Assembly: GCA_031285325.1 (NCBI GenBank)
Contig: JAITWJ010000073.1
Span: 1-45,700, forward strand
Source: Bacteroidales bacterium
Lineage (GTDB): Bacteria; Bacteroidota; Bacteroidia; Bacteroidales; Prolixibacteraceae
Reading direction: 5' to 3'
DNA length: 45,700 nt
This document shows, one piece after another, positions 1 to 45,700 of the stretch. The notes under the pieces were generated by a model that was not told the DNA's origin, did not search any database, and saw only the letters and a program-made list of their open reading frames with translations. Every line of letters begins with the position of its first letter. The stretch's first letter is position 1. Position numbers and translations under genes: made by a program.

Positions 1-140
1 TAAGCCGTGTCGTCTTTGACGGAGTAGGTAAAGGGGTTTTTCCCTGTTCGCCTGGCAACAATCACGGATTTCATTACGATGGCTACTGCAAAGAACAGTA
101 TAAAATATGCCGGTAAAATGATTCTTAAAAGGTCTGTCAT
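1..140 (-). CDS. N-terminal fragment of a membrane protein, possibly isoprenylcysteine carboxyl methyltransferase-like (truncated by window edge)
   Basis: Reverse strand from ATG at 140 is open to the window edge: MTDLLRIILPAYFILFFAVAIVMKSVIVARRTGKNPFTYSVKDDTA; hydrophobic N-terminal helix. Confidence 0.45.
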   Translation of the reverse strand, partial: MTDLLRIILPAYFILFFAVAIVMKSVIVARRTGKNPFTYSVKDDTA

Positions 141-197
141 ATTATTTGAATCTTTATTGTTGGTTTAATCTTAAAAATCAATCGCTTAACGAAGTCT

Positions 198-569
198 TTA
201 AGGTTGCATCTTCAGATATTCCTCCTGCTTGCGTTTGGGCAGTTTTTTGAAGACCTCTTCTGCCGAATGCCGGATGAGTTCCCTGATCAGCTTGTCGGGC
301 ACATCGCTTTGGATATACACGGAATTCCACATCAGGTTGTTGCCGGCGTAATAGCCTTTGGTGATTCCCTGATAGCGTTCTCTTAATTCTGCCGACCTTT
401 CGGGATCGCATTTCATAACAACAAAAAAATCATTGTTTTTGGGTGTAAGCGAAAAGAACGCAAACATTTTCCCCATTATCTTATAGACAGGCGTGTCTTC
501 ATCGAAAGGCAGACACTCTTCTGCGCCTTTTACCGACAGACAATGCGTGCGAAATTCTTCAATATTCAT
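198..569 (-). CDS. MmcQ/YjbR family DNA-binding-like protein
   Basis: MNIEEFRTHCLSVKGAEECLPFDEDTPVYKIMGKMFAFFSL... typical MmcQ/YjbR pattern. Confidence 0.85.
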   Translation of the reverse strand: MNIEEFRTHCLSVKGAEECLPFDEDTPVYKIMGKMFAFFSLTPKNNDFFVVMKCDPERSAELRERYQGITKGYYAGNNLMWNSVYIQSDVPDKLIRELIRHSAEEVFKKLPKRKQEEYLKMQP

Positions 570-662
570 GGCGTATTACTTTTTCATTGCTTCCGCCCGC
601 AGTTTCGTGGGCATCTTTTCGATAGCGTAGCGCAATGCATATTTTTTAGCGGGAAGTGGAAA

Positions 663-1097
663 TCAACTGATTTCCACTTCTACATCTACCATCCAGGCAA
701 TACCAAACTTATCGACCAACATGCCAAACAGTGGGCTAAAGAAGGTTTTTTCGAGCGGCATGGTTACAACGCCATCTTCGGCGAGCGCGTCGAAAATCCG
801 GCGGCTTTCCGCTTCGTTTGGCGTGCTGATGCAGATCGAAAAATTGTTGCCGGCAACTAACGGTTGTCCCATAGACGCTTCCGACAAGTCGCAGCCCATC
901 AGCATGGTTTCGCTGCTGACCGGCAAGCTGATGTGCATGATCTTTTCCCTTTCGGAATCAGGAATCGGTTGATCCGAAGGTGGCATATCCTTGTAATGAC
1001 CTACATAACTGAACTCGCCACCAAAAACAGACTTGTAAAAATTGAATGCGGCTTCGCACGTTCCGTTAAACGCTAAATAAACATTTACTTTTGTCAT
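663..1097 (-). CDS. VOC family protein (PhnB/3-demethylubiquinone methyltransferase-like glyoxalase fold)
   Basis: VNVYLAFNGTCEAAFNFYKSVFGGEF...FGMLVDKFGIAWMVDVE pattern of PhnB-like VOC proteins. Confidence 0.85.
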   Translation of the reverse strand: MTKVNVYLAFNGTCEAAFNFYKSVFGGEFSYVGHYKDMPPSDQPIPDSEREKIMHISLPVSSETMLMGCDLSEASMGQPLVAGNNFSICISTPNEAESRRIFDALAEDGVVTMPLEKTFFSPLFGMLVDKFGIAWMVDVEVEIS

Positions 1098-1276
1098 AAT
1101 TTAATTGTTAATTTATTATACCGAAAATAAAAATTGAGTGTAATGTATGAAAAATAATTTAGAAACGAAGAAACGCTTCATTCTCTGTTTCCAATACTCA
1201 TCTGATTTTACCGTTTGTCGTAAATTACGAACTCACGTCAAGCGGGCGTTTGCTTATTTCGCGTGTATTACAGTTC

Positions 1277-1546
1277 TTAGTTTTGTTTCCACCGTTTTAA
1301 AGTTGGTAAAACTTTTTTACAGTATTCCTTCATTTCGTTTTTAGTCATGTCTGCCTGTTCTGCAAATTGCAAACTGTATTCTATATATTCTTCCAAAGAA
1401 GAAATGTTATCAGTAAAATTCCCATCTTTAAAACAATATATGCAATAGTCATTATTTTCACTGCCATCAGCGTTTGTTCCAATAATTTTATCTTTTTCTA
1501 TTGGCATACTGCAACTTTGACACACTAATCTTTTTTCCGTATTCAT
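1277..1546 (-). CDS. putative zinc-ribbon domain protein
   Basis: CQSCSMPIEKDK...YCIYCFKDG: CxxC...CxxC arrangement of small zinc-ribbon family. Confidence 0.75.
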   Translation of the reverse strand: MNTEKRLVCQSCSMPIEKDKIIGTNADGSENNDYCIYCFKDGNFTDNISSLEEYIEYSLQFAEQADMTKNEMKEYCKKVLPTLKRWKQN

Positions 1547-1810
1547 TTTTTTACTTTTATATGTCTTTGTGCCTTTAAGTACGATTATTTAATATTACTG
1601 TAAAGTTCTGTTTATTAAACATTCATTCCTTATTCTAAAACCCTCTGTACTTTCACTCAAAAATGTATATACGTTTTGGGCAAAGGGTTTATACCGTTTT
1701 TAATTCGCTGCAACGATGTTTCTTTTTAGGAATAATGGAATTTATCATGCTCTGTGTGTAATGGAATATATTCCATTCGTAATTTTCGATATTCCGGAAG
1801 AAAATATGTT

Positions 1811-3046
1811 CTATAGTGTATTTTTTTTATGGGTCATATAAATATCAAGAGCCGAAGGAAATGGCTGCAATGCACGTTCAAAAATACCAAGTAAATAGGC
1901 AATGGCTAATCCGTAATTTGTGATTGCAACTTTGGCCTGACGTACCTGCATAATTCTTGTAAGCATTTCACGCCTGTTCCACATACAGGCTCCGCAGTGA
2001 ATTATAATTTTATATTCCGAAATATTTTCAGGGAAATCGTGTCCTCTGATATTATCTATTTGAAGTTTTCCTCCAACATATTGTGTAAGCCAGCGTGGTA
2101 TTTTTACCGTACCTATGTCTTCGCCAATTGGGTGGTGCGAACACGCTTCAGCAATTAAGACTTTGTCGCCGGCTTTAAGTTGGTCAATAGCCATTGCTCC
2201 GTGTACCATTTCAATTAAATCGGCCTTAAATCGTGCAAATAATATTGAAAATGAAGTTAAAGGAATTTCTTTTGGGGTACAGGCGGCAATTTTATTAAAA
2301 GCTTGTGAATCGGTTACAACAAGTTTTGGCGGTTTTTTAAGTCTTGAAAGAGTTTCGCGAAATTCCTGTTCTTTTACTACAATACAAAAAGAACCGTTAT
2401 CAAGTAAATCGCGGATACTCTGTACTTGCGGTAAAATTAACCTGCCTTTTGGTGTTTCCTTATCGATGGATATTACCAATATGGCTGCTTCTCCATACCC
2501 CACCAAGTCGCTTAAAATGGCTGGGCGATTTATAAAATCGATATTTACCGATTGCAAAAGTAATTGGCGTAGTTCATTAATGCCCTTTCCTGCAGATATT
2601 GAAGTAAAAACATAAGGTATTTTTGCATTGTTGAGTTGCAATGTAATATTAGGGTCTTCATTAAAATAATCAATTTTGTTGAATGCAACAACAAATGGTA
2701 TTTCACGTTTTTTGAATTCTGTAATCAGTTGATGTTCATGTTCGCCCCATTCAGCAAAGTTCGATACAATAATGCCCATATCGGTACGATCGAAAACAGC
2801 TATTGTTTTTTTTACTCTTTTTTCACCAATTATACCGACATCATCAATCCCTGCTGTATCAATAAAAAGCACTGGGCCAAACGGTAATAGTTCCATTGGT
2901 TTTTCAACAGGGTCGGTAGTTGTACCTGCAATGTCTGAAACAATTGAAACTTCCTGTTGTGTCAAAGCATTTAGCAAACTGGACTTTCCTGTATTCCTTC
3001 TTCCGAAAATACCTATATGTAATCGAAATGATTTTGGCGTTTTCAT
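1811..3046 (-). CDS. hydF: [FeFe] hydrogenase H-cluster maturation GTPase HydF
   Basis: GRRNTGKSSLLNAL P-loop, DIAGTTTDPV, NKIDYF; C-terminal CSHH...CGACMWNRREM cluster ligands; next to hydG. Confidence 0.95.
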   Translation of the reverse strand: MKTPKSFRLHIGIFGRRNTGKSSLLNALTQQEVSIVSDIAGTTTDPVEKPMELLPFGPVLFIDTAGIDDVGIIGEKRVKKTIAVFDRTDMGIIVSNFAEWGEHEHQLITEFKKREIPFVVAFNKIDYFNEDPNITLQLNNAKIPYVFTSISAGKGINELRQLLLQSVNIDFINRPAILSDLVGYGEAAILVISIDKETPKGRLILPQVQSIRDLLDNGSFCIVVKEQEFRETLSRLKKPPKLVVTDSQAFNKIAACTPKEIPLTSFSILFARFKADLIEMVHGAMAIDQLKAGDKVLIAEACSHHPIGEDIGTVKIPRWLTQYVGGKLQIDNIRGHDFPENISEYKIIIHCGACMWNRREMLTRIMQVRQAKVAITNYGLAIAYLLGIFERALQPFPSALDIYMTHKKNTL

Positions 3047-3095
3047 TTTTCGTTTATCGAAACGTGAAAGTATTGATCTTCTTAGATGAGTTTAT

Positions 3096-4493
3096 TTAAC
3101 AATACACATCATCTCTTTCATTGTTTACCCGTTGAATCAGTTTTTCTGCTCTTTGCTTAGCAAGGCCGGTCATTTCAGTGATGCTCTTTTTTATGAGTTC
3201 ATCACCAATTTTCACTGTTTCCGGTTTTGCATAATTTTTCAAATATTCCTTGAATGATGACAAAGCGTTTGGAGCACAGTGCAATTTAATGTCGCCTGTT
3301 TTTGCAAGATCCATAAAGTCATGTCCGGTTCTGCCCAGTCGGTAGCAGGCTGTGCAAAAAGATGGTATATGTCCCATGGAAACAACATCACGAATTACCT
3401 CGTCAAGTGGACGGTGGTCGCCAAGACTAAACTGCCCGGATGGGTCATCATCGGTTTTTTCTTCATAACCTCCGGGATTTGTACGGCTTCCGGCTGAAAT
3501 CTGACTTACTCCCAGTGCAAATGTTTCACGGCGCATTTGAGCAGTTTCACGGGTTGACATAATTATTCCGGTATATGGAACTGCCAAACGTAAAATAGCA
3601 ACAATTTTTTTGAAATCGATATCTGAAACAGGAAATGGCGGGTGTGTAGCCAGTTTACTTCCCGTGGCGGGTTCAAGCCGAGGAACACTGATGGTATGTG
3701 GGCCAACGCCAAATTTATCTCCTAACTCAGCAATGTGCTGTATCATGGACAGAATTTCAAACCTGTAATCGAAAAGGCCAAATAGTATGCCAATGCCAAC
3801 ATCGTCTATGCCAGCCTCCATAGCACGGTGCAATGCCCATACCCGCCAGTTGTAATCGCGTTTTTTCCCCTTTAGATGAACCTTTTGGTATGTTTCGCGG
3901 TGGTAAGTTTCCTGAAAAATCTGGTATGTGCCAATACCTTCTGTCTTAAGAAGTTTAAATTCATCCGTGTCAAGTGGAGCTATATTAACATTTACGCGCC
4001 GTATTTCGCCATGCTCTGTTTTTACACTGTAAATAGTTTTTATTGAATCGAGTATATATTGAAATCCTTGATTTGGATATGATTCGCCGGCAACCATTAA
4101 AATTCGTTTATGCCCTTGGTTTATAAGAACATTAACTTCGCGTGCAATGTGTTCTTGTGTTAATGCATTTCGTTCTATTTTTTTGTTTGTAACACGAAAT
4201 GCACAGTACAGACACTCGTTTGAGCACATATTTGAAATGTATAATGGAGCAAAAAGCACCAGGCGTTTCCCGTAAATGGCTTCCTTTACTTCATTTGCAG
4301 AGTTAAATAACTCACTAAGCATTTCAGGATCGCTAATACCGGTTAAAACAGCAACATCGTTCATGTTCAACCCTTTCATTTCACGAGCTTTTGAAAGTAC
4401 TTCTCTTACTTTTATAAAGTCGGCTTTTTTGTTTGCCTCCAATACTTCCCATACTTTTTGTTCATCAATAAAATTTGCAGGTATATTATACAT
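3096..4493 (-). CDS. hydG: [FeFe] hydrogenase H-cluster radical SAM maturase HydG
   Basis: CSNECLYCAFR radical-SAM motif, C-terminal CTACYRLGRTGHDFM; ThiH-like length 465 aa. Confidence 0.95.
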   Translation of the reverse strand: MYNIPANFIDEQKVWEVLEANKKADFIKVREVLSKAREMKGLNMNDVAVLTGISDPEMLSELFNSANEVKEAIYGKRLVLFAPLYISNMCSNECLYCAFRVTNKKIERNALTQEHIAREVNVLINQGHKRILMVAGESYPNQGFQYILDSIKTIYSVKTEHGEIRRVNVNIAPLDTDEFKLLKTEGIGTYQIFQETYHRETYQKVHLKGKKRDYNWRVWALHRAMEAGIDDVGIGILFGLFDYRFEILSMIQHIAELGDKFGVGPHTISVPRLEPATGSKLATHPPFPVSDIDFKKIVAILRLAVPYTGIIMSTRETAQMRRETFALGVSQISAGSRTNPGGYEEKTDDDPSGQFSLGDHRPLDEVIRDVVSMGHIPSFCTACYRLGRTGHDFMDLAKTGDIKLHCAPNALSSFKEYLKNYAKPETVKIGDELIKKSITEMTGLAKQRAEKLIQRVNNERDDVYC

Positions 4494-4551
4494 GGTTTAA
4501 AATTTTTGAAATCGCCTTTTATCAAACTTTAGTAAAATGTAAAGTTAAGAC

Positions 4552-4626
4552 TTTAATTTTAGATATTAACATCTAAAATATTTTTGAGCGTAAAGCTCAT
4601 ATTTTTTAATTTTATCTAAAATTAAA
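4552..4626. promoter_or_regulatory. nested/alternative inverted repeats in the divergent hydG-hydE intergenic region
   Basis: TTTAATTTTAGATA (4552-4565) pairs with TATCTAAAATTAAA (4613-4626); the same left arm TTTTAGAT (4557-4564) also pairs with ATCTAAAA (4571-4578); GAGC-GTAAA-GCTC lies between. Confidence 0.55.
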
Positions 4627-4669
4627 ACAAGCGTGTAAATATTTTTGGGAATACATTTTAAAGAAAGTT

Positions 4670-5713
4670 GTGGAAAAAACAAAGATAATAGAATTGCTTC
4701 AGCTTCGAGGCGAAGAAAGAAATGTGCTGTTTGGAGAAGCCTCGAAAGTTAAAGATGAGATTGTTGGCCGAAAAGTATATTTCCGTGGATTGGTTGAGAT
4801 TTCAAATATATGCTCGAAAGACTGTTTATACTGCGGAATAAGAAAAAGTAACGATAAGGTTATTCGTTATAATGCAAGTGATGAAGAAATACTTTCAGCA
4901 TGCCGGTTTGCATGGGAAAATGGTTTTGGTTCGGTGGTTTTGCAGTCGGGCGAGTTAACATCGCCTGCATTTGTAAGGCGAGTGGATTATATTTTAAAAC
5001 AAATTAAGAAACTTTCGGGTAACGAACTGGGTATTACACTCAGTTGCGGTGAGCAAACAAGAGAAACTTTACGGCGTTGGTTCGACAGTGGAGCGCACCG
5101 GTATTTACTGCGTATTGAAACTTCCAATAATGATTTGTATAATAAAATTCATCCAAAAACAAAAAAACATTCTTTCGAAAAACGTATTGAGGCGCTGAAT
5201 TTACTGCGCGATGAAGGTTATCAGTTGGGAACGGGGGTTATGATTGGCTTACCTTTTCAGACTGTTGAAGATTTGGCTGACGACCTCTTGTTTTTCAAAA
5301 AAATGGATATTGACATGTGCGGAATGGGGCCTTATATAGAACATAAGCACACACCATTGTTTGAATATGGAAATTTGCTTAAACCCAAACATGAACGTTT
5401 TGATTTAGCGCTGAACATGATTGCTGTTTTGCGTTTGCTAATGCCCGATATAAACATTGCAGCTACTACCGCATTGCAGGCAATTGATACTGCAGGGCGT
5501 GAAAAAGCGCTTACGGTTGGCGCCAATGTTATTATGCCAAACTTAACACCCTGTAAATACCGGAAAGATTATCTGCTATACGAAGGTAAGCCTAATTTAG
5601 ACGAAGATGCCGGATTTAATAATTATATAAAAACCCTTGCCGAATATACAGGAAACAAAATAGGATACAACGAATGGGGTGATTCGTTACATTTTCAAAA
5701 AAATAAAAAATAA
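4670..5713 (+). CDS. hydE: [FeFe] hydrogenase H-cluster radical SAM maturase HydE
   Basis: CSKDCLYCGIRKSN radical-SAM motif; GTG start with AAGAAAG upstream; divergent from hydGF. Confidence 0.93.
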   Translation: MEKTKIIELLQLRGEERNVLFGEASKVKDEIVGRKVYFRGLVEISNICSKDCLYCGIRKSNDKVIRYNASDEEILSACRFAWENGFGSVVLQSGELTSPAFVRRVDYILKQIKKLSGNELGITLSCGEQTRETLRRWFDSGAHRYLLRIETSNNDLYNKIHPKTKKHSFEKRIEALNLLRDEGYQLGTGVMIGLPFQTVEDLADDLLFFKKMDIDMCGMGPYIEHKHTPLFEYGNLLKPKHERFDLALNMIAVLRLLMPDINIAATTALQAIDTAGREKALTVGANVIMPNLTPCKYRKDYLLYEGKPNLDEDAGFNNYIKTLAEYTGNKIGYNEWGDSLHFQKNKK

Positions 5714-5720
5714 TTTCATG

Positions 5721-6461
5721 TTAATTGGTTACTGTAATATGAAAACACCGTTCGTTGCGTTCGGTAACAACCACACACCGGCCTTCTTTGCGTAACTCGC
5801 CAATGGCTTCCGACAAAAGTTTTGATGCTTCGCCGTCAGTTAATTCGGCTTTTTTCCAGAATAATGTTTTTTTTGTAACCGTTGTATAAGGTATGTCAAA
5901 CGTTGTGCCGTACAGGTGCGCTGTATTCGGCGAAGCATTTCCATTATTCCGGCTCAGGCTTTTTTGGCTTTCCTGAGTACGCAGCAGCGAACTTATTTGG
6001 AAGTAATAATCCGGTTTATCATGTTCATCTAACTTCTTTCTGAACAGTTTTCCTAAGTCGTCTAAAAAATCTTTAACATTTGGGGTAAGATAGGCATGCG
6101 AATGCGTAAGGTGTCTTACCATGTAGTATCGATTATTCTTTATTTCAACCAGTTTATTGTCGTCTATTAATTTAGCAACATCATTTTTTAACGCCTCATT
6201 GGTTTTAAAAGGTTCGATACCGTTTCTTTCAGCATATTTCAAATGAACAGCGTTAAGGTCTTTATACCAGTCAACTTTTACTGTTCCTATTGAAGGCGGG
6301 TGTAAAATACCGTATATTTTTTTCTTCGCCGGAAAATAAAGAACAGTAAGCACAACAATGGCGGAAAGAAATATTATACCTTTTATTTTGACTGTTTTTT
6401 TCAGTTTCCTTTTTCTGCGTCCCTTAACAGAGTGTTGTAATTTTGTAGTGGTCATTTTCAT
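5721..6461 (-). CDS. DUF5715-type membrane-anchored protein
   Basis: N-terminal TM helix; C-terminal SSLLRTQESQKSLSRNNGNASPNTAHLYGTTFDI resembles this D-Ala-D-Ala carboxypeptidase-like family. Confidence 0.7.
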   Translation of the reverse strand: MKMTTTKLQHSVKGRRKRKLKKTVKIKGIIFLSAIVVLTVLYFPAKKKIYGILHPPSIGTVKVDWYKDLNAVHLKYAERNGIEPFKTNEALKNDVAKLIDDNKLVEIKNNRYYMVRHLTHSHAYLTPNVKDFLDDLGKLFRKKLDEHDKPDYYFQISSLLRTQESQKSLSRNNGNASPNTAHLYGTTFDIPYTTVTKKTLFWKKAELTDGEASKLLSEAIGELRKEGRCVVVTERNERCFHITVTN

Positions 6462-6589
6462 TGTATCTTTTTCGATTCAATGCCTGCAATATTAAAATGA
6501 AAATTGGTTTATTGCCTTACTCGGTTTTTTAAGTTATAAACACAACATTGTTAATGTATAAATTATTGCTGTTTAGTATTGTATTTTAC

Positions 6590-7011
6590 AGTTGACAGAG
6601 GCTTCGCGCTGTTGCCGGCAGTAACGGCGAAACAATCAGGAACAATTAATAATTAAGAGAGAGGATACGACAGCATCGCAAGCACCAAAACGATGATTTT
6701 GCCTCTTGCGGAGTTTCCGCAAACCCCAAAATGAAGATTTTACCTCTTGCGGAGTTTCCGCAAACCCCAAAAAGATGATTTTGCCCCTTGCGGAGTTTCC
6801 GCAAACCCCCAAAAGATAATTTTGCAACATGAAATCAAAACCACAACGATATGAAACGTAAATAAATCAATCTTTAACACCGGTAAAACACCGGGCGCTT
6901 CGATTTTTATGCCGGCGGTGTTGGCCAACACCGCCGAAACTACCGAAACCACCGCGAAGCAGTTCATCGAAGGGGGGGCAAAAAACTTATCCTGTAAATT
7001 CAAAACAGTTT
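6590..7011 (+). repeat. composite intergenic repeat element, locus A, with three 41-bp hairpin units
   Basis: Units at 6692-6732, 6733-6773, 6774-6814 (GATGATTTTGCCTCTTGCGGAGTTTCCGCAAACCCCAAAA); right end GCAGTTCATCGAAGGGG...AAATTCAAAACAGTTT at 6996-7011 shared with loci B and C. Confidence 0.85.
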
Positions 7012-7041
7012 CTAAATAATTATTCCTTATTTTGTAAACTG

Positions 7042-7968
7042 ATGAATAAAATGAACTACAATCTTGTAACAATACTTGGTTCTACGGCAACAGGAAAAAC
7101 AACACTTGCCGCACATTTGGCTTTTAGAATGAATGGCGAGGTAATTTCGGGCGATTCGCGCCAAGTTTACCGAAGAATGGATTTAGGAACGGGGAAAGAT
7201 TATGCCGATTATCTTATAAACGGAATCGAAATACCATCGCATTTGATCGATATTGAAGATGCCGGAGCGCACTATAATGTATATCGTTTTCAGACAGATT
7301 TTCAACATGTTTTTGAAGATATCCGCTTGCGGGAAAAATTTCCGGTTTTATGCGGCGGCAGCGGTTTATACCTCGAAGCTGTACTGAAAAACTACAAATT
7401 AATACACGTGCCGCCCAATATCGAATTGCGGAAACAAATAGAAGGCAAGCCGTTAGAAGAACTTACCGGTATTCTGAAATCATTAAAACCTGTTTTACAC
7501 AACCAAACCGATGTTGAAACAAACAGGCGTGCAGTGCGGGCTATTGAAATTGAAATTTATTATCGCGAACATCCCGAAATTAATGTTTTCGTACCCGAAA
7601 TAAACAGCCTGAACATAGGAATTGAGTTCGGCCGTGAATCGCGCCGTAACAGAATATCGCAGCGCCTAAAACAGCGGATTGACGATGGAATGTTAGATGA
7701 AGTCCGAGAACTGATACATTCGGGCTTAACACCCGAACAGCTCATTTATTACGGGCTGGAGTACAAATACATTACATTACACATTATTGGCAAACTTTCG
7801 TACAGCGAAATGCTCCGGCAGTTAGAAATTGCCATCCACCAGTTTGCCAAGCGGCAAATGACATGGTTCAGAGGAATGGAAAAACGCGGAACAAAAATTC
7901 ACTGGCTTGATGGACACTCGGCGCTGGAAGAAAAACTTGATAAAATAGAGCAGTTGTTTTACAGTTAA
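7042..7968 (+). CDS. miaA: tRNA dimethylallyltransferase (MiaA family)
   Basis: LGSTATGKTTLA P-loop; GDSRQVYRRMDLGTGKD; GGSGLYLEAVL; WFRGMEKR C-terminal motif. Confidence 0.88.
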   Translation: MNKMNYNLVTILGSTATGKTTLAAHLAFRMNGEVISGDSRQVYRRMDLGTGKDYADYLINGIEIPSHLIDIEDAGAHYNVYRFQTDFQHVFEDIRLREKFPVLCGGSGLYLEAVLKNYKLIHVPPNIELRKQIEGKPLEELTGILKSLKPVLHNQTDVETNRRAVRAIEIEIYYREHPEINVFVPEINSLNIGIEFGRESRRNRISQRLKQRIDDGMLDEVRELIHSGLTPEQLIYYGLEYKYITLHIIGKLSYSEMLRQLEIAIHQFAKRQMTWFRGMEKRGTKIHWLDGHSALEEKLDKIEQLFYS

Positions 7969-8096
7969 AACAATAAAACATGATTCGCATTAAAAATTTT
8001 TATTAAAAAAAATAACTAAACGCTCAAAAAACATGATAAATGTTGTTCGTATTTCCATGTTATATACATTTACGTTTCTAATTATTATAATATAAC

Positions 8097-9563
8097 ATGA
8101 ATAGCGTAGTAGTTCTTCTGGATGACCTGAACGATTGGAAACCATATTATAAAACCAGCAGCATATTAACAGTTTCCGATTATCTTAAACATAAATCAAT
8201 AGGAAAAGATACCCGTCTTGTTATCAATCTAAGCAACAGCTACGGTTATAATTCCGAAGGTTATTACAGTTCGCTTTTGGCCCAGGCAAGAGGGCATAAA
8301 GTTATACCGACAATAGAAATTATTAATAAACTTGAAACCGGAACAGGAATACGCATGGATCGCAGCCTGCAAAATATGTGTTATCAATGGATACAGAAAC
8401 ACGGCATAAAAGACGATATCTGGCATCTGAACATATATTTCGGCGTTTGCAGAGAAAAAGGCCTGGAAAAAATAGCACGTTTCATTTTCGATAATTATCC
8501 GTGCCCGATATTGCAAGTCGGGTTTAACACAAGGCCGAAAAACCAGATAGAATTTGTTCATTCCATACCTTTAAACCGGTTAGGTGACGAAGAACAGGAT
8601 TATTTTGCAGAGGCTCTAAACAATTTCAGTAAAAAGGTATGGCGCAGCCCACGGTCGGCCAAATCGCCGCGCTACAGTATAGCGGTACTTCACGACCCGA
8701 ATGAAAAATTTCCCCCGAGCGACAAAAAAGCGCTTAACAAGTTTGTGGAAATATCAAAACGAATGAACATTTACTGCGAACTTATTACAGAAGACGATGC
8801 AATGCGCCTTATTGAATTCGACGCTTTGTTCATTCGCACCACCACATCTCTTAATCACTATACATTCAATTTCTCGCAGCGTGCCATGCAAAATGGTATA
8901 GTTGTTATTGACGATCCTGTTTCCATTATACGTTGTACGAATAAAGTTTATTTGAACGAATTGCTGAAAAAAGAAAATATACCGGCGCCGGTTTCAATGC
9001 TGGTTTTCAGGTCGAATGAAAATTCATACAAAGACATAAGCGCCCGACTGGGAAGTCCGTTCATTGTGAAAATACCCGATGGGTCGTTTTCTCATGGTAT
9101 GAAAAAAATATCGAACGAACACGAATTACAGGAGGTTTTCGGAGTACTGTTTGAAAAGTCAGCCATACTTCTTGCACAGGAATTTTTACCAACAGAATTC
9201 GACTGGCGAATAGGCATACTTAACGGCGAACCCCTTTATGCGTGCAAATATTATATGGTTAAAGGCCATTGGCAAATATATTACCATGCCGACAATGGTA
9301 AAAGCAGGGTAGGGCTTGTAGATACAATACCCATATATGAAGTTCCGCCGCAAATAATAAAAACAGCAATAAAGGCTGCTTCCCTTATAGGAAAAGGTTT
9401 ATATGGCGTTGACCTTAAAGTTGTAAACGACAAAGCCGTTGTAATTGAAATAAACGACAATCCGAGTATAGACCACGAAGTAGAAGATGCTATACTTGGC
9501 GACGAAATTTATTACCGTATTATAAGTCATTTTGTTCGCTCCCTGGAAATAAAACATTACTGA
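8097..9563 (+). CDS. RimK-like ATP-grasp ligase with N-terminal RLAN domain
   Basis: N-terminal VLLDDLNDWKPYY...VINLSNSYGYNSEGYYSSLLAQARGHKVIPT; C-terminal ATP-grasp SPFIVKIPDGSFSHGMKKI...EINDNPSIDHEVED. Confidence 0.88.
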   Translation: MNSVVVLLDDLNDWKPYYKTSSILTVSDYLKHKSIGKDTRLVINLSNSYGYNSEGYYSSLLAQARGHKVIPTIEIINKLETGTGIRMDRSLQNMCYQWIQKHGIKDDIWHLNIYFGVCREKGLEKIARFIFDNYPCPILQVGFNTRPKNQIEFVHSIPLNRLGDEEQDYFAEALNNFSKKVWRSPRSAKSPRYSIAVLHDPNEKFPPSDKKALNKFVEISKRMNIYCELITEDDAMRLIEFDALFIRTTTSLNHYTFNFSQRAMQNGIVVIDDPVSIIRCTNKVYLNELLKKENIPAPVSMLVFRSNENSYKDISARLGSPFIVKIPDGSFSHGMKKISNEHELQEVFGVLFEKSAILLAQEFLPTEFDWRIGILNGEPLYACKYYMVKGHWQIYYHADNGKSRVGLVDTIPIYEVPPQIIKTAIKAASLIGKGLYGVDLKVVNDKAVVIEINDNPSIDHEVEDAILGDEIYYRIISHFVRSLEIKHY

Positions 9564-9567
9564 CATA

Positions 9568-10020
9568 ATGAAGGCGAAATTTATTATAAGAAGAGCGTGT
9601 ATAAAAGATATCGAAAATATTTTAAAGGTAGAGAACGAAAGTTTCGGTAGTGATATGTTTTCACGTTCACAGTTTACTTATCTCATAAATAAATCGAAAG
9701 GAGCATTCTATATTGCTGTAATCGATAGTAATATAGCAGGATATATGTGTTTGTTATCGCACTCCATGCATAAAAATATACGCATTTACAGCATAGCTGT
9801 TCTTTCGGAATACAGAAGTATAGGCATTGCCGGCGCATTTATTTCGAAAGCAAAAGAAATTGCTGTAAGTGAAAATAAAATCGGTATTTCGCTCGAAGTA
9901 CGTAAAGACAATTTACCTGCAATAAAGCTATACAAAAAAAATGGATTTCATATATCGTCTGTCAAAATGCAATATTATAACGATCTTACCAGTGCTTATT
10001 ACATGCAGTTAGCAATTTAA
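9568..10020 (+). CDS. GNAT family N-acetyltransferase (RimI-like)
   Basis: RRACIKDIENILKVENESF...IYSIAVLSEYRSIGIAGAFISKAKEIA...LEVRKDNLPAIKLYKKNGF. Confidence 0.9.
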   Translation: MKAKFIIRRACIKDIENILKVENESFGSDMFSRSQFTYLINKSKGAFYIAVIDSNIAGYMCLLSHSMHKNIRIYSIAVLSEYRSIGIAGAFISKAKEIAVSENKIGISLEVRKDNLPAIKLYKKNGFHISSVKMQYYNDLTSAYYMQLAI

Positions 10021-10030
10021 CAACAGTTGT

Positions 10031-10774
10031 TCATATAGCGACTAATTTGGCTAAAGGCGCCATTTGTGTACTTGTAAGTATCAGAGTGTCGTTTTCAATT
10101 GAATAACTTTCTGTTCTTGATAGAACTTCCATAAATTCGGTTTCGATTTTCATGTTAATACACATCATCTTTGTAGCAACTGTCTGCGAGAAAATAATGC
10201 GATTGTTTTCTTTAATATGGTAACTCCCGTTAAACCTGTTGCAACTTGCGTTGCCGCTGAAACGGTTGCCATCGATATGGAAAATAATATTAGCTTCTTT
10301 ATTATTTACGATTGCTACCTGACTGCCATGCAATTCTAACAGTTTCCATGATTTTTCAACTAAATTTTGGTCAACTTTTACTAATGTGTAATTTTCGGCA
10401 TTTTCACCTTCTTCCTTTATGCCATCTACTAATTTGTAAAGCGCATGGTCTTCAATGGTATATTGACCCAAAAGTTGTTCGTCGAATGTAATTGTATTTT
10501 TGTCGGAATTCCATTCAAATTTACCCGAAACAGTATCTGTTTCTTCCGATTCGTCCATATAACGTATCTGTAGCGTGTAGGTCAAGTCAGTATTAATTTC
10601 TACCCTTGTTTGAATACCTGAACAGTTGGCACAAGGTAGAATTCCTGTGTAAATACCGCTTGCTTTTTGTATTGCATCAATGTTGCTGTCAGATAATCGT
10701 GTTTTATTTTTACAAGCATTAATAGACAATATAAACACTGCCGACAACCCAATCGCTATCATAATTTTTCTCAT
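10031..10774 (-). CDS. lipoprotein with NlpE N-terminal and META domains
   Basis: Lipobox-like SINAC; GIYTGILPCANCSGIQTRVEIN (NlpE-like); C-terminal GNRFSGNASCNRFNGSY (META). Confidence 0.85.
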   Translation of the reverse strand: MRKIMIAIGLSAVFILSINACKNKTRLSDSNIDAIQKASGIYTGILPCANCSGIQTRVEINTDLTYTLQIRYMDESEETDTVSGKFEWNSDKNTITFDEQLLGQYTIEDHALYKLVDGIKEEGENAENYTLVKVDQNLVEKSWKLLELHGSQVAIVNNKEANIIFHIDGNRFSGNASCNRFNGSYHIKENNRIIFSQTVATKMMCINMKIETEFMEVLSRTESYSIENDTLILTSTQMAPLAKLVAI

Positions 10775-10868
10775 AACTGGTAGTTTTACTATTTTTTGTG
10801 GTGAAAATAATTTCTTTGTCTGAAAAGAGATTTACTAAACCATTCAAAATTGTAAATTAATTTTATAT

Positions 10869-12029
10869 TTATTTACCAAATTCTACCCATTTTACTTGAT
10901 CGTTATAGCCTGCTTTTACAACGGTATCTATAAACTGCATTCCACGTATTCCGTCTTCAATTCCAGGAAAATCAAGCATTTCCGGTGTTGGATCCAATCC
11001 ATCTATTTTAGCCGCGACTGTAAGTGCAAAATTACGGTAAATGTTTGCGAAAGCTTCGATATAGCCTTCAGGATGACCTCCTCTTGTACGTATGTTATGT
11101 AATGCAACTGCACTGTTCATACTTGTTCCAACGCGTAAAATCTGTGTTGGTTTATCTGCCCATTTAACAATTAATGTATTAGGTTCGTATTGTATCCATT
11201 CAATTCCCCCCTTTTCTCCATAAATCCTGATTTTTATCCCGTTTTCCTCACCTGCAGCAATTTGAGAAGCCGTTAAAACGCCTCTTGCCCCGTTGTTGAA
11301 ACGCAATAAAACATCACCATCATCGTCTAATTGACGATTAGGAACAAACACATTAAGTTCGGCACAAAGTTCAGTAACTTTTAAATTGCTAATATATTCA
11401 GCCAAATGGTGGGCATGAGTGCCAATATCGCCCATACAGCCGGCTTTGCCCGAACGTTTAGGATCTGTTCTCCACGAAGCTTGAGCATTTCCCGTATCTT
11501 CGAGTTTTGTTGATAACCATCCCTGTGGATATTCAACATATATTTTTCTGATTCGGCCAAACTCACCATCGGTAAACATTTTTTTTGCATGTTTTACTGC
11601 CGGATATCCTGAATAAGTATGTGTAAGTGCAAACACCAATCCGGTTTCCTCTACTTTTGCTTTTAATTGCAATGCTTCATCAAGGGTGAAAGTAACAGGT
11701 TTGTCGAGAACTACATGAAACCCATTTGCAAGAGCCATCATTGCCGGTGCAAAATGTATAAAATTAGGGGTTACAATAGAAACAAAGTCCATACGTTCAT
11801 ATTTGGGAAGTTTAGCTTCTTTTTCAAACATTTCATGGTAAGTTTCATAAATCCTGTTTTCCGGTAAAAAACAGGATTTTCCGGATGCTTTTGATATTTC
11901 AGGATTAGTGCTGAAACAACCACAAACAATCTCAATTTCATTGTCTATAAAAGCAGCCATGCGGTGGACACTGCCAATAAGTGAATTTATACCACCGCCA
12001 ACCATTCCCATTCTTAGTTTTCTATTCAT
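10869..12029 (-). CDS. Gfo/Idh/MocA family oxidoreductase
   Basis: RMGMVGGGINSLIGSVHRMA Rossmann start; VLDKPVTFTLDEA; GDIGTHAHHLAEYI. Confidence 0.93.
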   Translation of the reverse strand: MNRKLRMGMVGGGINSLIGSVHRMAAFIDNEIEIVCGCFSTNPEISKASGKSCFLPENRIYETYHEMFEKEAKLPKYERMDFVSIVTPNFIHFAPAMMALANGFHVVLDKPVTFTLDEALQLKAKVEETGLVFALTHTYSGYPAVKHAKKMFTDGEFGRIRKIYVEYPQGWLSTKLEDTGNAQASWRTDPKRSGKAGCMGDIGTHAHHLAEYISNLKVTELCAELNVFVPNRQLDDDGDVLLRFNNGARGVLTASQIAAGEENGIKIRIYGEKGGIEWIQYEPNTLIVKWADKPTQILRVGTSMNSAVALHNIRTRGGHPEGYIEAFANIYRNFALTVAAKIDGLDPTPEMLDFPGIEDGIRGMQFIDTVVKAGYNDQVKWVEFGK

Positions 12030-12190
12030 ACATTATAGGTATTTACTTAAAAATAGGTCTAAAGTTAGCAATATGTTTTAATGTAGAACATAAACTATTA
12101 CTTATTTGTTCCGTGTTTTGAAAAATTATTCATGTGTAAATTTCGTGTTGGCGGTTATTTTTATAACATGTACAGGAAACTATGAAAAAT

Positions 12191-12223
12191 AAATGCCTGT
12201 CAATCAATTTTTGACAGGCATTT
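12191..12223 (-). terminator. rho-independent terminator downstream of tRNA-Asp
   Basis: AAATGCCTGTCA/TGACAGGCATTT 12-bp inverted repeat followed on minus strand by T-rich ATTTTT. Confidence 0.85.
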
Positions 12224-12299
12224 GGCGGTGCGGACGGGACTCGAACCCGCGACCCTCGGCGTGACAGGCCGATATTCTAACCAACTGAACTACCGCACC
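12223..12299 (-). tRNA. tRNA-Asp (GTC)
   Basis: Reverse strand GGTGCGGTAGTTCAGTTGGTTAGAATATCGGCCTGTCACGCCGAGGTCGCGGGTTCGAGTCCCGTCCGCACCGCCA; 7-bp acceptor stem; encoded CCA. Confidence 0.97.
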
Positions 12300-12424
12300 A
12301 ATTAAAACAATTCAACCTAAACAAGGGTGCAAAGGCGCTGCAAATATATATATTCTTTTTTGTCTGCAATACAATATTATGTATATTTTTTAAATAAAAT
12401 ATCAGAAAACTGAAAATAAGCAAG

Positions 12425-13351
12425 TTATTTTTTCCTACCAATAGAAATTAAATTTTCTGCAAGTAATGATTTTTCTCCTGACCAACGGTAGGCAACTATT
12501 TTTTTGCTTTCAGCTACACCTGAATCAACACAACAAATATTCGATTTAATAATATGTGGTCCGTTGAATCGGCAGTAATGTCCTATAAATAAAACAGGTG
12601 CGTTTTGGGGATAAATAAAAGTTACAGGTAATAATTGTTCAGGGACAGTATATGAAGGAAGTACAAATTTACTGTCGAAAGACAATTCTTCGAAAGTTTT
12701 TCCGGATGGGTCTTCCCACCAGCGCAATCGAAACGAACGAGAACAAACACCCTTATTATTAATTAGTTTAAGGTTGTTAGGCATTTTAAAATCTATACCT
12801 TTGGTAAGTGTCCAGATATTTTTTGAGAAATCAGATTTTGGGTTCTGTATTAATTCCAGGAACATCTTTTTTTTGATCTTGCCTTCAGTAGTTTTTATTT
12901 TAAAAAAGTCAATCGCTTCCTGCGACCAGCACGCATGAACTATTCTAATTCCATCCATTTCAAGAAAAAGCGGTAACGAACGTAACCATTTCAAATGACT
13001 GATTAATTCATCAGAATAGAGAGTAAATTCATCAATTGTCCTTAATAGTGTCATGAAATATTTCTTCTGTGCTTTTACCTGCATATCTCTCTTCTTAAAC
13101 TTAAGATAATAGATAATTGCATTTACCTCATGATTTCCTATAATTGCATAAGCATTTCCATTTTCAACCATGGAACGAACAATATTGATAGTTTTACGTA
13201 TTTCGGGGCCACGGTTAATAAAATCACCTAAAAAAATGGCTTTCCTCTCAGGATGAGAGTATCCTGACTCAGTTTTTTTATATCCAAGTTCAGTTAATAA
13301 CTTTTTCAATAACGACGCATATCCGTGAACATCACCTATTATATCATACAT
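12425..13351 (-). CDS. metallophosphoesterase (PrpA/ApaH-like protein phosphatase)
   Basis: GDVHGYASLLKKLL, FLGDFINRGPE, IIGNHE motifs. Confidence 0.9.
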   Translation of the reverse strand: MYDIIGDVHGYASLLKKLLTELGYKKTESGYSHPERKAIFLGDFINRGPEIRKTINIVRSMVENGNAYAIIGNHEVNAIIYYLKFKKRDMQVKAQKKYFMTLLRTIDEFTLYSDELISHLKWLRSLPLFLEMDGIRIVHACWSQEAIDFFKIKTTEGKIKKKMFLELIQNPKSDFSKNIWTLTKGIDFKMPNNLKLINNKGVCSRSFRLRWWEDPSGKTFEELSFDSKFVLPSYTVPEQLLPVTFIYPQNAPVLFIGHYCRFNGPHIIKSNICCVDSGVAESKKIVAYRWSGEKSLLAENLISIGRKK

Positions 13352-13579
13352 TCTTAAACATGAATTTTATACCCATAACGAAATTATAAAATTATATTAA
13401 AAGTAATACAAGAAATCTGTAGAATATTAATCAAATAGAGTTGTAAAAAACGAAAACATGTATTAATAACATTGTTATTCAACAAAAACGGATATTATGG
13501 ATAAAATATATGTTTATCCACTTTGTGTTAAACTATCTAAGTATAATTGTATAAATAGCTGAAATTCATTTTTAAAATA

Positions 13580-13587
13580 TACATTTG
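13580..13587 (+). promoter_or_regulatory. Bacteroidetes-type -7 element (TACATTTG) upstream of DEAD-box helicase
   Basis: TAnnTTTG match ~28 bp upstream of ATG; no experimental support. Confidence 0.45.
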
Positions 13588-13614
13588 CGCACATTATTTT
13601 TTTATAAGTATTGA

Positions 13615-15330
13615 ATGACATTATTTGAAGAAATGGGGTTCAGTTCCGAAATTCAACTTGCAATTGAAGAATTAGGATTCAAACAGCCCACACCAATCCA
13701 GGAAAAAACAATTCCTTTTTTATTGGAGAAAAAGCAAGACATGGTAGCATTGGCACAAACCGGAACCGGAAAAACTGCAGCCTTTGGATTACCAATTATA
13801 CAACAGATTGATTTAACAAAAAAAACAATCCAGGCGCTAATACTAAGTCCAACCAGAGAGTTAGCGCTTCAGATTACAAGCGACATAAATAACTTTTCAA
13901 AATATTTGCCAAAAATTAATGTGGCAGTTGTTTATGGAGGAGCCGACATTAAAAAGCAAATCAACGAAATTGAACGTGGAGCACAAATAATTGTAGGCAC
14001 ACCCGGACGAACTCTTGATTTGATTAAGCGAAAGAAATTGAAAATAAACGAAATTAGTTGGCTTGTACTCGATGAAGCCGACGAAATGCTTTCAATGGGT
14101 TTTAAAGACGATTTGGATGCAATACTTGAAAATGTGCCCAAAGAAAAGCAAACTTTACTGTTTTCGGCTACCATGCCAAACGAAATAGTGGCCATTGCAA
14201 ATAAGTATATGATCAATCCTTTTGATATTTCGGTTGGTAAAAAAAATACTGGAGCTGAAAATGTAGAGCACCACTTTTACTTAATTCATGCAAAAGACAG
14301 ATATCTGGCGTTGAAACGCGTAGCTGATATTAACCCAAGTATTTATGGGATAATTTTCTGCCGTACACGTATGGAAACCAAAGAAGTAGCAGACAAACTC
14401 ATGCAAGACGGATACAATGCTGATGCTTTGCATGGCGATCTTTCGCAGGCACAGCGCGACCATGTAATGGCGCGTTTTAGGGGTAAACACCTGCAAATGC
14501 TGGTAGCTACCGATGTTGCTGCCCGCGGATTAGATGTGAACGATTTAACCCACGTTATTAATTACAATTTGCCCGACGATCCTGAAATTTATATACACCG
14601 CAGCGGAAGAACAGGACGTGCCGGAAAAAAAGGAATTTCGGTTACGTTAATCCACCTGCGCGAGAAAAACAAAATAAAACAGGTTGAAAAGATTGTAAAC
14701 AAACAGTTTATTCAAAAAGAAGTCCCAACAGGGAAAGAGATATGTGAAAGACAGCTTTTCAGCCTGATTGACAAAGTAGAAAAAATTGAGGTTAACGAAG
14801 AGCAAATAGGTGAATTTATGCCTGTAATTTATAAGAAACTGGCATGGCTTGATCGCGAGGAACTTATAAAGCATTTTGTTTCGGTTGAATTTAACCGTTT
14901 TCTGGATTATTATAAAAATGCACCGGATATTAATGTTGACGAATCGAAACACAGAGAGGTTGATTTAGAACCAGGTGAACGTAACCACAGAAGGCGCAGC
15001 CGTAATAAAAATGGTAACGGCGAAGAACGTAACAATAATGGTGAACGAAAAAACAAACATGAACGCAACGAGAAAAAGAGGGGAGGGTACGACTTCTCAA
15101 GGTTCTTTTTTAATCTTGGCAAAAAAAATGGTATCAGTAAACGTTCCATCATAGAGTTGATAAACCAGAAATTGCCGACTCAAAGCGTAGAAATAGGGAG
15201 CATAGAAGTACTGAAAAGTTTTTCATTCTTCGAAATAGACAAACGATACGAGAAAGAAGTCCTGAAAGCTTTCAAAAATGCCAATTACAAAGGACAACGT
15301 ATAGGAATTGACATAGCCAAAGGGAAATAA
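13615..15330 (+). CDS. DEAD/DEAH box RNA helicase with C-terminal DbpA-type RNA-binding domain
   Basis: AQTGTGKTAA, PTRELALQ, GTPGRTLD, DEAD, SAT, HRSGRTGRAG; basic Asn/Arg-rich linker then DbpA-like RBD. Confidence 0.95.
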   Translation: MTLFEEMGFSSEIQLAIEELGFKQPTPIQEKTIPFLLEKKQDMVALAQTGTGKTAAFGLPIIQQIDLTKKTIQALILSPTRELALQITSDINNFSKYLPKINVAVVYGGADIKKQINEIERGAQIIVGTPGRTLDLIKRKKLKINEISWLVLDEADEMLSMGFKDDLDAILENVPKEKQTLLFSATMPNEIVAIANKYMINPFDISVGKKNTGAENVEHHFYLIHAKDRYLALKRVADINPSIYGIIFCRTRMETKEVADKLMQDGYNADALHGDLSQAQRDHVMARFRGKHLQMLVATDVAARGLDVNDLTHVINYNLPDDPEIYIHRSGRTGRAGKKGISVTLIHLREKNKIKQVEKIVNKQFIQKEVPTGKEICERQLFSLIDKVEKIEVNEEQIGEFMPVIYKKLAWLDREELIKHFVSVEFNRFLDYYKNAPDINVDESKHREVDLEPGERNHRRRSRNKNGNGEERNNNGERKNKHERNEKKRGGYDFSRFFFNLGKKNGISKRSIIELINQKLPTQSVEIGSIEVLKSFSFFEIDKRYEKEVLKAFKNANYKGQRIGIDIAKGK

Positions 15331-15382
15331 AATTCACCTGAACAAATTGTCTGTTTTTTACAACAGCCTTTAATATATTATT

Positions 15383-15418
15383 AAAAAAGCGCTTCATTCT
15401 TTGAATGAGCGCTTTTTT
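15383..15418. terminator. bidirectional rho-independent terminator
   Basis: AAAAAAGCGCTTCATTC-TTT-GAATGAGCGCTTTTTT hairpin between convergent genes. Confidence 0.9.
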
Positions 15419-15445
15419 AGTTAAAACGGTTAGAACATAACCGTG

Positions 15446-15973
15446 TTAAATATTGTCTTTTATAATTGAGTCTGGATTTAATTTTATTATATCCATAACA
15501 GATTCGTAATCTTTATAATCAATAGCTTTATTTTTCAGTAATGCGGCGGGTAAAACTGTAATTCTGAAAATCTGCCCTTGTGTTTCGGCAGGCAAAAGGT
15601 TGTTGAAATTAGTGGTTCCTTCCAAAAATATTCTAACATCGGCATTTGTACTGTCGAAATTATACTGCAATATACCATCGTTCAGCACAACTGTCTGAGG
15701 TAATAACCGCCATACTTTGGCTTCTCCGCCATTATTGGTTTCGGCTGTTTCCCATAAAATATGAACCAGAACTACATCGCCATCGTAAACTTTAATATTA
15801 CTTGGAAATGCATAATAGAGTTCATATCCCTCGTTTGGCGTAAAATCGCCTGTTATTTCGATAACTGAACCGAGAAGGTTCTCTCCATCAACACCGGGAG
15901 GGCCCATTGGCCCTTCGCACGATATTGTTATTATAAAGGTTAATGCTAAAATTAATCTTGTTACTGTTTTCAT
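15446..15973 (-). CDS. putative lipoprotein, short collagen-like GPMGPPGVDG segment
   Basis: Signal peptide with lipobox TISC; GPMGPPGVDGENLLG start typical of Bacteroidetes lipoproteins. Confidence 0.7.
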   Translation of the reverse strand: MKTVTRLILALTFIITISCEGPMGPPGVDGENLLGSVIEITGDFTPNEGYELYYAFPSNIKVYDGDVVLVHILWETAETNNGGEAKVWRLLPQTVVLNDGILQYNFDSTNADVRIFLEGTTNFNNLLPAETQGQIFRITVLPAALLKNKAIDYKDYESVMDIIKLNPDSIIKDNI

Positions 15974-16046
15974 GTTTTTTTTAATTTTATAAGTTATTTA
16001 ACGTAATTATTTATTTCTATGTGTTTTCGTTCAAAGTAAATTTCAA

Positions 16047-17474
16047 TTATTTACCCCATGCTGTGTTAATGGCGTAAATATCCATTTTTTTTATCATAAG
16101 TTCGCCGCCGTTATTATATAAAATATACCCGTTGGCTCCTTCAACAGGAGTGAAATTATTTGTAATTGTTACCTGCCCGCCATTTGCGAATACTTCTATT
16201 GATGCACGGTCTATCAGAATTTCAATGGAAATTTTATTGTCAATTAGTTGAACGGGAACTGTAGTTCCGAATACCGACAGTGTTTCGTTTGTTACATTGT
16301 ACAGAATTTCGGTGCCTATATCTTTTCTTCCGTTACGAATCATAAATCCGAAATTATTTGATGTTTTAACATCGAATTCGGCTATAATGTGAAAACATTC
16401 GCCTTTAATGTTTTTTAAGGGATTGTAATTTAGTCCGGGTATAATGTTTTTGTCTGTAAAATTATGGTGTTTGCCGTGTAATGAGGCAATTTCTCTTACC
16501 GGCAGTTTTGTTAGTTTATATTCGGAGTTTAATTTGTTAATTTTAAGTTCGGCAGGGAAAGTCATTTGTCCGCTAAAAGGCATGTTTGGGTAATAATTTT
16601 CGCCATTCATCCATGCTATTTGAATTATGCGTCCGTCTTCTGCCGGAATGTAGTTCCAGGTTTTGGGCGCAAAATAGTTTATTCCGTAGTCGCTTGCCGC
16701 TTTAGCCGTTTCGGGCGAAAATGTTTCACCGTCAAAATCTCCGATTATGTAACTTCCGTCTTCATCAAATAAAATCCATTTTGTTTCTTCGGGCCGGTTT
16801 GCTACTTTTATACTTACCAGGCTGGGGGTGCCTTTCAGGTTTGCGATATCACTTTCCCATTCCCAGTTTATCAGGTTGTTTGAAGAGTATATTGACGCTC
16901 CTCTCGAATTATCATTAATTTCGCGGTTTAAAACCATTATCCATTTTTGTGTTTGTTCGTGCCAAAATATGTTTGGGTCGCGCATGTTGTCTGCTTCGCT
17001 GTGCGGCATAACAGGGTTTTTTTCGAGGTTGTTCCACATTATGCCTTTGTTTGTGCTGTATGCAATTCTTAGCCCGCAGCTTTGGCTGATATTAAACATA
17101 AGTAATGTTTTTTCTGCTCCTGTTTGTTTGCCTAAGGTATTATTTTCGTCTATTATTATCGAGCTCGACAGTATTTTGCAGTTTTCGGCATTAAATGTTA
17201 CCGGATTATGTTTCCAGTTAACCATGTTTTTGCTGCTTGCATGCCCCCATTCAAGATCGGCGCTGTTGTTGGCGTTGTTTGGCAGATACTGATAAAACAT
17301 GTGGTATTCGCTATCGTAATACAAAAGCCCGCTTGTGGTAACGTGCCGGCCTGTTTCGGGCGAGAAGTGGAATTGCGGCCTGTATGTTTCCGAGTAATAA
17401 TCTTTTTCGGGCTTAGCAGAGGTGAGCGTTAATGCCAAAATTGTGCCGGCAAATATTATCGATAAATATTTCAT
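16047..17474 (-). CDS. glycoside hydrolase family 32 (levanase/fructanase-like)
   Basis: YRPQFHFSPETG...YHMFYQYLP, WGHASSKNMVNWKHNPV, RDPNIFWH, C-terminal RASIEVFANGG. Confidence 0.88.
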   Translation of the reverse strand: MKYLSIIFAGTILALTLTSAKPEKDYYSETYRPQFHFSPETGRHVTTSGLLYYDSEYHMFYQYLPNNANNSADLEWGHASSKNMVNWKHNPVTFNAENCKILSSSIIIDENNTLGKQTGAEKTLLMFNISQSCGLRIAYSTNKGIMWNNLEKNPVMPHSEADNMRDPNIFWHEQTQKWIMVLNREINDNSRGASIYSSNNLINWEWESDIANLKGTPSLVSIKVANRPEETKWILFDEDGSYIIGDFDGETFSPETAKAASDYGINYFAPKTWNYIPAEDGRIIQIAWMNGENYYPNMPFSGQMTFPAELKINKLNSEYKLTKLPVREIASLHGKHHNFTDKNIIPGLNYNPLKNIKGECFHIIAEFDVKTSNNFGFMIRNGRKDIGTEILYNVTNETLSVFGTTVPVQLIDNKISIEILIDRASIEVFANGGQVTITNNFTPVEGANGYILYNNGGELMIKKMDIYAINTAWGK

Positions 17475-17576
17475 GAAAATTATTAAATATGTTTCTGTTC
17501 GTCTTCGGGCAAGATAATTTATTTTATTTAAACTGTTTGCATTTTCGGCGCTATTTTCATAAAAATAATGTTTTTG

Positions 17577-18278
17577 TTATTCGTTGGCCATGTTAACAAT
17601 GCTGCATGCAATTACTCCGGCTGTTTCTGTTCTTAACTTTGAATTTCCAAGGCTTGTTTCTCTGAAACAGCGCCTTTGGGCGTACTGTACTTCTTCTGTG
17701 GTAAAATCGCCTTCGGGGCCGATGAGGACAAGTATGCCTTCACCTTTTTTTACTGTGTTTTTCAGGTGGTTTTTTTCTCCGTGCCCGCAGTGGGCAATAT
17801 ATTTATTTTTGCAGATTGCCGTTGAAATTAAATTATTGAAGCAGGTTATTTTGTTTAACACCGGAAGATAGGTTTTTACAGATTGTTTCATTGCCGAAAT
17901 TAATATCTTCTCCAAACGTTCTGTGTTTACTGTTTTCCGTTCGGAACGCGCGGTTAACAGCGGCGTAATTTCGTCGATACCTATTTCGGCGGCTTTTTCG
18001 ATAAACCATTCAAAACGGTCGATATTTTTGGTGGGTGCAATTGCTATATGCAGGCGAAAATCTTTTTTCCCGAACTCTGCCTGTTTATCTGTAACTGTAA
18101 GCCGGCATTTTTTCTGATTGGCATCCGATATTTCTGCCCTGTACAATCCGCCTTTACCGTCTGTAATTTGTACTGTGTTTCCGTTGCCAAGCCGCAAAAC
18201 CTTTACTGCGTGTTTCGATTCGTCTTCATTTAAAAAAACTTCGTGGTCCGAAATATCAGGAATATAGAATAATTGCAT
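17577..18278 (-). CDS. rsmE: 16S rRNA (uracil(1498)-N(3))-methyltransferase
   Basis: KHAVKVLRLGNGN; IAPTKNIDRFEWFIEKAAEIGIDEITPL; IGPEGDFTTEEV; LGNSKLRTETAGV. Confidence 0.95.
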   Translation of the reverse strand: MQLFYIPDISDHEVFLNEDESKHAVKVLRLGNGNTVQITDGKGGLYRAEISDANQKKCRLTVTDKQAEFGKKDFRLHIAIAPTKNIDRFEWFIEKAAEIGIDEITPLLTARSERKTVNTERLEKILISAMKQSVKTYLPVLNKITCFNNLISTAICKNKYIAHCGHGEKNHLKNTVKKGEGILVLIGPEGDFTTEEVQYAQRRCFRETSLGNSKLRTETAGVIACSIVNMANE

Positions 18279-18469
18279 GTTTACGGTTGTGTTATGTGCT
18301 GTTAGCGCTTTGTTTTTTATGAAATTGTTTTTGTATATGTTCCGGCAGGCTCCCGTATATTATTGTTTGAATGCCGTTCGGTTTAAAAGCTTTGTTCGTT
18401 TTATTGCGAAGATACACATTGTTTTACAAATTCCGGTGATTGTATTTTGTTGAATGTGAAAATTTGTTC

Positions 18470-18721
18470 CGCGCACCGTCCCCGAAGTTCCGCGCACCGT
18501 CCTCGAAGTTCCAGCCCCCGTCCCCGAAGTTCCAGCCCTCGTCCTTGAAGTTCCAGCCCCCGTCCTTGAAGTTCAATCCCCCGTCCCCGAAGTTCAATCC
18601 CCAGTTCCCGAAGTTCCAGCCCCAGTTCTCGAAGTTCAAACCCTCGTTCCCGAACTTCCAGCCCTCGTCCCCGAATTTCCAGACTCAGTCCTTGAAGTTC
18701 AATCCCTCGTCCTTGAAATTG
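18470..18721. repeat. twelve tandem 21-bp units (CAGCCCCCGTCCCCGAAGTTC-like)
   Basis: Direct alignment of 12 contiguous 21-bp units; GAA(G/C/A)TTC core in nearly all units. Confidence 0.95.
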
Positions 18722-18923
18722 CTGAGCATGCCGATAAATGTTTTTTTGTGAAGTTAACGAAGTAACTGTTATTCGATGCGGAGTGAATGCGCCGTTTTTT
18801 GTTTCGTTTTCATGTAAATATAATTTCAACCCCTTCCGCAGCTTTTTCGCGCTGTGCGTTATGCCGGCGGCGCCTGCGGGGCTGAAAGGCGGAAATGGGG
18901 CAGGGGCGTATCTGTTTGCCATA

Positions 18924-20714
18924 TTATACGGGTTTGGTAATTTCGGCAAGAAATAACCGGTGCTCTTTACTTAAACAGTGTGTTAATTCGTTTTTTACTC
19001 TCAGGTGGTAGGTGTTCAGCCATTCTTTTTCGTTAGGCGTTAGCAGTTCAAAATCAATCAAACTTGTATCGACAGGGCACAGGGTGAGGGTTTCAAAACA
19101 TAAGAACTTGCCGAATTCATTTTCTTCTTTTTCAACACAAACTATCATGTTCTCTGTTCTGATACCGTATAGCCGGCTGCGGTATATGGCGGGTTCATTC
19201 GAAAAAACCATTCCGGGCTCAATCGGATTCGGATTAAAATCGGGGCGAATGGCTACCGGGCCTTCATGAACATTAAGGAAGTGCCCCACTCCGTGTCCGG
19301 TGCCGTGCCCGTAGTTTAGCCCTTTTTCAAGAAGCGGCTTCCGCGCCAAAATATCCAGCTGGCAGCCTTTTGTGCCAACAGGGAAAACAGCAGCGGTAAG
19401 CGCTATCATTCCTTTCAGTACCAGTGTAAAATCAATTTTTTGCTGATCAGTAACTTCGCCAAGTGCAATTGTACGTGTAATATCTGTTGTGCCGTCTTTG
19501 TACTGCCCTCCCGAATCTATAAGCAGCAGCCCCCGGGGTTCAAGCGGCAGCGCATTGTTTGCATCAACGCTCAGATGAACAATTGCACCATGATTTTTAT
19601 ACCCGACTATCGGCGGGAAACTTTCGCAATCGTACCCCGGCTGTTTAGAACGTATTTCATCGAGTTTTCTCCCAACGGTATATTCTGTAATATTGCCTTT
19701 CCCGATATTTTGCCTTATCCAGTATAAAAATTCAACCATAGCAGCGCCGTCTTTAATCATCGCACTGCGAAACCCGTTCAGCTCAACAGTGTTTTTCCTT
19801 GCTTTTTGAAGTTTTACCGGCGAGGCGCCTTCAATAAACGAGTTGCCGTTCTTTTCAAGTATTTCGAAAACAGAATAATTTAAGGTTGAAGGGTCAATAA
19901 AAATTTTTGTTCCGCCTGTTGCGCCCGTTTCATTCAGCCATGCGAAAAAATCGCCATACTCATGTACCGATATTTTTTCTTTTTCGAGTTGTGCCAAAAG
20001 TTGTGGCCCAATACCCGATTTATTTGTGAAAAGGAGCATTTCATTTTCGCCAATCACGCCATAACCGGTAAAAACAGGACTGCAATTAACTGCATTACCT
20101 CTAAGATTAAACATCCATGCAAGTTCGTCTAATGTTGAAATAATATTAAAACAAGCGCCTGTTTTTTTAAGTTCGGCAGCTTGTTGTTCCCATTTTTCCT
20201 TCCGCGATACGCCTGCATATTTTAACGGGAAATCGTAAACGCTGCTGCATGGCGTTTCAGGCCGGTTCTCCCATACTTTATCCAACAAACCGGTAGTTTT
20301 TACCAAAACAATCTCTTGAGTATCCAGTTCTCTGTGCAATATTCTGAAACCGTTCACCGTTAATGCCTGCGGTTCGAATCCTACCTTACTCTTCGGTTTC
20401 AATTTTTCTGAAAGCCACTTTTCAGGCGAAATAGCGCCCGTTACTCCCATCTTGAACATTTTTACACCCGAACCTTTCAGCTGTTCTTCAGCCTGAATAA
20501 AATACCGCGAGTCAGTCCACAAACCGGCATCTTCCTGTGTAATTGCAACAATACCGCAAGAACCGGTAAAACCGGTAAGAAATTCGCATATCTTCCATTT
20601 TTCGGGTAAGTATTCATTCGAATGCGGGTCGGTTCCCGATATGTAAAATGCATCCAAATTTTGTTTAAGCATTTCGAGGCGCAGAGCCTTTAACCTGTTT
20701 TTAATTTCGTTCAT
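18924..20714 (-). CDS. aminopeptidase P family protein (M24 metallopeptidase)
   Basis: SGGQYKDGTTDITRT, GHGTGHGVGHFLNVHEGP, NEPAIYR metal-site motifs; 596 aa. Confidence 0.95.
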   Translation of the reverse strand: MNEIKNRLKALRLEMLKQNLDAFYISGTDPHSNEYLPEKWKICEFLTGFTGSCGIVAITQEDAGLWTDSRYFIQAEEQLKGSGVKMFKMGVTGAISPEKWLSEKLKPKSKVGFEPQALTVNGFRILHRELDTQEIVLVKTTGLLDKVWENRPETPCSSVYDFPLKYAGVSRKEKWEQQAAELKKTGACFNIISTLDELAWMFNLRGNAVNCSPVFTGYGVIGENEMLLFTNKSGIGPQLLAQLEKEKISVHEYGDFFAWLNETGATGGTKIFIDPSTLNYSVFEILEKNGNSFIEGASPVKLQKARKNTVELNGFRSAMIKDGAAMVEFLYWIRQNIGKGNITEYTVGRKLDEIRSKQPGYDCESFPPIVGYKNHGAIVHLSVDANNALPLEPRGLLLIDSGGQYKDGTTDITRTIALGEVTDQQKIDFTLVLKGMIALTAAVFPVGTKGCQLDILARKPLLEKGLNYGHGTGHGVGHFLNVHEGPVAIRPDFNPNPIEPGMVFSNEPAIYRSRLYGIRTENMIVCVEKEENEFGKFLCFETLTLCPVDTSLIDFELLTPNEKEWLNTYHLRVKNELTHCLSKEHRLFLAEITKPV

Positions 20715-20867
20715 TCTGAAAAATTACATTTATCTAACCACGGCAAATTCTATTCTCCAAATAAGTCTGATAAGTAAAAAAGATACCCACACATACAGCA
20801 ATCTAACTGTTATTTCTATACCCTTTCCCTAAAAAGCAAAGAATAGTATTAAAACTGTAAATATTAC

Positions 20868-20898
20868 AAAAAAAGCCCGATTTTACTCAGGCTTTTTG
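20868..20898 (-). terminator. rho-independent terminator downstream of the CAT tRNA
   Basis: AAAAAGCC...GGCTTTTT hairpin with T-run on minus strand. Confidence 0.75.
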
Positions 20899-20930
20899 TT
20901 GTAACTACTTGTTATGATTATATTCTTGGG

Positions 20931-21004
20931 TGGGCCCAGCTGGGCTTGAACCAGCGACCCCCTGATTATGAGTCAGATGCTCTAACCGACTGAGCTATGG
21001 GCCC
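20931..21004 (-). tRNA. tRNA with CAT anticodon (Ile2-like or elongator Met)
   Basis: Reverse strand GGGCCCATAGCTCAGTCGGTTAGAGCATCTGACTCATAATCAGGGGGTCGCTGGTTCAAGCCCAGCTGGGCCCA; T-arm resembles tRNA-Ile2 but identity not certain. Confidence 0.93.
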
Positions 21005-21204
21005 AAAAACACAGCACTTATTTATGTACTCTGTAAAATTTCAGCGCACAAGTTTACAACTTTACCGTAAGATATACAAATAATTTTATCCAAATTACAC
21101 TTTATTTAAAAATAATTTTCAATGGCGAAGAATAGATATGTAAAAACCAACAGTCTCGTTTTTTATTCGCAAAATATAGTACATTTACAATTCAGATTTT
21201 TTTT

Positions 21205-22311
21205 ATGGAAAAAGCAATACACCGTTATACTGAAAACGATCCTGAATTTATTAAAGTAAACAAGGGTATTAAACAACCTGAAATTGTAGATAGGGAATCG
21301 GTAAAACGTTTTCTTGCAAAAAGAAAAAAATTATTATCAGTTGATGAATATGTGGAAGGTATTCTGAACGGCAACATTACGGTTTTAAGCAGAGCCGTAA
21401 CTTTGGTTGAAAGTTCGAAATCTGAACATCAGGATATTGCACAGGAAATAATAACACGGTGTTTACCACATAGTGGAAATTCGATTCGGGTAGGAATTAC
21501 AGGCATTCCGGGAGTTGGGAAAAGTACATTCATAGAAGCGCTTGGGAAACATATCACCTCAAACGGAGGAAGGCTTGCCGTACTTGCAATCGACCCCAGC
21601 AGCGAACGGTCGAAAGGTAGTATTCTTGGCGATAAAACCCGTATGGAAGAACTTGTTGGCGACAAAAACGCTTATATACGCCCAAGCCCATCGGCAGGTT
21701 CACTGGGCGGGGTAGCCCGTAAAACAAGAGAAACCATTGTTCTTTGCGAAGCTGCCGGTTTTAATCATATTTTTATTGAAACCGTTGGTGTAGGGCAAAG
21801 CGAAACAACAGTACATTCAATGACTGATTTTTTTCTCCTTATAATGCTTGCAGGCGCAGGCGACGAATTACAGGGAATTAAGCGCGGAATAATGGAAATG
21901 GCCGATTTTATTGCCATAAACAAAGCCGATGGAAGTAATATTGAAAAAGCACAAACGGCAAGGGTACAGTATAAAAATGCACTGCACCTTTTTCCGCAAA
22001 AAGAATCGAAATGGGACCCCGATGTTTTAACATGTTCAGCAATCAATAAAACAGGTATTCCTGAAATATGGACAAATATTGAAGAATATAGGCAAATTAC
22101 AACCCAAAACGGTTATTTTTCATTAAAACGAAATGAACAATCAATATACTGGATGTACGAAACTATCGATAATCAGCTTAAACGAATTTTTTATAATCAT
22201 CCGTTGATAAAGAAAAAAATTAACGAAATGGAGCATAAAGTTTTGAACAATCAGAAAAGTTCGTTTTTAGCTGCCGGTGAATTATTGAAATTGTATAATG
22301 AAAGATCTTAA
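21205..22311 (+). CDS. meaB: methylmalonyl-CoA mutase-associated GTPase MeaB
   Basis: VGITGIPGVGKSTFIEALG; AIDPSSERSKGSILGDKTRM; ETVGVGQSE. Confidence 0.93.
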   Translation: MEKAIHRYTENDPEFIKVNKGIKQPEIVDRESVKRFLAKRKKLLSVDEYVEGILNGNITVLSRAVTLVESSKSEHQDIAQEIITRCLPHSGNSIRVGITGIPGVGKSTFIEALGKHITSNGGRLAVLAIDPSSERSKGSILGDKTRMEELVGDKNAYIRPSPSAGSLGGVARKTRETIVLCEAAGFNHIFIETVGVGQSETTVHSMTDFFLLIMLAGAGDELQGIKRGIMEMADFIAINKADGSNIEKAQTARVQYKNALHLFPQKESKWDPDVLTCSAINKTGIPEIWTNIEEYRQITTQNGYFSLKRNEQSIYWMYETIDNQLKRIFYNHPLIKKKINEMEHKVLNNQKSSFLAAGELLKLYNERS

Positions 22312-22383
22312 CAGTGTATATGTTCTTCATGTTTCAATTTTAATATAGTTGAAATAAAACAGTGTTACAAAAGAAAACTCATA

Positions 22384-23775
22384 ATGAATTACGATGTTAT
22401 TATAATAGGCAGCGGCCCGGGCGGATATGTGTCTGCTATCCGTGCCTCGCAGTTAAAATTAAAGGTAGCTGTTGTTGAGAAAGAAAACTTGGGCGGCATT
22501 TGCCTAAACTGGGGATGCATACCAACCAAATCGTTATTAAAAAGCGCTCAGATTTTTGAGTACGCCAAACATGCAGCCGATTATGGTATTTCTATTCAAG
22601 ATGGCGTTAAACCCGATTTTAATGCTATAATGAAACGCAGTCGTGATGTTGCCGGAAATATGAGTAAAGGAATTCAGTTCCTTTTCAAAAAAAATAAAGT
22701 TGAATTGATTTTGGGGTTCGGTAAACTGGCCGGCAAAAATAAAGTTGAAGTTACCTGCAATTCGGGAGAAAAAACAATATATACGGCAAAACATATAATT
22801 ATAGCAACAGGAGCTCGTTCGCGCGAACTTCCAAATTTGCTGCAAAACGGGCAAAACATTATCGGTTACAGGCAAGCCCTTACTCTCGAAAAGCAACCCG
22901 GTAGCATGGTTGTTGTTGGTTCAGGTGCAATTGGAAGCGAGTTTGCCTGTTTCTATAAATCAATAGGAACTGATGTTACTCTGATAGAATTTATGCCTAC
23001 ACTTATTCCTAACGAAGATGAAGAAGTTGCCAGGCAACTTGAACGTTCTTTCAAGAAAATGAAAATGAAAGTTTACACAAACTCTTCGGTTTACAGGGTA
23101 GATGTTTCGGATAAAAAATGTAACGTTTTTATAAAAACAAAAAAAGGAGAAGAGGTAATTGAAACAGATATAGTACTTTCTGCAGTAGGAATAGCGCCAA
23201 ATACCGAAGGAATAGGTTTGGAAGAAACAGGTGTTATTACCGAAAACAACTTGGTTAAGGTTGATGAATGTTATAAAACAAATGTTGAAGGAATATACGC
23301 AATCGGAGATATTATTAAAAGTCCTGCCCTTGCCCACGTAGCATCGGCTGAAGGAATTATTTGTGTTGAAAAAATTGCCGGATTAAATCCCGAACCTGTT
23401 AATTATGGCAACATTCCGGGGTGTATATATACAAATCCGGAAATTTCATCGGTAGGTTTAACAGAAAACGGGGCAAAAGAAGCAGGTTACGATATAAAAG
23501 TTGGAAAATTTCCGTATTCGGCAAATGGTAAAGCCAGCGCTTCAGGACAAAAAGATGGTTTTGTAAAACTTATTTTCGATGCAAAAAACGACAAATTACT
23601 TGGCGCACACATGATTGGCGAAAATGTTACCGAAATGATATCAGAACTGGTAATTGCAAAGAAATTGGGAATTACAAGTAACGAATTATTAAAAATAATA
23701 CACCCGCATCCGACTATGAGCGAGGCAACAGTAGAAGCTGCTGCCGCCGCCTTAGGGAAAGCTATACATATGTGA
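22384..23775 (+). CDS. lpdA: dihydrolipoyl dehydrogenase
   Basis: IIGSGPGGYVSAIRASQL; GGICLNWGCIPTKSLL redox motif; HPHPTMSE C-terminus. Confidence 0.95.
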   Translation: MNYDVIIIGSGPGGYVSAIRASQLKLKVAVVEKENLGGICLNWGCIPTKSLLKSAQIFEYAKHAADYGISIQDGVKPDFNAIMKRSRDVAGNMSKGIQFLFKKNKVELILGFGKLAGKNKVEVTCNSGEKTIYTAKHIIIATGARSRELPNLLQNGQNIIGYRQALTLEKQPGSMVVVGSGAIGSEFACFYKSIGTDVTLIEFMPTLIPNEDEEVARQLERSFKKMKMKVYTNSSVYRVDVSDKKCNVFIKTKKGEEVIETDIVLSAVGIAPNTEGIGLEETGVITENNLVKVDECYKTNVEGIYAIGDIIKSPALAHVASAEGIICVEKIAGLNPEPVNYGNIPGCIYTNPEISSVGLTENGAKEAGYDIKVGKFPYSANGKASASGQKDGFVKLIFDAKNDKLLGAHMIGENVTEMISELVIAKKLGITSNELLKIIHPHPTMSEATVEAAAAALGKAIHM

Positions 23776-23951
23776 TAAAAGACAATCTGTACCAACAAAT
23801 TTCTTCACGTTTCTTGATAGCATTGAAAAAATATTATTTAGAACAAAACAAAAATGTTCCAATATATATCGCGAATTTGGAAAATATGTGTTTAGATGTC
23901 AATGAGTTTTCAGAAATAAGAAATATTTGGATAAATGATGAGTTTAATTAA
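23772..23951 (+). CDS. possible small ORF (59 aa, GTG start overlapping lpdA stop)
   Basis: GTG ATA AAA GAC ... TAA: (M)IKDNLYQQISSRFLIALKKYYLEQNKNVPIYIANLENMCLDVNEFSEIRNIWINDEFN; below ORF-track length cut-off. Confidence 0.35.
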   Translation: MIKDNLYQQISSRFLIALKKYYLEQNKNVPIYIANLENMCLDVNEFSEIRNIWINDEFN

Positions 23952-23962
23952 TATATAGGAGT

Positions 23963-24853
23963 ATGGCGATGAGCAACAACACAAAAATATCAATCCGTTT
24001 CTTTGATGACCGCGAAGTGCGTGCCGTTTGGGACGAAGAAAACGCCAAATGGTGGTTTTCGGTTTTGGATATCGTAGCTGTTCTTACCGACCAGGATGAC
24101 TATACCAGAACGCGAAACTATTGGAAATACCTCAAAGCGAAATTGAAGAAGGAAAATAGTGAAGTGGTTAGTATTACTACCCAGTTGAAACTTCTCGCAC
24201 CTGATGGGAAAAAGCGTTTAACCGATATGCTCGATTATAACGGCATCATTGCTCTCGGCAAACAATTTCCCGGCAAAAAGGCAAATAGGTTTATCGAATG
24301 GTTTACCTTTAGCGATGAAAGCATAGACGGTAAAAGCAAAACAAAGGCGTATGCTCTGTTTGAAAGTTCATTTATCAACAGTATTGAGGTGGGGACAAGC
24401 AAAGGCTTACAGCAAATACATGGCTACCTGTTTGGGGGCTTGTATGATTTTGCAGGACAGATAAGGCAAAAGAACATCTCGAAAGGCGGTTTTCAGTTTG
24501 CTGTGTCACACTTTCTTGGCGGTACCTTAAAGCAAATAGAAGAAATGCCCGAAACAACATTGAATGAGATTATCGACAAATATATTGAGATGAACATTGC
24601 CCACCCATTTATGGATGGCAACGGCAGAAGCACACGCATTTGGCTTGATTTGATGCTGAAACGTTCTATGAAAAAGTGTGTGGATTGGAGCAAAATAGGC
24701 AAAACCGAGTATATGAATGCTATGATAGAAAGCCCAATAGATAGTACCACTATTAAGGCTTTGATTGAAGGCGCTTTAACCAACAAAATCAATGATAGGG
24801 AAATGTTTATGAAAGGAATTGATTACTCGTATTACTATGAAGAAAACGAGTAG
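23963..24853 (+). CDS. BRO-N domain fused to Fic domain
   Basis: N-terminal IRFFDDREVRAVWDEENAKWWFSVLDIVAVLT (BRO-N-like); C-terminal HPFMDGNGRSTR (Fic motif HPFxxGNGRxxR). Confidence 0.88.
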   Translation: MAMSNNTKISIRFFDDREVRAVWDEENAKWWFSVLDIVAVLTDQDDYTRTRNYWKYLKAKLKKENSEVVSITTQLKLLAPDGKKRLTDMLDYNGIIALGKQFPGKKANRFIEWFTFSDESIDGKSKTKAYALFESSFINSIEVGTSKGLQQIHGYLFGGLYDFAGQIRQKNISKGGFQFAVSHFLGGTLKQIEEMPETTLNEIIDKYIEMNIAHPFMDGNGRSTRIWLDLMLKRSMKKCVDWSKIGKTEYMNAMIESPIDSTTIKALIEGALTNKINDREMFMKGIDYSYYYEENE

Positions 24854-24901
24854 CATTTATCAGAATATGGCGATAATCTAACCAGATTAATTGGGGTTGA
24901 T

Positions 24902-26212
24902 ATGAACAACAAAAAAATAGATAAAACACATAAGAATCCGTGGATATGGATTCCCTCAGTTTACTTTTCAGAAGGATTGCCTTACGTTATTGTAATGACC
25001 GTTTCTGTTATAATGTACAAGCGGCTTGATATATCGAACTCCGAAATAGCATTTTATACAAGCTGGCTATACTTACCGTGGGTTATAAAACCATTCTGGA
25101 GTCCTTTAGTTGACTTATTCAAAACCAAACGCTGGTGGATTGTGTCAATGCAACTATTTATAGGAGCAGGATTGGCAGGAGTTGCTCTAACACTGCCTAC
25201 TTCGTTTTTCTTTCAAGGTTCTCTTGCTTTTCTGTGGTTGCTGGCCTTTAGTTCGGCCACACAAGATATTTCTATTGATGGTTTTTACATGATGGGATTA
25301 AACGAAAACAGGCAGGCTTTTTTTATAGGTATTCGAAATACATTTTACCGTTTGGCTATGATTACAGGACAGGGTATTTTGGTAATCATTGCGGGGTTTC
25401 TTGAAAATTCGTTTCTTATTTGGGAAAAAACAGCTATAAATAACATTCAATTTGCCTGGGCTTGTACATTTGCTTTTATTGCCATTGTGTTTTTTATGTT
25501 GGCAGTATATCATAAATTTATCCTTCCCCGTCCTTCAGAAGATATTAAGCAGGCGTCAGACAGTTTCAAAAACATACTCAGTCGTTTTATTGAAACATTT
25601 AAAGCATATTTTTTCAAAAAAGATATTTGGACCATATTGGGATTTTTGTTGTTATACCGCCTCGGTGAAGCTCAGTTGGGGAAAATGGCATCGCCATTCC
25701 TGCTCGATCCGGTTGAAATCGGCGGACTTGGGTTAACCACTAATCAGGTAGGATTTGTTTATGGAACAGTTGGGATAATTGCCCTTATGGTTGGTGGTAT
25801 TTCCGGTGGCTGGCTGGTTTCGCGGTATGGATTTTCGCGGCTGCTCTGGTTTTTTGTATGTTCAATTAATCTGCCTAACTTAATATATGTTTATCTTGCC
25901 TGTGTGCAACCTTCTGCATATTGGTTGATTATGGGTTCTGTGGCAATAGAACAATTGGGGTACGGTTTCGGATTTACCGCCTACACACTGTATATGCTTT
26001 ATATTTCGTCTGGAAAATACAAAACAACACATTTTGCATTCAGTACCGGAATAATGGCATTAGGAATGATGCTGCCCGGAATGGTTTCGGGCTGGATACA
26101 GGAAATGATTGGCTACACTCACTTTTTCGTGTGGGTGATGATTTGTACAATTCCCGGGTTCGTATTAGCAAAAATGATTAAAGTGGACAGGAATTTTGGG
26201 ATAAGAAAATAA
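24902..26212 (+). CDS. MFS transporter (AmpG-like)
   Basis: 12-TM-like hydrophobic profile; PWIWIPSVYFSEGLPYVIVMTVSVIMYKRL resembles AmpG-type MFS. Confidence 0.85.
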   Translation: MNNKKIDKTHKNPWIWIPSVYFSEGLPYVIVMTVSVIMYKRLDISNSEIAFYTSWLYLPWVIKPFWSPLVDLFKTKRWWIVSMQLFIGAGLAGVALTLPTSFFFQGSLAFLWLLAFSSATQDISIDGFYMMGLNENRQAFFIGIRNTFYRLAMITGQGILVIIAGFLENSFLIWEKTAINNIQFAWACTFAFIAIVFFMLAVYHKFILPRPSEDIKQASDSFKNILSRFIETFKAYFFKKDIWTILGFLLLYRLGEAQLGKMASPFLLDPVEIGGLGLTTNQVGFVYGTVGIIALMVGGISGGWLVSRYGFSRLLWFFVCSINLPNLIYVYLACVQPSAYWLIMGSVAIEQLGYGFGFTAYTLYMLYISSGKYKTTHFAFSTGIMALGMMLPGMVSGWIQEMIGYTHFFVWVMICTIPGFVLAKMIKVDRNFGIRK

Positions 26213-26237
26213 AACTACGTTTTAAACTGAAACCTAT

Positions 26238-26652
26238 AAACTGTTTTGAATTTACCAGGATAAGTTTTTTTTACCCCCTTCGATGAACTGTTTCACAGAA
26301 TTGCGATACCTTCGTGCAGGGCTGCACGGTACTTTCGTGGAGTTGCGAAACCTTCGCGCAGGGTTGCACGGCACTTGCGTGAGGCACGAAACGGGAAACA
26401 ATCTACAGCAATTAATAATGGACAATTGACAGTTGACAATTCACAATTAAAAGAAAGGCTGAATTGAGATCTGTATGATTTTAATAATTGCCGTGATTAT
26501 ATTTTACCACACAGAACACAAAGTTTATGCAAAGTTCGCAAAGAAAATCATGCTAATCTTTTAATCCTGTAAATCGTGGTTCAGACATCACTGTCAATTG
26601 TCCACTGTCAATTCTTAATTGTTCCAGACTTCCCGAAATTCAAAAACAGTTT
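26238..26652 (-). repeat. composite intergenic repeat element, locus B, bounded by terminal inverted repeats, with 41-42 bp units
   Basis: TIRs AAACTGTTTTGAATTT (26238-26253) and AAATTCAAAAACAGTTT (26636-26652); units at 26305-26346 and 26347-26387. Confidence 0.85.
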
Positions 26653-26779
26653 CTAATATAAAGATACCAAACAAGAACCTGTTGTTAGTAAACAAACATA
26701 TTTCTTTGCCGGTAGAGCATAGCTTGCAAGTTTTTAGAGTTATCCAATAATTCGGTCTTTTATTTCGAAATAACCGGTA

Positions 26780-27616
26780 TTACTGTGTTTTTACTGCTTC
26801 CCATACAGTTGATTTTCCTTCCTTTTCAGCTGTTCCTTTCATTTCATTGTTATTTACAGTGCATTCGTAATTAACACCATTACATGTGAATTTAAGAACA
26901 CTTCCACACAACTTACCATCGATTGAATATGATTCTCCACCTGTTTTCATATTGCCTTTAAGCATTTGGTAATTTTGGGTTAAATGCATCTCGCCATCTT
27001 TAAATTTCCACGATCCTTCAACTTTTGCCGGTACTATCCACATAAATGCAGTATTCCACGAAACTGTCTGGTCGTCTATTTCCCCTATTTCATCGTATGG
27101 CCAGTCTTGCATCGAAAAAGAATTAGTTATTATGCGGGTTCCTGGCCTTAGTTCAAGTAATTTGGGTTTAAGTTGCCTGTTTATCTCCGGCAAAAGAAAC
27201 ATTGTTATAACCGTAGCTTTTGACATATCATATTCAAAGAAATCGGCTTTAACAAAATCTGTTTTGTCGGCTACCCCTTCTCTTTCTGCATATTTTTTTG
27301 AGTATTCAACCATATCCTGATTAAATTCAACTCCTGTTGCGTTAATGCCTTTTTTAGCTGCTGCAATTACAATTCTTCCATCGCCTGAACCAAGGTCAAT
27401 CAAATAGTCATTCGAGGTTAAATCTGCCATGTTTATCATTACATCAACAAGTTTATGTGGTGTGGGATACCAAATTACATCCTTCCCTGCCTGTCCTAAT
27501 TCCGGTTCGTAACTATTATCTCCGGTATTAGTCTGGCAAAATAATGTTTCCGGAAATATAAGCAATGCAAATCCCCAAAATACATGTAACCAAAATTTAC
27601 TGTTTTTCATAATCAT
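26780..27616 (-). CDS. class I SAM-dependent methyltransferase with predicted signal peptide
   Basis: [44 protein letters not shown]; hydrophobic N-terminus ending ETLFCQ. Confidence 0.85.
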
Positions 27617-27841
27617 TTATTTTTATAAAATTACTAAAGATGCATAAAACGTTAACAATGTAGAATAAAAAAACAATTGCAAATTATAGAAAAAATTAGA
27701 CATATCAAAAACGGGAAAATTTTTACTGATAAACAACTATTCTGAATCACAATCTATAAAAGTTAGTGCAGGCAATATCTAAATATATATCTTTGAAATA
27801 TACATAATTACCGGAAAAATTTGCAGTAAAAGTTTTTTATT

Positions 27842-27849
27842 TATATTTG
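27842..27849 (+). promoter_or_regulatory. Bacteroidetes-type -7 element (TATATTTG) upstream of efflux operon
   Basis: TAnnTTTG match 24 bp upstream of ATG at 27873. Confidence 0.5.
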
Positions 27850-27872
27850 CACACAGTTAAGCAACAATCAGC

Positions 27873-28310
27873 ATGAAAAGAATAATAAGGCTATCATTAT
27901 TATTTCTTGCCAATATTGTAGTATTGGCACATGTAGTCGTACCCCATCACCACCATGGCAGGGTAATTGTTTCCATTTGCAATATTTTTTCTATTGATGA
28001 TGTTTTAAATCACAAACATGAAGATTGTCTTCTTGAATGTGATGAATATGAGCATTCGGAGTGTTTTTTAAATGAAGACTGTATATTAAATGAACTTTAT
28101 ACTCGCTCCAATGTATCATCTGCGAATTCCAATGATTCGGATTTAACGAACTTTTATATAGACTTTCACATCATTTGTCATGATATTATACCCATTATAA
28201 GAATTCAGGATTATAATGAATTACCTTTCCGGCAAAAACCGTATATTAACTCATGTTATAGCCATTACATTACTCATTCTTTAGGGCTGAGAGCGCCTCC
28301 TGCTTGTTAA
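27873..28310 (+). CDS. small exported His/Cys-rich protein (DUF6769-like) preceding RND efflux genes
   Basis: N-terminal hydrophobic segment then VVPHHHHGRV and HKHEDCLLECDEYEHSECFLNEDC. Confidence 0.65.
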   Translation: MKRIIRLSLLFLANIVVLAHVVVPHHHHGRVIVSICNIFSIDDVLNHKHEDCLLECDEYEHSECFLNEDCILNELYTRSNVSSANSNDSDLTNFYIDFHIICHDIIPIIRIQDYNELPFRQKPYINSCYSHYITHSLGLRAPPAC

Positions 28311-28415
28311 TTTTTATAGTTTAGTTATTTGCTTTTGATTATGTGAATAGTGATATTTTCCTATTGCAATCGAAGTATTTCCAATCTTATTTATAAACAT
28401 TAAAAAGGAGCAATC

Positions 28416-29921
28416 ATGCAAATACATAATTTAGTTCTGGCACTGTTGACGGCAATAGCCGTAATGTCATGTTCGCAAAAGCCAGGCGGGACATCCGAAG
28501 AACATGGCCACGATGAAAATTTGTTTCTCACAGGATATAGCAATGATTTTGAAGTTTTTGCCGAAGCAACGCCTTTTGTCGTCGGACAACAAAGCGATAT
28601 ATTAGCCCACTTCTCCTACTTGGAGAATTTTAAACCGTTAAAAGAAGGAAGTATAACTGTCAGTCTTATTGTTGGTACGGATGGAGTACGTCAAACTATA
28701 GAGAAACCTTTAAGAGACGGGATTTTCCAATTTTCGATTAAACCTGCCACAATAGGTACGGGTAAGTTGATCTTCGATATTACTACTCCCGACAAGACTT
28801 CACAGATTATTCTTTCAGACATCAAAATATATGATGATGAACACGATGCACAACATGCCGCCATAGATGCTGTCGTAGAAAGCAGTAATGGCGTCTTTTT
28901 CTATAAAGAACAAAGCTGGAAAGTAGATTTCGCTACCGAAGAGATTAAATATGAACCTTTCGGACAAATCATAAGAACTACGGCACAGATACAACCTTCG
29001 CAAATTGACGAAAAGGTTGTGGTTGCCAAAGCAAGTGGTATCGTTCTGTTTTCCAATGATGATATTGTAGACGGAAAAGCAGTAAATACCGGTCAGTCCA
29101 TGTTTTCAATAGAAAGCAGCGGACTGGCAGATAATAACATGGATGTGCGCTATAGCGAAGTGGTTTCCGAATACAACAAGACAAAAGCGGATTATGAACG
29201 TAAAAAAGAACTTGCCAAAGACCGCATCGTTTCGGAAAGAGATTTGCTTGAAACCGAAACAGCATACAAAAACGCTGAAGTAGTGTATCACAATCTCCGT
29301 AAAAACTTTTCATCCGGCAAACAGGTCATTTCCTCACCTATGAACGGATTTGTAAAACAGGTTTTAGTCCGTAATGGAGAATATGCCGAAGCCGGACAGC
29401 CTGTACTTATTGTTTCCCAGAATAATGATTTGCTGATAAAAGCTGAATTGCAGCCAAAGTATTTTGATGTGCTTAGCAGCATCGTTTCTGCAAACCTGAA
29501 GGTTATGAATAGCAACCTGTCTTATACACTTGATGAACTGAATGGGAAAGTCGTTTCTTTCGGCAAATCAACATATTTAAACAACCCGCTTATTCCGGTT
29601 GTATTTCAGGTAAGAAATAACATAGGCTTACTTCCGGGAAGTTTTGTGGAAATGTATATTAAACTGCAAACCAACAATAATGCGCTTGTTGTTCCTAATG
29701 GGGCAATTGTGGAAGAAATGGGAACATACTTTGTCTTTGTCCAGCTTACGCCTGAATACTTTGAGAAAAGGCCTGTGAAAAAAGGGACAACAGATGGTTT
29801 CAGGACAGAAATCATAGAAGGTATATACCCAAACGAACGGGTGGTAAGCAAGGGAGCCATTTTAGTTAAACTCGCACAAGCTTCTGGAGCATTGGACGCT
29901 CATTCAGGTCATGTGCATTAA
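28416..29921 (+). CDS. efflux RND transporter periplasmic adaptor subunit (CusB/CzcB-like)
   Basis: Lipoprotein signal MSCSQK; ISSPMNGFVKQVLVRNGEYAEAGQPVLIVS; VPNGAIVEEMGTYFVFVQ. Confidence 0.93.
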   Translation: MQIHNLVLALLTAIAVMSCSQKPGGTSEEHGHDENLFLTGYSNDFEVFAEATPFVVGQQSDILAHFSYLENFKPLKEGSITVSLIVGTDGVRQTIEKPLRDGIFQFSIKPATIGTGKLIFDITTPDKTSQIILSDIKIYDDEHDAQHAAIDAVVESSNGVFFYKEQSWKVDFATEEIKYEPFGQIIRTTAQIQPSQIDEKVVVAKASGIVLFSNDDIVDGKAVNTGQSMFSIESSGLADNNMDVRYSEVVSEYNKTKADYERKKELAKDRIVSERDLLETETAYKNAEVVYHNLRKNFSSGKQVISSPMNGFVKQVLVRNGEYAEAGQPVLIVSQNNDLLIKAELQPKYFDVLSSIVSANLKVMNSNLSYTLDELNGKVVSFGKSTYLNNPLIPVVFQVRNNIGLLPGSFVEMYIKLQTNNNALVVPNGAIVEEMGTYFVFVQLTPEYFEKRPVKKGTTDGFRTEIIEGIYPNERVVSKGAILVKLAQASGALDAHSGHVH

Positions 29922-29933
29922 TACCATAGAGAG

Positions 29934-32900
29934 ATGTTAAACAAGATAATTAAGTTCTCTCTTAATAATAAGTTATTTATATTATTAGGAGCGATATTAT
30001 TGATTGTCGGCGGAATCTATACCTCTCAAAAGATGGATATCGATGTATTCCCCGACCTGACAGCCCCCACGGTGGTGGTTATGGCCGATGCACATGGTAT
30101 GGCAGCCGAAGAAGTGGAACGTTTGGTTACTTTCCCAATCGAAACAGCCGTAAACGGCGCAACCGATGTACGCCGTGTCCGTTCGGCTTCGATGCAGGGA
30201 TATTCTTTTGTATGGGTTGAGTTCGACTGGGGAGCCGATATCTTTAAAGTCCGGCAGATTGTAAGCGAGAAGATGGTTACACTCGGTAATTCTTTACCTG
30301 CCGGCGTTGTCCCCGTTCTTGCCCCTCAATCCAGCGTAATGGGCGAAATCCTTTTTATCGGATTACAGGCCGATTCCACTTCGATGATGGAACTTCGCAC
30401 ATTAGCCGACTGGGTGGTTAAGCCTGCTATTTTAGCTACCGGCGGCGTATCGCAGGTTACAATAATTGGCGGCGATTACAAACAATATCAAATACTTGCC
30501 GATCCCGGGCGGATGAACGTCTATGGAGTAACAATGAGTGAACTCGAAAACGTAGGCAGAACATTCAGCGATAATTCCTCGGGCGGTGTGGTACGCGATT
30601 ATGGCAATGAATATGCATTGCGTGGAATAGCACGTACAAACGGGTTGGAAGAGCTGGGCATCACCTTCGTTAAAACAGTTAACGGAAAGCCGGTTGTTGT
30701 TTCAGATGTGGCGGATGTGGTTATCGGAAGTGGTGTGAAAATGGGCTATGCTTCACAGAATGCCCAGCCTTCGGTGATTATTTCCGTGTCGAAACAACCC
30801 AATATAAACACGCTGAACGTTACTGAGAACATCGAACGGAATCTGGATGGAATACAAAAATCATTGCCGTATGATGTCCGGATGGATACAAAGATTTTCC
30901 GTCAGGCTGACTTTATTGAAGCATCGGTAGGCAATGTCGGACGTGCCCTTATTGAAGGCGCAGTATTTGTTGTTATCATTCTATTCCTGTTTTTAGGCAG
31001 TTTCCGCACCACAGTTATTTCGATTATTGCCATTCCGTTATCCTTGCTTGGAACAGTTATTATCCTGTACCTTTTAGGCATGAATATAAACACTATGACA
31101 CTGGGAGGAATGTGTATTGCCATAGGATCTTTGGTTGACGATGCCATTATAGACGTTGAGAATGTGTATAAACGACTGCGGCAAAACAACAAAAAACCCA
31201 GAGAGGAACGGGAGCCGGTCTTTAATGTCGTATTTGAAGCTTCGAAAGAAATCCGCGCGTCTATCCTGAATGCTACTTTCATCATTATCGTTGCGTTTGT
31301 ACCGTTATTCTTTCTTTCGGGAATGGAAGGGCGTATGCTCAAACCGCTGGGGGTAGCTTACATAATCTCCCTGTTTATGTCGTTAATTGTAGCTATGACC
31401 GTTACCCCGTTGATGTGCCGCCTGATGTTGTCCGGCAAAAAATATCTGGATAAAAAAGACAAAGACAGTTGGCTTACACGCAAGCTGCTGGCATTCTATT
31501 ACAAAACCCTGAACTGGGCGCTTAACAATAAAAAGAAAGTATTATATCCGGCCATCGCTGTATTTATCATTACCTTGGTACTGTTCTTCACTATGGGACA
31601 GAGCTTCCTCCCCGACTTTAACGAAGGCTCCCTAACCATTTCCGCAGTTACCAAACCGGGTGTTTCGTTAGAAGAAAGCCAGCGTTTGGGTAACCTTATG
31701 GAAAGCGAGTTGCTTAAAATACCCGAAATTACCCATACTGCCCGCCGTACAGGCCGTGGTGAACTCGACGAACATTCGCAGGCAACGAACAGCGCCGAGA
31801 TAGATGTCAATTTCCAGCTTGAAGACAGGAACAGGGATGCGTTTTTCGCCGATGTGCGGGAAAAACTGGCAGGCGTTCCAGGTGTTGCCGCTACCGTTGG
31901 GCAGCCTCTCGGGCACCGTATCGACCACATGCTTTCGGGAACACGGGCAAATATCGCCATCAAATTATTCGGAACAGATTTAAGCCGGCTTTTCATCATG
32001 GCGAATCAAATCCAGTCTTCAATACATGGAATTGACGGGCTTGTAGATGTTTCCGTTGAGCAACAAACCGAAACTCCGCAAATACAAGTACGTGCCAACA
32101 GGGGTATGCTTGCCCGTTACGGTATATCAATAGAAGATTTTAATAAGTTTATCGAACTGGCTTTTGCCGGAGAAAAGATAGCTGATATTTACGAAGGGCA
32201 GCGAAGTTTCGATCTGGTATTAAGATTAAACAAAAACTATACTGAGAATATTGAGCAGATAAAATCGGCGCTGATTGACACCGGAAACGGAAGCAAAATA
32301 CCGCTTGAAGAAGTAGCCGAGATTGTCTCCGTTGGCGGGCCAAACTTCATCAGCCGCGAAAACGTACAGCGTAAAATTGTTGTCTCCGCAAATGTATCGG
32401 GCAGAGACCTGAAAGGAGTTGTTGACGATATCAAAAAGAAAATAGACAGCGGCATTTCTTTGCCCGAAGGTTACAGGATTGAGTACGGCGGACAGTTTGA
32501 AAGCGCAGAAAGCGCTGCCCGTACACTGTTTATTGCCTCACTGCTGGCTATTTGTGTAATTTTCATGTTGCTTTATGGCGAATTCAAAAACCTCACACTG
32601 TCGGCTATTGTATTGGTAAACCTGCCGCTGGCTTTAATCGGCGGCGTATTGGCTGTATTCTTCACTTCACGAATCGTAAGCATACCGTCTATTATCGGGT
32701 TTATTACCCTGTTCGGCATTGCTACCCGTAACGGGATATTGCTTATTTCAAAATACCAGCACATGCAGCAAACCAATATGTCATTACACGAAACGGTATT
32801 AAATGGTTCGCTCGACAGGTTAAACCCTATTCTTATGACTGCCCTTACCGCCGCTTTGGCTCTTATCCCGCTTGTGTTTAATGGCGATAAGGCGGGAAAC

Positions 32901-33032
32901 GAAATACAAAGCCCTATGGCAGTAGTTGTTCTTGGAGGACTGTTAACATCAACCCTTCTGAATATATACATCGTACCAATTGTATATGAATTATTACAAA
33001 AAAGAAAACACAACTATGAAAAATATAATTAA
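29934..33032 (+). CDS. heavy-metal efflux RND permease (CusA/CzcA family)
   Basis: 1032 aa; DIDVFPDLTAPTVVVM, ETAVNGATDVRRVRSAS, GSLVDDAIIDVENVYKRL. Confidence 0.95.
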   Translation: MLNKIIKFSLNNKLFILLGAILLIVGGIYTSQKMDIDVFPDLTAPTVVVMADAHGMAAEEVERLVTFPIETAVNGATDVRRVRSASMQGYSFVWVEFDWGADIFKVRQIVSEKMVTLGNSLPAGVVPVLAPQSSVMGEILFIGLQADSTSMMELRTLADWVVKPAILATGGVSQVTIIGGDYKQYQILADPGRMNVYGVTMSELENVGRTFSDNSSGGVVRDYGNEYALRGIARTNGLEELGITFVKTVNGKPVVVSDVADVVIGSGVKMGYASQNAQPSVIISVSKQPNINTLNVTENIERNLDGIQKSLPYDVRMDTKIFRQADFIEASVGNVGRALIEGAVFVVIILFLFLGSFRTTVISIIAIPLSLLGTVIILYLLGMNINTMTLGGMCIAIGSLVDDAIIDVENVYKRLRQNNKKPREEREPVFNVVFEASKEIRASILNATFIIIVAFVPLFFLSGMEGRMLKPLGVAYIISLFMSLIVAMTVTPLMCRLMLSGKKYLDKKDKDSWLTRKLLAFYYKTLNWALNNKKKVLYPAIAVFIITLVLFFTMGQSFLPDFNEGSLTISAVTKPGVSLEESQRLGNLMESELLKIPEITHTARRTGRGELDEHSQATNSAEIDVNFQLEDRNRDAFFADVREKLAGVPGVAATVGQPLGHRIDHMLSGTRANIAIKLFGTDLSRLFIMANQIQSSIHGIDGLVDVSVEQQTETPQIQVRANRGMLARYGISIEDFNKFIELAFAGEKIADIYEGQRSFDLVLRLNKNYTENIEQIKSALIDTGNGSKIPLEEVAEIVSVGGPNFISRENVQRKIVVSANVSGRDLKGVVDDIKKKIDSGISLPEGYRIEYGGQFESAESAARTLFIASLLAICVIFMLLYGEFKNLTLSAIVLVNLPLALIGGVLAVFFTSRIVSIPSIIGFITLFGIATRNGILLISKYQHMQQTNMSLHETVLNGSLDRLNPILMTALTAALALIPLVFNGDKAGNEIQSPMAVVVLGGLLTSTLLNIYIVPIVYELLQKRKHNYEKYN

Positions 33033-34269
33033 GAGAAAGCAACAGGCAGTAATGCCCAAGGCTTTACCCTGCGCACGCATTTTGAACACCGCTAAACCGT
33101 TAATAATTAGTATGCTGTTCACGTTAATTATTGTTCAGGTTACGGCGCAAAGCGAAGTTGAAACCGTAATGAAAGCAATAGAAACAAACAGTACTGCTTT
33201 AAGTGCATTACGCGAACAAATGGAAGCTCAAAAGTTGGGCGCCAGAACAGATATTTACCTTCAGAACCCCGAAATTGAGTTCAATTATCTCTGGGGAAAC
33301 CCATCTTCAATAGGAAATAGAACAGATATAAACATCACACAGTCGTTCGATTTCCCTACCGCCTACGGGTACAGGAATAAAATATCGAAACTGGAAAACG
33401 CCAATGCGGAACTCCTGTATAAATCCGGACGCATAAACCTGTTATTGCGGGCAAAGCAGGTTTGTATCGAGCTCGTTTATTACAACGCCCTCGCCAAAGA
33501 ATATGCCGCAAGGTTAACCAATGCAGAACGTATTGCCGCAGCCTTTCAGGCGCTGTTCGACAAAGGAGATGCCAATGTAATTGAAAACAACAAGGCTAAA
33601 CTTAACCTTACAACCGTTAGAAATGAAATTGAGCGTATTGAAATTGAAAAAACTTCATTGTTAAACGAATTACAGGCTTTAAACGGCGGCATAGAAATAC
33701 CGTTCGCCACTGCCGAATATTCCGACCATACCCTCCCTGCCAGTTTTAGCCATTGGTACGGTATGGCAGAATCAAAAAATCCGGTATTGCAGTATGTAAG
33801 AAGAGAAATAGAAATCGGGCAGCAACAGGTTAAACTCAATACCGCTTTAGGACTGCCTAAATTCAACGCAGGCTATATGAGCGAAAAAGTTGACGGAGAA
33901 CGTTACCAGGGAATTACCGTTGGCGTATCAGTGCCTTTATGGGAAAACAGGAACAGGGTAAAACAGGCCAAAGCACAGGTACGGGCTGCTGAAAAAACGC
34001 TCGAAGACACAAAAATTCAGTTCTACAGCAACCTGCAAAACCTGTTTGTGAAATCTTCCAGACTGCGGCAAAACGCCCTGCAATACCGCCATGCACTGTC
34101 AGCATACAGTAATAATGCATTTTTACAGAAAGCGCTTGATGCGGGAGAACTGTCACTGTTAAATTACCTGCTCGAAATAGAGTATTATTATGATGCGATG
34201 AATAATATGATGGAGGCGGAGAGAGATTTTAATCTTTCGCTGGCCGAATTATCGGCAGTAGAACTATAA
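33016..34269 (+). CDS. TolC family outer-membrane factor
   Basis: Start at internal ATG 33016 favoured over 32980; TDINITQSFDFPTAYGYRNKISK; GVSVPLWENRNRVKQAKAQVRAAEKTLED. Confidence 0.9.
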   Translation: MKNIIKRKQQAVMPKALPCARILNTAKPLIISMLFTLIIVQVTAQSEVETVMKAIETNSTALSALREQMEAQKLGARTDIYLQNPEIEFNYLWGNPSSIGNRTDINITQSFDFPTAYGYRNKISKLENANAELLYKSGRINLLLRAKQVCIELVYYNALAKEYAARLTNAERIAAAFQALFDKGDANVIENNKAKLNLTTVRNEIERIEIEKTSLLNELQALNGGIEIPFATAEYSDHTLPASFSHWYGMAESKNPVLQYVRREIEIGQQQVKLNTALGLPKFNAGYMSEKVDGERYQGITVGVSVPLWENRNRVKQAKAQVRAAEKTLEDTKIQFYSNLQNLFVKSSRLRQNALQYRHALSAYSNNAFLQKALDAGELSLLNYLLEIEYYYDAMNNMMEAERDFNLSLAELSAVEL

Positions 34270-34284
34270 AAACCTTACATACAA

Positions 34285-34865
34285 TCGACAGTTGATAATT
34301 GACAATTGACAATGGGCTGCTGCGTCATTGCGAACCCGGCAGGGTGAAGCAATCCGGGGTAATTAATAATTGAAAATTGACAATTGATAATTAGTAATGA
34401 ATAACTGTCAACTGTAAATTGTTAACTGTCAATTATACATTATCCATTATCAACAGTCAACCGTCCATTGTCAATTCCACCTGCCACCGTTGCCCCGTTC
34501 CCCGCAATGATGCCAACAAGTGCGAAACTGCTTTCACCATACGATGAAACCATGTTTGAAGGCTTGGAGATACTTTCACCATACGATGAAACTGTGTTTT
34601 CGGGCGGAAAGGTACTTTCCTCAAACGAGGAAACTATGTTTTCGGGCGGAAATGTACTTTCCTCAAGCGGGGAAACTATGTTTTCGGGCGGAAAGGTACT
34701 TTCCTCAAACGGGGAAACTATGTTTTCGGGCGTGAAGGTACTTTCCTCAAACGATGAAACTATGTTTTCGGGCGTGAACATACTTTCATCAAATGGGGAA
34801 ACCACCTCGAAGCAGTTAATGGAAGTGTCTCGAAGAAAACTTGTCAGGTAAATTCAAAACAGTTT
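34285..34865 (+). repeat. composite intergenic repeat element, locus C, with six full 42-bp hairpin units
   Basis: Units 34531-34782 plus partial to 34806 (CTTTCCTCAAACGAGGAAACTATGTTTTCGGGCGGAAAGGTA); right end AAATTCAAAACAGTTT 34850-34865. Confidence 0.9.
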
Positions 34866-37758
34866 ATAAATAAACACTGTTCCGGTTACTTTTTGCCAGT
34901 TCTTCTTTAAGATATTTTGCTGTGAACGATATTTTGTTGTTTATGATTTCTTCCGGTGTTCCGGCACAGATAATTTCGCCGCCGTTTTTGCCGCCTTCAG
35001 GCCCTAAGTCGATAACATAATCAGCTACTTTTATCACATCCATGTTGTGTTCAATTACAATAACGGTATTCCCTTTATCAACCAACCTGTTCAGCACGTC
35101 GAGCAACATGCGGATGTCTTCAAAATGAAGGCCTGTTGTTGGTTCATCGAGAATATAAACAGTTTTTCCTGTTTCGCGTTTGGCAAGTTCGGCTGCTAAT
35201 TTTACCCGCTGCGATTCGCCTCCGGAAAGCGTTGTTGACGGTTGGCCGAGCGTAATGTAACCAAGCCCTACTTCCTGCAAAATTTTGAGTTTTGAAGATA
35301 TTGAAGGTATATTTTCAAAAAAATCAACCCCCTGGTTTATCGTCATGTCAAGTACATCACTTATCGATTTTCCCTTATATTTTATTTCAAGTGTTTCACG
35401 ATTGTAGCGTTTGCCGTTACATTTGCCGCACTGAACATGAACATCTGGCAGAAAATTCATCTCAATAAGTTTCATTCCTCCGCCTTCACACTCTTCGCAC
35501 CGCCCGCCTCTAACATTGAAAGAAAACCGCCCCGGTTTATAAGCTCTCATTTTGGCTTCGGGCAACATGGTAAATAAATTTCGAATATCTGAGAAAATGT
35601 TGGTATATGTTACCGGATTCGATCGCGGAGTGCGCCCAATAGGAGATTGGTCAACACGAATTACACTTTTAATTAATTCAATGCCTTCTACACTTTTGTA
35701 TGGCAGCGGATCGTCAAGCGATTTGTAAAAATGCTGGCTCAGAACAGGCTGTAAAGTGGCGTTTATAAGGGTCGATTTTCCGCTTCCCGAAACGCCTGTT
35801 ACGCAAATAAATTTTCCAAGCGGAATACTTAAGTCCACATTCTTGAGATTATTGCCTGAACATCCGAAAATCTTCAGAAAACTGTTTCCCTCGCTTCTTC
35901 TTGTCTTTGGTATTTCAATTTGCCTGAAATTATTAAGGTATTCTGAAGTTAATGTTTTAATGGTTAAAAAATATTCAGGCTTTCCGGCAGCTACAATTTC
36001 ACCTCCGTGCCTGCCTGCCCGAGGCCCCATATCAATAATATAATCGGCATGAAACATAGTTTCCTTATCATGTTCAACTACTATTACCGAATTACCCGAA
36101 TCGCGCAGTTGCTCCAATGCGTGTATCAGTTTCATGTTATCGCGGTGATGCAGTCCAATACTGGGTTCATCGAGTATATAAAGTACATTTATCAGTTGCG
36201 AACCTATCTGCGTAGCCAACCTTATACGCTGCGATTCGCCGCCGGAAAGCGTTTGTGCCGTGCGGTCGAGCGAAAGGTAATTAAGACCGACACCGAGCGT
36301 AAAACTCAGGCGGTTTCGGATTTCTTTTATTACTTCGCCGGCAATTTTACGTTGCCTGTCTGTTATACGGTCTTCCAAATTTGAAAACCAGTTCCATAAT
36401 TCATCCAAATCCATGCGTGCAAGCTCAGAAATATTCTTCCCATCAATTTTAAAGTGAAGCGATTCTTTTTTTAGCCGTAACCCATTACACTCAGTACATG
36501 TAGAAGTCTTCACAAATTGCCCTGCCCATTTCTGTGCGTTTTTCGATGGATTGTCTTCTCTCTGGCTGTTAATGTATTTTATTATGCCCTCATAAGCCGT
36601 CATGTAATTCATGCCTGCGCCAAGAGGTGTATTCTTTAGATGGATGCGTTCATTTGTACCAAAGAGTACGGCTTGCAGGCTTTCTTCTGAAATATTATTT
36701 ATCGGAGTTGTAAGGTTAAAATCTAATTTTTCTCCCAATGCTTCAATCTGCCAAAAAATCAGAGAATTTTTATATGAACCCAGAGGAGCAATCCCCCCTT
36801 TTCCAATACTTTTGGTTTTATCAGGGATTATTTTATCCATATCTATTTCGGTTACACGCCCCAGGCCGTTGCAGCGCTGGCAGGCGCCTTGCGGCGAATT
36901 GAACGAAAAATTATGCGGCGCCGGTTCTGCATACGAAATACCTGTTGTTGGACACATGAGCAGGCGACTGTAATATTTTGTGGTTTTCGTTTCACTGTCG
37001 AGTATCATTAAAATACCTTGACTGTTTTTCATGGCTGTTTGTACCGAATTTCTTAGCCGTACTTCTCCGGCATCGTCAACTACAATTTTGTCTATTACAA
37101 TTTCAATGAAATGGTTTTTATATCTGTCAACGCGGTAATTGTGTTTCAGTTCGGTAATTTCACCATCGATACGCACATGCAGGAATCCTTTGCGCAAAAT
37201 TTGCTCGAAAAGTTCACGGTAATGTCCTTTACGGCCTTTTACCACAGGAGAAAGTATGTAAATTCGTTTTCCTGCAAAATCATCTTTAATGAGCCGTATA
37301 ATTTTTTCGTCGGTATATTTTACCATTTTCTCGCCGGTATTGTACGAAAAAGCTTCGCCGGCACGGGCAAAAAGCAAACGCATAAAATCATATATCTCGG
37401 TAACAGTACCAACTGTTGAACGTGGGTTAAGCGAAGTTACCTTTTGTTCTATGGCAATTACAGGGCTTAATCCGGTAATTTTGTCAACATCCGGACGTTC
37501 CATATTCCCAAGGAAAGATCTGGCATAAGCAGAAAATGTTTCAATGTAGCGACGCTGGCCCTCAGCATATATGGTATCGAACGCAAGCGAAGACTTTCCA
37601 CTTCCGCTTAGCCCTGTAATTACGGTAAGTTTGTTTCTTGGAATCTTAACATTAATATTTTTAAGATTATGTACTCTTGCGCCAATTATCAAAATAGATT
37701 CTTCATCGTCAATAAGCTCAATGTCTTCACTTATTTTTGGCATGTTTGAAATATTCAT
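34864..37758 (-). CDS. uvrA: excinuclease ABC subunit UvrA
   Basis: VHNLKNINVKIPRNKLTVITGLSGSGKSSLAFDT; zinc-finger CxxC pairs; LSGGESQRIRLA twice; 964 aa. Confidence 0.98.
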   Translation of the reverse strand: MNISNMPKISEDIELIDDEESILIIGARVHNLKNINVKIPRNKLTVITGLSGSGKSSLAFDTIYAEGQRRYIETFSAYARSFLGNMERPDVDKITGLSPVIAIEQKVTSLNPRSTVGTVTEIYDFMRLLFARAGEAFSYNTGEKMVKYTDEKIIRLIKDDFAGKRIYILSPVVKGRKGHYRELFEQILRKGFLHVRIDGEITELKHNYRVDRYKNHFIEIVIDKIVVDDAGEVRLRNSVQTAMKNSQGILMILDSETKTTKYYSRLLMCPTTGISYAEPAPHNFSFNSPQGACQRCNGLGRVTEIDMDKIIPDKTKSIGKGGIAPLGSYKNSLIFWQIEALGEKLDFNLTTPINNISEESLQAVLFGTNERIHLKNTPLGAGMNYMTAYEGIIKYINSQREDNPSKNAQKWAGQFVKTSTCTECNGLRLKKESLHFKIDGKNISELARMDLDELWNWFSNLEDRITDRQRKIAGEVIKEIRNRLSFTLGVGLNYLSLDRTAQTLSGGESQRIRLATQIGSQLINVLYILDEPSIGLHHRDNMKLIHALEQLRDSGNSVIVVEHDKETMFHADYIIDMGPRAGRHGGEIVAAGKPEYFLTIKTLTSEYLNNFRQIEIPKTRRSEGNSFLKIFGCSGNNLKNVDLSIPLGKFICVTGVSGSGKSTLINATLQPVLSQHFYKSLDDPLPYKSVEGIELIKSVIRVDQSPIGRTPRSNPVTYTNIFSDIRNLFTMLPEAKMRAYKPGRFSFNVRGGRCEECEGGGMKLIEMNFLPDVHVQCGKCNGKRYNRETLEIKYKGKSISDVLDMTINQGVDFFENIPSISSKLKILQEVGLGYITLGQPSTTLSGGESQRVKLAAELAKRETGKTVYILDEPTTGLHFEDIRMLLDVLNRLVDKGNTVIVIEHNMDVIKVADYVIDLGPEGGKNGGEIICAGTPEEIINNKISFTAKYLKEELAKSNRNSVYL

Positions 37759-37825
37759 AAAATATATTTCTGTTTCAAATTTCCCTTAGATTTTTTTTAA
37801 GATGTTTTTATTGCAAATAATCAGA

Positions 37826-38749
37826 TTATTGCAATAATGGAATTTCAACTATATATTTTTTCCCGGGAATAACATTAAGGTAATTCTGTCTAAGCCAGGG
37901 ATTAAAATCTTTAAGCAGTTTATAGTTTACTCCCTGTTCGGCAGCAAAGGTAGCAAAATTGGTTACTGATGATGTTATTTCAATTTCGCGGGTGTTTATG
38001 ATTGGGTATTTTTCCTCATCCGGAACATAAAAGTTATATGATACGGGATTTTCCAGAATCAGTTTCAGAGCAATAATCCGGTAAACATATCTTGAAGTTT
38101 CTTCGCTGAAAAGCAAATCGTAGTAAGAATTTATTTTTTGCATTTCTATTTGCCGGTTAACTCCTGTTAATCCTGCATTATACGAAGCAGCGACCATCGA
38201 CCAACTGCCATATCTTTTATATGAATTAAGCAAATAATCGCATGCAGCGTAAGTTGATTTTTTAATATTGTAACGTTCATCTATTTCATTATTTGCAGTT
38301 AGCCCGTATTGCTGTGCTGTAGTTTTCAGGAATTGCCATAATCCGACAGCATTAGCGGGCGAAACTGCGCGCGGGTTTAAACCGCTTTCGGCTACTGCAA
38401 GGTATTTAAAATCGTCCGGTACACCTTTTTCTTGCAGAATAGGTTCTATTACTGAAAAATAGCGGGGCGCAAGTTTAATAAGCCTGATAGTTTGTGAATG
38501 AAGATAGGCGTTTACAAGAAGTTCACGGTCGAGCGACTCTTTAATGTAAAATTTTTCAAGTGGAATTTGTTCGCCTGCAAATTCTACTTTTTCCGGTATT
38601 TTAACTGTATTGTATGTGATTTTTGTTTCAATGGGATTAACGTTTTCCGGATCATCATTTTTTACTGAACTTAAAACCAGAAAAATTACAATTGCCTTAA
38701 CGGCAATTACTGTCGGCAAAATTATTCTCCCCAATATTTTATTTTTCAT
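37826..38749 (-). CDS. lytic transglycosylase (SLT domain)
   Basis: LAVAESGLNPRAVSPANAVGLWQF...YNAGLTGVNRQI. Confidence 0.92.
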   Translation of the reverse strand: MKNKILGRIILPTVIAVKAIVIFLVLSSVKNDDPENVNPIETKITYNTVKIPEKVEFAGEQIPLEKFYIKESLDRELLVNAYLHSQTIRLIKLAPRYFSVIEPILQEKGVPDDFKYLAVAESGLNPRAVSPANAVGLWQFLKTTAQQYGLTANNEIDERYNIKKSTYAACDYLLNSYKRYGSWSMVAASYNAGLTGVNRQIEMQKINSYYDLLFSEETSRYVYRIIALKLILENPVSYNFYVPDEEKYPIINTREIEITSSVTNFATFAAEQGVNYKLLKDFNPWLRQNYLNVIPGKKYIVEIPLLQ

Positions 38750-39061
38750 CTTGCTGTATTGTTATAAACTGTTTATTTTTCAAGGTAGTTTTATGTACTG
38801 TAATCAGCCATATTTTACATGCACAGTGCAAATTTTCAGGCTAACCCTGACCTAAAAACAATGGCAATTTACAGAAAATATGCTATACAGCAAAAAAGAG
38901 AACATCTTTCTTAAATACTAACTCTTTTACATAACCAAGTATGGGGGAATAATCAGATTAAAAAATATTTGACGGAATATTTGGCGTATTTGAAATTTTT
39001 ATATTTTTCGCACAGATAAAATTATAATTTAAACTTAACTTTTTTACTGGCTTTCAAGAAA

Positions 39062-39238
39062 ATGAAGAACAAGAACTCTAAGAGAATCTACGGTTTAGAA
39101 GATGATTACAATTTTAATTTAACAAAAAACAAGACTACAAAGGGGAAACACTTAAAAAACAGGCTTTCAATTTATGATGATTTTGAAAATGACAGTGATG
39201 GTTCCGTAATCCCCAAAAAAATCAAAAAGAAACATTAA
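39062..39238 (+). CDS. small basic protein (58 aa), function unknown
   Basis: ATG..TAA: MKNKNSKRIYGLEDDYNFNLTKNKTTKGKHLKNRLSIYDDFENDSDGSVIPKKIKKKH; just below ORF-track length cut-off. Confidence 0.6.
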   Translation: MKNKNSKRIYGLEDDYNFNLTKNKTTKGKHLKNRLSIYDDFENDSDGSVIPKKIKKKH

Positions 39239-39250
39239 TAAACTTCATGG

Positions 39251-40069
39251 TTAGTTGTTGCCTAAGATAAGAGGTAATCCGTCTTTCCCTGTTCCTACTA
39301 CTACAACTTTGGAATTGGGCGATTTTGCTAATTCAATAGTAGCGTCTATGCCGCGCTGTTGCAGAATGTTATTGGTTAAGCTGGCGTTTATTATACGGTT
39401 GAAGTTTGCAATGCCTTCGGCTTCGATACGGCGGCGCTCAGCTTCCGATTCTTCGCGCTGCAGGCGGAATTCGTATGCAAGCGCTTCCTGTTCCTGCTGA
39501 AGTTTACTTTCGATTGCTCCTTTAATTTGTTCGGGAAGGTTTATGGAACGTATAAGCAAGGTTCTCATATCGATATTGTTTTCGCCAAGCACTCTGCGTG
39601 TTTCTTCTTTAATGGTTTGTTCGACTTCGGCTCTTTGGGTTGAGTAAATTTCTTCGGCAGAATAGCGTCCGGCAACTTGCCGTACGGAAGACCGTACTTC
39701 GGGAATAACCAATACATTTATGTAGTCGGCGCCAAATTGTTCGTGCAGATAGCCAATTCTGTTGAAGATAGGATTAAACCTTACTGTAACGTCAATGTTT
39801 ATTGAAAGTCCGTTTTTATCGAGCACATCCATGGTTTCTTCGCGCTGCTGTTCGCGCACGTTATAGATATTGATGCGGTTCCACGGAGCAATAATGTGAA
39901 AACCTTCGATGTAAATATTTTCTTTATCGAGGCCTGATGAGTATGGCCTGAAAACTACGCCGCGCTGGCCTGCTTCGATTATTAAAAACATTCGATCTCC
40001 GAAAAAAAGCAGTACAACAAGCGCTATTACAACAATTACGATGTATGACGTTTTAAAATTGAATTTCAT
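39251..40069 (-). CDS. prohibitin/SPFH domain family protein
   Basis: RGVVFRPYSSGLDKENIYIEGFHIIAPWNRINIYNVREQQ...RSVRQVAGRYSAEEIYSTQRAEVE. Confidence 0.95.
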   Translation of the reverse strand: MKFNFKTSYIVIVVIALVVLLFFGDRMFLIIEAGQRGVVFRPYSSGLDKENIYIEGFHIIAPWNRINIYNVREQQREETMDVLDKNGLSINIDVTVRFNPIFNRIGYLHEQFGADYINVLVIPEVRSSVRQVAGRYSAEEIYSTQRAEVEQTIKEETRRVLGENNIDMRTLLIRSINLPEQIKGAIESKLQQEQEALAYEFRLQREESEAERRRIEAEGIANFNRIINASLTNNILQQRGIDATIELAKSPNSKVVVVGTGKDGLPLILGNN

Positions 40070-40256
40070 ATTTGGTTTGTTTAAATTTCCACAAAATTAC
40101 CAATCTCTATTCAATAATTATAATTTTTATGTGAATTTTATTACTGACCTTTAGTTTTGACTGATGGAACGTTAGTTTGATTAATCTACAATGAAGGTTT
40201 CGGCACAATATTCCCCATCCCGATATAATCAGGGGAAATAGATATAATAACTTAAA

Positions 40257-40634
40257 AAACCGTTTTTGAATTTCATAAAACAGGGAAAACAATTCTTAAT
40301 TGCTGTTGAATGTTTCCCGCTTCGCAAGCTCGCGGTTCGCAATGACGCAGCAGCCAAACTACACGGATTACGGCTTGCGCAGCCCGTGCAACGACCAAAT
40401 GACAAGATTTACGGCTTGCGCAATCCGCGCAACTACCAAATGGTACGATTTGCCACTTGCGCAGCCCGTGCAACGACCAAATCACACGATTCACTACTTG
40501 CGGAAACTACTGCAAACCCGAAAATCACCAATTTGCAATGTATAATTGTTGTTGTTCACTGTCAATTGTCAATCGCGAGGCAGTTCATGGAAGGGTCTAA
40601 AAAGAAACTTGTCCGGTAAATTCAAAAACGGGTT
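40257..40634 (+). repeat. composite intergenic repeat element, locus D, bounded by terminal inverted repeats, with three 41-bp hairpin units
   Basis: TIRs AAACCGTTTTTGAATTT (40257-40273) and AAATTCAAAAACGGGTT (40618-40634); units 40369-40409, 40410-40450, 40451-40491. Confidence 0.88.
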
Positions 40635-40718
40635 CTCTGTTGCGTTTAATCAAAACAATGTCATTATAGTAAGAAATACTCCGGGAATAAGCAAAATTTT
40701 AATGAAATAAATATATAA

Positions 40719-42026
40719 CTATCTTGTTTTTACTCTTAATAACAATACGAAACTAATAACAAAAGAGCATATAATAATTATATTTCCGGCTAAATCGTTG
40801 ATGTATGTGTTTGTAATTTTCCCCAACAGCGCCAATATTCCGCCAAGAATTACCGCACAAGTTATATTGTGTTTTTTTGTTGGTATGTTTAGCAGCCCGA
40901 ACAGTGTTGGAATTGTAAATGCACCCGAAAACAATGTTAAGGCAAAAAGCAGGGCATCGATTATAGAGTTTACAAAAATTGAAATAATAATGCTTATAAA
41001 TCCTAACAGAACAATAAAAAGCCTGGTTAATTTTAACGACGATATTTTATTCAGATTTCCAGAAACTAATCCGCTAAGAATAATTGATGAATTAAGTAAT
41101 GTGGTATCGGCCGACGACATAACTGCCGAAAGTAATGCTGCAAGGAATACTCCATACATCCATCCGGGCAGTAAACTCTCGGTAAAAGAGATTATAGAAT
41201 TACCGGAGTAAATACCTATGTAAGTAAGCATAAAAGACAAGGGAATAAGTATAAGAGCAACAATAAATACACTCTTGGAGGCTGTTTGTTCGTTTTTCGC
41301 ACAGAAAATTCGCGAATAAATATCGGGACCAACAACAAATGTAACCGAATAAGTGAGAACAAGAATTAATAAATCGAGAGGAGTAAATGAACTGTTAAAA
41401 ATGTGTCCAACATTATTTTTATCAGAAAATATATCAGGCGGTTCATTAAATATAAAAACAGTTAAAATACTGATTCCCGCAATTATTAAGAACGCCTGAA
41501 AAGTATCGGTTTTTAAAATGCTCAACTGGCCTCCCAGAAGCGTGTAAACGGTAAAAACCACCCCCGACAAAATAGCTCCTTCCTGATAACTCAGTATGTT
41601 TAATGCAATGAGTATTTTTGCAGCTGTTATTATTTGCGCAGCTATTACGCCAATCCAGGCTAAAGGGATGATAACCGATGTGAGAATCTCTGTTTTTTTT
41701 CCGTAAAATCGTCCTAATAACTCTGGTAAGGTGTAATTTCCGTAACGGTTTATATACTTTGATAAAGGAACCAAAAAAAGTAACCCGATTGCCGCTGAGA
41801 ACAGAAGCCAAAATGCAGCCCATCCGATTTTTTGACTTAGTTCGATAGTTCCCATAACAGCAGAACCTCCAAGTATTGTTGCAAGTAAACTTCCCGAAAC
41901 CTGAAATATTCCGGCTCTTTTACTTGCTATGTAGTAATCGGCAGGCGTTTTTATTTTAAACCACGAAACAATACCAATAATTATTACTACAACAAAATAT
42001 ACTGTTACTACAAGTTTTATTTCCAT
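40719..42026 (-). CDS. sodium:solute symporter family protein
   Basis: Start MEIKLVVTVYFVV preferred; KTPADYYIASKRAG, multiple TM helices of SSS family. Confidence 0.9.
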   Translation of the reverse strand: MEIKLVVTVYFVVVIIIGIVSWFKIKTPADYYIASKRAGIFQVSGSLLATILGGSAVMGTIELSQKIGWAAFWLLFSAAIGLLFLVPLSKYINRYGNYTLPELLGRFYGKKTEILTSVIIPLAWIGVIAAQIITAAKILIALNILSYQEGAILSGVVFTVYTLLGGQLSILKTDTFQAFLIIAGISILTVFIFNEPPDIFSDKNNVGHIFNSSFTPLDLLILVLTYSVTFVVGPDIYSRIFCAKNEQTASKSVFIVALILIPLSFMLTYIGIYSGNSIISFTESLLPGWMYGVFLAALLSAVMSSADTTLLNSSIILSGLVSGNLNKISSLKLTRLFIVLLGFISIIISIFVNSIIDALLFALTLFSGAFTIPTLFGLLNIPTKKHNITCAVILGGILALLGKITNTYINDLAGNIIIICSFVISFVLLLRVKTR

Positions 42027-42165
42027 ATTAAAACATACAAAACAAAACTCCAAAAGTAAAAATGTTAATGTGAATTTATATTGATTATTTACATGAATAT
42101 TCTTTCACTAATGTACAAACTTATTTTTGATTAATTTTGTTTTGCAAATTATATGTTGTTAAACT

Positions 42166-42681
42166 ATGACACGAATTGGACTTTTATCAGACACTCATTG
42201 TTTTATTCATCCGCGTTTGTTTACTTTCTTTGAGAAAGTTGATGAAATTTGGCATGCAGGCGATTTTGGCGATATGGCAACAGCCGATAAATTGGCTGAA
42301 TTTAAACCATTACGCGGTGTTTACGGAAATATAGACGGACAAAGTGTACGGATGATTTACCCGTTACACCTGCGGTTTATGTGTGAGGAAACGGATGTAT
42401 GGATAACTCATATTGGTGGATACCCGGGTAAATACGAACAATATGTAATGCCCGACATTTTTATGAAACCGCCTGCCCTTTTTATAAGTGGGCATTCGCA
42501 TATTCTGAAAGTAATTTACGACAAAAAATTGAATTTTTTGCATGTCAATCCCGGGGCGGCCGGTTGCAAAGGACCTCACAAAGTTTGTACCGCAATACGG
42601 TTTATTATTGACGGAAAAGATATTCGCGAGCTGGAAATATGGGAAATGGAACGTACTAAAATTGTTCCGGAAATATTTTAA
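42166..42681 (+). CDS. YfcE/MJ0936-type metallophosphoesterase
   Basis: IGLLSDTHCFIHP, HAGDFGD, VYGNIDG, FISGHSHILK, NPGAAG. Confidence 0.93.
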   Translation: MTRIGLLSDTHCFIHPRLFTFFEKVDEIWHAGDFGDMATADKLAEFKPLRGVYGNIDGQSVRMIYPLHLRFMCEETDVWITHIGGYPGKYEQYVMPDIFMKPPALFISGHSHILKVIYDKKLNFLHVNPGAAGCKGPHKVCTAIRFIIDGKDIRELEIWEMERTKIVPEIF

Positions 42682-42698
42682 TGGAATATTACAGGTGT

Positions 42699-43544
42699 TT
42701 ATTCATCAGATTTCACAAATGCGTGGGCAACCCAATTGTTTTTAGTTTTAAAAAAAGCATTTTTCAGCCCTGTTTCTTCAGCTTTGGTTTTTATGGCATG
42801 TATGTCTTCAGTGAAAAATCCGCTTAAAAATATTTTGCCGTCTTTCTTAAGACATTTCGAATAGGCAGGAAGATCGGCTAATAGTACGTTTCGCTGTATA
42901 TTTGCCAAAATAATGTCGAATTTTTCGTTACCCAGTAATGAAACATCTCCAAGTTTTACTTCAATATTTCCGATATTGTTTAAAACCATGTTTCCCTTAG
43001 CTCCCTCAAATGCCCATTCGTCAATATCAATAGCGGTTATTTTTGCTGCTCCTTTCATTGAAGTTAATATACCCAAAATTCCTGTACCGCAGCCCATATC
43101 AAGTATATTTTTCCCTTCCATATTTTCTTCTATTATGTACTCCAGCATCATTAAGGTAGTTTCGTGGTTTCCGGTGCCAAAAGCCATGTTAGGTTCAATT
43201 ACAATTTCGTATTTTGCTTTTGGGAAATCTGTATGGAATGGCGCTCTTACAACACATTCTGCCCCCACTACAAGCGGTTTGAAATAATTTTTCTCCCACT
43301 CCTCGTTCCAGTTTTTGCTTTTAGTTTTTTCAAAAGAGATTTCAAATGTGAAAATTTCGCTAAAAGCCTGAATAATATCATCAACTGATTTGCTGTTAAA
43401 CTGGTTTTCCGGAATATATGCTTCAAAACCGGTTTCGGTTTCAAGAAAACTGTCGTATCCGATTTCGCCTAATTGGGCTATTAGAATATCGCGCAGCCAT
43501 TCTTCACATGGTGTAAAATTTATTATAGCTTTTTTGTAGTCCAT
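42699..43544 (-). CDS. prmA: ribosomal protein L11 methyltransferase
   Basis: MAFGTGNHETTLMMLEYI; ILDMGCGTGILGILTSMKGA; ILANIQRNVLL. Confidence 0.95.
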   Translation of the reverse strand: MDYKKAIINFTPCEEWLRDILIAQLGEIGYDSFLETETGFEAYIPENQFNSKSVDDIIQAFSEIFTFEISFEKTKSKNWNEEWEKNYFKPLVVGAECVVRAPFHTDFPKAKYEIVIEPNMAFGTGNHETTLMMLEYIIEENMEGKNILDMGCGTGILGILTSMKGAAKITAIDIDEWAFEGAKGNMVLNNIGNIEVKLGDVSLLGNEKFDIILANIQRNVLLADLPAYSKCLKKDGKIFLSGFFTEDIHAIKTKAEETGLKNAFFKTKNNWVAHAFVKSDE

Positions 43545-43732
43545 TTTTATATGTAATTTTATTTAATACACTTTCAATTATTTGCAAAGTACTTTTTATT
43601 TATATTATTCTTCTGAACAATTTTAGGCAGTATGTCGCATAATGTTCCGGCTGTATGCGATTTTCTCCGTTCGAGTGGCGGAACGTTTACAGTCTCTGCT
43701 ATGCGAAGTTGTCCCGTATTCTATTATCTGTT

Positions 43733-44182
43733 TTATTTTTCCATAAATATAAGTTCTAATTCTTCTGAAACTTTTTCCCGCTTAAATTCTTTATAACCAA
43801 TCTTCTCGTATAGCCGTATATTCTTTTCACTTTTACTACTTGTAAATAATTCAAATGTTTTATCTTTATAATATGTTTCTATTGTTTTCAATAATTTTGT
43901 TCCAATTCCCTTGTTTTGATAATCTGGGTGAACCATAAGTTTTCCAACATAAACCCTATTATCTTTTTCATAAAACCGAACAGAACCGATAATTTTATTG
44001 TTTTTATCATCTTCTATTTTCAAAATTATATTTTGAGTAAATTCCTTTTCCAATTCTTCCAATGTTTGTGTAAGAGGTTGAATAGAATAATTATTTACCA
44101 ATTTTGCCTCGCTCAAATATGCCAATTTTTGGAGAGATAATATTTTGGGTAAATCATCAAATGTTGCTTTTTTTATGTCCAT
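43733..44182 (-). CDS. GNAT family N-acetyltransferase
   Basis: VGKLMVHPDYQNKGIGTKLLKTIE...RLYEKIGYKEF. Confidence 0.92.
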   Translation of the reverse strand: MDIKKATFDDLPKILSLQKLAYLSEAKLVNNYSIQPLTQTLEELEKEFTQNIILKIEDDKNNKIIGSVRFYEKDNRVYVGKLMVHPDYQNKGIGTKLLKTIETYYKDKTFELFTSSKSEKNIRLYEKIGYKEFKREKVSEELELIFMEK

Positions 44183-44542
44183 AACTTTTCAAACCATTAT
44201 TCCTGTAAAAGTAATCTTATAATCATTATAAAAAATTGTCAATTTATTTTTCAATTAGCGGCGAAGCTGCTGTACATAATTTATAGAAAATTCAGGGTGG
44301 TATTTCGGCAATAAAATTTCCGTTTTTATCCTTCGGAACAGTAGCTTTTCTCAAAATTTCGGATAAAATAACCGCTATGGTTGATTTATAGTTTAAAGAA
44401 GCGTGTTCCGCAGGCAATGCTTCACTTCGACACGCTCAGCGACCAGCTCGCCGTGCAGTTACGGAAGTCTGTCCTTTCAGGATGGTGAATGACTTTTAGG
44501 GCAGTAAAAACAGTAAGGCACAGGTTACGCTACCGCATAAAT

Positions 44543-44713
44543 TTACGCCAAGGCCGTCTCTATTTTGCTGTTTTCAGAAATAAGTAACACGTCATTATCG
44601 GGGGCAATAAATACCTTACTGTTCCCATTTTATATTTCAATTCCTTGAAATTCTAAATTAATTTTCAGGTTTCGCAGTATGCTGCTTGCCTCGCCCACAA
44701 GTTTAGCAAATAT
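44543..44713 (-). pseudogene. possible degraded coding fragment
   Basis: Reverse frame IFAKLVGEASSILRNLKINLEFQGIEI*NGNSKVFIAPDNDVLLISENSKIETALA*: protein-like composition, no start codon, in-frame stop at 44630-44632. Confidence 0.3.
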
Positions 44714-44848
44714 TTAACGAATACAGTTTTAAATTATAGAATACTAAGTATTAACGCAATATATGGGCGTGAAGTAATTTTTATATGGTATTACAAGGTT
44801 GAGTAACTACCATAGACATTTAAATAATTTTATGACATTTAAATTTTT

Positions 44849-44856
44849 TATATTTG
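44849..44856 (+). promoter_or_regulatory. Bacteroidetes-type -7 element (TATATTTG) upstream of porin gene
   Basis: TAnnTTTG match followed by long 5' leader to ATG at 44961. Confidence 0.5.
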
Positions 44857-44960
44857 CGCCGATATTCAATTTTGCTTTTTAATGAAAATTGCATTGAATA
44901 AAAGGCGGTATCCCGAAAAGCCTTAAATAGAGTAGGGGCAAGTTAAAAAAATTAAGTAAC

Positions 44961-45518
44961 ATGAAAAAATTTTTATTTTCGGCAATTGTGATTCTTTTTG
45001 CTGTTTCGGTGACTAATGCGCAAGATGTGTTCAAGAAAGGTGATTTAGTATTTAACGCTGGTGTCGGGGTTAATAATTCGCTTTATTCGGGAAACGGATA
45101 TAAGAGTACTATCCCTGTTGCAATTTCAGGCGAGTATGGAGTTGCAGAAAACTTGATTGGCGGCGATAACGGATCGATAGGTGTAGGCGGTTATTTGGGC
45201 TACACAGGATCTAAATATGATGCAGGTATTGCAGATTTTAGTGTTAAATACAGCAGTATTATTGTTGGCGCTCGCGGAACTTTCCACTACCAGTTCGTAA
45301 ATAAACTCGACACTTATGCAGGCCTTATGCTGGGTTATGACGTTGTTTCTTCAAAAGTTACCGGTACGCTTGCAGGAGGTTATGCTGCTTCAGCAAGCGG
45401 ATTCTCGTCATCGTTTTTCCTTGGCGCACGTTATTGGTTTGCTCCGGCAGTTGGTGCATTCGCAGAATTAGGTTCCGGAATTTCAAACTGCACACTTGGT
45501 GTTGCTTTCCGCCTGTAG
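44961..45518 (+). CDS. outer-membrane beta-barrel (porin family) protein
   Basis: Signal peptide ...VSVTNAQD; alternating beta-strand pattern; GLMLGYDVV, FFLGARYWFAPAVGAFAELG. Confidence 0.85.
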   Translation: MKKFLFSAIVILFAVSVTNAQDVFKKGDLVFNAGVGVNNSLYSGNGYKSTIPVAISGEYGVAENLIGGDNGSIGVGGYLGYTGSKYDAGIADFSVKYSSIIVGARGTFHYQFVNKLDTYAGLMLGYDVVSSKVTGTLAGGYAASASGFSSSFFLGARYWFAPAVGAFAELGSGISNCTLGVAFRL

Positions 45519-45583
45519 TCCGGTATTCATAAAATAAGGTGCCTATGTGTTGTGTACTTGCAGCACACAGATATCTGTATTAA

Positions 45584-45700
45584 AAGAGGCTGTCCCAAAA
45601 GAGAGATAGCCTCTTACTTTTTTGGATTATTCGTTAAAAAATATTATCTTAACGTTGCAAAACAATCGTAAAAAAGCAATGGCTAAGATAGTATTTAAAA
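45584..45700 (+). mobile_element. possible left end of an insertion sequence, truncated by window edge
   Basis: GAGGCTGTCCCAAAAG-like terminal sequence, then ATG at 45679 opening MAKIVFK, resembling starts of IS1182-type transposases; only 7 codons visible. Confidence 0.4.

Follow-up and report, generated by a model that had tools for sequence, protein, structure and literature searches.

The window analysed here, a stretch of 45,700 nucleotides from the draft genome of a Bacteroidales bacterium, contains at positions 40257-40634 (locus D) two terminal inverted repeats (TIRs) that enclose a short array of palindromic units, and the question is what kind of element this is and where its repetitive core comes from. 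We suggest that locus D is probably a non-autonomous IS5-type MITE, and that its core represents an orphan of a Bacteroidota module made up of an array and a gene of the DUF6261 family. The two arms match as inverted repeats at 16/17 positions, and the three 17-bp palindromes between them are spaced by exactly 41 bp, which confirms the original prediction of TIRs around three 41-bp units. The stem expected in each unit is present as three palindromes, but it is perfect in unit 2 alone, the inner triplet being imperfect in two of the three units, and a fourth unit is degenerate. Both TIRs of locus D deviate from the family consensus in a similar way (CTGTTTT to CCGTTTTT), a pattern that would fit correction of one end against the other. 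No DUF6261 match was found within the whole window, and the array of locus D is for this reason called an orphan copy.

Table 1. Repeat arrays and shell ends in the window.
Feature	Coordinates	Strand	Description and basis
Locus D left TIR	40257..40273	+	AAACCGTTTTTGAATTT; sequence; left-end profile match 40252-40289, score 19
Locus D right TIR	40618..40634	+	AAATTCAAAAACGGGTT; sequence; profile score 50
Locus D entire conserved right end	40574-40637	+	profile match
Locus D array	40354..40502	+	41-bp units, class-A geometry TTGC-NNN-LLL-NNN-GCAA; TRF period 41, 3.6 copies, 76% matches
Locus D unit 1 palindrome	40375..40391	.	TTGCGCAGCCCGTGCAA, imperfect; sequence
Locus D unit 2 palindrome	40416..40432	.	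TTGCGCAATCCGCGCAA, perfect apart from loop, stem TTGCGC/GCGCAA
Locus D unit 3 palindrome	40457..40473	.	TTGCGCAGCCCGTGCAA, imperfect; sequence
Locus A array	6677..6825	+	41-bp units (TTGCGGA-GTT-TCCGCAA)
Locus A shell right end	6953..7017	+	profile match; right-end 23-mer recurs at 6983-7005
Locus B array	26298..26392	-	42-bp units, 2.3 copies
Locus B complete shell	26234..26656	-	right end 26234-26296, left TIR 26630-26656
Locus C array	34531..34802	+	42-bp units, 6.5 copies (CTTTCCTC-AAAC-GAGGAAAC)
Locus C shell right end	34807..34870	+	profile match; right-end 23-mer recurs at 34837-34859
Array without shell	18466..18720	-	21/42-bp phased, ~11 copies, GAACTTC-centred; intergenic

The right end of locus D was said to recur at ~7.0, ~26.25 (inverted) and ~34.85 kb, and it does so at all three places (Table 1), with no recurrences at loci A and C expected in shuffled sequence; all four shells of the window are intergenic. 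The unit sequences differ between the loci when compared with one another, so that the array sequence is locus-specific, as had been claimed. The picture of a constant shell around an interchangeable core of hairpin repeats is borne out; one correction is that loci A and C have no left TIR within 1.6 kb, and complete two-ended elements in the window are therefore limited to B and D. The array without a shell is flanked by genes for an RNA methyltransferase (17577-18278, minus strand) and an M24 peptidase. Shell interiors also hold 7-bp satellites of the TCAATTG type (for example at window positions 34281-34480) and a GGATTGCTTCG...CAATGACG repeat, and the shells thus appear to collect several repeat families. 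An Rfam search of the window gave no RNA family match at any shell.

Outside the window, the host assembly is a draft of 2.16 Mb in 149 contigs, of which ~774 kb were fetched for the profile search. The right-end 23-mer, allowing up to two mismatches, has 27 matches in the genome and none in the control, and the outer TIR 16-mer has 127, compared to 3 in the reversed control; the profiles detect 52-55 right ends and ~32 good left ends, with the consensus ends AGAAACTGTTTTGAATTTCAGGAAAC (left) and AAACTTATCCGGTAAATTCAAAACAGTTTCT (right). The shell is hence a dispersed family, as proposed from the window, with at least 50 copies in the draft genome. No transposase ORF is found inside the shells, and the single long ORF that they contain, in the copy on contig C6, encodes a DUF6261 protein. 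TIRs, many copies and no internal transposase all fit the earlier suggestion that the element is MITE-like and moved in trans. Across 60 genomes from its taxonomic family the TIR family has 0-5 matches, as against 81 in the host, and among these relatives the expansion is confined to this species; the few matches in relatives are mostly isolated, with about three two-ended elements of ~160-370 bp and GAGACTGTTTT-type ends, beside which no transposase was recognised.

A 3-bp target of the TNA type is a feature of part of the IS5 family. The shells are flanked by TWA on most sides, and among 26 paired elements 10 have identical 3 bp on both flanks, a weak excess over the 6.6 of permutations (p=0.06); together these suggest, but do not prove, a target of this type. 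As for the enzyme that might move the shells, neither of the two candidates named in the original prediction was found: a search for Y1 transposases (PF01797) gave 0 matches in the genome, which leaves a RAYT and a BIME-like nature unsupported, and of the five PF01609 (DDE) transposases in the draft genome none has the ends of the shell, so that no autonomous IS with this TIR is seen there, although a transposase of another family, or one in sequence missing from the draft, may have them. From its sequence, the shell resembles a non-autonomous MITE of the IS5 type, and it is likely to be mobile. Exact matches to a longer right end in the genome collection come only from three MAG bins, all of sample TD116; we infer that the sample comes from a termite gut and that the host is a gut Bacteroidales. 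The shell is also present in three TD116 bins other than that of the host, labelled as different taxa (L058, L059, L060), which reflects either a shared element or misbinned contigs.

The layout had been described as lying outside the standard classes, but it has a precedent in two element families of Porphyromonas gingivalis (PMC4596501). The closest published relative of the shell is MITE464/PgRS, a multi-copy, TIR-bounded element without transposase that carries 41-nt tandem direct repeats, as do shells of the host, and has an IS5-type TIR, GAGACTGTTGCA (PMC4596501). The host TIR GAAACTGTTTTGAATTT (consensus GAAACTGTTTTG) is not the same sequence, being alike at 8 of the first 12 positions; in addition, the host units are locus-specific, with compensating palindromes, and their array type is linked to DUF6261, palindromy and such a link being possible in PgRS too. 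In the BrickBuilt MITE a leader and a tail frame a minisatellite; it is intergenic and has ~19 copies (PMC4596501). It resembles the host shells in these respects, but its unit is 23 nt long with one sequence common to all copies and its TIR is of the GAGACCTTTGCA type (PMC4596501), while the host units are 41-42 bp long and specific to their locus. Since shells with internal tandem repeats have been published, the layout alone is not new: the shell is a variant on an already known type, the minisatellite-bearing MITE, and the new part is the link of its core to DUF6261. REP/REPIN elements with their RAYT genes are similar in that palindromic repeats stand beside one gene family and also occur as many orphan copies, but the host has no Y1 transposase, DUF6261 has no transposase match, and the arrays follow multiples of 21 bp. 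CRISPR arrays, with identical repeats parted by unique spacers, differ in that the host units run head-to-tail without spacers.

The link to DUF6261 is seen within the shell family itself. In the shell at C6:10534-12069 the array is followed by a 245-aa ORF that matches Pfam PF19775 (DUF6261) with E=1.8e-34. DUF6261 is represented in the host by four intact genes, by two truncated copies and by an internal fragment, and a 41- or 42-bp array lies directly upstream of the start codon in all four intact genes and in both truncated copies; the three intact genes on C69, C117 and C123 have no clear shell around them. The shells form a deletion series, from an array with the whole gene (C6) to 38 remaining codons (C107) and then to ~20 codons, here fused with the right end of the shell (C1, ...GAATACTGGCAGTTCATGTAAGAATATC...), most of the remaining shells having the array alone, or neither array nor gene. 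Among 69 arrays with periods of 39-45 bp in the fetched part, 66 have a period of exactly 41 or 42 bp, and 35 of 52 shell right ends have an array within 700 bp on their inner side. On sequence grounds, we take the window arrays to be gene-less orphan copies of the array type that normally precedes DUF6261.

DUF6261 is present in 15/148 genomes of the order Bacteroidales, with up to 19 copies each. For 50 loci we measured self-similarity at lags of 40-44 in the 400 bp upstream of the gene and scored values above the 99% level of shuffles: such repeats are found upstream in 42/50, compared to 2/49 downstream and 4/47 farther upstream, and every strong best lag upstream of DUF6261 is 41, 42, 43 or 83. 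By the same criterion, about 10 of 14 evaluable DUF6261 loci in a hold-out set from other orders and classes have an array. In a pooled count, for which a separate threshold from that of the 50-locus test was used, lags of 21n bp occur within 400 bp upstream of 51/63 DUF6261 genes vs 11/62 downstream, and off-phase lags in 6/63 and 6/62, respectively. The unit of ~42 bp corresponds to four turns of DNA, and the distance from array to ATG is often only 21-50 bp; about 20% of DUF6261 genes have no detectable array. In Prevotella nigrescens (NZ_CP082843.1), 41-bp units containing TTGCCGAAGTTCGGCAA are found at the gene of DUF6261 protein WP_004367630.1 (416420-417373), the RefSeq start of which falls inside the array; the true start is likelier the in-frame ATG downstream of the array, at position 2465 of locus L322. 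We found no published description of the array-DUF6261 link in the open-access literature.

A degenerate class-A pattern of 41 bp occurs in 2/148 genomes of the order, and both encode DUF6261. The backwards-pattern control has 8 matches in a DUF6261 genome with arrays (G110) and is not a clean zero. One genome (G002) has a class-A array preceding DUF6261 and a second, orphan array of near-identical units, which indicates that an array may be moved or copied independently of the gene. Conversely, DUF6261 is encoded on a gut phage scaffold (MT837725.1) where no array accompanies it; two scans of viral_contigs gave no relative.

Arrays of this kind are not limited to DUF6261. Further arrays of 41-42 bp away from the gene were found in three other genomes (~1.19 Mb), including 42-bp arrays in G092, some of them beside other small-protein genes, and one of the further arrays precedes a member of the PQLLE family (NCBIfam NF052641). 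For strong PQLLE genes, phased repeats of 21n bp are found upstream in 11/15 and downstream in 3/14, with off-phase repeats in 1/15 (examples are L292-L295, L298, L312 and L319), so that the phenomenon may be wider than DUF6261.

The arrays seem to conserve palindromy and period rather than sequence. Consensus units are more palindromic than shuffles in 47/54 arrays (p=5e-9). The class-A geometry is common to 18 arrays of the host genome, and the inner triplets are exactly complementary in 15 of them (permutation mean 2.6, maximum 9 in 5000), locus D with its consensus triplets GCA/CGT being among the three without perfect complementarity. The complementary triplets are of six kinds (GGA, CGA, GCA, ATC, TAA and CAC), and since they vary between loci, palindromy is kept while the sequence changes. 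Protein and unit similarity are correlated across DUF6261 loci (Mantel r=0.48); at the same time, the paralogues L149 and L161, with 85% protein similarity, have unrelated array units, which suggests that shape and phase are kept, not the exact sequence, and argues against sequence-specific recognition by DUF6261. A sequence-specific operator for DUF6261 is thus disfavoured. A coding role cannot explain the arrays in general, since 41 bp is not divisible by 3 and yet, in arrays linked to DUF6261, occurs about as often as 42 bp. As for the protein itself, only PF19775 exceeds the cut-off in Pfam, a PDB sequence search returned no significant match apart from a weak one to part of BibA, and PADLOC and PHROGs gave isolated weak matches, none convincing. 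No conserved neighbour gene or operon partner was seen at DUF6261 loci.

In type III toxin-antitoxin systems such as ToxIN, the inhibitor of the toxin is a tandem-repeat RNA encoded in front of the toxin gene; the RNA repeats are ~36 nt long and the toxin has the ToxN fold. A structured RNA was among the earlier proposals for this locus, and the position of the stem-bearing arrays immediately before one small-protein gene, at DUF6261 loci if not at the window orphans, would suit an array transcribed as a string of RNA hairpins with DUF6261 as the toxin; the plus strand of the locus D array also folds better than shuffles (z=-2.6, minus strand z=-0.7). Across 54 arrays, however, stem mismatches are balanced (G.T 110 vs A.C 122) and sense and antisense MFE do not differ (Wilcoxon p=0.23), so that it appears to be double-stranded DNA that is under constraint and not an RNA of one strand, a test which the folding of a single locus does not outweigh. 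At 6/48 loci (0.1 expected) a canonical promoter, TTG-N-TAnnTTTG, lies between array and start codon, and transcription from it would leave out the array; at most other DUF6261 loci a canonical promoter is not seen, some of them having too little room for one. A period fixed at multiples of 21 bp is no requirement of an RNA, and DUF6261 matches no ToxN/AbiQ-type or other toxin family. We thus consider a function at the RNA level distinctly improbable. The phased repeats upstream of DUF6261 also resemble plasmid partition centromeres such as parC, where phased DNA repeats upstream of the gene for a binding protein act as its operator, but no NTPase partner was found at DUF6261 loci, which are chromosomal and multi-copy, with units that share no sequence.

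Two further explanations would assign no role to the arrays. Template switching in quasi-palindromes together with slippage could produce functionless arrays that accumulate upstream of genes and in MITE shells, and this would account for units that are uniform within a locus and different between loci, for the unrelated units of close paralogues and for the many orphans. Such turnover predicts neither the strong upstream bias at DUF6261, nor the same position of the array in other orders and classes, nor, for both protein families, periods confined to multiples of 21 bp, and we regard it as unlikely. Locus D could also be a plain MITE with a captured minisatellite, like PgRS or BrickBuilt, in which the shell alone matters and the array is incidental; the TIRs, the TWA target, the dispersed and, in the window, intergenic copies and the published precedent with 41-nt repeats are all in line with this. 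This reading is already weakened by the same class of arrays upstream of DUF6261 in genomes and at loci without this shell, and arrays within only part of the shells indicate that shell and array are separable, so that an incidental array has, in our view, a rather small chance of being the explanation.

We return to the orphan-module reading, in which the arrays most likely form, to judge from their sequences, a helically phased palindromic DNA platform upstream of DUF6261 for a putative geometry-reading protein. The module comprises tandem palindromic units of 41-43 bp directly upstream of the gene for the small DUF6261 protein, and the array would act as double-stranded DNA that turns a palindrome to the same face once per two to four helical turns. 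A protein that recognises geometry and not exact sequence may bind or shape it, and the DUF6261 protein would be the first candidate reader, either for autoregulation or as part of a nucleoprotein scaffold. Slippage would alter the number of units and homogenise them, giving each locus its own palindrome. We speculate that the IS5-like shell captured array and DUF6261 gene in this species and then spread in trans, and that later loss of the gene by internal deletion could have left the orphan arrays of the window.

More broadly, we give about an even chance to the existence of an undescribed Bacteroidota module in which locus-specific palindromes, phased at 21n bp, stand upstream of paralogous small-protein genes (DUF6261 and at least PQLLE), with geometry conserved, sequence free and orphans spreading alone or in mobile shells. 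DUF6261, an uncharacterised Pfam family, thereby gains its first strong genomic association, and conservation of period and palindromy without that of sequence is an unusual mode of constraint. It predicts that phase matters and sequence does not, a prediction open to testing in Prevotella nigrescens and other culturable species. The link between array and DUF6261 is also a candidate explanation for the 41-nt repeats in the MITEs of P. gingivalis.

On G092:C4 (at 297 and 337 kb) and G063:C1 (at 281 kb), 42-bp arrays have genes for other small proteins within ~0.5 kb, and these may represent further array-linked families; two array-adjoining small proteins have carboxypeptidase-regulatory-like domains at the C-terminus. 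Elsewhere in the window, a DUF805b cis-regulatory RNA motif (Rfam RF02914), a regulatory element of known kind, is located at 44902-44938, 22 bp upstream of the ORF at 44961-45518.
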